Shown here: in pieces, positions 1-64,000 of the stretch
Position numbering within the stretch: the first letter of the stretch is position 1
How the letters are laid out: each line of letters opens with the position of its first letter
Source: Chromatiaceae bacterium
GTDB taxonomy: Bacteria > Pseudomonadota > Gammaproteobacteria > Chromatiales > Chromatiaceae
Direction of reading: 5' to 3'
DNA length: 64,000 bases
Assembly: GCA_013426805.1 (NCBI GenBank)
Contig: JACDZG010000026.1
Coordinates: 1-64,000, forward strand
Translations under genes and position numbers: made by a program
The notes under the pieces: model-generated
What the model was told of the DNA's origin: nothing
Database searches by the model: none
What the model saw: only the letters and a program-made list of their open reading frames with translations

Positions 1-384
1 TGGGAACTGTTCGCCAGCGAGCTGGATCGAATCCGCTATGGGTTGGCGCACTATCGGCCACGCGACCCGGCGGCACACCTGCTACGTTTTCATCTGGCGA
101 ACATCCATCAACTGGAGCTGCCCGACATGGCTTATACGCTCGACGATTTCAAACTTGAAACCTATCGAATGCTCATCGACGATTTTCACGCGCTCAGCCT
201 GGAAGATCGCCAAGCGCTGCTGGAACGGATGGATGTTGCGGACCGTTTGCGTGGGTTGGACCCTGAGGAGCGTTTGCGTGGGTTGGACACTGAGGAAATC
301 TTGCGCAGGTTAGACCCTGAGGAGCGTTTACGCGGGTTGGACCCCGAACAGGTCAAAGCGTGGCTTAAGCGTACGGGGCATTAG
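1..384 (+). CDS. C-terminal part of an uncharacterised protein ending in nonapeptide repeats (partial)
   Basis: The frame is open from the first base of the window, so the start lies upstream. The visible 127 residues begin WELFASEL, pass through a helical segment (about residues 40-75) and end in four tandem nonapeptides of the form RLRGLDPEE followed by VKAWLKR. Tails of this kind are common on Rpn/PD-(D/E)XK transposase-like proteins of Chromatiaceae, but the nuclease domain itself would be outside the window, so the family is only an inference. No function can be assigned from this piece alone. Confidence 0.6.
   Translation, partial: WELFASELDRIRYGLAHYRPRDPAAHLLRFHLANIHQLELPDMAYTLDDFKLETYRMLIDDFHALSLEDRQALLERMDVADRLRGLDPEERLRGLDTEEILRRLDPEERLRGLDPEQVKAWLKRTGH
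244..351 (+). repeat. Four tandem 27-bp coding repeats
   Basis: Four consecutive in-frame 27-bp units encode RLRGLDPEE, RLRGLDTEE, ILRRLDPEE and RLRGLDPEQ. The period of nine residues and the leucine spacing fit an amphipathic helical tail. Such units expand and contract easily by slippage. Confidence 0.8.
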
Positions 385-425
385 GCGATTCCCAGGAACC
401 GACATTCCCGTTGCGGGGAGCTGTA

Positions 426-445
426 GGGGCGATTTCAATCGCCCC
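426..445. repeat. Short hairpin downstream of the first gene
   Basis: A 9-bp perfect stem (ggggcgatt / aatcgcccc) has a 2-base loop, 41 bases after the stop of the preceding gene. There is no T-run, so it is not a standard intrinsic terminator. It resembles the core hairpin of the dispersed element at 1650 and 22336. Confidence 0.5.
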
Positions 446-504
446 ACCACGCGGTCGATTCTTCCCCGGAAATACCTCAGGACCTTACCGCGCCAACGCC
501 AACC

Positions 505-825
505 TCAAGCCATGCGCACCAGCCAACCCAACTCAAACTCCACCGCCTGCATCTCCTCTGCCGTCAGGGTCATCCCCTCCGGCAGGCGCGTGGCCAACCG
601 CAGCACCAGCGCCGTATCCCCCGGCTGCATGGTGATCGCAATCCGCTGGGTCGGCACCGCGAGCCCCAGCAAACGGGTGAGAAACAGGGCCGCGCCCTCA
701 TGGCCGATCGCCGACACGAAGGTCCTACCCAGTCGCGCGGCGGCCTCCGCGGGCGCCAGTGGACCGCTGAAGCGGAAGTCGCCGTAGGCGGTCAGCACTG
801 GGGTGTTCAAGACATAGCAGGTCAT
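505..825 (-). CDS. crn2: CRISPR ring nuclease of the DUF1874/AcrIII-1 family (Crn2-like)
   Basis: 106 residues starting MTCYVLNTPV at 825; longer upstream starts are possible but would overlap the preceding gene, whose stop is 2 bp away. The sequence shows the hallmarks of DUF1874: N-terminal YVLNTPVLTAYGDF, the SAIGHEG motif with the catalytic-type His42, and R80-x-x-E83-G, spaced as in viral AcrIII-1. Members of this family cleave cyclic tetra-adenylate (cA4): viral copies are anti-CRISPRs, while bacterial copies inside type III loci (Crn2) switch the response off. Being the last gene of a run that starts at the cas genes and touching a membrane SAVED-like gene, it is probably the off-switch of that effector. 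Family assignment is from motifs only. Confidence 0.85.
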   Translation of the reverse strand: MTCYVLNTPVLTAYGDFRFSGPLAPAEAAARLGRTFVSAIGHEGAALFLTRLLGLAVPTQRIAITMQPGDTALVLRLATRLPEGMTLTAEEMQAVEFELGWLVRMA

Positions 826-827
826 AG

Positions 828-1358
828 TCAGAATCTCGGGTGACGCAGGGGGCCGAAATTCACATAATGACCCTGCTCGTTTTGGTACAGCAACACCCGG
901 CAGCCCGCGTTGGCGAACTCTGCTCCAACCACTGCGGCGGCAAACACCGGGCCGGCGTGAAAATAGTGAAGCACGTCGGCACCGCAACGCAGAATCTCGG
1001 CGGCCGCGGCCTGGATGTCTTGCACGAGCCCCGGCGCATCATCCGGCTCCAGCCAGTTGCTGCGGCTCACGACGAAAACATGCTCCTCCGGGATACCCTT
1101 GAGTTCCTCTGAACCCGCGCGGAAATGCTCAACGGCCGCGCGCACGTCCTTCTTGGGGAGAAGATCGACGATCAAGATCGCCGGCCGAACCCCCGCGTGA
1201 CAACTCACTTCACGTCGCCAACGCCGATGGCGGTAGCGTCTCCCGATCACCAGATCCCACCAGGTCCAGAAGATGGGAACCGAGACGATGAGGCTAAGCC
1301 AGACACTGATCGGGTTAAGGATGGTATCGGTTACCGATTTCAAGGCATCAAACATCAC
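828..1358 (-). CDS. Membrane-anchored SAVED-like protein, putative cyclic-oligoadenylate effector
   Basis: 176 residues. A strongly hydrophobic stretch at about residues 13-39 forms one long or re-entrant membrane segment, followed by a basic patch (RRYRHRRWRRE, 40-50) that would face the cytoplasm. Residues 57-176 form an alpha/beta domain whose last third (VLHYFHAGP at 129-137, then VGAEFANAG, RVLLYQNEQGHY at 154-165) resembles the sensor core of SAVED domains, which bind cyclic oligonucleotides in CBASS and type III CRISPR systems. It sits 2 bp upstream of the Crn2 gene, so the two are surely co-transcribed. Inference: a cA4-gated membrane effector. It could instead be another Rossmann-like sensor; the SAVED call needs a profile search. 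Confidence 0.6.
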   Translation of the reverse strand: MMFDALKSVTDTILNPISVWLSLIVSVPIFWTWWDLVIGRRYRHRRWRREVSCHAGVRPAILIVDLLPKKDVRAAVEHFRAGSEELKGIPEEHVFVVSRSNWLEPDDAPGLVQDIQAAAAEILRCGADVLHYFHAGPVFAAAVVGAEFANAGCRVLLYQNEQGHYVNFGPLRHPRF

Positions 1359-1462
1359 TCGCGGCCTCCGTCAGGGTGTCGAAATAAAACGAAAATGTGA
1401 TCGCGGTGATCCGGCCGGGCTGGCGCGCCCCGGCCATGATCGCCGCTCCGGCCGCAAGAAAA

Positions 1463-1535
1463 CTGGAGGTCGAGGCTTTAGCCGGTCGACCTTGCGTTTG
1501 AGCGGTCCTCGTCCGGCTAAAGCCTCGACCTCCAG
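1463..1535. repeat. Perfect 23-bp inverted repeat, 27-base spacer
   Basis: Arms at 1463-1485 and 1513-1535 are exact reverse complements (core aggctttagcc). The element resembles the one at 23671-23725 in arm length and in its aggctt-agcc core, so both probably belong to one miniature-element family. Confidence 0.85.
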
Positions 1536-1649
1536 TGCCCGACGCTCGGGCGCCGGCCGGATCGATGATCGAGGTCCGCGTCCCGATCCTGCTATTCGGT
1601 TTGCTCGGAATAGAAAACGGCCGGCGCTCATTGATATCCCGCTCCATGT

Positions 1650-1743
1650 TATAGCATTTGGACGTGATAACCGGACCTAGGGGCGGGTTTCAAGCCCGCC
1701 CCTACAACAAGGGTCTATCTGGATATCAGGTACGAAGGCTATA
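1650..1743. repeat. Miniature inverted-repeat element, copy A
   Basis: The ends (tatagc...gataaccgga and its imperfect complement ...tggatatcagg...ggctata) form terminal inverted repeats of about 27 bp around a central hairpin, ggggcgggtt / aagcccgcccc. A second copy with the same plan is at 22336-22430. The size, terminal repeats and lack of coding content fit a MITE-like element mobilised in trans. Confidence 0.75.
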
Positions 1744-1833
1744 AGTCACCCGTCATTCGGAGGGATGTCAGAGTCCGGTGCCGGGCATGACGACCCCCGG
1801 TGAGTGCGGACCTGCGAAATGAAACAGAGCGCA

Positions 1834-2247
1834 CTATTGGACGCTGGACCCTGCGGCCTGACCGCCGATCCGCAGGCGTAGCGCGACCCATTGCAGCAGG
1901 TCCGCGAGCATCACGCCGATCAGCGCGCGGTCGATCCCCGCGGGATCAACCAAGCCATAGCGGTATTCAACCGCGTAGGGGTTCAACTCATCAAGCCGAT
2001 CGGCGTGCGGCGGCGGCGCAAGGCCGGCGTCTTCAATGGCATCAAGCAATTCGGCGATATCATGCGTACGACGATGGACGGCCTTGGCGTCAGCCAGCAC
2101 GGCTTTCAGCGCCTTTTCGACAGCCTGTTGGGCATGAAACACCGCGACGGTCTCATGTATCTCGGGGTCATCGGCCAACTTGTGGAAGGCCAGCGCGTCC
2201 CGCCGTGCCAGTACATAGAGCCGTTCGCCAAGGGTAGGCTCAGCCAT
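1834..2247 (-). CDS. HEPN-domain toxin of an MNT/HEPN pair
   Basis: 137 residues, all helical in character, with the COG2250-type segments FHAQQAVEKALKAVL (37-51) and VHRRTHDIAELL (57-68). HEPN proteins of this kind are RNases paired with a minimal nucleotidyltransferase that silences them by adenylylation (type VII toxin-antitoxin). The start at 2247 overlaps the upstream nucleotidyltransferase stop by 8 bp, so translation is coupled. The exact R-x4-6-H spacing of active HEPN RNases is not obvious here, so activity is uncertain. It lies between two CRISPR ancillary membrane genes but is most simply an independent module. Confidence 0.75.
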   Translation of the reverse strand: MAEPTLGERLYVLARRDALAFHKLADDPEIHETVAVFHAQQAVEKALKAVLADAKAVHRRTHDIAELLDAIEDAGLAPPPHADRLDELNPYAVEYRYGLVDPAGIDRALIGVMLADLLQWVALRLRIGGQAAGSSVQ

Positions 2248-2551
2248 ACATCACCCGTCCCTCCCGCAGTGCCCAGAAGAGAGCGCTGCCCGGCTGTTGG
2301 CCCCAGCGCTCGACCTCCTCCTCTGAGTACACGACTATATCCACCGGCAGACGCAGCGGGCGAAGGGCGCGGCGCAAGCGCACCATTTCGCGGGCACGAT
2401 CCGCCACCAACGGCTCGATTACCAGAAAATCCAGATCGGACTCAGCATTCGCGTCGCCGCGCGCATAGGAACCGAAAAGCAGGATCCGCGCCGGTGCCGC
2501 TGCCTTGGCGAGGGTATGGACCGCGGCGTCGATCTGGGCGGAGGCAATCAT
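2240..2551 (-). CDS. Minimal nucleotidyltransferase (MNT) antitoxin
   Basis: 103 residues from the ATG at 2551 (MIASAQID); an ATG 39 bases further upstream is possible but adds a basic, non-conserved tail. It carries the nucleotidyltransferase-beta signature LLFGSYARGDANAESDLDFLV, split into GSYARG and the SDLD metal-binding pair, with a third carboxylate in LPVDIVVY. It overlaps the HEPN gene by 8 bp. Known partners in this family AMPylate the HEPN toxin near its active site. Confidence 0.8.
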   Translation of the reverse strand: MIASAQIDAAVHTLAKAAAPARILLFGSYARGDANAESDLDFLVIEPLVADRAREMVRLRRALRPLRLPVDIVVYSEEEVERWGQQPGSALFWALREGRVMYG

Positions 2552-2645
2552 AGCTTTACCACGCTTTGGGAGTTGACCTGGGGCCGTCAATGTAGGCCAG
2601 TTCGGTGTTCGGTGCGGACATTACTCTATCGCTGACTCATCTGGC

Positions 2646-2770
2646 TCAAGCCCATCTGACCTTGATGAAGTGGACCTTGCCGTCATGATCGCCGACGACT
2701 GCGGTGCGACCATGCTGGGTCAGCGTGAGCGCGGTCGGCGGGTCCTGTCGAAAGGCTAGCGAGAACCTCG
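2646..2770 (-). pseudogene. C-terminal remnant of a WD40-type beta-propeller protein
   Basis: A minus-strand frame ends at 2646 and reads ...ALTLTQHGRTAVVGDHDGK then VHFIKVRWA, which looks like the last blade of a WD40 protein. There is no start, and the rest of the gene is missing. Upstream the frame runs into the stop region of the two-TM gene. Probably debris from a NACHT/WD40-type gene. Confidence 0.4.
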
Positions 2771-2773
2771 GTA

Positions 2774-3388
2774 TCAGGTGGGCGTTTCGCGTACGGGTTC
2801 ACTGTCGAAAGGCGGCCGCCAGACCAGCACTTCATCACTCGCCAGGTCATCGATGGCCGCGGGCAGCTTGCGCAGGCGCAATGCGACCGTGAAATGCCGA
2901 TAGATGCGGCCGTCACGCTCCGCTTCGATGTGGCCGCCGGAGTATTCGACGCTGGGCGCACAAAAGTCGAGTGTCCGCTCACCGACCATCTGTGCCCCGA
3001 TCTGCTGCCCGAGTGCGCGCATTTCTCCCTCGCCGGACAGCCCCGCCCGCTCGCAACGCATGACCTCGCGCGCGTCGACCCCATCGCCATGTCGAAAGAC
3101 GACGGTCAAGCGGCAGGGCAATGAGGCGTGCCAATCCTGCCGAATCTCACCGAACCACAGCGCCATGGCGACGATCAGCACGGCCATCCCCACGAACGGG
3201 TCGATGTGATCGGTCCAGAACTTACCAGCGGTCGTCATTTCGATTCCGGTCGCCGACAAGACGACCAGAACCAATAGAAAGGTCAGCATAGCAACGAAAT
3301 AGACACCGCGGCTCTCACGCACAAAGCCGATCATCGATCGCAGTTGCACAACGCGCACCGTTATTCTCCTCTTATCAATTGACTGCAA
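2774..3388 (-). CDS. Two-TM protein with a soluble C-terminal domain, next to the type III-D operon
   Basis: 204 residues. Two hydrophobic segments (about 29-48 and 64-80) are followed by a cytoplasmic-type domain (90-204) containing GEMRALGQQIGAQM and ending VLVWRPPF. I recognise the look of small proteins found near type III loci but not a named family. The start is 30 bp after the stop of the large RAMP gene on the same strand, so it is likely the last gene of the cas operon. Two TMs plus a small sensor-like domain match the general plan of type III membrane effectors such as Csx23, but homology to Csx23 is not shown. Function unknown. Confidence 0.6.
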   Translation of the reverse strand: MQSIDKRRITVRVVQLRSMIGFVRESRGVYFVAMLTFLLVLVVLSATGIEMTTAGKFWTDHIDPFVGMAVLIVAMALWFGEIRQDWHASLPCRLTVVFRHGDGVDAREVMRCERAGLSGEGEMRALGQQIGAQMVGERTLDFCAPSVEYSGGHIEAERDGRIYRHFTVALRLRKLPAAIDDLASDEVLVWRPPFDSEPVRETPT

Positions 3389-3418
3389 TGATACGCTCAG
3401 CGAGCCTTGTTCCGTGAT

Positions 3419-5953
3419 TCATCGCGGCGGATTCTCGATCAGTGTCCAGAGTCCGCGGTCCGGTTCCGCTAGGGCGGGTAAGCTATGGTGTTCATGCCGA
3501 GTTCGGTCGGACGCCTCGTTCTTTACGAACCATTTGTAGCTTTCCCCCACGGGTCCATGCTGCGAGTCTGTGCGGGGGTAATGAGTAGGTAGGTTGCTGC
3601 CCCGCGATGCATTGCGGAACGCCTTGACAATGGTCAGGTTATCGAAACCAGCTTTGGTTTCACCCAGTGCGCCTATCATTTCGGACTTGTAGGCACCAAT
3701 GACTAACCCAGCCTGCTGCACATCATCAATTCGTCGCCCCGCTTGCTGAGTTTCTGAAAAAGCACGGTAGTCCGCGGCAAGGGCTGCACCATCGCGCAGG
3801 TTCAGGTTCGTGATGCGAAGGTTCACGGAGCCGAACCCCAGAGGTTTACCGCCGCCGACCCGCAAATAACCCGCGGCGAGTTCTTCAAGAAGCCAAAGCA
3901 GTGCTCCAAGTTCCACGTCGCTGAGATTCGTTACCTCCATATCGAAGGCGAATCGAGACCCCGGCTCGATCCAGGCGGTGATGGATCGGTTCTGGTCCGT
4001 TTGCTCTTGGCCATGGCTCAACCATTCGCGGTAGACCCGGCGTCCGTTAAGAAGTTCGGGAAGAGGCTGCGTCACGTCCTTGGCAGGCATCCAGTACTCG
4101 GCTCGCTCAGCTTGACTCTGGTGAGGATAGACCTTGCGCCCACGTAGTCCTCCGCCGGGCCCGTAGCCTTCTTTCTTCTCGCCACCAGGCGGCAGTGGAT
4201 TTCCGCGCTCATTGCTGGCCGCATAGAAGCGGGCCTGGGCGGGCTTGGGCTGACCGAGAATGGCGAGCGGGATGCCTTGGCCCTGTTCAAGCACCTTAAC
4301 GGCTTTTGCACCGTCGAGGCAGGTCACTGCACCGATACGCAGTTGCCCCTTGAAACTGCCGTTACCTTTCTGATTGACCCAGCCGAACACGCGGTCTGCG
4401 GGTGACAGTTGGCTCCGTTCGACCGCTGGCGATAAGGTGTCGCTCAATAGTGTGAGCGGCGACTTTGAAAATAGCATCCGCGTTATCGACACGGGGTAGA
4501 GTTGAACTAGCCGAACCGGAATCCCGCTCGGGTTTGTTTCGATGCTTGCATAACACAGAGTGTCAACCCTCAACTGTTCTTCCCCTATACCGTAGACATG
4601 GCGGGAAAAACCCGTCTTACCGGGTTCATGCCCTAAGTAGTCTGAGGGTTGGATCTGTTTGCGACGACGATCCTCCAGTTCGTCCCGATGAATCGCACGG
4701 TAATCGTCGATGAGACGTTGCCAATTTCGTGAGTGATTGTCTTCGATAGGAAGGCATCTAGCCTTTGGAGTTACAAGAAACACACGCTCCTCATGCTTAT
4801 TCATGATGTTGCGTCCCGAAATGAAGACAATGCCGTCACTCCAACCCGCAGGACACGCTAGTCCCGGAGTAGCCCGTTGAATTTCCTCCACAGATAAGAA
4901 GGAGAACTTCCCGGATCTGTGTGGGTTACGGGTGATTCGAACGTAGACGAGGTCTCCATGGGACGGCAGGGTATTGTCAGGGTAGCGGCGTGCCTGTTGT
5001 CGCTCGTGCTTATCCGTAGCCGACGCCATGTGCGAATTGTACTTCCTGTAGCGCGGAAGCCAGGCCGCGTACATCAGGCAGTCTTCTCCTTGGCCTTTTG
5101 GTCTTCCATCCAAGCCGAACTCCGACAGCCCCGGCAATAGACGTGCTGCAAGAGCACCATTGGCTGCTGCGACAACCTGGCAGGGTACGAGCTTGACGCC
5201 CTCGGATGCGGGCATTCTTAGGGCAAGCAGTTTATCATGGGCTTCTAGTATACCCATCCGGCTGTTGGTAATCGCTTCATAGGCCACCCGTAGTGGCCCC
5301 TTGATGGTCGTCGGCGGAAGCACCGGCACCCGATGCTCATCCAACCGCAAGCCGAAGACTTTATGACCGTTGGGCTGCTCCACGCCAAGGTCGGGCACGA
5401 GCAGCGGAGTCTTGGTCGTTAGTTCGATGCGGATGCGTCCGCTCCAGCAGCCGGGATGGAAGCGATGATGACCAGACGGCGCCGCGTCCCCCAATTCCGC
5501 ATGGTCGCGGTCACGCGGCAGTGCAGGAATGAAATTGTAAGGATTCTCAAACTTGCCGTCTGGACCGGTGTTCTGCGAGCCCGCTTGCCTATTTTGTCCG
5601 CCGCCCCAGTCATTATTTCGGTGCGGCTCGCGCTTATTTCCTCCCGCCCCTGGACGACCCTTACCACCATCGCCCGCCGTTGGCCTCACCGGTGGGGGTT
5701 GCTCGCCCCGATCCCAGGTTTTTCCCGCAGTCCACACTCGCTGAATCTGCCCTTTGTCGAATAAGAACTCCACCAACGTCCCCTCCAGACCCTTCGGGGA
5801 CTTTTTGAAGACTGCGGCAAGTTCGGTGCAAAGTTTGGTCGCGTTAAGCGGCATTGGTTGGCTTCCGCTCCTCGTCGGCACGTCGATGTAGGCCTGCGGA
5901 CCGGTCTTGACTTGACGAACTTTGATCTCGCCCTTCATGGGTTCATCGCTCAT
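3419..5953 (-). CDS. Large CRISPR-associated RAMP protein, TIGR03986-like
   Basis: 844 residues. Residues 1-85 form a small N-terminal domain, 85-140 are a low-complexity Gly/Arg/Asn linker, and the RAMP (Cas7-type) domain begins near NPYNFIPALPR. Cas7-like features follow: LTTKTPLLVPD, VPVLPPTTIKGPLR (helix-capping Lys-Gly), and the glycine-rich loop GYLRVGGGKPLGFGSV near the C terminus. The layout and length match the TIGR03986 RAMP family typical of subtype III-D. It overlaps csx19 by 4 bp (ATGA). It should form part of the crRNA-binding backbone and may carry an RNA-cleaving acidic loop, but the catalytic Asp cannot be assigned by eye. Confidence 0.8.
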   Translation of the reverse strand: MSDEPMKGEIKVRQVKTGPQAYIDVPTRSGSQPMPLNATKLCTELAAVFKKSPKGLEGTLVEFLFDKGQIQRVWTAGKTWDRGEQPPPVRPTAGDGGKGRPGAGGNKREPHRNNDWGGGQNRQAGSQNTGPDGKFENPYNFIPALPRDRDHAELGDAAPSGHHRFHPGCWSGRIRIELTTKTPLLVPDLGVEQPNGHKVFGLRLDEHRVPVLPPTTIKGPLRVAYEAITNSRMGILEAHDKLLALRMPASEGVKLVPCQVVAAANGALAARLLPGLSEFGLDGRPKGQGEDCLMYAAWLPRYRKYNSHMASATDKHERQQARRYPDNTLPSHGDLVYVRITRNPHRSGKFSFLSVEEIQRATPGLACPAGWSDGIVFISGRNIMNKHEERVFLVTPKARCLPIEDNHSRNWQRLIDDYRAIHRDELEDRRRKQIQPSDYLGHEPGKTGFSRHVYGIGEEQLRVDTLCYASIETNPSGIPVRLVQLYPVSITRMLFSKSPLTLLSDTLSPAVERSQLSPADRVFGWVNQKGNGSFKGQLRIGAVTCLDGAKAVKVLEQGQGIPLAILGQPKPAQARFYAASNERGNPLPPGGEKKEGYGPGGGLRGRKVYPHQSQAERAEYWMPAKDVTQPLPELLNGRRVYREWLSHGQEQTDQNRSITAWIEPGSRFAFDMEVTNLSDVELGALLWLLEELAAGYLRVGGGKPLGFGSVNLRITNLNLRDGAALAADYRAFSETQQAGRRIDDVQQAGLVIGAYKSEMIGALGETKAGFDNLTIVKAFRNASRGSNLPTHYPRTDSQHGPVGESYKWFVKNEASDRTRHEHHSLPALAEPDRGLWTLIENPPR

Positions 5954-6462
5954 TGGGTGCCTCCAGTCTGGGTGCGCGCCAACACGCGCAGGATGCGGTG
6001 TTCCACCACGATCATGTTGCCGTCCTCGCCCGCCATTCCCGAGGCGGAACCGATGTACTCCCGAATCGTATAGCCGGCAACGTCGTCGGGCACATCCGCA
6101 CCCGGAAAGCCTTTAGCGTAACTCAGAATTGTGCCATCGATCGTTTCCAGTGCCCGAGAGTCCACCGGTTCGAAGCCCTTGGGTGTGTAGGCTAGTTCGC
6201 TGATCCAGCCTGCTCGGCCCTGACCTGTCGCAGCAGGATCGCGCAGCCAGCGTAGCTCGCCCTCCTCGCAGAACAGGCGTGCCTCGTAGACTTGGTCGAG
6301 TTTGAGGGGGCCGGCATCCTGCCCGTCCCAGGTGGCTAACCGCCAGGCGCGTGGGCTTTGCAGCAGACCGAGCAAGGACCGACCGGCGAAGGCGTCGGTC
6401 AGGCAGTGCGCAAGGGTTAAGTTCGCCCGCTGAAAGCGATAAAGGATGGTTTCGTCGTTCAT
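5950..6462 (-). CDS. csx19: CRISPR-associated protein Csx19 (TIGR03984-like)
   Basis: 170 residues, no membrane segment. The pattern LTDAFAGRSLLGLLQSPRAW, EARLFCEEGELRWLRD and YTIREYIGSAS matches the small III-D-specific Csx19 proteins, which bind RAMP subunits of the complex. The start overlaps the stop of the double-RAMP gene by 4 bp and its own stop overlaps the next gene by 4 bp, so the block is translationally coupled. Assignment rests on recognisable motifs plus position. Confidence 0.7.
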   Translation of the reverse strand: MNDETILYRFQRANLTLAHCLTDAFAGRSLLGLLQSPRAWRLATWDGQDAGPLKLDQVYEARLFCEEGELRWLRDPAATGQGRAGWISELAYTPKGFEPVDSRALETIDGTILSYAKGFPGADVPDDVAGYTIREYIGSASGMAGEDGNMIVVEHRILRVLARTQTGGTQ

Positions 6463-7958
6463 TGATCCGTCTCCGGGTCACCAACGTCCAGCCATGTCGT
6501 CCAGGCGGTGTTGAGAGCGGTCATCAGGTCGCGGATCGAATCGACATCGATCTCGCCGCTGGTGACCTTCAAGTCAACCGCGTCCGTCGTCGCGCCCAAG
6601 GAGCAGAGTCCGTTCATTTTGATTGCGCTCACCTCCAAATCTCCATAGCCGCGGTTGACACCATAGCCAAGGGGAATCCGACCGGCGCAGAAGTCACGCA
6701 GGGTGAGCCACAGGAGCGCCAGTTCCGCATGGGGCTGACCCTCCGTGTCCACATGCAGCACCAGGGGTGCCCAGGTCACGCCCATGGGCTCCGCGGCACT
6801 GAACAGCCGTGAATCCGCAGCCCCTCCGGTCCAGCGGTCGACGGCCACGTGCATCGCGCGGGCCATCGGTCGCTGCTGACTTGGTGGTCCAAGCCAGTCG
6901 GTCTCGGACCGATCAAGCGTATCCCAACGCTCCTGCGGCAAGGCGAACTCGGCGTAGCAGGTCTCGAACCCCAGGCGGCCTTTGCCGCGTTCGGCTTGTT
7001 TGGTTTTTCCGCGCTTCGGGTCCTCGGGCCGGGCACGCCCAAAGAGGTCGCCTGCCAGCGGAATATTTACCTGATCGCCGTGCTGTTGCGGGATAGCGTC
7101 GATCCCACGGACGGTACGGACGATGCGCTCCGCATGAGAACGCCAGGCGCCCTTGATGCCGGCACCGGGGAGGGTCAAGGCGAATTGACCGTCTTCCTGC
7201 CGACTGACAAAGGGCAGACCGTCTACAACGACGCCGTCGCGGGCTGAGCGACTCATCAACGGACCTTTGGGCTGCCAGTGGATTTCGATACGCAGGCGTT
7301 GGCGTATTGGGGCCGTATACCGAGTGCGCTGGGCTTGCCAGGCGACACGTTGGTCTGCGGCATCCGCGCCCCCAAGCCAAGCAAAGATCCCCTCGGGGGT
7401 CGCCCAGTCGCGCTCGTTGCAGCGTGCCGCGGCGAGCTTAACCCTGCCGAAACCGCGAGTTCCAGCCGCACCGAGGACCAACTCTCCTGCCGTGAGGGCA
7501 TCGACCAGCCATGCGAGGAAGCCACGCTTCTCGTCCACATCCTGTCCCTCGACAACCTCCACGGTGAGCCGGAACGCGAAGGCTGTACCCTTGGGCAGCA
7601 CCTCGCGGTCGTATTTGATGCCGTCAGCGGCGGTTCCCCAGCGCCGGTCGATCCCGTTGCCGTGCCATAATTCCGGGTAGGCCTCACTCAGTACCGGGGC
7701 GTCGTCGACGATGACGTGGGAGGCATTGCCTTGGTCTTCGCCCATGGCGAAACCCCACACCGGGTCCTCGTCCAGCGCTCGACAGAAGGCTCGAATCGCG
7801 CCGCCAAGCGAGGTGCCAGGGAGGTAGTAACGTCCGAGCCCATCAATCGCCAAAGGCATATCCGTGATGCCGTCGTTCTCAGCGCCACCCACATGCAACG
7901 GGGTCAGACTGTTCAGGCAGCCAGCAATCGTTAGGGTATGGGTGATCTTACGCGCCAT
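6459..7958 (-). CDS. Double Cas7 (Csm3-like) RAMP protein
   Basis: 499 residues from the ATG at 7958 (MARKITHTLTI); an upstream ATG adds 13 residues and would deepen the overlap. Two RAMP domains are visible. The first (1-210) has LTPLHVGGAENDGI, YYLPGTSLGGAIRAF and the Gly-rich loop LVLGAAGTRGFGRV. The second (225-499) has PLMSRSARDGV, LPGAGIKGAWRSH and IPLGYGVNRGYGDLEV. Fused Cas7 repeats are typical of III-D and lie on the path to the type III-E single-protein effector. It overlaps the preceding gene by 11 bp. Confidence 0.8.
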   Translation of the reverse strand: MARKITHTLTIAGCLNSLTPLHVGGAENDGITDMPLAIDGLGRYYLPGTSLGGAIRAFCRALDEDPVWGFAMGEDQGNASHVIVDDAPVLSEAYPELWHGNGIDRRWGTAADGIKYDREVLPKGTAFAFRLTVEVVEGQDVDEKRGFLAWLVDALTAGELVLGAAGTRGFGRVKLAAARCNERDWATPEGIFAWLGGADAADQRVAWQAQRTRYTAPIRQRLRIEIHWQPKGPLMSRSARDGVVVDGLPFVSRQEDGQFALTLPGAGIKGAWRSHAERIVRTVRGIDAIPQQHGDQVNIPLAGDLFGRARPEDPKRGKTKQAERGKGRLGFETCYAEFALPQERWDTLDRSETDWLGPPSQQRPMARAMHVAVDRWTGGAADSRLFSAAEPMGVTWAPLVLHVDTEGQPHAELALLWLTLRDFCAGRIPLGYGVNRGYGDLEVSAIKMNGLCSLGATTDAVDLKVTSGEIDVDSIRDLMTALNTAWTTWLDVGDPETDQ

Positions 7959-10269
7959 GACCTGACTCCTGGGGTTTCTCGCGGTTGTCCGGCGCACGGT
8001 TGTTCTCGTTCAACTGCGCGGAAATCGCAGTGAGCCAGAGAGTCTTCACGGCCTCGACGCGCATTTCTTGGGTCAACGCCTCCTGATCATGCCCGGGGAG
8101 GGCCAGCGGCCCCGTGACTAGGTCGAGTGTCCCCCAGATAGTCGTCGAGTCGGCGTCCAAGTGCTGCTGGAGTCGGGCCTGTGTGGCCTCTGGCCATTTA
8201 ACGCTCCGCGTTTTCGTGCGCTGCACGGCAGCGAGCCAAGCGGCTATGCGCTCCAGCCCGGTCTGGTCATGCGCCGATTCCATCAGCGCACGCAAGGCGC
8301 CGAGTTGGGTATTGGGCGGGAGGGACGAGGCTCCGCTCGTCCAGCCCAGATCGCGCCGGAACGAGTGCGCACGCTCCGCGGCCTTGCGGCGAATCGCAAG
8401 CCGCGCCGCACGGCGCTGCACCGCCCGCGAAAAGTCTGTTACCGTAGCGTTTCCCGTCGCCTCTGCTACAGGTCGGTCAAGGTTCAGTGCACGGCAGATA
8501 ACATCCGGGTTGGCCAACAGGGGCGTGTTGAAACGCAGTTCGCCATAGCCTTCACCCCGGCGTTCGCCGAGTCCGTTGGCCTGAACGCGAGCGAGTGTCC
8601 GCGGATCGAGTGAGCCGTGCACAGCGAAAGATACGCACGACCCCGCGGCAATTCCGAAGCGGGTGGCGCGGCGCATCTGCCAGGCGTTGTTCCAACCCTC
8701 GTCTCGCCATGGCCGCAGAAAGACACCTTGATGATCCCGGCGGGGTTGCAGCCCCGCCGACCCGAGTCCGAGGGCCACTCCAAGCTGTTCGGCTAAGCCA
8801 GCGACATCCGTTACGGGCGCCAATGCCGCATCGCGCAGCAGGAGCGGCGAAACCAGCCACACCGTGAGGCTCTCCGGGTCCGTGTCGGGCACCGGCGGTT
8901 TGATCTCTCGGTAAGCAGCTATGGCAACTTGACCATAATCGTCTTTCTTGGCTCGACCGATGCGCAAGACTTGCTCAGGCGCGCCATCCAGCCAATCCTT
9001 GAACTTCGTGTCATCGGCACAGAGCGCGCGGCTGATCCACAACTCGGCCATCAAACGCTGACCGGGACGGATGGCCTGATAGGTGAAGACACCGCCGACG
9101 GCCCCCGTGGGCCGCTGGGTCTCATCGGCAATGGTGGCGTGGGTCACCGCGATGGTGTCCACCTTCGCGACTCGCCCCGGAACCTCGAACACCGCATCCG
9201 CGGCCACGTATCCAGCCCTTAACTGCTTGCGTTGGCGCTTGTCGGGGGCCTCGTCCTTGAGTTGATTGATGGTTTCCTCATCCTCTTTGAGTTTGAACAA
9301 CGAGGCGGGCACGGGTAGGAGCCGCTGTTGATTCGCCGAGGGGTAGGCGTTCCGGACCTGCACCGCCCCGCTCGCGAGGGCGCTGGTGGTCTGGTCAGCG
9401 AGCAGACCGCGCAACCAGACGTCGAGGGCGGGCAGTAGCAGTGATCCGGGGATGTGATCCTGAGTCGTAACCACGTTACCAAGGGTTTCTGCCGGAACGA
9501 TGACCGGGTAGTTCAGATCGAGGTCCAAGGCGATGACGCGCCACTGCCCCCCGTCGCCGGGAATCACGGCAGGATCTGTCAGCATGTGCGCACGATCCGG
9601 CTCGGCCATTGCGGTCGACGGGGGCGTGCTCTTGAGAAGCTCAATCAGCTGTCCCGCGTTCGCCCAGCCCACCAGCTTTAGGGTGCAGCGTCCGTTGCCA
9701 CGTCGGCGTTTGGCTCCGAGGCGCTCGACCGCCTGCGCTCCTGCCGTGAGCAACGCCAAGGCGCAATCGCGCCGCGCGCCGGTGAGTTGGTTCAGAGTCA
9801 GTGGGGCGTGTAACTGCGCCCCCGCCAATACGACTTCCTCGAAGCGCAACATCTGCGATTGGGCGACCCCCTGCGTGTCCAGCTTGACACCGGGTTTGAT
9901 AAAGACCAAGGCTTCGGTCATCCCGTCGGTATCGAGAATGCCCTTCCGCAGGTCCCCCGGCAGTCGCGCAGCGCCGACGGTGAGGCGCGCGGTCCGCGCC
10001 ATTCGGTCGACTTTATCCTCTTGATTGCTGCCGAACACTTCCCGTAGCAGGGTGTGCCAGTGGCCATCTTCCTGACCCGCGTCGAGTCCGTAGGCCACCC
10101 GCTCGCAGCCGTCCCGCAGGATACCGGTCAGGGTTTTCGCTGGGACATAAGGTAGGCCGTCCGTGGGGTGTCGGCGTACGATGGCATCGATCTGGCCGCG
10201 TGCGCCGGCCCCTTCCCCAACGTGCCAATCGGAAAGGAACTGCAGGTGCAGTGTCAGCGCGTCACTCAT
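7948..10269 (-). CDS. csx10: Cas7-Csx10 (Cas5-group) fusion RAMP protein
   Basis: 773 residues from the ATG at 10269. The N-terminal 250 residues form a Cas7-like RAMP (FLSDWHVGEGAG, LPYVPAKTLTGILRDG, glycine-rich AKRRRGNGRC). From about 250 the sequence reads as Csx10: IVPAETLGNV, PGSLLLPALDVWLRGLL, GAVGGVFTYQAI, LRIGRAKKDDYGQVAI, then a second glycine-rich loop GLGERRGEGYGEL near 610. The last 150 residues are basic and helical. Csx10 caps the 5' end of the crRNA in III-D complexes; fusing it to a Cas7 fixes the first backbone subunit. It overlaps cas10 by 8 bp. Confidence 0.75.
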   Translation of the reverse strand: MSDALTLHLQFLSDWHVGEGAGARGQIDAIVRRHPTDGLPYVPAKTLTGILRDGCERVAYGLDAGQEDGHWHTLLREVFGSNQEDKVDRMARTARLTVGAARLPGDLRKGILDTDGMTEALVFIKPGVKLDTQGVAQSQMLRFEEVVLAGAQLHAPLTLNQLTGARRDCALALLTAGAQAVERLGAKRRRGNGRCTLKLVGWANAGQLIELLKSTPPSTAMAEPDRAHMLTDPAVIPGDGGQWRVIALDLDLNYPVIVPAETLGNVVTTQDHIPGSLLLPALDVWLRGLLADQTTSALASGAVQVRNAYPSANQQRLLPVPASLFKLKEDEETINQLKDEAPDKRQRKQLRAGYVAADAVFEVPGRVAKVDTIAVTHATIADETQRPTGAVGGVFTYQAIRPGQRLMAELWISRALCADDTKFKDWLDGAPEQVLRIGRAKKDDYGQVAIAAYREIKPPVPDTDPESLTVWLVSPLLLRDAALAPVTDVAGLAEQLGVALGLGSAGLQPRRDHQGVFLRPWRDEGWNNAWQMRRATRFGIAAGSCVSFAVHGSLDPRTLARVQANGLGERRGEGYGELRFNTPLLANPDVICRALNLDRPVAEATGNATVTDFSRAVQRRAARLAIRRKAAERAHSFRRDLGWTSGASSLPPNTQLGALRALMESAHDQTGLERIAAWLAAVQRTKTRSVKWPEATQARLQQHLDADSTTIWGTLDLVTGPLALPGHDQEALTQEMRVEAVKTLWLTAISAQLNENNRAPDNREKPQESGHGA

Positions 10270-12010
10270 GATCGTCCTCCTGCGTGGTTGCGCTCGATCC
10301 GGTGGTTGCGTGGTCCGGATCGGGCCAAAACCCAGCCCCATTGATGGCGTCGATGAAGCGCGTGGACCACTCCCCGTCGCGCTGGGTGAAGAGCGAATCC
10401 GCAGTTTCGATCAAGTCCTTCAGGCCATTCGTATCGAGCCAGCGCAAGTCCCGCAGTCGCGCGTCGCCGTAGGCCTTGCCTTGAGCCACCGCTTGGCGCA
10501 ATGCGTGCATCTGACTGCTGGGAAGTCTGGCGCGTCCGGTGATGGGGTCTTCGGCGTTGAACGCGGCAAAACGCGTCGCCAGATGGTCGAAGTGATGCGC
10601 GGTGGCCCAGGTTCTGCCAACCTCGGAGGTCTCATCCAGTTGATCGAGTGGTGTCACAACGTAGGGGCCGCCATATAGCCGTTGCTTAACCCTTTGGCTG
10701 TTCGTTTTGTCACAGGTCACAGGCGCCAGAGTCGTCATTCGTTGACTCCGAATCGACTCCAGGTCGGTGTAGGAGGCGTCAAACAGTACATGGAAATCCA
10801 AGGCTGAGGCCGGGAATGGCGCCGGCAAGTCCGCCGCTGAGGTGGTCGCGGGGATCTGTCGCTTGACCTTCTTGGCGGACTTCAACAACTGCTCGGCCAG
10901 TCCATAGGCCAGGTGGAAGGGAAAGTGATGCTTGACCAAGGCTACACCCGCGGCAGCCGATAGGCGCGGTGCCCCGAGGGCAACCTTGGCAACGCGTGCG
11001 ATGGTCTCGCACTTGGCCGTCTCCTCCTCGAAAGCGCGCAGGAAAGTCTTGGCAAAAGGTAGGGCGTACTCGCCTTCGACGAGAACGGTCAGGTCATCGC
11101 CGGCCAAAACCAGGGGGATGACTGGCACATAGATGCACTTGGCGCCGTGGCGTCGTAACGGAGCTTGATAGGCGCGCGATGCGCCGAGCCAGTGAATGTG
11201 CTCACAGGCAGCGTAGAATGCCCGTTCCGTCGCTCCCTGCAACTCATCGGAGATCGCTTTCATTGCTTCGAAGACTCTTGGTTTGGGCTTGCCGCTATTT
11301 GGTAGATTCCCCAGATGGGTCGCTAGATCCAGGAAGATCTGGCCTAACCCGTTGCCGTCCGCGTGCACTACGCCGAGCCATTGCGTATCGTCGAAAAACC
11401 GTTGAAGACGATCAATGTCGTGGGCAATGAAGAACTGCTGCCCCCCAAGATCTGCACCCTGAAATTTCAATCGGCTCTCAATGTAACGGCTCCAGTCCCG
11501 CGCCGCCTGTTGCTTCGCGATGGACTCGGCGGATAGCGCATGTCGCTGATCTCCCGTGCTTTCCCACCCCGTTGCCGGCGACCCAGAGGTCGCACAGGGT
11601 TGTGTCCAAGGGAGTACCGGGGCGCGGATCAATCCCATCGCATCGCGATTGGCATTGAATCGTTTATGAACTTTGTCAAGCGCGTCGGCGGGGTCATCCC
11701 CGAGGTCAACGACAGCTCCGGTGACCTGAAGCCCTGGGGCTTCCCTAAGCGCCCGCCGGGTGACGCTTCTGACAAGCGCTATGCCATCCTGGCGCGTGGG
11801 CACCTGGATCAGCGCTTTTCCGGAGGTTGCTAAAACCACCCCCTGTTGGTCGGGTGCCGCATCATGCGCCCACTGTCCCACCATGCGGGTGATCTGGGAC
11901 GCTCCGACGTTCTCCTTAAGCTTGTTGGTCTTGTACAGGTAGTGCTGATTGCCGGAGGTCTCGATCAACACGAGAGCCTGATACGCGTCGCCTTTGGAAT
12001 CGCAGTTCAT
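10262..12010 (-). CDS. cas10: Cas10, HD-less, with an AGDD palm motif (type III-D)
   Basis: 582 residues, shorter than a full Cas10. There is no N-terminal HD nuclease: the protein opens directly in a palm-like segment (HYLYKTNKLKENVGASQ, 23-39). Palm motifs follow: VVHADGNGLGQIF (214-226) with a metal-binding Asp, and VLAGDDLTVLVEG (301-313), where the usual GGDD is AGDD. Both Asp residues are kept, so cyclic oligoadenylate synthesis is plausible while ssDNA cleavage should be absent. The ATG overlaps the stop of the broken CARF gene (ATGA). Together with Csx10 and Csx19 it defines subtype III-D. Confidence 0.85.
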   Translation of the reverse strand: MNCDSKGDAYQALVLIETSGNQHYLYKTNKLKENVGASQITRMVGQWAHDAAPDQQGVVLATSGKALIQVPTRQDGIALVRSVTRRALREAPGLQVTGAVVDLGDDPADALDKVHKRFNANRDAMGLIRAPVLPWTQPCATSGSPATGWESTGDQRHALSAESIAKQQAARDWSRYIESRLKFQGADLGGQQFFIAHDIDRLQRFFDDTQWLGVVHADGNGLGQIFLDLATHLGNLPNSGKPKPRVFEAMKAISDELQGATERAFYAACEHIHWLGASRAYQAPLRRHGAKCIYVPVIPLVLAGDDLTVLVEGEYALPFAKTFLRAFEEETAKCETIARVAKVALGAPRLSAAAGVALVKHHFPFHLAYGLAEQLLKSAKKVKRQIPATTSAADLPAPFPASALDFHVLFDASYTDLESIRSQRMTTLAPVTCDKTNSQRVKQRLYGGPYVVTPLDQLDETSEVGRTWATAHHFDHLATRFAAFNAEDPITGRARLPSSQMHALRQAVAQGKAYGDARLRDLRWLDTNGLKDLIETADSLFTQRDGEWSTRFIDAINGAGFWPDPDHATTGSSATTQEDDHE

Positions 12011-12898
12011 CTTGTCGTTGTTTCCTTGTCGTCCAAATTAGGCAAAGCCGGTCCGCGGTTGACAAATTGAATCTGCCCCGCCCCCAACCCCACCCCCACC
12101 CCATACCCTCGCGGCTTGCCGCCCCCCTCGATCTGATAGGGCTTGCGCCCCAGACCCAGTGCGGCGCGCAGCTTGCCGTTCAAGCGGGACTTGACCTCCA
12201 TGAAGAAGGCCGCGTCCATGCCGTCGGCCAGGCGCGCGGCGGTGCGCTCGTCATCCCCCATCTCGCCGAGCACGGCGCGGTATTCGGCGAGGTACTCAAC
12301 CGCATAGCCGGGCTCCGGGTAGCCGTCCACCGGGCAGCGCAGGGGCGGGTCGCCGCAGCGGCGACGCCGGGCGAACCAGCCGATGAAGGCGAGTTGGGGG
12401 CGGCCGCCGCACCTCGCGGCCGGCGGCGCGGATCAGCCGGCCGGGGTAGTCAATGGTCTTGCGCCCGCCGGCGATCAAGGCATGGAGTACGGTCGTAGGG
12501 TCGGCGGTGAAACGGCGCACCAGTTCGGTGAGTTGGTCGGCCGCCTGGTCGTTGTCGGCCGGGGTGCGGATATCGGACAGCGGCGTTCCCGCGGCGTCCT
12601 CCAGAACATGGATATGGGACTCGGTGAAAGCGATGGGCGGCAGCCCGTAGTCGGCGATCAGCCGCCCGAACCACGCCAAGTCCGCCGAGAGCAGGCTGTG
12701 GCGGGCGCGCTCCGCGCCCTCGACAGTGGTGACGAGGTGGACCTCGGTCGGCACCCAGGGGATGGGTGCGGCCACCGCGAGGGCGTGTAGGCTTTCGGTC
12801 ACGATCTGCGGGGAGAGCCCGGTAGCCGCGAACAGAATGCGTCGCTGGGGTGTGTCCTCGTCCATTGTCCCGGTCCTCGACTTGTCATTGTCGGACAT
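12007..12898 (-). pseudogene. Broken CARF gene (Csm6/NE0113 family)
   Basis: The 5' part (ATG 12898) encodes a CARF domain: ILFAATGLSPQIVTESLHAL, PTEVHLVTTVEGAERAR, DIRTPADNDQAADQL and LHALIAGGRKT. The sequence expected after GGRKT in this family (strand-helix pairs, roughly 80 residues) is missing. The frame then shifts by one within about 12380-12450; the other frame continues LAFIGWFARRRRCGDPPLRC, PDPxYA-like PEPGYAVEYLAEYR, SRLNGKLRAALG and ends YGVGVGLGAGQIQFV, matching the family C terminus. A deletion and a frameshift therefore inactivate it. The family includes ring nucleases and sensor-regulators of type III systems. Confidence 0.7.
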
Positions 12899-13138
12899 CG
12901 TGAATCTTACCTCATTGCGGCTGGTGAAATGCAAGTGGGCGTGGTGCCGCGCCGGTGAAAGCCTGTCCGGTCAACGTTCGGAAGCAGGCGTCCCGTGTTG
13001 GCGCGGCCCGGTGTTTCTGCATTGGCAGCTTGCGCGTGGGCGGCGCCGGTGTCCGGGATCACAAGCTTGTCGTACCCCCGCGGCCCTGCCGGATGGCTTC
13101 ACCATGGCTCCGTCACTCAACCGATGGAGACCAACCCC

Positions 13139-14010
13139 ATGCCCCTGACCGGCTTTTTTCGTATCACCTGGACCGTTCAACTCGCGGTGGGCGTGGCGCT
13201 CTTTGGCGTCTCGTTCTGGACCGGCCGAACCTGGCGCAGGTCCGCGCTGCCGAGCTGGCCGCCATCGACACCCGGCTGGCCGCCGACCTGTAGCGGCTCG
13301 ACGCCCGGCAGGCGGCTAAGGTGCAAGCTGAAACCGACCGCCGCGACGCCGAACTGACCGCGGCCCGCGCGCTCCACCAGCGCCAGGTCGATGCATTGGA
13401 GACCCTGCTGCGTGCCGAGATGGACCGTGTCGTCGGCGGGGTCTTCAAAGGTCCGCGATATCAGGAGTTGGAGCGGCGCCTGGAGGCCGCCCGTGCGGCC
13501 AGTGAGTCCGCACTCGCCGTGCTGGCCGAGCGCCACCGGCGTGAAGCCGCGGAGGCTGCTGCCCGGGCCGATCACCTCGCCACGGCACGCCAGGCCCTGC
13601 ATACCGAGGCCGATGCACGGCGCCGCGCCGTGCGTGAGTCGCGCTTCGACCAGGACGACCGCACCCATAACCCGCTGGTCATCACCCTGATCCGCCTGGC
13701 CGCGGATGTGTTCGATCGGACGGTGACCGCGCCCCAGTTTGCTTTCGCCTTGGCCCTCTTTCTCAGCGTCCTGGTCGAGTTGGGCATCGTGCTCGCGTTC
13801 GACACCATCACGCTGGCGGTCATCCCCGCCCTGGCCGCGCAGCATCGGGAGGCGGTCCTCGAAGAGGCGCTGGCTGCCGAAGTGGAAGGGGCGGCCGTCC
13901 GTGATGCGATGCGTCACCGCGAGGCCATGGACCGCGTGCGCCAGGGTGCCGACCGGGTGCCCGAGCGTGCTCAGGCACACATCAGTGAGGGGGTGGAGCG
14001 GCGCCAATAA
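13139..14010 (+). pseudogene. TM/coiled-coil protein, frameshifted and with an in-frame stop
   Basis: An ATG at 13139 opens MPLTGFFRITWTVQLAVGVA, a TM helix (FGVSFWTG). Near 13225-13240 the frame shifts by one to AQVRAAELAAIDTRLAADL, which ends in TAG at 13291-13293 and then resumes in the same frame (RLDARQAAKVQAETDRR) for 229 codons: a long coiled coil, a hydrophobic span AFALALFLSVLVELGIVLAF and a charged tail. A single ancestral gene is the simplest reading. It starts divergently from the CARF gene and runs toward cas2. A shorter protein could still be made from the GTG at 13321. Function unknown; possibly a membrane component of the adaptation or defence locus. Confidence 0.55.
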
Positions 14011-14039
14011 TCGCGTCGGCCGCGGGTCCGCGCCGCGGC

Positions 14040-14432
14040 TTGGAGCATTGTTCCGGCCGGCGGCGCTCGGTCCGCACAGCGGACCCTACGGTCTGGTACC
14101 TGATCGCCTATGCCGTGCGCGACGCCAAGCGTCTGCGCAAGGTCCACTATTACCTGCGCAAACAGGCGCTGGCGGTGCAGAAATCGGTCTTCATCATCCA
14201 CGCCGACCTGGAGACTCTGGCCGCCGTCCAAGACGGATTGCGCCGGCGGGTGGTGGAGCGTGACGACGACCTGCGCCTGTACGCCATCCCCGGTCCGGCG
14301 TCGCTCTGGGCCGCCGGCCAGCAGGCGCGGCGGCTGGCCGGGCCTTATGGCGGCGATACCGACACCCAGGGCGCCCGTCCGGGCCGTCTGCGGCGTTGGT
14401 TCAAGGGCCTGTTCGCCCAGGAGGCCGCATGA
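14040..14432 (+). CDS. cas2: Cas2, with a disturbed 5' end
   Basis: The core WYLIAYAVRDAKRLRKVHYYL is unmistakably Cas2, followed by VQKSVFIIHADLE and DDDLRLYAIP. Only a TTG (14040) is available as a start, giving 18 non-conserved residues; the region just before the conserved WYLI is a dispersed hairpin repeat (14069-14085) that seems to have replaced the native start. The first conserved Asp of the family (YD in strand 1, the metal ligand) is Ala here (YAV). Cas2 is structural in the Cas1-Cas2 integrase, so loss of the Asp alone need not inactivate it. The C terminus is extended by about 35 residues. The stop overlaps the cas1 start (ATGA). Confidence 0.8.
   Translation: MEHCSGRRRSVRTADPTVWYLIAYAVRDAKRLRKVHYYLRKQALAVQKSVFIIHADLETLAAVQDGLRRRVVERDDDLRLYAIPGPASLWAAGQQARRLAGPYGGDTDTQGARPGRLRRWFKGLFAQEAA
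14069..14085. repeat. Short dispersed hairpin GGTCCGC-N3-GCGGACC inside the cas2 5' end
   Basis: A 7-bp stem with a 3-base loop, followed by CTAC. The same string including the trailing CTAC occurs at 21328-21348. Here it replaces the sequence where the cas2 start codon should be. Confidence 0.7.
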
Positions 14433-15457
14433 TCCTCGTCGTCGATCACCGCGATTGCACCCTGCGGCATGAGAACGGCTGCGTGCGGGTGGAGCAGGCG
14501 GGCGAGAAGCCGCGCCGTGCCCCCATCGCCCAGCTCGAATTGGTGGTGGTGTACGGCAACCCTCTGGCCGAGACCGCCCTGTGGCGGGCACTCGCCAGTG
14601 CCGGCGTGCCCACCGTCATGCTGCCCGCGCGCGGCCAGTCGCCGGAGCGCAACGGCCCCGCCGTGCTCGCCGGCGGCATCGCCACGCAACTGCCGCTACG
14701 CCGGCTCCAGCACAGCCGCGCCGCCGACCCTGCCGCCGCGCTGCACCTCGCCCGCTGGTGTCTGCGCCACAAGCTTCAGGGCTACGATCTGCCGCTCATC
14801 GCCCTGGCGGCGCACCACGGCGCCGCCCCGGCGGTCTGCGCGGCCTTTCGTCAACGTCGTGACCAGGCCCTGACCGCGCTGGCCGCCGCCACCGATCTGG
14901 ACACGGCGCTGGGCGTCGAGGGTCAGATCGCCCATGCCTGGTTCGGCCTGCTCGCCCAGGTCATCAACCCCGCCTGGAACTTTACCGGCCGCAACCGCCG
15001 CCCGCCGCGCGACCCGGTCAACGCCTTGCTGTCACTCGGCTACACCCTGGTCGGCACCGAGATCCATCAGGGCGTCATGGCCCTGGGACTGGACCCCTCG
15101 CTCGGGTTCCTGCACCAGCCGGTCCCCGGCCGCGAGTCCATGGTGTTGGACCTCACCGAGATCTTCCGGTGCGGGGTGGACCATTTCGTCCTGGGATGGC
15201 TGCCACCCGCCGGGCCGCGGCAGACCGACTGGTACTACCGCGACACCGAAGGCTGTCGTCTCAGCAAGGCCGCCCGCCCCGGCTTCTTCGAAGCCTGGTC
15301 CTTGGTCCGCGGCCGCTGGCCCTATCCGCTGGGCGATGCCGCGCAGCCCGAATGGCCGCACGGCACCCTGCGCGAACAAATCCATGGCTGGATCGAACGC
15401 CTGCGTGCCGAGATGAAGGCCATAGACCTTGGCCCAACCGCAGCCGCATCGGAGTGA
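14429..15457 (+). CDS. cas1: Cas1 integrase
   Basis: 342 residues from the ATG at 14429, which overlaps the cas2 stop by 4 bp. The N-terminal beta domain (MILVVDHRDCTLRH) is followed by the helical domain with all three metal ligands: E164 (GVEGQIAHAWF), H229 (LGFLHQPVPG) and D241 (MVLDLTEIF). Cas1 inserts new spacers with Cas2. This copy appears intact although its partners cas2 and the downstream reverse transcriptase look damaged. It lies divergent from the interference operon, in a separate adaptation transcript. Confidence 0.9.
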   Translation: MILVVDHRDCTLRHENGCVRVEQAGEKPRRAPIAQLELVVVYGNPLAETALWRALASAGVPTVMLPARGQSPERNGPAVLAGGIATQLPLRRLQHSRAADPAAALHLARWCLRHKLQGYDLPLIALAAHHGAAPAVCAAFRQRRDQALTALAAATDLDTALGVEGQIAHAWFGLLAQVINPAWNFTGRNRRPPRDPVNALLSLGYTLVGTEIHQGVMALGLDPSLGFLHQPVPGRESMVLDLTEIFRCGVDHFVLGWLPPAGPRQTDWYYRDTEGCRLSKAARPGFFEAWSLVRGRWPYPLGDAAQPEWPHGTLREQIHGWIERLRAEMKAIDLGPTAAASE

Positions 15458-15462
15458 CGACC

Positions 15463-16372
15463 ATGAAAACCAGCCTGCTCGACCAAGCCATGGCCCCGGA
15501 CGCCCTCAATCAGGCTTGGCGCCGGCTCAAGACCGAGCACACCCCCCTGGAGCCCCGCGATCCCCCGCGAGGAACTCCAGCACAATCTCATGCGCCATCT
15601 GCTGGAGTGCCGCCAAGAGGTCCTGGACGGCGGCTACCGCCCGCTGCCGTTGCGCCAATTCCCCATGCCGAAACCAGACGGTCGAATCCGCGTCATCACC
15701 GCCTAGTATCTCAAGGACAAACTGGTCCAGCGGGCGATCCTCACCGTGCTGGAACCCCGCGCCGAGCGCCTTTTCCACGACGACAGCTATGCCTATCGAC
15801 CCGGCCGCAACGTCGAACAGGCCCTCGCCAAGGTCCGTGAACGCATCCGCATCGGCCAGGACTGGCTGGTGGATGCCGACATCGAAAAATTTTTCGACTC
15901 GATTCCACATCGGCCGCTGCTCAGGGTGCTGGACGACTTCATCGCTGATCGCAGCGCCATGCAACTCATCGCCCGCTGGCTGGACCAGGGCGCCCATGTG
16001 AAAAGCCTGCTCAGCACCCCGCGCGGTATCGCCCAAGGGGCCATCTTTTCACCACTCTTCTGCAATCTCTATCTGCACGGTTTCGACACCGCGTTGGACC
16101 GCGCCAAGTGCGGCTTCGTCCGTTTCGCCGACGATTTTCTCATCTTCGCCGTCACCGCCGAGCAAGCCGAAAAGGCCCGCGCCTTCGCCGCCCGCGAACT
16201 CGACCGCTTGGGACTGACCATCCATCCGGAGAAAACCCGTGTCGTCCGCAGCAGTCCTGAGGTCATCTTCCTCGGCGAAACACTGCCGAACCCTGGTGCG
16301 GTGTCCTTGAAGGCGCAAGGCCGTCCTGCCCCTAGGCGTGTCCCGGACCGGCACCCGCGCGGCAGGCGCTGA
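15463..16372 (+). pseudogene. CRISPR-associated reverse transcriptase, disrupted
   Basis: The ATG at 15463 is 3 bp after the cas1 stop region and encodes MKTSLLDQAMAPDALNQAWR; near 15555 the frame shifts by one to IPREELQHNLMRHLLECRQE and MPKPDGRIRVITA, then a TAG at 15704-15706 interrupts what reads on as YLKDKLVQRAILTVLEPR. Reverse-transcriptase motifs follow in that frame: YAYRPGRNVEQAL, ADIEKFFDSIPH (first catalytic Asp), TPRGIAQGAIFSPLFCN and FVRFADDFLIF (catalytic DD). It resembles the RT paired with Cas1 in type III systems that acquire spacers from RNA, but a frameshift and a nonsense codon should abolish it. Readthrough of the 3' ORF from an internal start would lack the fingers. Confidence 0.75.
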
Positions 16373-16503
16373 TCCGCCGCGCGGGGGAGGGGGCAGAGCC
16401 CCAAAAATGCCTCCGTCTGACCCTAACTCGGAACAACCGATTTGATACCCCCCGAAAACCGTTGTAAACTCTTGGTGCGACTCGGGTTCTGGGACGTGCC
16501 AGG

Positions 16504-16540
16504 GTCCGACACCCATACCTGATGAAGAAGGTATTGAGAC
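16504..16540. CRISPR. Single orphan CRISPR-like repeat
   Basis: 37 bases ending in ATTGAGAC, the classic 3' handle of many type I/III repeats, with an internal 6-bp palindrome (atacct at 16515-16520, aggtat at 16529-16534). It lies 130 bp after the reverse transcriptase remnant, exactly where an array is expected beside cas1. Only one unit is present, so there is no array in this window; it may be the last repeat of a lost array. Orientation cannot be proven, but the ATTGAGAC end suggests the plus strand. Confidence 0.55.
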
Positions 16541-16576
16541 AGGGGCAGTCTTTGATCGTGCCGCGCTAGCGGTTCT

Positions 16577-16602
16577 GGTGACACCGCTCCAGCGGTGTCA
16601 CC
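16577..16602. repeat. 12-bp palindrome
   Basis: Stem ggtgacaccgct / agcggtgtcacc with a 2-base centre. A relative with stem gcgacaccgc / gcggtgtcgc is at 16691-16714. Without a T-run these look like dispersed palindromes, not terminators. Confidence 0.7.
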
Positions 16603-16690
16603 CAAGTCTCCGCCGCTCTGCGGCGCGGATTGACCAATGTCCGTCACGGCCGACGCTCCAAGCTCGGGGCGCAGAGCGCCTGACCGATGC

Positions 16691-16714
16691 GCGACACCGC
16701 AGGAGCGGTGTCGC
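16691..16714. repeat. 10-bp hairpin related to the one at 16577
   Basis: Stem gcgacaccgc / gcggtgtcgc with a 4-base loop (agga). It shares the gacaccgc core with the preceding palindrome. Confidence 0.65.
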
Positions 16715-16792
16715 GAGCGCGATGGTCGGCGCCCTGCGGGTCAGCGACGGTGCTATGCTCGACACTCGACCCACGCCGCCGGACCCGTTGCG

Positions 16793-17622
16793 ATGTGCGA
16801 CCTGCTCGACCCCAAGAACGACTATGTATTCAAGCGTCTGTTCGCCGACGCCCCGGACCTGCTGGTGGCGCTGATCAATGCCGTGCGCCGGTGCGCGGCG
16901 CCGATCACGCACCTCGCGGTCAAAAATCCAACCATTGATGCCGCGGAATTGCACGGCAAATACATCATTCTGGACCTGCTGGCTGAAGACGCGGCAGGCC
17001 GTAGGATGCGGTGAGGCACGAACCGCATCACTCCCCGCGTGACCTGCGATGCGGTTCGTGCCTCACCGCATCCTACGGTGAACTTCAGCCGGCCATCGGC
17101 ATCCATCTGCTCGACTTTGATTTGTTCCAAGACCTGGCCCACCAGGATCAAGCCCTGTGGTGTTTCGAGATGCGCGATGCCGCGCGCCCGACGGTGACCC
17201 TGGGTCAGGAACTGCAGCTCAACCTGATCGAACTGCGCAAGGCCGATCGGCTCCAACAGACAGCGGGCGCACTCGGCGCCTGGATCACACTCTTTGAACA
17301 CTGGCAGGAGGAAGACACCATGGCGCAGATCGTCGACCCACCGGTGCGCGCCGCGCTGGACAAACGCAAGACCCTGAGCGCCGACGCCGAGGCCCGGCGC
17401 CCGGCCTTCGTGCGCGAGCGGGCATTGCGTGACGAGCGCAGCTTACTCAAGGATGCGTGGGAAGAAGGTCGCGAGGAAGGTCTGGAGGCGGGTCGTGAGG
17501 AAGGTCGGGCCGCCTTGCGCCTGACGGCAATCAATCTGATCCGCGGCACCGACCTGAGCGATGCGGCCATCGCCGCGATCACCGGACTCGGCGTCGATGA
17601 ACTCGCCGCGCTGCGGCGGTGA
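16793..17622 (+). pseudogene. Rpn-family nuclease/transposase-like gene interrupted by a palindromic element
   Basis: The 5' part (ATG 16793) reads MCDLLDPKNDYVFKRLFAD, LLVALINAV, AVKNPTIDAAELHGKYIILD: the N terminus of Rpn/PD-(D/E)XK transposase-like proteins with the first catalytic carboxylates. It stops at 17014 inside an 80-bp inverted repeat. The 3' part resumes in another frame with PAIGIHLLDFDLFQD, LIELRKADRL and a helical tail with GREEGLEAGREEGRAAL, ending at 17622. About 40-50 residues holding the central nuclease strands appear to have been replaced by the element. Confidence 0.75.
16999..17078. repeat. Perfect 30-bp inverted repeat with a 20-base loop
   Basis: Arms at 16999-17028 and 17049-17078 are exact reverse complements (ccgtaggatgcggtgaggca...). 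The element sits inside the Rpn gene and carries the stop codon of its 5' part. A 25-base half-copy occurs at 18351-18375. Confidence 0.9.
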
Positions 17623-17811
17623 AGCATCAGTGATTTACGATGCTCGGCGGCCCAAACCAGATGGGGGGTCTGAACGTCCGGCACTCCGGTCCGGTGGAAA
17701 AGCGCCGGCGTTCCCGCGATGATCCAAACGCGGAACTGCCGCCCGCTACCCCTGACACCACCTCGCGCCAACGTGTTACACTTGATCAACTTATTGAACA
17801 AGTATGATGCC

Positions 17812-18078
17812 ATGAAAGTCGTCACCTACTCCCATGCACGCAATGCACTGAAATCCTTGCTGGATACGGTCGTACGGGACGCGGACGTGGCCATCATCAG
17901 CCGTCGGGATGCCGAGGGTGATGCGGTGGTCATGTCCCTGGATCACTACAACAGCCTGATGGAGACCCTGCACCTGCTGTCGACCCCCGCCAACGCCGAG
18001 GCCTTGGCGCGCGCGATCCGGCAGGATCAGGCGGGCGAGGCGCAACCGCGGACTCTGATCGATGCGGACGGCGATTAG
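17812..18078 (+). CDS. yefM: YefM/Phd-family antitoxin
   Basis: 88 residues from the ATG at 17812: [57 protein letters not shown]. This is the canonical YefM fold with a C-terminal toxin-binding tail. It ends where yoeB begins. The 30 bases before the start (TTGATCAA at 17782-17789, TATGAT at 17803-17808) could hold the promoter and operator that YefM binds in this family; the spacing is not ideal. No clear ribosome-binding site precedes the ATG. Confidence 0.9.
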
Positions 18079-18080
18079 TG

Positions 18081-18575
18081 ATGCGCGGGATTCGTTTCGT
18101 CCCGGACGCCTGGGATGCGTACCTTTATTGGCAACAGCAGGATCGCAAGACGCTAAGACGCATCAACCTCCTGATCAATGAGACCGTCCGCGCGCCATTC
18201 GCCGGGATCGGCAAACCCGAACCGCTACGCGGCAATCTATCGGGCTACTGGTCGCGGCGCATTGACGACACCCATCGCCTGGTCTACCGTGCGACCGACA
18301 CCGAGTTGGTCATCATCGCCTGTCGGTTTCATTACGACTTCGCCACCCGTGTTCGTGCCTCACCGCATCCTACGGCACACGGCATGATGCGGCGTGCGGG
18401 CAGCGCGGCGCACCATCGCGGCCGGAGGCCGCTCCCACGGGGGCTTTCAGGTCCCCGCGGGCGTCCTCAATCGGCCTGGAAGCCGGTGATCTCACTGGTC
18501 CGCCCCCGGCCGTGCAGCGCGCGCAGGATGTCTTTGAGCGGTCGGGTGCGGGTCTCGCGCGGGACGCAGAAATAG
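18081..18575 (+). CDS. yoeB: YoeB-type mRNA interferase toxin with an aberrant C-terminal extension
   Basis: The first 86 residues are a complete Yoe[73 protein letters not shown], with the usual catalytic Glu, Arg and C-terminal His. YoeB normally ends at about -CRFHY. Here the frame continues for nearly 80 codons because a half-copy of the palindromic element at 16999 (18351-18375) has replaced the native stop. The tail is Arg/Pro-rich and not conserved. The start at 18081 overlaps or abuts the yefM stop. In YoeB the C-terminal His-Tyr lies in the active site, so the extension may impair the toxin. Confidence 0.8.
18351..18375. repeat. Half-copy of the 30-bp inverted-repeat element
   Basis: 25 bases (gttcgtgcctcaccgcatcc...) identical to 17054-17078. 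Only one arm is present, at the point where the yoeB reading frame loses similarity to its family. Confidence 0.9.
18418..18432. repeat. REP-like hairpin between yoeB and the CNP1-like gene
   Basis: Stem gcggcc / ggccgc around gga, followed by gctcccac, a common dispersed string in gammaproteobacterial genomes. It lies just past the 3' end of the minus-strand CNP1-like gene and inside the yoeB extension. Confidence 0.6.
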
Positions 18576-19048
18576 TGTCGGCGCAGGTCGTCACGGTAGG
18601 CGTCGGACGGGCCGGTGGACAGCGGTTGCCACTCGGCGGCCGGCGCCTTGGCGAAGGCGCCGTCGCTGCCGTAGGCGTAGGTCTTCCAGGCACCTTTGAG
18701 GGTGCAGCGGATGCTTTCGTAGGAGACGTTGCGGCCGCCGCTCGGGGATTCGATGACCAGGGTGTAGCGTACCGCCGCGATGGGTTCGTCGATGCGCAGG
18801 TTCTTGCCGTCGATGAAGAATTTGAACGGCGATTCGGGTCCTTCCGGGGTGAAGGCGATGAGGTCCTGAGCGCGCGGCCAGGGTGGGAGGCTGACGGCTG
18901 CTTCCTGCCGTTCGGCCCCCGGCTGGACGTTGCGGGGACGTATCGGCTCCGGGTCCAGCTTGAAGTTGTTGTCCGCGCGGGTGGGCGCGGCCCCGCAGAG
19001 CAGGGGCGCGAGGATGAGACAGGCAGAGCGTCTGAATCTGAATGACAT
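18467..19048 (-). CDS. CNP1-like family exported protein
   Basis: 193 residues. A signal peptide ([25 protein letters not shown], cleavage near residue 25) is followed by a beta-rich domain with [45 protein letters not shown] and [15 protein letters not shown], all typical of the CNP1-like family (first described in Neisseria). Its role is unknown; most members are periplasmic or outer-membrane associated. It lies 24 bp downstream of the patatin-like gene on the same strand, so they are probably co-transcribed. Confidence 0.8.
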
Positions 19049-19072
19049 CGGCGTTGATCCTGGATGAATCGG

Positions 19073-21214
19073 TCAGCGTGCGTTGCAGGGTCGATAGTCC
19101 GCCAGTCGGCCTTCCAAGACCGCGGTGAGGTTGGCGAACTCGTCCTTGAGACCGCCGCCGCCCTCGGCCATCACCCATTCCATCGACTGGCGCACCGCCT
19201 TGGAGAGCGACCATCCCAGCGGCGGCTCCACCAGTGTCTGCTCGATTCGCCCGCGGGCCGCCGGGTCGTCCTGCGCGCGGGTCAGTTCGGCTTCGACCAC
19301 GGCGGCCAGTGAGACCTCAATGACCGCGCCCCGCATGTCGCCTTCGACCAGCTTGGCGCTGCTGACCTCGGCGAGTCGCCCGCGCGCGGTCCGGGCGTTC
19401 AAGAGGGCGCGCACGGGGGAGGCGACCTCGCTCAGGAAGTCGCTGGCGGGCGGACCTTCGGGGCCAGGCCCGAACCCGGTGACCTCCGGGCGGCGTCGAC
19501 AGACCGCGGGCGCCTGCGGGTCGTTGCGAATCAGAATCAGGATCGGGTAGAGGGTCGGGTTGTTGATCAGTTCGAGCAGGTCGATGGTGGTGGTGGCGCC
19601 TGAATTTTCGAAATAGCCGCCGTCGACCAGACGGATCTTCTGGTCGCCCTGGGCGCCCGGGCCGATGAGGCTGCCGGCGGGGCTGACGTAGGTGAAGCGC
19701 GCACTGGCCCCGGCGGCCGCGGATAGCCGAATCGTCCGGGTTTGGAAACCGTCGTCGAGCAGGTCCAGGGTGTCGGTGAAATCGGTGAGTGCGATGTTGG
19801 AGATGACCGCACGCCGGCCCGAGTCCACGATCGTGGTGTTCAGCAGCAGGCTCGGGAGGCGGAATTTGTAGCCGTCGGCATAGAGTGCCGTGAAGGGTCG
19901 GGTCAGCGGGTTGTCCGGGTCGGTCAGGGCCTGTTCGAATCCCAGTTCCAGGAAGCGCTGGCGGTCCGCCTCCGGGAAGGGGTAGGGGATGAAGCGCTGA
20001 ACCAGGTCCGGGAACAACATGCCGGCGGCGACCGGTGACAGAAAGTCATGGCCCAACGCCCGTTGGACGGTGGTCAGAGTGCTGTCTCCACCCGTCGGCG
20101 CGGTGCGGTTCTCCAGTTGTTGACGTTTGACCGCCGCATACACCGCAGCGCCGAGGCTGCCGCCGGAGACGCTGCTGATGGCGAATAGGGACTGGCTGAA
20201 GGTGGGGATTCTGGCTTCCAGGGTCGCCAGGGTGGAGGCGGTCCAGTAAGCGGCACGGATGCCGCCGCCCGCCGCGGCGACCAGGATGACCGGGTCGCGT
20301 CCGTCGATCTTCCGCGGTGCCGGGTTGACCTCCCGCCAGGCCTGATAGTGGGCCGCGGCCGCCAGCCGTTGCAGGGTCGGGGCCTGATCGGCAACGCGGA
20401 TCCAGTGATTGTCGTTGAAGAATCCAAAGCCGGCGGCCAGGATCAACGTCAGCGCGGTGCCGGCCGGCAGGCCGTTGACAAGAAACGCGTAGGTGAGCAC
20501 CAGACTGCCGAAGAGTGCGATGCCGGCGAGGCCGGTCAGCAGAATGGCCGGTGTTCCCAGGGTCTGGGGCAGGTTGACCGGCCACACCACGAAGGCGGCG
20601 AGCAGCACGAAGGCGGTGATCTGACCGAGTGACAGGATGATCAGCATCAGGCGGCGGTCGCTTGTTTCGCCGGGTTCGGTCAGCCCGCGCGCGCGCGCCG
20701 TCGCCTTCATGAACCAGTCGCGGCGTTTGTAGTAGAACCACCACTGGCCCGCAGCCAGCAGCAGGAAGAGGGCGCTCAGCACCCAGGCCGCGGTCTGCGC
20801 GCTGGTCTCGAGTCGCAGGAACCCGATACCGATGGCCAGCGGCACCAGGGTGCCATAGACCCGCGGCAACCAGGTGCGGCCGAACCGCGCGCGCTGCCAG
20901 CGCAGTTGATCGCCGTCGAGGCTGTGCGTGAGCAGCAGCCGGGCGCTGTACCAGAGGCCCAGACTCAGGAACAAGGCACTGAGCAGAAAGAACAGGTTGG
21001 ACCAGGCGAAGCCGTTCTCGGCGGACAGGCGCAGCAGGTCCTGACCCTGACCGACGCGCGTGAAGACGACCGCGGCGCCGACCGCCGTGACCGTGGCATA
21101 GCCGCACAGCCACAGGACGCGCACGATGGAGTTCCAGATGAAGTTCCAGAGGGCGAGCAGCGGCGGCAGCGCCGCATCCGCGGCGGAGGAGGTTTCAGGG
21201 GCGCTTGGCGACAT
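19073..21214 (-). CDS. Patatin-like phospholipase with a multi-TM N-terminal half
   Basis: 713 residues. Roughly the first 275 residues contain several TM helices (for example IVRVLWLCGYATVTAVGAAVVF, LFFLLSALFLSLGL, WVLSALFLLLAAGQWWFYY, ITAFVLLAAFVVW). The rest is a patatin domain with the oxyanion loop AAAGGGIRAAYW, the nucleophile elbow SSVSGGSLG (GxSxG-like) and the catalytic DGG of LVDGGYFENSG. Such enzymes hydrolyse phospholipid acyl esters at the inner membrane. Upstream (minus strand) only a short gap precedes the start; downstream is the CNP1-like gene. Confidence 0.85.
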   Translation of the reverse strand: MSPSAPETSSAADAALPPLLALWNFIWNSIVRVLWLCGYATVTAVGAAVVFTRVGQGQDLLRLSAENGFAWSNLFFLLSALFLSLGLWYSARLLLTHSLDGDQLRWQRARFGRTWLPRVYGTLVPLAIGIGFLRLETSAQTAAWVLSALFLLLAAGQWWFYYKRRDWFMKATARARGLTEPGETSDRRLMLIILSLGQITAFVLLAAFVVWPVNLPQTLGTPAILLTGLAGIALFGSLVLTYAFLVNGLPAGTALTLILAAGFGFFNDNHWIRVADQAPTLQRLAAAAHYQAWREVNPAPRKIDGRDPVILVAAAGGGIRAAYWTASTLATLEARIPTFSQSLFAISSVSGGSLGAAVYAAVKRQQLENRTAPTGGDSTLTTVQRALGHDFLSPVAAGMLFPDLVQRFIPYPFPEADRQRFLELGFEQALTDPDNPLTRPFTALYADGYKFRLPSLLLNTTIVDSGRRAVISNIALTDFTDTLDLLDDGFQTRTIRLSAAAGASARFTYVSPAGSLIGPGAQGDQKIRLVDGGYFENSGATTTIDLLELINNPTLYPILILIRNDPQAPAVCRRRPEVTGFGPGPEGPPASDFLSEVASPVRALLNARTARGRLAEVSSAKLVEGDMRGAVIEVSLAAVVEAELTRAQDDPAARGRIEQTLVEPPLGWSLSKAVRQSMEWVMAEGGGGLKDEFANLTAVLEGRLADYRPCNAR

Positions 21215-21327
21215 GACGGACCTCGCTGGAGTGATGCTGGACGGAGAGCAATGTCGGGTTCGGCAGAGCAGTTCCCGGGTTGGTCATAAGCTCGGCTGAC
21301 GCGCGATGTTCGCGGTCGGTGGTCGGC

Positions 21328-21344
21328 GGTCCGCGGAGCGGACC
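21328..21344. repeat. Short dispersed hairpin, second copy
   Basis: GGTCCGC-N3-GCGGACC followed directly by CTAC, as at 14069. The CTA that follows is the complement of the TAG stop of the minus-strand metallopeptidase gene, so the element supplies or abuts that stop. Confidence 0.7.
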
Positions 21345-22289
21345 CTACAGGGTGTCGTTCGAGAAGGTGTCGCAGGCCGCCAGCCGGCCTTCGGCCAGGC
21401 CGCGCTTGAACCAGCGCACCCGTTGTTGCGAACTGCCGTGGGTGAAGCTGTCCGGCGTCACGTAGCCGCGGGTCTGCCGTTGCAGGCGGTCATCGCCGAT
21501 GGCGGAGGCGGCGTTCAGGCCTTCTTCCACGTCGCCTTGTTCGAGAATCTGCCGGGCGGCGTGGGCGCGGTTGGCCCAGACGCCGGCAAAGCAGTCGGCC
21601 TGGAGTTCCAGCCGCACGGAGAGCTGATCGCCTTCGCGCCGACTGGCGCGGCGGCGCAGATTTTCGACCTGATCGGAAATACCGAGCAGGTTCTGGACGT
21701 GATGGCCCACTTCATGGGCGATCACGTACGCCTGCGCGAAGTCACCAGGGGCGCCGAAATCGTTGCGCAACTCGTCGTAGAACGCCAGGTCGATATAGAC
21801 CTTGTGGTCGGCCGGGCAGTAAAACGGACCCATCGCCGCCTCGCCGAGCCCGCACGCGGAGCGGGTGACGCCGGTGAACAGGACCAGCGCCGGCTCGCTG
21901 TAGCGTTTGCCGGCCTCTTTGAAGACCGCGTTCCAGGTGTCCTCGGTGTCGGCCAGGACGACCGCGACGAATTCCTTCATTTCGTCTTCCACGCCGGCCG
22001 TGGGACCGCGGAACTGCGGCTCGCCGCCCGGCCCGGACTGGGCCATGGGGTCCTGGTGGGCGGTCGGACCGGGCAGATATTGACCGTCGCCGGTCAGCAG
22101 CACCGCGGGGTCGACGCCCAGCAGCATCAGCACGACCACCAACAGCAATCCGCCCAGGCCGCCGCCGATCCCGACGGTGCGTCCGACGCGCAGCGGCCGT
22201 CGGCCGCCGCCGAAGGGATCGCCCCCCAGGCTGCCGTCGTCGCGGCGGTCCTCGATATGCTCGCTACGTCTGCCGGTTTTCCAGCGCAT
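21345..22289 (-). CDS. ypfJ: YpfJ-type neutral zinc metallopeptidase
   Basis: 314 residues from the ATG at 22289 (MRWKTGRRSEHIEDRR). The N-terminal charged segment DPFGGGRRPLRVGR precedes one TM helix (GGLGGLLLVVVLMLLGV). The periplasmic domain has ALVLFTGVTRSACGLGEAAM, GPFYCPADHKVYIDLAFYDEL and the zinc motif VIAHEVGHHVQNLLG (HExxH), followed by SVRLELQADCFAGVWA, whose Glu is the likely third ligand. This matches the YpfJ/PF04228 family, whose substrates are unknown. Isolated gene, flanked by repeat elements. Confidence 0.85.
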   Translation of the reverse strand: MRWKTGRRSEHIEDRRDDGSLGGDPFGGGRRPLRVGRTVGIGGGLGGLLLVVVLMLLGVDPAVLLTGDGQYLPGPTAHQDPMAQSGPGGEPQFRGPTAGVEDEMKEFVAVVLADTEDTWNAVFKEAGKRYSEPALVLFTGVTRSACGLGEAAMGPFYCPADHKVYIDLAFYDELRNDFGAPGDFAQAYVIAHEVGHHVQNLLGISDQVENLRRRASRREGDQLSVRLELQADCFAGVWANRAHAARQILEQGDVEEGLNAASAIGDDRLQRQTRGYVTPDSFTHGSSQQRVRWFKRGLAEGRLAACDTFSNDTL

Positions 22290-22335
22290 GCGTCCGTCCT
22301 CTGAAGGATTCGTGATTGCCCCATGATTGCGGATC

Positions 22336-22430
22336 ATAGAAGCGTCCAACGCGATAACCGGATGTAGGGGCGGGTTTCAAACCCGCCCCTACGCCGAGGC
22401 CAGGTCCGGATATCAGGTGCGAAGGCTATA
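22336..22430. repeat. Miniature inverted-repeat element, copy B
   Basis: Same plan as 1650-1743: terminal repeats (atagaagcgtcc...gataaccgga and ...tccggatatcagg...gctata) around ggggcgggtttcaaacccgc. The two copies differ by point changes in the flanks of the hairpin. It lies 47 bp upstream of the ypfJ start. Confidence 0.75.
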
Positions 22431-22475
22431 GCATCCGGCAGGTGCTGCCCAGCGCCAGTATCGCAGCACTGGGGG

Positions 22476-22625
22476 TCAAGCGTCCGGGTCGTGATGCTCG
22501 CCGTGGATCGGGGCTGCCGCCGGGTCCCCATGGTCGGCGACCTCGGCCGGGGCGTGCACATGCAGGTGGGCATGGCGATGGGTGTGGGGGTGCTGGTGCA
22601 GGGTCCCCGCGGCGAGTGTTGTAGG
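22476..22625 (-). pseudogene. Histidine-rich C-terminal remnant
   Basis: One minus-strand frame reads LAAGTLHQHPHTHRHAHLH then VHAPAE, PIHGEHHDPDA and stops at 22476. The alternating His pattern looks like a metal-binding tail of a real protein and is unlikely by chance, but the upstream part is replaced by a dispersed repeat. No start codon or domain remains. Confidence 0.35.
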
Positions 22626-22830
22626 GTGGACAAGCGCAGCGCAGTCCACCAGCGGTGCCTGCGCTACGCTTGTCTACGGCCAAAGCGATGATCAGGCCTG
22701 CAGTCCCCTGTCGGTGCACCCTAAGCACCCTGGAAAGCATTCGAGATAATTTCTCCATATTATTGTTTTTTCGATATGTCTTGATGCCATGACGACCCAG
22801 GCACCGGTCGGTTTATCCCGACCCGTTCGG

Positions 22831-22860
22831 GCGTTATGAGGCAAAATCGCCTCATAACGC
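22831..22860. terminator. Strong 12-bp hairpin, possible terminator
   Basis: Stem gcgttatgaggc / gcctcataacgc with a 6-base loop (aaaatc). No clear T-run follows on either strand, so it may be a dispersed palindrome and not a terminator. The nearest genes are 200 bp or more away. Confidence 0.4.
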
Positions 22861-23074
22861 GTAAACGAAGCGAGGCTAAGCGCGGCCCCCTGCCGGTGCC
22901 TCTGAACACCCTGAGCATTATGGGGTAGTTCGTCCGTCGAAATCTAGTTATCGCCAGTTCATTTGATATGCAATTCAAGAGTCCCCAGTCACAGTTTTCG
23001 TCCCTAATTATCATGAAGTTGCAATACTGATAGCGATTAATCTCTCCGGTTGAGCTGTTCACAGAGACTGAGAC

Positions 23075-23275
23075 ATGATTACAACACTGCTATTAGAAGA
23101 AAAATACAAGGCACAGAAAGAGCTTGCCGCCCAGGCGCGCCATGATGTATCACAGTATTTCGAGCTATCGCATAGAATCGTGGCGGACATATCGTCGCAG
23201 TATGGTTATCGCTTCAAGTACGGTTTACGCCGCGGAGGGGAAATAGAAACGATCCGTGAAAATGAAAGCGCCTAA
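23075..23275 (+). CDS. Small hypothetical protein in an integron-cassette-like context
   Basis: 66 residues: MITTLLLEEKYKAQKELAAQ, ARHDVSQYFELSHRIVADIS, ending in a basic tail. Mostly helical, no membrane segment, composition more AT-rich than neighbours. The stop codon TAA lies inside GCCTAAC, the first box of an attC-like site, which is the arrangement of integron gene cassettes. No good Shine-Dalgarno is visible; cassette genes often lack one. Similar short ORFs are sometimes annotated near mobile DNA, but I cannot name a family. Confidence 0.6.
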   Translation: MITTLLLEEKYKAQKELAAQARHDVSQYFELSHRIVADISSQYGYRFKYGLRRGGEIETIRENESA

Positions 23276-23360
23276 CAAGGCGCTGTACCGGACCCGCGCC
23301 TAACGGCGTGCCCATTCCTCAGCCTTATCGTGCGCGGGCCGGTGAGCTTAGTCGTTCGGC
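23270..23360 (+). other. attC-like recombination site
   Basis: A 91-base imperfect palindrome opens with GCCTAAC (fits RYYYAAC) and ends GTTCGGC (one change from GTTRRRY). Between them accggacccgcgc on the left pairs with gcgcgggccggt on the right with one extrahelical base, the asymmetry typical of attC. The 7-base end boxes also pair with one mismatch. It begins exactly at the stop of the small gene. No integron integrase is in the window. Confidence 0.55.
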
Positions 23361-23382
23361 TGTAATTGCCACTGGAGTCCTC

Positions 23383-23600
23383 GTGAAAAAGAAGCTGCAA
23401 GTCTTCATGTCCTCCACCTACACGGACATGCTTGCCGAGCGCCAGGCTGCGGTAGAGGCGATACTCCGCGCCGGCCACATCCCTGCTGGCATGGAGTGCA
23501 ACTGCAAGCCTTCCGAGAGACCGTTACAAAGAAAATCTGCCGCTTCTTCGGGGACGTCACCGAGCTCAAGCTTATCGTCTTCGAATCACTATCTAAGTGA
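23383..23600 (+). pseudogene. DUF4062-protein remnant, internally deleted
   Basis: From the GTG at 23383 the frame reads KKKLQVFMSSTYTDMLAERQ and AAVEAILRAGHIPAGME, the N terminus of DUF4062 (a TIR-like/nucleotide-sensing domain common in defence genes). After about 40 residues the frame changes, and an alternative frame reads LQAFRETVTKKICRFFGD, VTELKLIVFESLSK and stops at 23600, which looks like the protein's C terminus. Most of the gene is deleted. It begins 23 bp after the attC-like site, so it may have been the next cassette. Confidence 0.6.
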
Positions 23601-23670
23601 AGGTTCACTAACAAATTACTCAATTTAGCTCAGACGGTCTCTGTCTGGTGGCGGCCAGCGATGTGCATTC

Positions 23671-23725
23671 GGAGTCCAAGGCTTCAGCCTTGGCCTGCCG
23701 CTCCAAGGCTGAAGCCTTGGACTCC
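23671..23725. repeat. Perfect 23-bp inverted repeat, 9-base spacer
   Basis: Arms 23671-23693 and 23703-23725 (ggagtccaaggcttcagcc... and complement) pair perfectly. Arm length and core resemble the element at 1463-1535. Confidence 0.85.
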
Positions 23726-23837
23726 AATCGGCCGACGCCTCGGCTGGCCGGAAACACGCGCCTGGCCGCCATCCACTTGAAAAACCGAGGTCCTCCTGCG
23801 ACCATTGGCGCTGGTTGGTTGGACAGCAGAGACGACG

Positions 23838-23990
23838 ATGAACGAATTTGCCGGTTACGCGGCCACCCATGAGGAGACGATGCGACTGTATGGCCGGTCG
23901 CTGCCGGAGGATCATCGCCGGCGCTACGCCGCGCTGGAGGCCTTGAAGATTGGTTTCGGCGGTGTCGCGTATGTCGCCCGTGGGGAAATA
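23838..23990 (+). pseudogene. N-terminal remnant of a transposase (ISAzo13-like)
   Basis: From the ATG at 23838: MNEFAGYAATHEETMRLYGR, SLPEDHRRRYAALEALKIGF, GGVAYVAR, which resembles the N-terminal helix-turn-helix region of ISAzo13-type transposases. The similarity breaks off at about 23980 and the frame continues into an unrelated RHS fragment. Confidence 0.45.
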
Positions 23991-24024
23991 GGGGACGTAC
24001 CACGGAATAGTCCCGTGCTGCGGC

Positions 24025-24266
24025 GACAGCCTACACCTACGACCGCCGCAACCTACGCCTACGCCTACGCCTACGACGCCAACGGCAACACCTTAAGCCG
24101 CCACGACCGCACCGCGGGCCAGCTCAGCGAATTCCGCTACGACCCCCAAGACCGCCTGGTCGCCGCCCAGTCCGGCGGGGAATGGCGGCGCGAGGTCATC
24201 GATACCGCCGCCGATCAGCACGGAGCGTCGGCAATCGCCACGGGCCTGGGGGCGGGGCTCCTCTGA
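24025..24266 (+). pseudogene. RHS-repeat protein remnant
   Basis: In the same frame as the transposase remnant: YAYDANGNTLSRHDRTAGQL, SEFRYDPQDRLVAAQS, the YDxxGN / YDxxxRL pattern of RHS repeats. Only about two repeats survive, with no start and no toxin domain. RHS/polymorphic-toxin loci commonly leave orphan repeat pieces. Confidence 0.6.
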
Positions 24267-24354
24267 GGTGGCTGACGAGGACTTGGCCGTCCGGGTCAAC
24301 ATGGAATGGGCCTAATCCCGTCACCCCGATCCGATCGGGGCTTTCGTCAACACA

Positions 24355-25428
24355 TCATTTCTGATTGAGGCCCAGGCGTCGCCAACGCCGACGCAGGGCA
24401 CCGGCATATTCATAAGCCGCGATCAGCGCACCGCGCGCGGTGCCCAGGTTACAGGCAATCAGCCCGACCCGCTCACGGCGTCCGGACATCCAGGCCTGCT
24501 TATAGGCGTCGTCCCCGCTCAGGTAGTCGATCGCGGTGACCCGGTCTTGCTCCAGGCTATGTTCAATCAAATGAGCCGTCAGCACGGTTCCCGCCGACCA
24601 CTGCGCATAGTCCTGGGCGTAAGCGAGTTTGAAGATGTAGGCCCGACGCTGCATGGTGAACCAGAACTGTGCGGCGATCGGTACGTCGGCGACCAATGCC
24701 AGACCGAGACGCAGCCAGCCGTTGTCCGCACAGATTCGGGCCCAGTGGCGGATGAAATCAGGGTAGGGCTCAGGGGGTTTCCAACTCTGTGCATAGACCT
24801 GCTCGTAGGCATCCATAGCCGCCTCGATCTCGTCGCGGGCCGTCACGATGCGAATCCGTGCCAAGCCATCGGCGCGACGGAATTTTCTGACCTTGCGCGA
24901 CCAGGTATGGCGCGCTTGCGACCCCCGCCCGCGCATATAGTCGGCGAATGACAGACCGGCACAGGGCAGATGCCAATTTCCGAAGCAAAAATAGCGTTTG
25001 ACATACCAGCCCTGCGACGCGAAGGCGCGGACCAGCGCCGCGGTATCGTTATCCTCGGGAGCAAGTGGTGCGAGGTCGATCGTAGCGCAGCCGGGTCGGG
25101 AGCGCGTCAGATCGGCGGCGATGGCGGTCAGTGACGCCTCGCGGTCGACGGCTGTGCCGATTACCGGGGTATATAAGGATGCATAATAGTTGGTCAGCGC
25201 CAGGCGCCGATGAGGTGATCCGCGCTCACTGTAGAGTAGCAGGTAGGCCTCACCCTGCGAGGAGTCCTCGGCAACGTAGTAATGCCAGTCGTCCGCGGCA
25301 ACCTGTTCGATAAAATTGAGTACCCAGGCGCTGCAGGCGAACGGATTGCCGCGCGCGGCCGCGGCATCGAAGAGCGCGCGCTTGTCCTGGACATAGCGCA
25401 GCAGTTGCGTGCGCGTCAGTATGCGCAT
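24355..25428 (-). CDS. FemAB/GNAT-like acyltransferase, copy 2
   Basis: 357 residues from the ATG at 25428 (MRILTRTQLLRYV). Two GNAT-like halves are seen: LALTNYYASLYTPVIG in the first, then YMRGRGSQARHTWSRKVRKF and AAMDAYEQVYAQSWKPPEPY, WLRLGLALVADVPIAAQFWF, DYLSGDDAYKQAWM in the second. This matches the BioF2/CelD-type acetyltransferases of exopolysaccharide and amino-sugar clusters. The start overlaps the upstream paralogue by 13 bp, so they are translationally coupled. Substrate unknown. Confidence 0.75.
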   Translation of the reverse strand: MRILTRTQLLRYVQDKRALFDAAAARGNPFACSAWVLNFIEQVAADDWHYYVAEDSSQGEAYLLLYSERGSPHRRLALTNYYASLYTPVIGTAVDREASLTAIAADLTRSRPGCATIDLAPLAPEDNDTAALVRAFASQGWYVKRYFCFGNWHLPCAGLSFADYMRGRGSQARHTWSRKVRKFRRADGLARIRIVTARDEIEAAMDAYEQVYAQSWKPPEPYPDFIRHWARICADNGWLRLGLALVADVPIAAQFWFTMQRRAYIFKLAYAQDYAQWSAGTVLTAHLIEHSLEQDRVTAIDYLSGDDAYKQAWMSGRRERVGLIACNLGTARGALIAAYEYAGALRRRWRRLGLNQK

Positions 25429-26504
25429 TGGCACCCACCCGCGGTTGGACACGGCGGTTGCTCACGCACGATCCGGCGGGTCAGTCCTTGCCGGATATGC
25501 TGTTGGTGTTCATGCAGGGGCGCCAACCAGGGCCACCGGTAGCAGTTGATGTGGTACATCGTTCGGAAGTCCTCCGCCCATTTGGTATGCCAGTCCATGA
25601 CCGGGCCATAGAACTCGATCGCGGCAATGCGCGCATCCGCGAAGGCCAATCGAAAGGATGCCTGGCGCAGGAGTGCCGCCGGAGATGAGGTGGTCTGAGT
25701 CTCGTCGTAGGTGGTCTTGAGCCAGTTGAGGGTGCCGCTGCCGTGGATGCAGAAATCGATCGCGACCAGTCGCTCGTTGTAAAAAAAACGGTAGACCAAG
25801 GCGTCACCGGTTTGCGCATAGGTCTCCAGCAGGGCGCGATAGAAGGCTCCCTGCACATTGTCCGCCGCGACCGCGGTCCCCGTGCGCGTTTTCCAGCCCG
25901 CGCTTTCCAGTCGGCCGTAGTCGGCGACCGCCGCGGCCATCGCCTCGGGCTTGGTTGTCACCTCCAGTCGCGGCTGGATCCCTTCGCGCTCCAGGCGATT
26001 GAGTTGGCGCCGGAGATTGTGGCGCAGATTCTTGCCGCGGCGTGCCCAATAGTCCTCGAAGGTGCCGTTGACGCTGATCCGGGCGGTGTGAATGTAGTCC
26101 AGGGTCCGTAGTCCGGGAGTGGGGTACGGCCGCGGCGACACGCGCGGGTCCTGCTGTTGTAACCCGAGCAACAGTACGGAACCGGGAAGGCTTCGCAGCA
26201 AGGTCCGGGCGGCCTCGCCGTGGTCCAGATCAGGGGCGGTCAGCCACAGACCAAGTGGCGCTTGGGCCGGTTGGATACTGGTCCAGACCAGTGGACGTGC
26301 CGGTTCAATCAGGGACATCGCGACCGGTGCCCCGGCGTTCGTCGCGATCCCGAGGCGCATCCGGCCGTGGCCGAAGAACCGCAGCAGCAGTGTGACGAAA
26401 CGTGCCTGCAGCAGTGCGCTTCCGCTGCCGAGGTGGTTGATCGTGTCCCAGAGCGCGGCGCAGCTTGGAAAGTCTGTGGCGGGGGTGAAGTCCCACTTGA
26501 TCAC
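25416..26504 (-). CDS. FemAB/GNAT-like acyltransferase, copy 1
   Basis: 362 residues if it starts at the GTG at 26504 (VIKWDFTPATDF); an ATG at 26633 would add 43 Pro/Arg-rich residues and overlap the aminotransferase gene by 32 bp, which seems less likely. Key segments are ISVNGTFEDYWARRGKNLRH, NLRRQLNRLEREG, YGRLESAGWKTRTGTAV, VYRFFYNERLVAIDFCIHG and TLNWLKTTYDE. This is the same fold as the following gene, with the DYW-RxGKNLRHNLRR pattern of Acetyltransf_6 enzymes. The pair plus an aminotransferase suggests amino-sugar N-acylation. Confidence 0.75.
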   Translation of the reverse strand: MIKWDFTPATDFPSCAALWDTINHLGSGSALLQARFVTLLLRFFGHGRMRLGIATNAGAPVAMSLIEPARPLVWTSIQPAQAPLGLWLTAPDLDHGEAARTLLRSLPGSVLLLGLQQQDPRVSPRPYPTPGLRTLDYIHTARISVNGTFEDYWARRGKNLRHNLRRQLNRLEREGIQPRLEVTTKPEAMAAAVADYGRLESAGWKTRTGTAVAADNVQGAFYRALLETYAQTGDALVYRFFYNERLVAIDFCIHGSGTLNWLKTTYDETQTTSSPAALLRQASFRLAFADARIAAIEFYGPVMDWHTKWAEDFRTMYHINCYRWPWLAPLHEHQQHIRQGLTRRIVREQPPCPTAGGCQCAY

Positions 26505-26601
26505 GTGCGACCCCACAGGAAGGGTTGCGGCCGCGGAGTGTCGTGCCTGGGTCGCCGGCCGGCACCGGTCCGGGGGCCTGGCGGCAGCCGGCCTGTGATG
26601 G

Positions 26602-27819
26602 TCATTGAGCACCTGCCGCAGAGTCCAGCGCACTGATCAGCATCCGGATGATCCAATCGACCTCCTGAGTGGTCAGCGCTTGATGACAAGGAAACTGGAG
26701 CAGATGATCGGCGTAGTCGATACTCACAGGGCACGTGGCGGCGGTCACCCGCGCATCGAGAAACTCGCCGAAACGGATGATCGGCACGCGTTGACATTTG
26801 AGCTCAATGAAGACCGGCAGGCAGTCGTTCACATAGAGCGGGAAGACTTGCGGAACCGTGCTGGTCGGCAGCGGGTCGCACAAAGGGTGACAATCGTGGC
26901 GTCCCCGCACCGCCCGCAAATAGGCGGCATAGTTCGCCCGGCGGCGCTCCGCCAAGCGCTGTGTGGCCCCGCGATGCAGCAGCGTGCGACTGACCCGGGT
27001 TGCCTGCCGGTGGAGCCAGTGGGGGTCCAGCGCATACTCCGTCCGGCCTTGGTATTCACGTGCCGCAGCGGCTGGTGGGCGCAGTGGCCCGCGGTCCGGG
27101 GTCACCTGCCGCGGCTGGTCGACGCGCCCTTGGAGGAGCGGTCCGAGAAGTGCCGGTCGGCGGTTTTCGAGCGCGCTTTCCAGTAGATTGTAGGCTGCTT
27201 TCAATTCGTCCCGCAGCAGTGGTTTCTGGAGCACGAGGCCCGTGAGATCCCGTCGGGCGGACGCCAGCAGACCACCGAAACCGATCGGCAGGAATTTCAT
27301 GGTGCTCGCGATTGCGTAGTCGCCAACCGCACCCACCGGCGCTTCGGCGGTGCCTCCGAACAGCGCATGGCTGCAATCCTCGATCAACCAGACCTTGGCC
27401 CGGTCCGCCAAGTGGCGTACCGCGCTCAGATTCTGCACCAAGCCGAAGTAATGCACGACGATTACGGCGCCAATGCGGGCGGTTAGGCGGGATTCCAGGT
27501 CGGCGGTGCGCACGCTGGTGTTGGTCGCGATGGGATAAAAAACCGGCTCCAGGCCCAGGATATGCAGCGGTTCGAGCATCGCCAGACAATGGTAAGCGGG
27601 CACCAGGACGCCATCGCCGCGGGTGAGTCCAGCGTGTCTCAGGGCGTGATAGAGCGCATAGCGGCCGCTGTGCAGGTAGCGGCGATGCGTCAGCCCCAGG
27701 ACGCCGGGCGGCGCCGGTCCCTGGTCGCGAGCCGCGGCGCCGGGTCGCGGAACCGGCAGCGCGGGGACCAGCGGTTGCTGGAACTCGTTCGCGTTGTAGT
27801 CGGCCGCGCGATGGATCAT
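26602..27819 (-). CDS. DegT/DnrJ/EryC1/StrS-family PLP aminotransferase
   Basis: 405 residues. The N-terminal region has RRYLHSGRYALYHALRHAGL and GDGVLVPAYHCLAMLEPLHI. The core follows with IGAVIVVHYFGL, KVWLIEDCSHALFG (cofactor Asp) and IASTMKFLPIGFGGLL, where the Lys is the likely PLP Schiff base. Members make amino sugars or similar surface-polysaccharide precursors. It heads a three-gene minus-strand operon with two FemAB/GNAT-like transferases. The upstream gap holds no clear promoter. Confidence 0.8.
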   Translation of the reverse strand: MIHRAADYNANEFQQPLVPALPVPRPGAAARDQGPAPPGVLGLTHRRYLHSGRYALYHALRHAGLTRGDGVLVPAYHCLAMLEPLHILGLEPVFYPIATNTSVRTADLESRLTARIGAVIVVHYFGLVQNLSAVRHLADRAKVWLIEDCSHALFGGTAEAPVGAVGDYAIASTMKFLPIGFGGLLASARRDLTGLVLQKPLLRDELKAAYNLLESALENRRPALLGPLLQGRVDQPRQVTPDRGPLRPPAAAAREYQGRTEYALDPHWLHRQATRVSRTLLHRGATQRLAERRRANYAAYLRAVRGRHDCHPLCDPLPTSTVPQVFPLYVNDCLPVFIELKCQRVPIIRFGEFLDARVTAATCPVSIDYADHLLQFPCHQALTTQEVDWIIRMLISALDSAAGAQ

Positions 27820-28107
27820 GGTTGTTGCATTCTACACCCGGCAGCCTGCATCAGGGCGCACCCCCGCGCAGCCCTGAAGCATAACCCATTCGCCGGCTGA
27901 CATCGGGCGGCGTCAGCGCCGGTCGGCGCTGGCGTTGGCGGTTGCGGGGTGGGTTGGCGCGGACCGGGGGTGGGCAACGGGACGCCCTGGCGGATGCCGG
28001 GAAGGTGGTCGGACCGGTCGCGTACGTGCACCACGGTGGGCCAGGCCAGCGGTTGCCGGCTTCGGTGGTGGCCGGCGGTCGGGATGCGACGCCGTGCCCG
28101 GCGGCGC

Positions 28108-28953
28108 TTATTCGAGCTGAAGCTGCCACGGCGGGGCCAGCAGGCGACGCATCCGCGCGGGGTCGAGCCAAGGGGCGGCGCAGGAGGCGCGGATGAAGGC
28201 GATGGCACCGCGCACGCCCAGTTGTCGATAGAGGTCACGCAGGTGGCGGGCGAAGCGCGCCAGGGTAGTGAACACATGCGCCTGGCGCATCAGGCAGTGA
28301 TCACCCTGCATGGCATTCCAGTCCAGGGCAAAGGCGTGCTCATACTGATCGCCCTGATGTTTCTCCACCAACAAGCCGGCCTTGATGCCCCTGCGGTAGC
28401 GGGCGCCCGGATTGCAGCGTTCATGAACCGTGGCGTGGCTGAGCGGCTGGCTGGCGAGCCAGGCGTGGCGGGCGTGCTTGGTCAGGCGCGCGCCCTGTGC
28501 ACGTCGGGCTGCACGGCGTGCAAGGCATGGAACTCCTCCCAGACCGTGGACAGGTCCTGGTCTTTGAGCACGATCATGAACTGCCAATGGGACTGACGGC
28601 AGCGGTGCATCACCGGCCCGTTGGCATAGAGACCATCGAGTAGCAGCAGGATCGGCAGGCGCGGGAACAGCGCCTTGATCCGGGCGCTCAGGCGGGCGAA
28701 CGCGCGCAGTTCGCAGTCTTGTTTGCAACTCCCGGCACAGGACACGCACCTGCCCGCTGACCGCCGTCTCGCGGGCCTGCTGTTCCGCGGCGATGGTGGC
28801 ATCGGCCGAGTAGCCGTTGGGCAAGGGCGCGGGTCTCCGGGGAACCAATCCGTCCTGGCGCTGCTGGGTGCGTAGCGTCTGTTCCTGCCGGCGTTGGTGC
28901 GACCGTTGCTCTTTGATGGCCGCACGTGACGGGCGGCGGCAGGGTTTGCTCAT
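28108..28953 (-). pseudogene. DDE-type transposase partner of the DUF4338 gene, frameshifted
   Basis: The ATG at 28953 overlaps the DUF4338 stop by 4 bp and reads SKPCRRPSRAAIKEQRSHQR. Around 28740 the frame shifts to KALFPRLPILLLLDGLYANG, WQFMIVLKDQDLSTVWEEF; then, after a deletion near 28490, the first frame resumes with RHAWLASQPLSHATVHERCN, IKAGLLVEKHQGDQYEHAFA, LDWNAMQGDHCLMRQAHVF. The DGLYANGP and VEKHQGxxYEHAF segments are hallmarks of the transposases that travel with DUF4338 proteins. It should be inactive. Confidence 0.7.
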
Positions 28954-29522
28954 GGCGTCGCCTCCCCGGACGTGGCGCACAGGCGCTCGCGCCACTGCGC
29001 GCATAAGGGCTTGACCCACACCTGGCGCGGGGCACTGTGATAGGTCCGGCCCGGTCGCGCCAGCCCGCTCCCGCTGGTTTCCCCCAGCAGTTCCCACCCG
29101 GCGGCCCGGTAGCAGGTGCCGGCGTAGTGGCGCGGATCGACGAAGGTCTCCAGCAACAGCGGCGCAAACCCCCAGTGCTCGAGCCAGTCGGCGCGCACCC
29201 GCCGCGCCAGTTGTCCCAGCACATGGCTCGCCAGGTGCGGGACCCGCACGTGGGGAAAGATCAGGAAGCGGCTGTTGTTGAGTACCCGTACCCGGTTGGC
29301 CCGGCGCGCCTGGGCGTCCCACCCGATCCAGCCATCACGCACCGCCAGCGCGCGCGCCGCGCCCGCCAGCAGGAGGCAGCCCACGCGCTGCTCGCCGGCG
29401 GTGATGAAGTAGCGCAGCCGGTAGCCGAAGGCGCCCTGGTAGCCCAAGGGGTGCCAACGCGCGACGAGCGCATTCCACTGCGCCACCGCCGCGGCGTCGG
29501 CGCGCACCGGCGCCAAGCGCAC
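28950..29522 (-). CDS. DUF4338 (DruA-like) protein of a transposable element
   Basis: 190 residues: WNALVARWHPLGYQGAFGYR, LRYFITAGEQRVGCLLLAGA, DGWIGWDAQARRANRVRVLN, NSRFLIFPHVRVPHLASHVL, LLETFVDPRHYAGTCYRAAG. The DUF4338 fold is shared with DruA of the Druantia defence system but is more often a companion of a transposase, as here. This ORF is intact while the downstream transposase is broken. Terminal inverted repeats of the element were not found by eye. Confidence 0.75.
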   Translation of the reverse strand: MRLAPVRADAAAVAQWNALVARWHPLGYQGAFGYRLRYFITAGEQRVGCLLLAGAARALAVRDGWIGWDAQARRANRVRVLNNSRFLIFPHVRVPHLASHVLGQLARRVRADWLEHWGFAPLLLETFVDPRHYAGTCYRAAGWELLGETSGSGLARPGRTYHSAPRQVWVKPLCAQWRERLCATSGEATP

Positions 29523-29685
29523 TCATCGTTCCCCCGACAGAACCGCAGACCGATTACCCTAACTGTAATCCTGCCGGAAGCCCGCAGCGGTGTCTACCCC
29601 CTTGTGCGAACTTAACTTTCGTTAATCCTCGCCAGCCCGCGCCGTGACTGCGGTCACGCGGTCATGCTTCAGGGCTGGTCAACAC

Positions 29686-29937
29686 GTGCCATCGATACGC
29701 ATCGACGAGGAGACTCAGCGGCGCTTGAACGAGGTCTGTCGCCGCCACGGGTGCAGTAAGAGCGACGCGGTGAAGCGCAGCTTGGAGGTCTGGCTGACCA
29801 GTCTGGAGCCGATGCCCGACGACGCCTACGTCCTCGGGGCGGACCTCTTCGATCTTGGGGGTGCCGCTGAGCCGCTGGCCGATCCGCTGCGGCGGCAGAT
29901 CTGGGAGCGCTTACATGCCAAGTACCGTTCTGGTTGA
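29686..29937 (+). CDS. Ribbon-helix-helix (CopG-type) antitoxin
   Basis: 83 residues from the GTG at 29686: VPSIRIDEETQRRLNEVCRR, HGCSKSDAVKRSLEVWL. The short N-terminal strand and two helices are the MetJ/Arc/CopG DNA-binding fold; the C-terminal tail (LRRQIWERLHAKY) would hold the toxin. Its last 23 bases overlap the start of a PIN-type ORF, as in vapBC-like pairs. The toxin itself is truncated (next entry), so the antitoxin is an orphan. Confidence 0.75.
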   Translation: MPSIRIDEETQRRLNEVCRRHGCSKSDAVKRSLEVWLTSLEPMPDDAYVLGADLFDLGGAAEPLADPLRRQIWERLHAKYRSG

Positions 29938-29961
29938 CATGATCTCGAAACAATGGCCGGA
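29915..29961 (+). pseudogene. 5' stub of a PIN-domain toxin
   Basis: An ATG at 29915 inside the antitoxin gene reads MPSTVLVD, the usual first strand and first catalytic Asp of PIN-domain ribonucleases, then runs into a palindromic element at 29960 with no further similarity. The rest of the toxin is gone. Confidence 0.5.
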
Positions 29962-30061
29962 TGGGGCGTTCGCCCCGTCCGAAACGTTTTCCTCGAACCT
30001 GCCGGTTCCGATCAGCGCTCGGCCACGGAGCAAACGTTCGGGGCGGGGCGAATGCCCCGTC
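29960..30061. repeat. Composite inverted-repeat element that truncates the PIN toxin
   Basis: Arms of 29 bases (29960-29988 and 30033-30061; gatggggcgttcgcccc... and its imperfect complement) enclose 44 bases. Each arm is itself a small palindrome around ggggcg-ttcg-cgcccc. Further ggggc/gcccc strings continue to about 30095. Confidence 0.7.
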
Positions 30062-30170
30062 CCGCCGCGGTTGATGGGGCAAACCCCGTCCGGCTTGTCG
30101 GCGCTGATTGCTATGGCATACCCCGTCCTGTTTGGTGAAACGAGTGCAACGATACTGACGGTCGCGTAGA

Positions 30171-31118
30171 TCAGTGTTTCGCCCGCAGGAACGCGCTCAG
30201 GTGGGCCGCGGTCTCGGCCGGACGCTCCAGCATGGGTAGATGCCCTGCGCGAGGGAGTTTGACCAATCGGCTGCCGGGCAGTCGCTTCTGCAGTGCCGCC
30301 GCTCCGTCGATCGGGTAGATCGCGTCCGCTTCGCCCCACAGGATCAGCACTGGAACCTTGGCATTCAGCGGTTTGTCCAGTGGTTTCTGGTCCAGCACCG
30401 CGTCGTAGAGATTCACGATATCCCAGATTTGCTGGTAGTGCCGGTTGTAGGTCACGTAGTTTTTCAGCAATGGATCCCGGAAGTCAGCCGGAACCTCGGG
30501 TGGGTCCGCGAACAGCAGGCTCATTTCGAGATCGAACTGGGCGGGATCAATGGGGATAAAGGGGTTGATGCCGTCTTTGATGGCCTGGCGGACCCGCGGT
30601 CCCCACTCGATCACGCCGAGTGGCGGGCCGATGAAGGCCAGTCGGCTTGCGCGATCGGGGTACCGTTCAACGTAAATGGCGGCGATGGTTCCGCCCATGG
30701 AGTTTCCGGCCAGGTTGAACTTTCTTAGCCCCAGTGTGCTAACGAACCCCTGGAGGCGCTCGGCCTGCGCACCCAGGTCATAGGCCGTCACGTCAAATCC
30801 GTTGCTCTGGCCGAACCCTGGGAGGTCCGGGGCGATGGCATCGAATCCGGCCCCAGCGAGCGCGCACAGGACCGCGTGCCATTGTTCCTTTTGCGCGAAG
30901 AGCCCGTGCAACAGCACGATCTGAGGACCTTGCCCGGAGCGACTGTAGTGGATGGTACCGCCGTCCAGTTCAAGGCTTGCGGACGCGATGGAGCAGCCGG
31001 TATCTGCTCCTTGGACATCGGCGCGGCCCGCACCGGCCCACAGCAATAGGGCTAGGAGGGCGGCAGCGCGTGCGGCCCGGATCAACAGGGGCGTCGGAAG
31101 GCGCGAATGGGCAGGCAT
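30171..31118 (-). CDS. Exported alpha/beta hydrolase
   Basis: 315 residues. A signal peptide or N-terminal anchor (LLIRAARAAALLALLLWAGAGRA) is followed by the hydrolase core: VLLHGLFAQKEQW (oxyanion HG), LPGFGQSNG, FNLAGNSMGGTIAAIYVERY (nucleophile Ser in GNSMGG), LILWGEADAIYP (acid Asp) and RAGHLPMLERP (His). All three catalytic residues are present. It directly follows a FadL-type porin with no gap between start and stop, so it may process lipids or esters imported or exported by that porin. Exact substrate unknown. Confidence 0.85.
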   Translation of the reverse strand: MPAHSRLPTPLLIRAARAAALLALLLWAGAGRADVQGADTGCSIASASLELDGGTIHYSRSGQGPQIVLLHGLFAQKEQWHAVLCALAGAGFDAIAPDLPGFGQSNGFDVTAYDLGAQAERLQGFVSTLGLRKFNLAGNSMGGTIAAIYVERYPDRASRLAFIGPPLGVIEWGPRVRQAIKDGINPFIPIDPAQFDLEMSLLFADPPEVPADFRDPLLKNYVTYNRHYQQIWDIVNLYDAVLDQKPLDKPLNAKVPVLILWGEADAIYPIDGAAALQKRLPGSRLVKLPRAGHLPMLERPAETAAHLSAFLRAKH

Positions 31119-32600
31119 TTAGTTGAACAACCAAGCGAAATTCACGCCCAGTTCATATTGCTCCATGGCGAGCGACGGGGACTGGCCCCCGGTGAATGCG
31201 CCGGGACCCTCGACCGTCTCCTGCGGGGCGTACATCCCCCAAAACGTCAGCTCATAGTTCGGCCGCAGGCGGTAGGTGGCGCCCAGGGTCCAATGGTCCT
31301 GGATATCCCCTGGTGCCAGCGCGTTGAACGCGATCTCTTGGGCGCTGATCGGCTGGCTGCCGTGGCTGTAACCGGCGCGGACGGTGAGCGCATTGTTGAT
31401 CGCGTATTGGACACCAAGTTTGAACACTGTCATGTCACGCCAGCCGAAACCGGCGCCGTTGGAGCCCCCAAGGCAGTAGCTGGGATCATACACGGCTCCT
31501 GGTGAACTGGGCGCGCCAAAGGCGGCGTTGAGGTCGCACCGTTGCGCCAGTTGATTGGTGTTGCCGATGGACTTGACGTCGCTGTACCAGATTTGCTGGA
31601 TGTCGAAGGCGAAGGTCAACTGGCTGGTCGGCTTGAAGGCGAGACCAATGGTCCCGACCGCCGGCATATCGAAATCACCGCCTTCCGCAAACATGTCCTG
31701 GTATTTGTCGAATTCGCCCATGTACATTTTCGTACGATAGGAAATCCCCAAGTCCCATTGCGGGTTCACCGCCCAGAGTGCACCGATCTGGAAGCCGTAA
31801 CCCCACGCGGCGTCATCGCCCCGGTCGGTCAGGTTGGCGGGGGTGTCCGCGCCGGCGCCGCGATTGGCGATCATGCTCTGAGTGAAGGTTTCGGTGAACC
31901 CCTGGAAGGCACCGACGCCGCGCACCTCGATCGTCTGATAGCCGAGCAGGAAGGCGCCGCCGATGGAGAGGTTGTCCACGACCTCCCGCGCATAGCCCAG
32001 CGAAATCCCCAACTGGACCAGGTTCACTCCGGCATTACCGCCGCCCTGGATCGCCGTGCCCGGGATCTGCGGACCGCACGGCGCGGCGGTCGCATCGTGC
32101 GGTGGATTCGCACACCCATTGTTTCCACCAAAGGTGCCTAGGTTCATGAAGGTATCGACGCTGCGGAAATCGGTGTTCATGCCGCCGTTTCCAAACAGGG
32201 CGACGCCGAATGCGCTCTTTGCATCCAAGGGGTGCGTGTAGCCGAAGCTCGGGACAAGGAAGTCGTTGTTCTGGCTTTCGACCGTGTCTGTCCCCAGCGG
32301 GCCGCCGCCGATCGGGGCGTAAGCGCCGGTGGATGGGTTGGGGGTAACACCGGTGTATTCCCGCTTGGGGCTGAACCAGGCCGCTCCGATATCCAGCCGC
32401 TGTACGACCTTGGCCAGCCCGGCCGGATTGCCGACGAGACTCAAGGAGTCCTGGGGCAGGGCGGCCTCGCCCGCGCCGGCCAGGCCCTTGGCGGCAGGCG
32501 AATACGCGTGCGACATATAGCCGTTGGTGGCCTGAGCGGTTTGCAAGGCGACGACTGATGCGAGTCCGAGCGCGAACGCGGCGAATCTGGAAGCAGACAT
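31119..32600 (-). CDS. FadL/OmpP1-type outer-membrane transporter
   Basis: 493 residues with a signal peptide (ALGLASVVALQTAQA). The mature N terminus TNGYMSHAYSPAAKGLAGAG is the plug-type motif of FadL-family proteins, and the rest alternates beta strands, ending in the C-terminal aromatic ...YELGVNFAWLFN typical of outer-membrane barrels. Family members import long-chain fatty acids or other hydrophobic compounds. A sigma70-like promoter lies 87-115 bp upstream. It is co-transcribed with the hydrolase. Confidence 0.85.
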   Translation of the reverse strand: MSASRFAAFALGLASVVALQTAQATNGYMSHAYSPAAKGLAGAGEAALPQDSLSLVGNPAGLAKVVQRLDIGAAWFSPKREYTGVTPNPSTGAYAPIGGGPLGTDTVESQNNDFLVPSFGYTHPLDAKSAFGVALFGNGGMNTDFRSVDTFMNLGTFGGNNGCANPPHDATAAPCGPQIPGTAIQGGGNAGVNLVQLGISLGYAREVVDNLSIGGAFLLGYQTIEVRGVGAFQGFTETFTQSMIANRGAGADTPANLTDRGDDAAWGYGFQIGALWAVNPQWDLGISYRTKMYMGEFDKYQDMFAEGGDFDMPAVGTIGLAFKPTSQLTFAFDIQQIWYSDVKSIGNTNQLAQRCDLNAAFGAPSSPGAVYDPSYCLGGSNGAGFGWRDMTVFKLGVQYAINNALTVRAGYSHGSQPISAQEIAFNALAPGDIQDHWTLGATYRLRPNYELTFWGMYAPQETVEGPGAFTGGQSPSLAMEQYELGVNFAWLFN

Positions 32601-33022
32601 GAGGTCCCCTGGGTGTTGTGATCGCGCTTGTAAGGCGCCGTCGTCAGCGCCAGTCAGCGTGGCGCTTTCACTACAAAGCGAGAATAATAATCCGCGCCGG
32701 GTTGATGAATGTCAATCGCGTGACGACCGAATCGCGATACTTGTCGTCTCGATAAATCGTGGCAGAAATGCTACGGATCGTCTGGGGTTGTCGGTTATCT
32801 GGGGTAACGGGGGGGCGGCGCTTTTTCCGGGTTTGACGACGTGCCGACTGGTTTCGCGCGGGTGAATTCGCCGGATGTCCGGCGTGGTATCCCGCTGCCG
32901 GGTGTTACGCCGGTGACGAAACCCGCGGGGTTGTGACGGCCGCGGGTCCGGTTCCGATGGACGGGGCGAGCGGCGAGTCGCCGGGTCGCTCAGGTGATTG
33001 ACGGAGATCGCCTGATCGGCTG
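32601..33022. other. Intergenic region between the FadL-type gene and ugd
   Basis: No gene. It contains the promoter-like sequence at 32687-32715 for the FadL-type gene. The remaining 300 bases before the ugd stop show no repeat or ORF I can support. Confidence 0.6.
32687..32715 (-). promoter_or_regulatory. Sigma70-like promoter for the FadL-type gene
   Basis: On the minus strand TTGACA (32715-32710) is followed, after 17 bases, by GATTAT (32692-32687). The -35 is consensus and the -10 matches four of six. It points to the FadL-type gene, whose start is about 87 bp downstream. Confidence 0.6.
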
Positions 33023-34360
33023 TCAGGCGGGCTCCGCCGGTACCCGGCCGATCGAGATGTAGGTCAGTCCGGCAGCCACGGCCAGCCGGCCGTCCAGGAT
33101 GTTACGGCCGTCAAAGATAACCGGATGCTTGAGCCTCGCTTTGACGGCCGCGAAGTTGGGGCTGCGAAACTGGCTCCATTCGGTGACCAGGGCGAGTGTG
33201 TCGGCGCCTTCCAGAGCGCTCATGGCGTCTTTGGCAAGCGTGAGATCAGGGCGTTGTCCATACAGGCGTTTGGTTTCGTCCAAGGCGACGGGATCGTAGG
33301 CCTGGACGCGGGCGCCGGCTTCCCAAAGTGCCTCGATCAGGGTTCTGCTGGAGGCCTCGCGCATGTCGTCCGTGTTGGGTTTGAACGACAGGCCCCAGAT
33401 CGCAACGGTGCGACCGCTAAGATTCCCATCAAAATAATCAGAGATTTTTCTGAACAGGACCTCCTTTTGGCGGAAATTGACCGCCTCCACCGCGTGCAGC
33501 AGTTCTGCCGGATATCCCAGGGTGCGCGCGGTCTGCTCCAGTGCGCGCACATCTTTAGGAAAGCAGGAGCCGCCATAGCCACAGCCCGGATAGATGAACT
33601 GGTAGCCGATCCGGGGGTCCGAGCCCATTCCGACGCGCACCTTGTCGATGTCGGCGCCGACGGCCTCGGCGATGTTCGACAACTCGTTCATAAAGCTGAT
33701 CTTGGTCGCCAGCATGGCGTTGGCGGCGTATTTCGTCAGCTCCGCCGAGCGGACATCCATCAGCATCACGCGGTCGTGATTGCGGTTGAACGGAGCGTAG
33801 AGTGCGCGCAGAAGTTCACCGGTGCGCGGATTGTCCGTGCCGACAATGATCCGATCCGGCCGCATGAAGTCCTCGATGGCGGCGCCCTCCTTGAGGAACT
33901 CGGGATTGGAGACGACGTCGAAGTCGACCGCGGTCCCGCGGGCCGCCAGCGTCTCGCGAATACAGCCGGCGACCTTGTCTGCGGTGCCGACCGGTACCGT
34001 TGACTTGTCAACAACGATTCGATACGAATCGAGATGCTGGCCGATGGTTTTGGCCACCGCTAACACATATTGAAGATCTGCCGATCCGTCCTCGTCGGGC
34101 GGCGTGCCGACCGCGATAAACTGAAAGAGGCCATGCTGCACCCCAGCCTCGGCGTCGGTCGAAAAGTTCAACCGCCCGGCCTCACGGTTCGTGCGGATCA
34201 GATCTTCCAGGCCGGGCTCGTGGATGGGCACCCCCCCGCTGTTGAGCAGTGCGATTTTCTGGGGGTCGACGTCGATGCAGAGCACGTTATTGCCGACCTC
34301 GGCGAGGCAGACCCCAGTTACCAGGCCAACATAGCCGCTGCCGAAAATGGTCACGTCCAT
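33023..34360 (-). CDS. ugd: UDP-glucose 6-dehydrogenase
   Basis: 445 residues from the ATG at 34360, preceded by GGAG at a good distance; an in-frame ATG at 34411 is less likely. It oxidises UDP-glucose to UDP-glucuronate for polysaccharide synthesis. The Rossmann motif [18 protein letters not shown], the [10 protein letters not shown] segment, the catalytic lysine region [20 protein letters not shown] and the catalytic Cys in [13 protein letters not shown] are all present. Length and domain order are standard. Single gene with its own upstream region facing the tRNA cluster. Confidence 0.95.
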
Positions 34361-34531
34361 CGGAGACTCCAAGTCGTTGGAAGATTGACGATGTGCGTCC
34401 CGGCAAACCAACAGGTTCCCAGCGGGCGCGTGGTCGAAGCGGTGATGCGGGTGCAGTGCCGGGTTAGCGAACCGCTTGCGGTCGGGAAATATACCAGCTT
34501 AGCGAGATGCTCCGTTGCTTACAAACCTTTG

Positions 34532-34560
34532 TTGACTTAGCCGCCGTGTGGACCTAAACT
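34532..34560 (+). promoter_or_regulatory. Promoter of the tRNA-tuf operon
   Basis: TTGACT (34532-34537), a 17-base spacer and TAAACT (34555-34560), followed by a GC-rich discriminator (gcgtcgc) typical of stringently controlled stable-RNA promoters. It ends 14 bp before tRNA-Tyr. Confidence 0.75.
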
Positions 34561-34574
34561 GCGTCGCTTGATTC

Positions 34575-34659
34575 GGAGGGGTTCCCGAGCGGTCAAAGGG
34601 ATCAGACTGTAAATCTGACGGCTCAGCCTTCGGAGGTTCGAATCCTCCCCCCTCCACCA
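34575..34659 (+). tRNA. tRNA-Tyr (GTA)
   Basis: 85 nt with an encoded CCA end. Acceptor arm GGAGGGG pairs with CCCCTCC, the long variable arm marks a class II tRNA, and the anticodon loop CTGTAAA gives GTA. First gene of the tRNA-tuf operon. Confidence 0.95.
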
Positions 34660-34769
34660 ACTGAAGACGCATGATCGTGAGCGCGCTCCGCGTCAGGCAG
34701 TCGATGCCGGGCATCGTCGATGACGATGATCGAGGCGCGCTGAGGCGATCCGGTCATCACCGATGTCTC

Positions 34770-34843
34770 GCGGGTGTAGTTCAAAGGTAGAACCTCAGCC
34801 TTCCAAGCTGATGGTGTGGGTTCGATTCCCATCACCCGCTCCA
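34770..34843 (+). tRNA. tRNA-Gly (TCC)
   Basis: 74 nt with encoded CCA. Acceptor GCGGGTG pairs with CACCCGC, the T-loop GTTCGATTC is normal, and the anticodon loop CTTCCAA gives TCC, reading GGA/GGG. Confidence 0.95.
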
Positions 34844-34881
34844 AGCTGCGGATTGGCGTCAGGGCAGCGTAGTGGTTTTTG

Positions 34882-34957
34882 GCCCATGTAGCTCAGTTGG
34901 TAGAGCACACCCTTGGTAAGGGTGAGGTCATCGGTTCGACTCCGATCATGGGCTCCA
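34882..34957 (+). tRNA. tRNA-Thr (GGT)
   Basis: 76 nt with encoded CCA. Acceptor GCCCATG pairs with CATGGGC, and the anticodon loop TTGGTAA gives GGT. It lies 97 bp upstream of tuf, the standard gammaproteobacterial order. Confidence 0.95.
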
Positions 34958-35054
34958 TATTTGCATTTTTGTGTTTTCAGTGTCGGTCGGCGCCGTGTTG
35001 CCTTGAGCCTGGCCACTTGACCCATGCCCTTCAGAACTAGGCGGAGAGCAGTTC

Positions 35055-36245
<1,191 letters not shown>

Positions 36246-36265
36246 TTTAGCCCGGTGGCCCGACG

Positions 36266-36293
36266 TTGGACCGTGGTACTATATACGGTCCAA
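36266..36293. terminator. Hairpin between tuf and tRNA-Trp
   Basis: 9-bp stem ttggaccgt / acggtccaa with a 10-base loop, 21 bp after the tuf stop. No T-run follows, so termination would be Rho-assisted or it is an RNA-processing site. The interval contains no other clear signal. Confidence 0.4.
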
Positions 36294-36321
36294 GGTCCGG
36301 GGCACCCGGCCCATCTTTCTT

Positions 36322-36397
<76 letters not shown>

Positions 36398-36442
36398 TAC
36401 AACCATCGCCCTACACATCACCCGAAGGCGACACAGTATCCC

Positions 36443-36820
36443 ATGAACGTAAGCGCTGAGGCCGGAGGCGCCAACTTGGATATTGCCAAGTTGGCAGTTG
36501 CCGCATTGTTGCTGGTCGGCGGCATCTTTGCCTTCTATTATTTTGCCGCCTATTCGGCGCTGTTGCGCGTTATCGGGCTCCTTGCCATCAGCGGTGGAGC
36601 CGCCGCGATTGCGCTGCAGACGCAGCCCGGTCGGCGACTTTGGCAGTTTGTGTCGGACGCGCGCATGGAGGTTCGCAAAGTCGTTTGGCCGACCCGCCAG
36701 GAAACGGTCCAAACCACGTTGGTGGTGATGGTGATGGTAGTTGTCGTCGGTCTTGTTCTCTGGCTGTTTGACATGGTGTTGATGGGGATTCTGCGATTCC
36801 TCACCGGCCAAGGAGGCTGA
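36443..36820 (+). CDS. secE: Preprotein translocase subunit SecE
   Basis: 125 residues from the ATG at 36443. Three TM helices ([57 protein letters not shown]) give the long, three-TM gammaproteobacterial form. The conserved amphipathic segment [18 protein letters not shown] precedes the last helix. It stabilises SecY in the inner-membrane translocon and is co-transcribed with nusG 2 bp downstream. Confidence 0.95.
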
Positions 36821-36822
36821 TA

Positions 36823-37356
36823 GTGGCGAAGCGTTGGTATGTTATACACGCCTACTCGGGCTTTGAAGGCCAGGTAAAGCGGTCCTTGGAGGAGCGCGCC
36901 CGGCGTGCAGGGCTTGAAGATGCGTTCGCGTCCGTGCTGGTTCCGACCGAGGAAGTCGTCGAGATCCGCAATGGGCAGCAACGTAAGAGCGAGAGAAAGT
37001 TCTTTCCCGGTTATGTTCTGGTCAATATGGAGATGACCGACGAGACTTGGCATCTGGTAAAAGCTGTTCCGAAAGTCATGGGCTTCATTGGTGGTACCGG
37101 CGATCGACCGGCTCCAATCCCGGATAAGCAAGCAGACGCCATCCTTCAGCGCATGCAGGAAGGGGTGGAGAAGCCGCGTCCAAAGGTGCTGTACGAACCC
37201 GGTGAGGTTGTGCGGGTAGTCGATGGACCATTCACTGATTTCAATGGCGTCGTCGAAGAAGTCGACTACGACAAGAATCGGGTGAAAGTTTCAGTCTTGA
37301 TCTTTGGCCGTTCGACGCCGGTCGATCTGGAGTTCTCTCAAGTGGAGAAGGGTTGA
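36823..37356 (+). CDS. nusG: Transcription termination/antitermination factor NusG
   Basis: 177 residues from a GTG start with AGGAGG upstream. The NGN domain begins [20 protein letters not shown] and includes [15 protein letters not shown]; the KOW domain is [20 protein letters not shown]. It couples RNA polymerase to ribosomes and Rho. Standard length. Confidence 0.97.
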
Positions 37357-37527
37357 TATAAAAGTCCTGCGAATCCGCCAAGGCGGGTTCCATGGCGACC
37401 GCGGATCGTCCTCATCTACTGCGCGCGACGACCGAAGACTGCTCAATAGCGTTTTGTCCCAAACAGGGACCCAACACGGGGAGCCTGGGTATCCACCCCT
37501 GGCGTTTGCACCCACAGGAGAGAAATC

Positions 37528-37962
37528 ATGGCGAAGAAGATAAACGCCTATATCAAGCTGCAAGTCAAGGCGGGGATTGCCAACCCCAGCCCGCCCGTCG
37601 GGCCGGCGTTGGGTCAGCATGGCGTCAATATCATGGAGTTCTGTAAGACGTTCAATGCCCGCACCCAGGAATTGGAGCAGGGCATGCCGATTCCGGTGGT
37701 GATCACCGTCTATTCGGATCGCAGCTTCACATTCATCACCAAGACCCCGCCCGCCTCAATCCTGCTGAAAAAAGCGGCAGGCGTGCAAAAGGGTAGTGCG
37801 ATACCGCAAACCAATAAGGTTGGCAAGGTGACTCGCGAGCAACTCGAACAGATTGCGAACGCGAAGATGCCCGATTTGACTGCCGCCGATCTGGATGCGG
37901 CGGTACGAACGATTGCGGGCAGTGCCCGGTCCATGGGTCTTGAAGTGGAAGGGGTGGTCTAG
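37528..37962 (+). CDS. rplK: Ribosomal protein L11
   Basis: 144 residues: [52 protein letters not shown]. It binds the GTPase-associated 23S rRNA region. AGGAGAG precedes the ATG. The 171-bp gap after nusG may hold a promoter, but none is obvious. It is followed by rplA after 2 bp. Confidence 0.97.
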
Positions 37963-37964
37963 TC

Positions 37965-38660
37965 ATGGCTAAGCCGAGCAAGCGTCAACAGGCGATCCGT
38001 GAGCGGATCGAGCAGGGCAAGCTCTATCCCGCCGAAGAGGCCTTCGGCCTGCTGAAGGAAGTCTCCCGAATTAAGTTCGTCGAGAGCGTCGATGTGGCGG
38101 TGAACTTGGGCGTGGATCCACGTAAGTCCGATCAGGTGGTTCGCGGCTCGACCGTCCTCCCGCATGGGATTGGCAAGACCGTGCGTGTTGCGGTGTTTGC
38201 TCAGGGTCCGAATGCCGATGCGGCCACCGCAGCCGGTGCCGACCGTGTCGGATTCGAGGACTTGGCAGACGACATCAAGGCCGGAAAGATGGACTTCGAT
38301 GTGGTGATCGCCTCGCCGGACGCGATGCGGGTGGTTGGTCAACTCGGAAAAATTTTGGGTCCCCGCGGTTTGATGCCTAACCCGAAGGTTGGCACCGTTA
38401 CCGCCGATGTGGCCGAGGCGGTACGCAATGCCAAGGCGGGACAGGTACGCTATCGCACCGATAAGGCGGGCATCATCCACTGCCCGCTGGGTCGAGTGGA
38501 CTTTGAGCCGGCGAAACTGCGGGAGAACCTGCAGGCCTTGCTGGCGAACCTCATGAAGGCGAAGCCGAGCACCTCCAAGGGCATTTACATGCGCAAGGTA
38601 ACGGTTTCCACGACCATGGGGCCAGGGTTGGCGGTCGACCATCAGGCGCTGACCCTGTAA
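37965..38660 (+). CDS. rplA: Ribosomal protein L1
   Basis: 231 residues: RRxIRE-like [39 protein letters not shown] and [18 protein letters not shown]1 forms the mobile L1 stalk and represses its own L11-L1 operon in enteric relatives. Usual length, directly after rplK. Confidence 0.97.
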
Positions 38661-39001
38661 GTCGAAGATCATCGTTCTACGCGGTTACCGAATTTGACGG
38701 AAATCGCCTAAGGCCCTGAGGCGTCGGTCCTGCGATTCATGCAGTCGCTGATTCAGGTGCCTTGGGCCAGTGCTTTGGGGCCCCGATTCGGTCGGGGACC
38801 GTCAAAGACCGCAGGTGGCACAGCAGCCAATAAGGATCTCGTCGCTGTGACTTAATCGCCCCAGGCGCCTGCGCAGACGGTGCTCCAGAATCAGATTGCT
38901 GATGAAGGTGCACAGGATGGTGCCGGTGTTTGCCGATGGATCGGTGAGCAACTGCACCACCCGGCTCAGGTCGGGTCAATGTTAGACCAGAGGTGACGAA
39001 A
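38661..39001. other. rplA-rplJ intergenic region (L10 leader)
   Basis: 341 bp without a plus-strand gene. In this position relatives carry the L10-L12 autoregulatory leader and promoter, but I could not trace the fold. On the minus strand a 51-codon GTG frame reads VQLLTDPSANTGTILCTFIS then NLILEHRLRRRLGRLSHSDE and stops near 38810, which might be a foreign remnant. Confidence 0.45.
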
Positions 39002-39529
39002 GTGGCGCTAAATCTTGCGCAAAAAGAAGCGATCGTCGCCGAAGTTGCGGAAGTCGCTCGGAGTGCTTTCTCAGCCGTCGGGGCTGAGTACCGGGGCTTG
39101 ACCGTTGGTCAGATCACGAAGTTGCGTGTGGAAGCACGCAAGGCCGGGGTCTATGTCCGGGTGGTCAAGAATACCCTGGCGCGTCGTGCGCTCGCCGACA
39201 CCGATTTTGCGTGTATGCAGGATGGGCTGAAAGGGCCTTTGATCCTGGCCTTCGCGCAAGAAGACCCCGGTGCGGTCGCGCGTGTCGCGCAGGCCTTCGC
39301 CAAGGAGCACGACAAGTTCCAGGTGTGCATGGTGGCCGTCGGCGGCAAGTTGCTCGCTCCCGCGAAACTCGGTGATCTCGCTAAGATGCCGACTCGCGAC
39401 CAGGCGCTCAGCCAGTTGCTCGCCCTCATGAAGGCCCCGGTCCAAAAGCTTGCAGCGACCATCAACGAGGTCCCGGGCAAGTTGGTCCGCACCCTCGCCG
39501 CAATTCGCGATGCCAAAGAGGCGGCGTAG
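39002..39529 (+). CDS. rplJ: Ribosomal protein L10
   Basis: 175 residues from the GTG at 39002 (VALNLAQKEAIVAEVAEVAR), preferred over the GTG at 38993 because AGAGGTGA then sits at a proper distance and the family begins MALNL. It anchors L7/L12 dimers through its C-terminal helix and binds 23S rRNA. It includes AEYRGLTVGQITKLR and VVKNTLARRAL. Co-transcribed with rplL 44 bp downstream. Confidence 0.95.
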   Translation: MALNLAQKEAIVAEVAEVARSAFSAVGAEYRGLTVGQITKLRVEARKAGVYVRVVKNTLARRALADTDFACMQDGLKGPLILAFAQEDPGAVARVAQAFAKEHDKFQVCMVAVGGKLLAPAKLGDLAKMPTRDQALSQLLALMKAPVQKLAATINEVPGKLVRTLAAIRDAKEAA

Positions 39530-39573
39530 TCCGCACGCCTCGTATTACAGCAGTTTGATTCAGGAGACAGGCA

Positions 39574-39951
39574 ATGGCCGTTTCGAAAGAAGAGATCCTC
39601 GACGCGATCGGTAATATGACGGTCCTCGAGGTGGTTGATCTGATCAAGGCGATGGAAGACAAGTTCGGTGTGACCGCTGCCGCCGCGATGGTTGCAGGGC
39701 CGGCGGCAGCCGTGGCCGAGGTCGCCCCGGTCGAGGAACAGACCGAGTTCAATGTGATCCTGGCCTCCTTCGGTGCCAATAAGGTCGGCGTGATCAAGGC
39801 AGTACGTGCCCTGACCGGTCTGGGCCTCAAGGAAGCGAAGGACGCGGTCGAAGGGGCGCCGACCACCGTGAAGGAAGCGGTCTCCAAGGCCGAGGCCGAG
39901 GCAGCGAAGAAGGAGCTGGAAGAGGCTGGCGCAACCGTCGAAATCAAGTAA
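39574..39951 (+). CDS. rplL: Ribosomal protein L7/L12
   Basis: 125 residues. N-terminal dimerisation domain ([20 protein letters not shown]), an Ala/Val/Glu-rich hinge ([20 protein letters not shown]) and the globular C-terminal domain ([28 protein letters not shown]). It recruits translation factors. AGGAGACAGGC precedes the ATG. Confidence 0.97.
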
Positions 39952-40174
39952 CGGCGCTTTGCGTCGCGACCAAGTTTCACGGGACCCATAGGCTGGCGGC
40001 GACGAGCCGCCGGCCTTTTGCCGTTTGGTTGAGGGTCGTCGTCCGCGCGCAAGCGGCGGGCGACCGGGCGAACGCGGCGGCGTCGCTTCGTCCGGCGGGC
40101 GCCATCGCGAACCTTTAGTGGTCCTGATTTCGGGTCCCATCCGGGTCCCAAGTACGATCTCGAGGGAAGGCATA

Positions 40175-44347
<4,173 letters not shown>

Positions 44348-44468
44348 AGGTGAGTCGCGAGCAGCAAGGCAGCGCGCCGAGGAAACACGCGATCCCCGGC
44401 GCCCTGCCTCGAACCTCGAATCTCGGCCCTCGCAACTCGCACCTCGCAACTCGCGTAGGAGATTTGAA

Positions 44469-48683
<4,215 letters not shown>

Positions 48684-48816
48684 GAGCGGAGCGCGGCGGC
48701 GCTGCCCCGCGGCCCGGACGATTCCGGCAGAGCGATGGCTGGATGGCGCCAGGGATGGCAATCCTTCCGGTCTTAACCATGTTTGGGGTGCGCGGGTCCA
48801 ACAGCCGATAACTTGT

Positions 48817-48845
48817 TTGACACGTCCCGGACATGTCCCTATACT
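48817..48845 (+). promoter_or_regulatory. Strong sigma70 promoter of the str operon
   Basis: TTGACA (48817-48822), exactly 17 bases, TATACT (48840-48845), followed by gcgcggt. It lies about 220 bp upstream of rpsL, leaving a leader that includes the hairpin at 48857. Confidence 0.85.
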
Positions 48846-48856
48846 GCGCGGTCTTA

Positions 48857-48876
48857 GCTGGCCGGCTTACATGCCG
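48857..48876. repeat. Leader hairpin of the str operon
   Basis: Stem ggccggc / gccggcc with loop ttacat, located a few bases after the predicted transcription start. Possibly a leader structure; no protein-binding motif is recognised. Confidence 0.5.
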
Positions 48877-49065
48877 GCCTGACTATTTCACCATCCGGTA
48901 CCGATTCCGGAGCTTGGCCCGGACCGACGTCCGGTCCCCGAAGCACTCGAATCCTCCCCACGCGGGGTCGCCGTCCGCTGACTGTTTCGGTCGGCTGATA
49001 GGATGTTGTCGCATTCGATTTGCTGTATTGAGACAGGCGCGAGGGCGCCGCTGGAGACCGACTGA

Positions 49066-49440
49066 ATGGCAACGATTAACCAACTCGTGCGGAAGCCCCG
49101 CCGGCGCAACGTTGTGAAGAGCAATGTGCCTGCTTTAGAGGCGTGTCCTCAGCGCCGTGGCGTCTGCACGCGTGTTTACACAACGACACCGAAGAAGCCG
49201 AACTCGGCGCTGCGAAAGGTCGCGCGCGTACGGCTGACGAACGGCTTTGAAGTCGCGTCCTATATCGGCGGAGAGGGGCACAACCTTCAAGAGCATTCGG
49301 TTGTGCTCATTCGCGGCGGCCGTGTCAAGGATTTGCCTGGCGTGCGTTATCACACCGTGCGGGGCACCCTGGATACCTCCGGCGTTGAGAAACGTCGCCA
49401 AGGGCGATCCAAGTACGGCGCTAAGCGTCCGAAGAAATAA
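49066..49440 (+). CDS. rpsL: Ribosomal protein S12
   Basis: 124 residues: [40 protein letters not shown] and [18 protein letters not shown]. The two lysines where streptomycin-resistance mutations arise (in KKPNSALRK and GGRVKDLPG) are wild type. Decoding-centre protein; first gene of the str operon. Confidence 0.97.
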
Positions 49441-49535
49441 TGCCCGGTTGTGCCGCTCATAGCCAGGAAATAGACCCTGGGTGGGTCCAGTGTGAAAGAG
49501 TGGCGCAAGCCCCTAGTCAGAGAGTCGGAGCCTGA

Positions 49536-50009
<474 letters not shown>

Positions 50010-50051
50010 CGGCGTCAGCCGGCACCATCAACTTGCAGGACGGAATCAGTC

Positions 50052-52148
50052 GTGGCACGCAGCACCCCCATCGAGCGCTATCGCAACATTGGTATCATGG
50101 CGCACATCGACGCCGGCAAGACCACGACGACCGAGCGCGTCCTTTATTATACCGGCGTGTCGCACAAGATCGGTGAAGTGCATGACGGCGCTGCCACTAT
50201 GGACTGGATGGAGCAGGAGCAGGAGCGTGGCATCACGATCACCTCCGCGGCGACGACCTGCTTCTGGAAGGGTATGGATTTGACCCGGCCTGAGCATCGC
50301 ATCAATATCATCGATACGCCCGGACACGTCGACTTCACGATTGAGGTGGAGCGGTCGTTGCGCGTGCTCGATGGTGCCTGCGCGCTGTTCTGCGCCGTCG
50401 GCGGAGTCGAACCGCAGTCGGAGACCGTGTGGCGTCAGGCGAACAAGTACGGCGTGCCGCGTCTCGGTTTTGTGAACAAGATGGATCGCATGGGAGCCAA
50501 TTTCCTGCGCGTCGTCCAGCAGTTGAAAGATCGCCTCGGGGCCACGCCGGTCCCGCTTCAGTTGCCGATCGGGGCGGAAGAGCACTTCAAGGGCGTTGTA
50601 GATCTGGTCAAGATGAAAGCCATCATCTGGGACGAGGCGTCCAAAGGTATGACCTTTGAGTATGGCGAGGTCCCTGCGGAAATGCTTGAGGAGTGCCAGG
50701 AGTGGCGTGAAAAGATGGTCGAGGCCGCCGCCGAGGCTAACGAGGAGTACATGGAGAAGTACCTTGAAGGGATCGCCTTGACGGAGGATGAGATCAAAGC
50801 AGGCATTCGCGCGCGGACGCTCAAGAGCGAAATCACGCCAATGTTGTGCGGCTCCGCGTTCAAGAACAAGGGCGTGCAGGCCATGCTCGATGGTGTTCTG
50901 GATTACATGCCGTCCCCGGTGGATGTGCCGGCGATCACGGGTATCCTGGACGATAAGGACGAGAGTCTGGGCGAACGTCCAGCGTCGGACGATGCGCCAT
51001 TTGCAGCGCTCGCTTTCAAGATCGCGACCGACCCCTTTGTCGGAACCCTGACGTTCTTCCGGGTCTACTCCGGCGTGCTGAACTCCGGCGATAGCGTTTA
51101 CAATCCGGTCAAGAGCCGTAAAGAGCGCATCGGCCGTATCCTCCAGATGCATGCCAACGACCGGTTGGAGATCAGGGAAGTCCATGCCGGCGATATCGCC
51201 GCGGCAGTCGGCTTAAAGGACGTCACGACCGGTGATACCCTGTGTGATCTGAATAAAGTCATTACTTTGGAGCGCATGGAGTTTCCGGAGCCGGTGATCT
51301 CCGTAGCCGTCGAGCCAAAGACCAAGAGCGACCAAGAGAAAATGGGCCTCGCCCTGCAAAAGCTGGCACAGGAAGACCCGTCGTTCCGCGTCCGTACCGA
51401 CGAGGAGTCCGGTCAGACCATTATCTCGGGTATGGGTGAGCTGCACTTGGAGATCATCGTCGATCGGATGCGTCGTGAGTTCAAGGTCGAGGCCAACGTT
51501 GGCGCTCCGCAGGTCAGTTACCGCGAGACGATTCGCAACAAAGTGCAGCAAGAGACGAAGTTCGCCCGGCAGACCGGGGGGCGTGGTCAATACGGCCATG
51601 TCTACATCCGGCTTGAACCGCAAGAGGCGGGCAAAGGATACGAGTTCGTCAACGGCATCGTCGGTGGCGTCGTTCCGAAGGAATATATTCCGGCCGTCGA
51701 TAAAGGTATCCAGGAAGCCATGCGTAACGGCGTGCTGGCTGGATTCCCGGTGGTGGATATCAAAGTGACTCTCTATGACGGCTCGTACCATGAGGTCGAC
51801 TCGAGCGAAATGGCTTTCAAGATCGCCGGTTCCATGGCATTCAAAGAAGGCTGCAGCAAAGCCAAACCGATGCTGTTGGAGCCGATTATGAAGGTGGAAG
51901 TGGTGACGCCCGAGGAGAACATGGGTGATGTCATGGGAGATCTCAATAGCCGTCGCGGCATGATTCAGGGTATGGAAGACTCGCCCTCCGGTAAGATCAT
52001 TCGTGCCGAGGTTCCGTTAGCGCAAATGTTCGGTTATGCGACGGACCTTCGCTCAGCCACTCAGGGCCGGGCGACTTACAGCATGGAATTCGCCAAGTAC
52101 AGCGAAGTGCCCGCCAGCATTGCTGAAGCGGTCGCTAAGAAACAGTAA
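50052..52148 (+). CDS. fusA: Elongation factor G
   Basis: 698 residues from a GTG start. It catalyses ribosome translocation and recycling. G1 [16 protein letters not shown]3 DTPGHVDFT and G4 NKMDRMG are intact, and the five-domain length is normal. Fusidic-acid-sensitive type sequence as far as the eye can tell. It lies between rpsG and the second tuf in the str operon. Confidence 0.97.
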
Positions 52149-52170
52149 CGATTGATACGGGAAGAGCGCG

Positions 52171-53361
<1,191 letters not shown>

Positions 53362-53365
53362 TTTG

Positions 53366-53677
53366 ATGAATAATCAAAGAATCCGTATTCGCCTGAAGGC
53401 TTTCGATCATCGACTGATCGATCAGTCGGCGCGTGAGATTGTCGATACCGCCAAGCGCACCGGCGCTCAAGTTCGTGGTCCCGTGCCCCTGCCTTCAAAG
53501 AAAGAACGCTGGACGATTCTGGTCTCCCCACACGTAAACAAGGACGCGCGGGACCAATACGAACTGCGTACACATAAGCGTTTGATGGACATTGTCGATC
53601 CTACCGACAAGACTGTCGACGCTCTGATGAAATTGGATCTGGCGGCGGGCGTCGACGTCCAGATTAAGCTGAGCTGA
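53366..53677 (+). CDS. rpsJ: Ribosomal protein S10 (NusE)
   Basis: 103 residues from the ATG at 53366: [38 protein letters not shown]. Also the antitermination factor NusE. It lies only 4 bp after tuf, so there is no room for a separate S10 leader of the enteric type; the S10 operon seems to be read through from str. Confidence 0.97.
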
Positions 53678-53687
53678 GGGCGGAACG

Positions 53688-54341
53688 ATGGCGATCGGAG
53701 TTATCGGGCGCAAGGCCGGCATGACCCGTATCTTTGCCGAGGGTGGAGAGTCCATTCCGGTAACGGTGATTGAGGTCCCGCCAAACCGGGTGAGCCAAGT
53801 CAAGAGTGCGGAAACAGACGGATATCGCGCCGTGCAGGTAGCCTTTGGCACCCGCAAAGCATCGCGCGTCAACAAGCCGACGGCTGGGCATTACGCCAAG
53901 GCCGGTGTCGAGGCTGGTGAGTGCTTGGGCGAGTTTCGCCTCGAAGAGACCGAGGGCGCGGAAATCAACGTTGGTGACGAAATTTCAGTCGGAATCTTCG
54001 CACCCGGCCAGCAAGTTGACGTGCGTGGCGTAACGAAGGGGCGGGGTTTTGCTGGCGGTGTTCGTCGCCACCATTTCCGCACGCAAGACGCGACTCATGG
54101 TAACTCCGTGTCGCATCGCGCCCCTGGTTCGATCGGGCAGAATCAAAGTCCGGGCAGGGTTTGGAAGGGTAAGCGCATGGCGGGTCATCTTGGCGCCGCC
54201 AACCGCTGTCAACAGAGTCTGGTCGTTGTGCAGGTAGATGCAGAGCGTAACCTTTTGTTGGTCCGCGGCGGTGTGCCCGGTCCTACGGGCGGGCGTCTGA
54301 TCGTCGTTCCGTCCGTGAAGTGCAAGAACAAGGGCCAATGA
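53688..54341 (+). CDS. rplC: Ribosomal protein L3
   Basis: 217 residues: [20 protein letters not shown]; the tip region [20 protein letters not shown] contains the Gln methylated by PrmB in relatives, then [11 protein letters not shown]. Near the peptidyl-transferase centre. Overlaps the next gene region by a few bases. Confidence 0.97.
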
Positions 54342-54343
54342 TC

Positions 54344-54955
54344 ATGGATCTCGCGATACGAAACGCCTCCGGTAATGGCAGCGTTCAGGTCTCGGATGCC
54401 GTTTTCGGCGCCGAACTGAAGCCAGGGTTGATTCATCAAGTCGTTACCGCGTATCTGGCGGGCGCGCGGTCCGGTACAAAGGCGCAAAAGACCCGCGCCG
54501 AAGTGTCCGGCGGCGGTCAAAAGCCTTGGCGGCAAAAGGGTACTGGTCGGGCTCGTGCTGGTACGACGCGGGGTCCGCTTTGGCGCGGGGGTGGGGTAAC
54601 CTTCGCGGCTCGCCCGCGGGATTATTCCCAAAAAGTGAACCGCAAAATGTATCGTGGCGCGGTGTGTTCGATCCTGTCGGATCTTGCGCGCGCCGGGCGT
54701 CTGCTGATTGTCTCAGAGTTGCGCGTCAATGCACCAAAGACCAAGGAACTCATTGAGCAACTCAAGATTCTTGGAGTGAGCGACTGTCTTATTCTCACCG
54801 ATGGGCTAGACGAGAATCTCTATCTTGCCGCGCGTAACTTATTGGGCGTGGATGTGATGTCTGCCCAGGAAGTTGATCCGGTGAGCCTGATTGCCTTTGA
54901 GAACGTGGTGGCTACCGAAGGTGCCGTCAGGAAGCTGGAGGAGCGTTTGCTATGA
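54344..54955 (+). CDS. rplD: Ribosomal protein L4
   Basis: 203 residues from the ATG at 54344 ([12 protein letters not shown]), preferred over the ATG at 54338 because AAGGG then sits about 9 bases upstream. The exit-tunnel loop [36 protein letters not shown] is typical. In enteric relatives L4 represses the S10 operon. Overlaps rplW by 4 bp. Confidence 0.95.
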
Positions 54956-55275
54956 ACCCTGGGATCAACCACGCGGGGATGAATAAAGAGCGGCTCATGA
55001 AAGTCTTGCTGGGGCCCTTGGTCTCGGAAAAGAGTACCATGATGGGTGAACTTGCCGGGCAGTATGCCTTCCGCGTTGTCGGCGATGCCAATAAGCGTGA
55101 GATCGGACGCGCCGTCGAACTGCTGTTCGAGGTCGAAGTAGCTGGTGTCCAGGTACTGAACGTCAAAGGTAAAGTGAAGCGTCTCGGAAAACGGCTTGGT
55201 CGGCGTCAAGATTGGCGCAAGGCGTACGTCCGTCTGAAACCGGGCCACAACATCGACTTCGGCGGCGGCGCTTAG
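54952..55275 (+). CDS. rplW: Ribosomal protein L23
   Basis: 107 residues if started at 54952; an internal ATG at 54979 ([19 protein letters not shown]) matches the family start better and would give 98 residues. It has [16 protein letters not shown] and [14 protein letters not shown]. It forms the signal-recognition docking site at the tunnel exit. Confidence 0.93.
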
Positions 55276-55303
55276 CCCGGCCGGACCAAGCGGATAGAAG
55301 AAG

Positions 55304-56131
55304 ATGCCAATCGTCAAGTCCAAACCGACCTCCGCCGGGAGACGTTTCGTCGTCAGGGTGGTCTCACCCGATCTCTATAAGGGTGAGCCCTACCAGCCCT
55401 TGCTTGAGAAGCAGACGCGCCATGGTGGACGCAATAATGCGGGCCGTATCTCGGTACGTCACCAAGGTGGTGGTCACAAGCAGCACTACCGGATCGTCGA
55501 TTTCAAGCGAAAGAAAGACGGTATTCCTGCGGTAGTGGAACGATTGGAATACGACCCGAACCGGAGCGCTCACTTGGCGCTTCTTAAGTACGCTGACGGC
55601 GAACGTGCCTATATTATTGCGCCGAAGGGTGTCAAGGCGGGCAGTCAGGTGCAGTCGGGTGAGGGTGTGCCGATCGTGGTCGGGAATTGCATGCCGTTGC
55701 GGCACGTTCCGGTCGGCGCGCAAGTGCATTGTATCGAAATGCGGCCAGGCAAAGGGGCTCAACTGGCTCGATCGGCAGGTACATCCGCGCAGTTGGTTGC
55801 GCGTGAAGGCGAGTATGCAACGGTGCGCCTGCGCAGTGGAGAAATGCGCAAGGTTCATACCGATTGCCGCGCGGTCATCGGTGAAGTCGGAAATTCCGAG
55901 AATAACTTGCGCAAGCTCGGCAAAGCTGGCGCTACACGCTGGCGTGGCGTTCGTCCTACGGTTCGCGGCGTCGTCATGAATCCAGTTGATCATCCCCACG
56001 GTGGCGGCGAGGGCCGGACTTCCGGAGGTCGTCATCCAGTGACACCATGGGGTGTTCCGACCAAGGGTTATAAGACACGTAAGAATAAGCGGACAGACAG
56101 CATGATTGTGCGTCGTCGCGGCCGTAAGTAA
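55304..56131 (+). CDS. rplB: Ribosomal protein L2
   Basis: 275 residues: [40 protein letters not shown] and the peptidyl-transferase-proximal [20 protein letters not shown] with its conserved His. Normal length, AAGAAG ribosome-binding site. Confidence 0.97.
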
Positions 56132-56151
56132 CTAAGGCGAGGTTTCTGCAA

Positions 56152-56430
56152 GTGCCACGTTCAGTTCGAAAAGGACCCTTTGTGGATCACCACCTGGCAA
56201 AGAAGGTGGAGGAAGCGGTCGCTCAAAACAGCAAGCGGCCTATCAAGACGTGGTCGCGCCGCTCGATGGTGCTGCCCGAGATGGTGGGTCTGACGATCGC
56301 GGTCCATAACGGGCGTCTGCACATTCCGGTGCTCGTCAACGAAAACATGATTGGCCATAAGCTCGGCGAATTTGCGCTGACCCGGACTTACCGGGGTCAC
56401 GCGGCCGACAAAAAGGCGAAGAAGAAGTAG
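56152..56430 (+). CDS. rpsS: Ribosomal protein S19
   Basis: 92 residues from a GTG start: [20 protein letters not shown] and [20 protein letters not shown]. Located in the 30S head near S13. Confidence 0.97.
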
Positions 56431-56444
56431 GCGGGGTGGGAGAG

Positions 56445-56777
56445 ATGCGAGCCGAAGCCAAACTGAAGTATGCCCGAATTTCGGCGCAAAAGGCCCGATT
56501 GGTCGCTGACCAGATCCGTGGCCAGCGCGTCGAGCAGGCACTCCAAATTCTCGCTTTCAGCACCAAGAAAGGCGCTGAGTTAGTTAAGAAGGTGCTGGAG
56601 TCCGCGATTGCGAACGCCGAGCACAATGCCGGTGCGGACATTGACGATCTCAAGGTTGAGTCGATTCAGGTCAACGAGGGGCCGACGATGAAGCGGATCA
56701 TGCCGCGAGCGAAAGGCCGTGCCAATCGCATCATGAAGCGGACTAGCCATATCACCTTGACGGTCGCGGAAACCTGA
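56445..56777 (+). CDS. rplV: Ribosomal protein L22
   Basis: 110 residues from the ATG at 56445 ([20 protein letters not shown]); a GTG 9 bases upstream is also possible. The tunnel beta-hairpin [20 protein letters not shown], where macrolide-resistance changes occur in other species, is of standard length. Confidence 0.95.
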
Positions 56778-56794
56778 GAGAACAGGAGAGCAAT

Positions 56795-57472
56795 ATGGGA
56801 CAGAAAGTTCATCCGATTGGTTTTCGCCTGGGCATCGTCAAAGACTGGACGTCAAAGTGGTATGCGAATACCCGCGACTACGCCGACATGCTCAACAAGG
56901 ACCTGATGGTTCGCGCCTTCCTGAAGAAGGAGTTGGCAAGCGCATCGGTTAGCCGTATTCAGATCGATCGGCCGGCCAAGAACGCCCACATTACCATCCA
57001 CACCGCCCGTCCCGGCGTGGTGATCGGCAAGAAAGGCGAGGATATCGATAAGCTGCGTGCAAAGGTCTCCGGAATGCTCGGGGTTCCTGTTCACATCAGC
57101 ATTGAGGAGATCCGCAAGCCTGAACTGGATGCCCAGCTTGTCGCGGAAGGAATCGCGCAACAGTTGGAGCGCCGGATCATGTTTCGCCGGGCAGTAAAGC
57201 GGGCCTTGCAAAACACGATGCGGCTTGGTGCCGAGGGTATCAAGGTCAGCGTCGCCGGACGGTTGAACGGCGCCGAGATTGCGCGTAGCGAGTGGGCACG
57301 CGAGGGGCGGGTGCCACTCCACACGCTTCGCGCCGACATCGACTATGGGTTTGCCGAGGCGGGTACGACCTATGGCGTTCTTGGCGTTAAGGTCTGGATC
57401 TTCAAGGGTGAGGTGTTCGGTGACCAGCTCCCCGAGGAGCCGGTGGCGAAGCCGGCCGGTAGGAGGGGATAA
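56795..57472 (+). CDS. rpsC: Ribosomal protein S3
   Basis: 225 residues: [22 protein letters not shown] motif [21 protein letters not shown]-terminal [20 protein letters not shown]. Part of the mRNA entry helicase. AGGAGAG precedes the ATG. Confidence 0.97.
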
Positions 57473-57474
57473 AC

Positions 57475-57888
57475 ATGCTGCAACCCAAGCGCACGAAATT
57501 CCGTAAACAACAAACCGGTCGCAATCGCGGCCTGGCGCAAAGTGGTAACCGCATCTCTTTCGGAGAGTTCGGTCTAAAGGCGATTGGCCGCGGTCGCCTC
57601 ACGGCGCGACAGATTGAAGCAGCCCGCCGGGCGATCAGTCGAAAGGTAAAGCGCGGCGGGAAGTTGTGGATTCGGGTGTTTCCGGACAAGCCGGTATCCA
57701 AGAAGCCTTTGGAAGTACGTATGGGTAAAGGCAAGGGCAATGTTGAATACTGGGTTGCCTTGATCCAGCCTGGCAAAGTTCTCTATGAGATAGAAGGCAT
57801 CAGCGAAGACTTGGCCCGTGAAGCATTTCAGTTGGCGGCGGCCAAGCTGCCGATACAGACCACATTTGAGAGACGGACGATTTTGTGA
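57475..57888 (+). CDS. rplP: Ribosomal protein L16
   Basis: 137 residues: [40 protein letters not shown] and [20 protein letters not shown]. It helps organise the A site. The stop overlaps the rpmC start. Confidence 0.97.
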
Positions 57889-58088
57889 TGAAGGCGAAAG
57901 AGCTACGTACCAGCAGTACCGAAGCGCTGCAACAGCAGCTGGAGGGGCTTCTGCGTGAACAGTTCAACCTGCGTATGCAGCGCGGTGTGGGGCAACTCAC
58001 TCGTCCTTCTCGCATGAAGGCGGTTCGGCGTGACATCGCACGGGTTAAAATGGTCATGGCAGAGCAGACTGCGGGCGGCAAATCATGA
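57888..58088 (+). CDS. rpmC: Ribosomal protein L29
   Basis: 66 residues from the ATG at 57888 (a GTG at 57885 is also in frame): [40 protein letters not shown]. Two-helix protein at the tunnel exit; overlaps both neighbours by a few bases. Confidence 0.95.
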
Positions 58089-58345
58089 GCGAAGCGAACA
58101 CCGAGAACCGAACCCTAAGCGGTCGGGTCGTCAGCAGCGCGATGGACAAGACGATCACTGTGCTGATAGAGCGTCGGGTGAAACACCCACTCTACGGGAA
58201 GTTTCTCACGCGCTCTACGAAAATTCACGCCCATGACGAAGCCAATTCCTGTGGCGAGGGTGACTTGGTCCGCGTGGAACAGTGCCGACCCTTGTCTAAG
58301 ACCAAATCGTGGCGCTTGATCGAGATCGTCGAGAAAGTTCGTTAG
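58085..58345 (+). CDS. rpsQ: Ribosomal protein S17
   Basis: 86 residues: [60 protein letters not shown]. Last gene of the S10 block; a 74-bp gap follows before rplN. Confidence 0.97.
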
Positions 58346-58419
58346 ATCTGGTGCCGCCCCGGCGTGTTTGTGGCTAATGTAGCTCCGGTCGCCGCCCTCA
58401 AAATATCAGGTAGAGAACA

Positions 58420-58788
58420 ATGATTCAGATGCAAACCAATCTGAGCGTCGCTGATAACAGCGGTGCCCGGAGCGTCATGTGCATCAAGGTGCTCGGCGGG
58501 TCGCATCGGCGCTACGCTGGCATCGGAGATGTGATTAAGGTGACTGTAAAGGACGCGATTCCGCGCGGCAAGGTCAAGAAAGGTGACGTCTACAACGCCG
58601 TCGTAGTCCGGACCCGTAAGGGCGTCCGGCGGCCGGACGGGTCGCTGATCCGGTTCGACGGGAACGCGGCGGTGCTGCTCAATAATCAGCTTCAGCCTAT
58701 CGGTACGCGTATTTTTGGTCCGGTCACACGTGAACTCCGGGGGGAGCGGTTCATGAAGATTATTTCACTTGCTCCCGAAGTGCTCTGA
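58420..58788 (+). CDS. rplN: Ribosomal protein L14
   Basis: 122 residues: [60 protein letters not shown]. First gene of the spc block. It starts at an ATG with AGAGAAC upstream. Confidence 0.97.
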
Positions 58789-58801
58789 GGAGTCGCTGAT
58801 C

Positions 58802-59119
58802 ATGCAAAAGATTCGAAAGAATGATGATGTGATCGTCATAACCGGACGAGATAAAGGGAAGCGGGGCACTGTGTTACGTGTTGTAGACGAAGATCATGTA
58901 CTCGTCGAGAACGTGAACATGGTTAAGAAGCACCAAAAGCCTAACCCGCAAAAGGGTGAGGCGGGTGGTATTGTCGAGAAGCCGATGCCCCTACAGATAT
59001 CGAATGTTGCGCTCTATAACCCGCAAAAAGGCCGCGGGGACCGGGTGGGTTTCAAGATTCTGGAAGACGGCCGCAAGGTTCGGGTGTTCAAGTCGAATGG
59101 CGAAGTCGTCGACGTCTGA
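58802..59119 (+). CDS. rplX: Ribosomal protein L24
   Basis: 105 residues from the ATG at 58802 ([20 protein letters not shown]) with GAGGAG upstream; longer in-frame starts would overlap rplN. The KOW motif [14 protein letters not shown] is present. Assembly initiator of the 50S subunit. Confidence 0.96.
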
Positions 59120-59164
59120 TTCAGAGCGTCGTTGTGCCCGCCCCGGTAAAGAGTAAATAGCGAA

Positions 59165-59704
59165 ATGTCAAGATTGCAGACCGTCTACCGCGAGCGCATC
59201 GTCGGAGAGTTGAAGGAGCGGTTTAGTTACCGCAGCGTCATGCAGGTCCCGCGCATTGAAAAGATCACTCTCAACATGGGCGTCGGAGAGGCCGTAGCCG
59301 ATAAGAAAGTGATGGATTTCGCAGTTGCCGATATGCGTGCCATCGCCGGCCAACAACCGATCGTCACCATGGCCCGGTTGTCGGTTGCTGCGTTCAAGAT
59401 TCGGGAGGGCTGGCCTGTCGGCTGCAAGGTAACATTGCGGCGAGAGCGGATGTACGAGTTTCTTGATCGGCTGATCAACATTGCCGTGCCGCGTATTCGG
59501 GACTTCCGGGGTTTGAGTCCCAAAGCGTTTGATGGGCGCGGGAACTATTCCATCGGCGTCAAGGAGCAGATTATGTTTCCAGAGATCGATTATGACAAGA
59601 TCGACGCTTTGCGCGGACTCGACATCACGATTACTACCTCGGCACGCACTGACGAAGAAGGCCGTGCGCTGCTGGAAGCGTTCAACTTTCCGTTCCGGAC
59701 CTAA
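59165..59704 (+). CDS. rplE: Ribosomal protein L5
   Basis: 179 residues: [40 protein letters not shown] and [20 protein letters not shown]. Binds 5S rRNA. Standard length. Confidence 0.97.
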
Positions 59705-59728
59705 CGCGGAACCTTAAGGGAATTCACG

Positions 59729-60034
59729 ATGGCAAAAACCAGCATGATCGAGCGCGATCGTCGTCGCACCGAGATCGTCGCCAAGTACGCTACGAAGCGT
59801 GCGGCCTTGAAAACGGTGATCAACGACCGGGCGTCGACTTCAGAGCAGATCGACGAGGCGGTGCTGAAGCTCCAAAAGCTTCCACGTGACGCAAGCCCTA
59901 CGCGGCAGATGCGGCGTTGTCGGATCACCGGGCGTCCCCACGCAGTCTACCGGAAGTTCGGACTCTCGCGGAACAAGCTGCGAGAGGCTGTGATGCGTGG
60001 CGACGTTCCTGGTGTCGTTAAGGCAAGTTGGTAG
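59729..60034 (+). CDS. rpsN: Ribosomal protein S14
   Basis: 101 residues, the long zinc-free form (no CxxC): [20 protein letters not shown] and [20 protein letters not shown]. It is followed by a 97-bp gap before rpsH that holds no gene. Confidence 0.97.
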
Positions 60035-60131
60035 GAGAGTTCGGCTCGGGCTCGCCCGGGTGGCTTTCAGATTCCGGGTATCGCACCATGCAGGTGGACT
60101 GACCCCCCACGTGTGACTTGAGGAGAAGCAC

Positions 60132-60527
60132 ATGAGTATGTCGGATCCGATTGCGGATATGCTGACACGCATCCGTAATGGTCAGCAGCGCGGCAAGATC
60201 ACGATCGTGATGCCATCGTCCAAGCAGAAGTTCGCCATCGCGACCTTACTCAAGGAAGAAGGATATATTGCCGACGCACAGGTCGAGACAGTTGATGCGA
60301 AGGCAAGACTGGTTGTTCGGCTTAAGTATTTTCGGGGTAAGCCCGTGATCGAGTTCCTGAAGCGAGTATCGCGGCCTGGGTTGCGTGTTTACCGCGGTCA
60401 AGACGCATTACCGACAGTGTGGGGCGGCTTGGGTGTGGCGATCATTTCGACCTCGCGTGGACTGATGACTGACCGCGCGGCCCGGCAGACTGGTCATGGC
60501 GGCGAGATTATCGCCTACGTGGCTTAA
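60132..60527 (+). CDS. rpsH: Ribosomal protein S8
   Basis: 131 residues: [20 protein letters not shown] and [20 protein letters not shown]. In enteric relatives S8 represses the spc operon at the rplE region. GAGGAGAAGC precedes the ATG. Confidence 0.97.
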
Positions 60528-60539
60528 GGAGATCAGCAA

Positions 60540-61073
60540 ATGTCACGAGTTGCAAAGGCACCGATCACCGTGCCGAAAGGAGTGATGGTCGAAGTCGCTG
60601 GTCAGTCGGTAAAGGTTCAAGGCACTAAGGGATCCCTGGAGTGGACGGTGCATCCGACGGTGGCGGTCCGACTTGAGGACGGGATCATCAGTGTTTCGCC
60701 GGGGGCTGCGTATCCGCAGGCATGGGCGATGGCAGGGACGACGCGGGCCGTACTCAACAACATGGTGGTCGGCTGTGGTATCGGGTTCACGCGGAAATTG
60801 ACGCTGGTCGGTGTTGGCTACCGGGCGCAGGCGAAGGGAGATGTTTTGAATCTCAGCCTGGGATTCTCGCATCCTGTCGACTACCCGGTTCCAGGGGGAA
60901 TCAAGATTGAGACCCCAAGTCAGACAGAGATCATTGTTAGCGGGGCCGATCGGCAACGCGTGGGGCAGGTTGCGGCGGAGATCCGCGCCTATCGGCCGCC
61001 GGAGCCCTACAAGGGCAAGGGTGTTCGTTACGCGGACGAAGACGTCTTGCGTAAGGAAGCCAAGAAAAAGTAG
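60540..61073 (+). CDS. rplF: Ribosomal protein L6
   Basis: 177 residues: SRVAKAPITVPKGVMVEVAG, and the C-terminal YRPPEPYKGKGVRYADEDVL that contacts the sarcin-ricin loop region. AAGGAG precedes the ATG. Confidence 0.97.
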   Translation: MSRVAKAPITVPKGVMVEVAGQSVKVQGTKGSLEWTVHPTVAVRLEDGIISVSPGAAYPQAWAMAGTTRAVLNNMVVGCGIGFTRKLTLVGVGYRAQAKGDVLNLSLGFSHPVDYPVPGGIKIETPSQTEIIVSGADRQRVGQVAAEIRAYRPPEPYKGKGVRYADEDVLRKEAKKK

Positions 61074-61085
61074 GGGTTTAAGATA

Positions 61086-61442
61086 ATGGACAAAAGAAAG
61101 GCACGTTTGCGCCGCGCCGCGAAGACTCGCGCGAAGATTCGGGAGTTGGGTGTCTATCGGCTCTGCGTTCATCGGACGCCCCAGCACATTTATGCACAGA
61201 TCATTGCTCCCGACGGAGCCCATGTTGTTGCCAGCGCGTCTACCATCGACAAGGAGTGTCGCCTAACGATCTCCGGGCACAAGGGTAATTCCGGTGCTGC
61301 GGTGTTGGTCGGGAAGGCGATTGCCGAGCGTGCTATGTCAAAGGGAATTGCAGAGGTGGCATTCGATCGCTCGGGGTTTCGCTATCACGGGCGTATGAAG
61401 GCGCTTGCGGATGCGGCTCGTGAGAGCGGACTGAAATTCTAG
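61086..61442 (+). CDS. rplR: Ribosomal protein L18
   Basis: 118 residues: [39 protein letters not shown] and [20 protein letters not shown]. Binds 5S rRNA with L5. Confidence 0.97.
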
Positions 61443-61452
61443 GGGCTGCACC

Positions 61453-61959
61453 ATGTCAAATTTTAATCCCAAGCCGGAAGGTGATGGCCTTCTGGAAAAG
61501 CTGGTCAACGTTAATCGCGTTGCCAAAGTGGTCAAGGGTGGCCGGCAATTCGGTTTCGCAGCGCTGACCGTGGTTGGCGACGGCAAAGGGCGCGTCGGCT
61601 TCGGTCGCGGCAAGGCACGAGAGGTACCGGTCGCGATTCAGAAAGCGATGGAGAGTGCCCGCAAGAACATGATTGACGTAAAACTCCGGGGAAATACCCT
61701 TCAGTATCCGCTGCACGGGCGTCATGGAGCCGCGAAAGTCTTCATGCAACCTGCATCCGAGGGTACGGGGATCATTGCTGGCGGAGCGATGCGGGCAGTG
61801 TTCGAGGTGCTCGGTGTGCAGAATGTCCTGGCTAAATGTATCGGTACCAATAATCCCGTCAATGTGGTGCGTGCCACTGTCCAGGGATTGAAGGCCATGA
61901 GTGACCCCGAGAGCATCGCCGCGAAGCGTGGTAAGACGGTCGAGCAGATACTGGGGTAA
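61453..61959 (+). CDS. rpsE: Ribosomal protein S5
   Basis: 168 residues: [60 protein letters not shown]. The spectinomycin-loop region (VVKGGRQF) is of wild-type length. Decoding fidelity protein. Confidence 0.97.
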
Positions 61960-62154
61960 ATGATGTCAGACAAGAAGATGATGAAAGTGAAGCTTGTCCG
62001 CAGCATGCACGGGCGTCTGACAGCACATAAGGCGAGTGTCCGCGGCCTCGGTCTGAGACGGATGCATCAGGTGGTCGAGGTGGAAGATACCCCGTGTACA
62101 CGTGGCATGGTTAATGCCGTGTCGTACATGGTCAAGGTAGTTGAGGAGGCGTGA
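61960..62154 (+). CDS. rpmD: Ribosomal protein L30
   Basis: 64 residues (63 if started at the second ATG, 61963): [40 protein letters not shown]. Directly abuts the rpsE stop. Confidence 0.95.
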
Positions 62155-62155
62155 C

Positions 62156-62590
62156 ATGCGACTTAACGAACTCAGCCCGAGTGATGGCAGCAAGCAATCG
62201 CCGAAGCGACGCGGTCGGGGTATCGGCAGCGGGCTAGGAAAGACCGGCGGCAGGGGGCACAAGGGGCAGAAATCGCGCGCGGGCGGTTTCCACAAGGTAG
62301 GTTTTGAGGGTGGTCAGATGCCGCTGCAGAGGCGCCTGCCAAAAATGGGCTTTCGGTCGCGGACTGCGAACAGCCGCGAAGAAGTCCGGCTCCACGAGCT
62401 CAAACAGATCGACGGCGACATTGTTGACTTAGACGCACTGCGTAAGGCGGGACTGATCAACCGGGCGACTCTAGTTGCAAAGATCATTGCTTCGGGCGAG
62501 GTCGATCGCGCGCTGACGATACGAGGTGTCGGTGTCACCAAGGGTGCCCGAGCCGCGATCGAGGCGGCCGGCGGCAAGGTCGAGGACTAA
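62156..62590 (+). CDS. rplO: Ribosomal protein L15
   Basis: 144 residues from the ATG at 62156 ([20 protein letters not shown]), with GAGGAGG upstream; an in-frame ATG 15 bases earlier lies inside rpm[21 protein letters not shown] and [17 protein letters not shown] are typical. Confidence 0.97.
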
Positions 62591-62605
62591 CACAGGTCCC
62601 TTTGG

Positions 62606-63958
62606 ATGGCTAAGAACCCCTCATCGTTGGGACAGACCCTGGGCGGAATGGGACGGCTGACCGAGCTCAAACAGCGGCTGCTCTTTCTGGTCGGCGCGCT
62701 TCTTGTGTACCGTATCGGCACCTTTATTCCAGTGCCCGGGGTTAACCCCGAGGCGCTGGCCATTCTGTTCGAGCAGAACAAGGGCTCCATGCTGGACATG
62801 TTCAACATGTTCTCGGGAGGCGCATTGGAGCGAGCGAGCCTTTTCGCGCTTGGGGTCATGCCCTATATCTCTGCGTCGATCATCGTGCAGTTGATGTCAT
62901 CCGTCATTCCTCAGCTTGAACAGCTAAAGAAAGAGGGCGAGCAAGGTCGACGTAAGATCACGCAGTACACCCGGTACGGAACAGTCGTTTTGGCCACTTT
63001 CCAGGCAATCGGCATTTCTATAGCGCTGCAAGGCCAGAGTGCCGGCGGGACGGCGCTCGTGAGCCAGGCGGGAACAGGGTTCCTGGTCACGGCAGCGGTG
63101 TCTTTGGTCACGGGTACGATGTTCCTGATGTGGCTTGGGGAGCAGATCACCGAGCGCGGTATCGGCAACGGGATATCTATGATCATCTTCTCCGGGATTG
63201 TCGCCGGTTTGCCGGCGGCCCTGGGAGGGACTCTGGAGCTGGTTCGCACCGGGGAGATGAATGCGCTCGCGGTGTTGGCAATCTTTGCTATGGTGATCGC
63301 GGTGACCGCGTTCGTGGTATTCGTTGAGCGAGGGCAACGGCGTATCACGGTGAATTATGCCCGCCGCCAACAAGGACGCAAGTTGATGCAGGCGCAGAGT
63401 ACACACCTGCCACTCAAGATCAACATGGCTGGTGTCATTCCACCGATCTTCGCCTCTAGTATCATTCTGTTTCCAGGTACCTTGGGGCAATGGCTAGGTA
63501 GTAATGAAAATATGCGATGGATCGCTGACATAACATCAAAGCTCTCTCCTGGTGAGCCAATCTATGTCATTCTTTACGCCTCGGCGATCGTCTTTTTCTG
63601 TTTTTTCTATACGGCGTTGGTGTTTAATGCCCGCGAGACGGCCGATAACCTGAAGCGGTCAGGTGCCTTTATCCCGGGAATTCGTCCCGGCGAACAAACC
63701 GCGCGGTATATCGACACGGTAATGACCCGACTCACGGCTGTAGGTGCCATCTACATCACCGCGGTGTGCTTGCTGCCTGAGTTTCTCATCGTCGGATACA
63801 ATGTGCCGTTTTACTTTGGCGGCACTTCACTTCTGATCGTCGTGGTCGTTGTGATGGACTTCATGGCCCAGGTGCAGGCCCACCTCATGTCCCACCAGTA
63901 TGAGGGGTTGATGAAGAAGGCTAACCTAAAGGCGCCCGGCGCCGGGCTGCTGCGCTGA
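62606..63958 (+). CDS. secY: Protein translocase subunit SecY
   Basis: 450 residues with ten TM helices. [40 protein letters not shown] and the plug segment [20 protein letters not shown] are standard, as are the cytoplasmic loops [14 protein letters not shown] and [20 protein letters not shown]. It forms the inner-membrane translocon with SecE (at 36443). Confidence 0.98.
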
Positions 63959-63986
63959 TGGGGCGCATGAATCGCTAGGAGACAAG

Positions 63987-64000
63987 ATGAAAGTACGTGC
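63987..64000 (+). CDS. rpmJ: Ribosomal protein L36, first codons (partial)
   Basis: The ATG at 63987 with AGGAGAC upstream reads MKVRA, the start of L36, which follows secY in gammaproteobacteria. The gene runs off the window. Confidence 0.8.

Follow-up and report, generated by a model that had tools for sequence, protein, structure and literature searches.

Introduction

Acquisition modules that contain a reverse transcriptase (RT) are described in the main text of Silas 2017 (PMC5513706) as autonomous, horizontally spreading units that combine with several type III kinds of CRISPR system. In the same text, an RT-Cas1 fusion was shown to permit acquisition from RNA. Decayed RT modules are not described among the titles and abstract openings of the literature covered here.

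We analysed a window of 64,000 nucleotides (bases 1-64000 of contig C195) from a draft genome of 7.6 Mb in 349 contigs. A first-pass annotation, made from the sequence alone, had proposed true decay of an RT-containing acquisition module around an intact cas1. We conclude with high confidence that the window contains a type III-D effector set and, next to it, a pseudogenised RT-containing module for spacer acquisition, with its array probably collapsed and acquisition probably dead. The proposal of decay is supported by two intact relatives without the lesions, by deletions and by the loss of the array.

Results

Intact relatives of the module

The window Cas1 was searched against 194 genomes of the same family, drawn from a larger group. 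Two close orthologues were found, with 66% (genome G032, loci L007/L037) and 61% identity (genome G123, loci L008/L038). The next group was near 45%, and a metagenome contig (L036) encoded a Cas1 that was 50% identical. No close intact module was found among the seven other genomes of the same genus in the sample, four of which had Cas1 matches at 34-37% only and three none at E 1e-30.

In both L037 and L038 the order was a TM/coiled-coil gene, a small coiled-coil gene (about 185 aa), cas2A (94 aa), cas2B (about 113 aa), cas1, RT and an array, the repeats of which end ACCTGATGAAGAAGGTATTGAGAC. The TM/coiled-coil gene was one frame (373 aa in L037; 365 aa in L038 from the homologous ATG), as was the RT, and the Cas2 aspartate was present. 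The comparison with orthologous loci that had been suggested as a check on decay thus yielded two whole counterparts. Gene order and homology to L037 and L038 indicate common descent of the window module with intact modules of the RT-associated type III kind. The effector neighbours differed: III-B genes lay beside L037 (Cmr1, Cas10/Cmr2) and L038 (Cmr4, Cmr5, Cmr6), and III-D genes in the window, which agrees with module exchange among type III systems.

Across 13 homologous loci (L036-L048), a tandem cas2 pair was present in 10 (L036-L044 and L047). Genome G178 had both cas2 genes divided between two contigs (L046, L086), L045 had cas2B only, and L048 had neither within the available stretch. 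Five of the 13 loci gave no RT match (L039-L042, L045), among which L039 is uninformative, as its sequence stops 443 bases past cas1. The two different cas2 genes in tandem before cas1 are thus shared with relatives in which no RT was matched. Among titles and abstract openings, neither tandem cas2 genes nor such accessory genes were described, and in the relevant passages of PMC8102632 and PMC9048733 "two Cas2" refers to a single Cas2 present as two chains or monomers.

The TM gene and the 185-aa gene occurred together in L037, L038, L043, L044 and L086; L036 contained the 185-aa gene and too little upstream sequence to show a TM gene. Members of the 185-aa family (L037 9080-9634, L038 7024-7575, L036 518-1069, L044 10269-10868, L043 4011-4556) share the motif CN..LVTGK, in which CN and LVTGK are invariant. 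The family was detected in 6 of the 194 genomes; in the sixth, G030, the gene stood at a contig end and the next gene was unrelated by eye. Neither the 185-aa nor the TM protein had a match over cut-off in Pfam or NCBIfam or below E 0.01 in PADLOC. The weak matches were DUF6175 (E 0.0045), HEPN_SAV_6107 (0.037) and PADLOC LeoBC (0.038) for the former and DrmD (0.041) for the latter. The small coiled-coil protein was not detected in 398 genomes searched phylum-wide, a sample without a positive control, or in the plasmids searched. In L036 (1075-1842) and L047 (3942-4697) cas2A was preceded by a different protein, which by eye looks coiled-coil-like and has a signal-like N terminus.

Lesions in the TM/coiled-coil gene and cas2

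The TM/coiled-coil gene remnant (13139..14010, + strand) opens with ATG at 13139, changes frame near 13216 and contains a TAG at 13291-13293. It had been annotated with a frameshift and a TAG. The TAG stands, at a position that is Gln in L038 and Arg in L037, whereas the supposed frameshift is, in the alignment, a deletion of 229 nt against both relatives.

A deletion scar (14011..14091, + strand) follows, at which about 1.1 kb is missing compared with L037 and about 1.0 kb compared with L038. The small coiled-coil gene, cas2A and the beginning of cas2B are gone with it. This deletion (14010-14091), with the loss of two whole genes, had been overlooked. A genome-wide search for the small coiled-coil protein found nothing at E<=0.001, while the same family was detected in six other genomes. 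A palindromic repeat, GGTCCGCACAGCGGACCCTACGG, occupies 14069-14091 (+ strand) and abuts the cas2B remnant. It had 268 matches in the genome at <=2 mismatches and none for the reversed control, and 22 of its bases occur six times exactly in L037, which belongs to another genus. The repeat may have given rise to the gap or filled it afterwards. When the junction stretch was folded as DNA, it did not surpass shuffles (z -0.44), with a 7-bp stem visible in the centroid.

In cas2B (14091..14432, + strand), homology to Cas2 sets in near 14091-14094 and the native start is gone; the mechanically called frame opens at TTG 14040, and the remainder is open. The strand-1 Asp is Ala, in contrast to Asp in 10 of 10 other aligned Cas2 sequences. 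Loss of both the native start and this residue had been recognised correctly. With the other cas2 deleted, the module encodes no intact Cas2.

Lesions in the RT gene and the array remnant

The RT gene remnant (15463..16372, + strand) adjoins cas1 and is 75% identical to that of L038. It opens with ATG at 15463 and retains the FADD motif. Two lesions break it, as first described: a frameshift, which the alignment places as a net +1 in the six-C run at 15542-15547, and a TAG at 15704-15706. The ten other RT-like matches listed for the genome were free of internal stops. The TAG stands at a Gln codon of the relatives (CAG in L037, CAA in L038). This position, like that of the TM gene stop, might suggest that programmed frameshifting and stop readthrough still yield full proteins, a possibility raised at the outset against decay. 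The sites are absent from both intact relatives, and recoding can restore neither the 229-nt deletion nor the lost genes and array; the CARF gene is broken too. We therefore regard recoding as exceedingly improbable.

About 100 nt without counterpart follow the RT, and then a region that aligns with the leader of L038 (16423..16503, approximate limits, + strand). A single CRISPR repeat (16504..16540, + strand), overlooked before, lies where L038 has an array with a 21-copy repeat family and L037 one with 14 to 15 copies. Its 23-nt core occurs once in the whole 7.6-Mb genome at <=3 mismatches, and 24 nt taken from the repeat of the relatives matched once in the window and in none of 100 shuffles. 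Leader homology and one repeat are what is left of an adjacent leader and array. An array that has never gained a spacer would have the same appearance, one repeat by a leader. Since the intact relatives both have arrays of at least 14 copies in this place and the acquisition genes of the window are broken, such a naive array is unlikely, and we favour a collapsed one.

The type III-D effector genes

The effector set (3419..12010, − strand) was unbroken and is transcribed in the order Cas10 (10262-12010), Cas5-like (7948-10341), Cas7-like (6459-7997), Csx19 (5950-6462) and TIGR03986 RAMP (3419-5953). Csx19 and the TIGR03986 protein scored above the curated NCBIfam cut-offs. The Cas7- and Cas5-like proteins were under theirs, yet matched the PADLOC III-D models. 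Cas10 scored 27.9 with NCBIfam Cmr2, under the cut-off of 79.4, and 312 bits with the PADLOC Cas10 model. Cas10, Csx19 and the III-D RAMP proteins of a type III-D effector are thus all encoded in the window. The five genes were colinear with L072 in the alignment, at 55-62% identity, over near-complete length and without breaks (from position 3419 upwards, 842/844, 160/170, 501/512, 778/797 and 569/582 residues aligned). An 82-nt direct repeat (83% identical; 1662-1743 and 22349-22430, 20.7 kb apart) flanks the CRISPR region, and a perfect 25-nt direct repeat occurs at 17054-17078 and 18351-18375, with a spacing of 1.3 kb.

The first-pass annotation had found no defects in nearby core genes. 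This holds for the five effector genes. An exception is the CARF gene next to them (NE0113/Csm6-like; approximately 12091 to 12934, − strand), in which the N part (12296-12934) and the C part lie in different frames. Residues 20-210 and 282-393 of the L047 CARF protein were matched in two frames, and about 70 residues are gone. A CARF partner is common, though not strictly defining, for a type III-D effector; the one beside this effector is broken. Long open CARF frames (374-405 aa) were observed in L040, L045 and L047, and shortened ones in three genomes (window, L038, L037). The CARF gene on the L038 side (L038 3872-4321) also lacks the middle, and on the L037 side (near L037 4564-4809) the match is confined to the first 70-82 residues. 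Because both were shortened although the acquisition modules are intact, the loss of CARF is independent of the loss of the module. The CARF gene of contig C40 (L052) was considered as another internally deleted copy and rejected, as most of the gene could be aligned once a longer query was used.

Decay or artefact

All module genes except cas1 were lost or broken and one repeat was left, while the five effector genes were unbroken. Five lesions fell in 3.2 kb of module compared with none in 8.6 kb of effector genes (0.0015 if evenly spread), in regions picked after the lesions had been seen and with the broken CARF gene in between excluded. Sequencing or assembly errors might imitate such decay: the +1 lies in a homopolymer and, taken alone, could be a sequencing error, and the draft consists of 349 contigs, four ends of which lie in a common repeat. 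There are, however, also two deletions, the replacement of Asp by Ala and a lost array, and the neighbouring 8.6 kb is lesion-free. The 229-nt and approximately 1-kb deletions and the array loss cannot be base-call errors, so that a corrected sequence restoring the open frames, which the first-pass annotation had left room for, is very improbable. The assembly of this genome does contain arrays, of 136, 33 and 17 copies, so the absent array does not reflect a general assembly failure. We consider it very improbable that errors account for the lesions.

cas1 and the age of the decay

The cas1 gene (14429..15457, + strand) is one open frame. E164, H229 and E244, which we take to be the Glu, His and Glu/Asp metal ligands of Cas1 proteins, were invariant in 8 of 8 aligned Cas1 sequences; the earlier statement that the window Cas1 has all three is borne out. 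The window Cas1 thus has the catalytic ligands of an RT-associated type III adaptation module, and none of the five Cas1 matches of the genome contained an internal stop.

Codon changes private to the window were counted at codons identical in L037 and L038 and compared with the pooled other branches, the comparison being limited to these two intact loci, the Cas1 proteins of which are 66 and 61% identical to that of the window. Nonsynonymous to synonymous changes were 18:26 for cas1 (relatives 43:71, p=0.72; no excess), 12:6 for cas2B (12:18, p=0.14), 6:31 for the longer RT piece (p=0.62), 16:11 for the TM piece (p=0.35) and 3:5 for the short RT piece. No significant difference was found for the four pieces tested (cas1, cas2B, longer RT, TM). 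The broken RT still looks constrained, which means that its lesions are recent; as neither the RT nor the cas1 pieces show relaxed selection, the decay as a whole must be recent.

The open frame, the ligands and the codon counts of cas1 would also be expected if selection kept it as the partner of a Cas2 encoded elsewhere and the other module genes decayed, and another cas2 exists on contig C201. The equally constrained counts of the broken RT indicate, however, that the measure shows only recency. Moreover, cas1 would escape random lesions by chance in about 15% of cases for five lesions, or 15-22% for four to five, and its repeat has one copy and no larger array. Selective maintenance of cas1 is therefore improbable, and special retention was rejected for want of statistical support. 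Given how often cas1 would escape by chance, its intactness is not read as retained function, and may be mere chance survival in a recently decayed module.

A second RT module in the genome

Contig C94 (L084) encodes Cas10, a Csm4/Cas5-like, a Cas7-like and a Csm3-like protein and a CorA-like gene, and a frame running off its start (L084 1-1660) has a Cas6 match and an RT match. Contig C201 (L050) opens, on the coding strand, with a single frame that joins an RT end to a Cas1 domain (L050 11368-13173), followed by cas2 (TIGR01573, above cut-off) and 33 repeats. No end overlap was found between C94 and C201. Each leads into one and the same 20-nt sequence, the two copies being oppositely oriented, and the flanks share CTCA. 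The 20-nt sequence occurs four times in the genome (C62, C94, C109, C201), each time within 50 bases of a contig end. Such an arrangement would result if an insertion element, itself unassembled, sat in the RT motif of this Cas6-RT-Cas1 module, as seems to be the case.

Discussion

By analogy with described RT modules, the intact module would reverse-transcribe RNA and write the product into its own array via Cas1-Cas2. In the window, recombination between repeats would have collapsed the array, one repeat remaining, and a deletion with the genome-wide palindromic repeat at its edge would have removed the accessory gene and the first cas2. Small lesions would have been added, at whatever stage. 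This locus has probably ceased to acquire spacers, and an active III-D effector would have to draw crRNAs from the other arrays of the genome.

Decay of CRISPR genes is in itself ordinary. The window shows in good resolution how an RT acquisition module can die next to a type III effector that stays whole. Since the other RT module looks interrupted too, RNA-derived spacer acquisition may be lost from this genome entirely, with array-based immunity kept.

The comparison also reveals an accessory set, namely the tandem cas2 genes, the TM/coiled-coil protein and the LVTGK protein, and two of these are non-Cas proteins without a family model. The intact parent module is more interesting than its ruin. 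We tentatively hypothesize that it is a distinct RT acquisition module, with two different Cas2 homologues in tandem, Cas1 and a stand-alone RT, in which the membrane coiled-coil and LVTGK proteins might build a complex, tethered to the membrane, from which RNA-derived DNA passes to an integrase with two kinds of Cas2; this is a possible reading to which we give somewhat less than even credence. If it is true, the window is a natural record of part-by-part loss.

Comparison with known systems

The effector genes resemble known type III-D CRISPR effectors in their Csx19 and TIGR03986 matches over the curated cut-offs, and the window locus differs in having one repeat only as an array and a broken CARF gene. 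Cas6-RT-Cas1 and RT-Cas1 fusions, such as the Thiomicrospira complex treated in passages of PMC8102632, likewise unite Cas1, Cas2 and RT in one acquisition unit. In contrast, the RT and Cas1 of the window are separate, and the fused-type gene of this genome is the one split over C94/C201.

A further likeness is to RT-associated type III modules with a separate RT and Cas1, as presented in the main text of PMC5513706 and in parts of PMC6013744 (Toro 2018): an RT by cas1/cas2, an array, and a type III effector nearby. The words "cas2" and "coiled" do not occur in the main text of the former, nor "coiled" and "membrane" in the text covered of the latter. Two differences set our loci apart from these modules. 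The window module is broken, and the intact form in L037 and L038 adds a second cas2, the TM/coiled-coil gene and the 185-aa coiled-coil gene. In the window, a module of a known kind has recently fallen into ruin, and its intact parent is of unusual composition.
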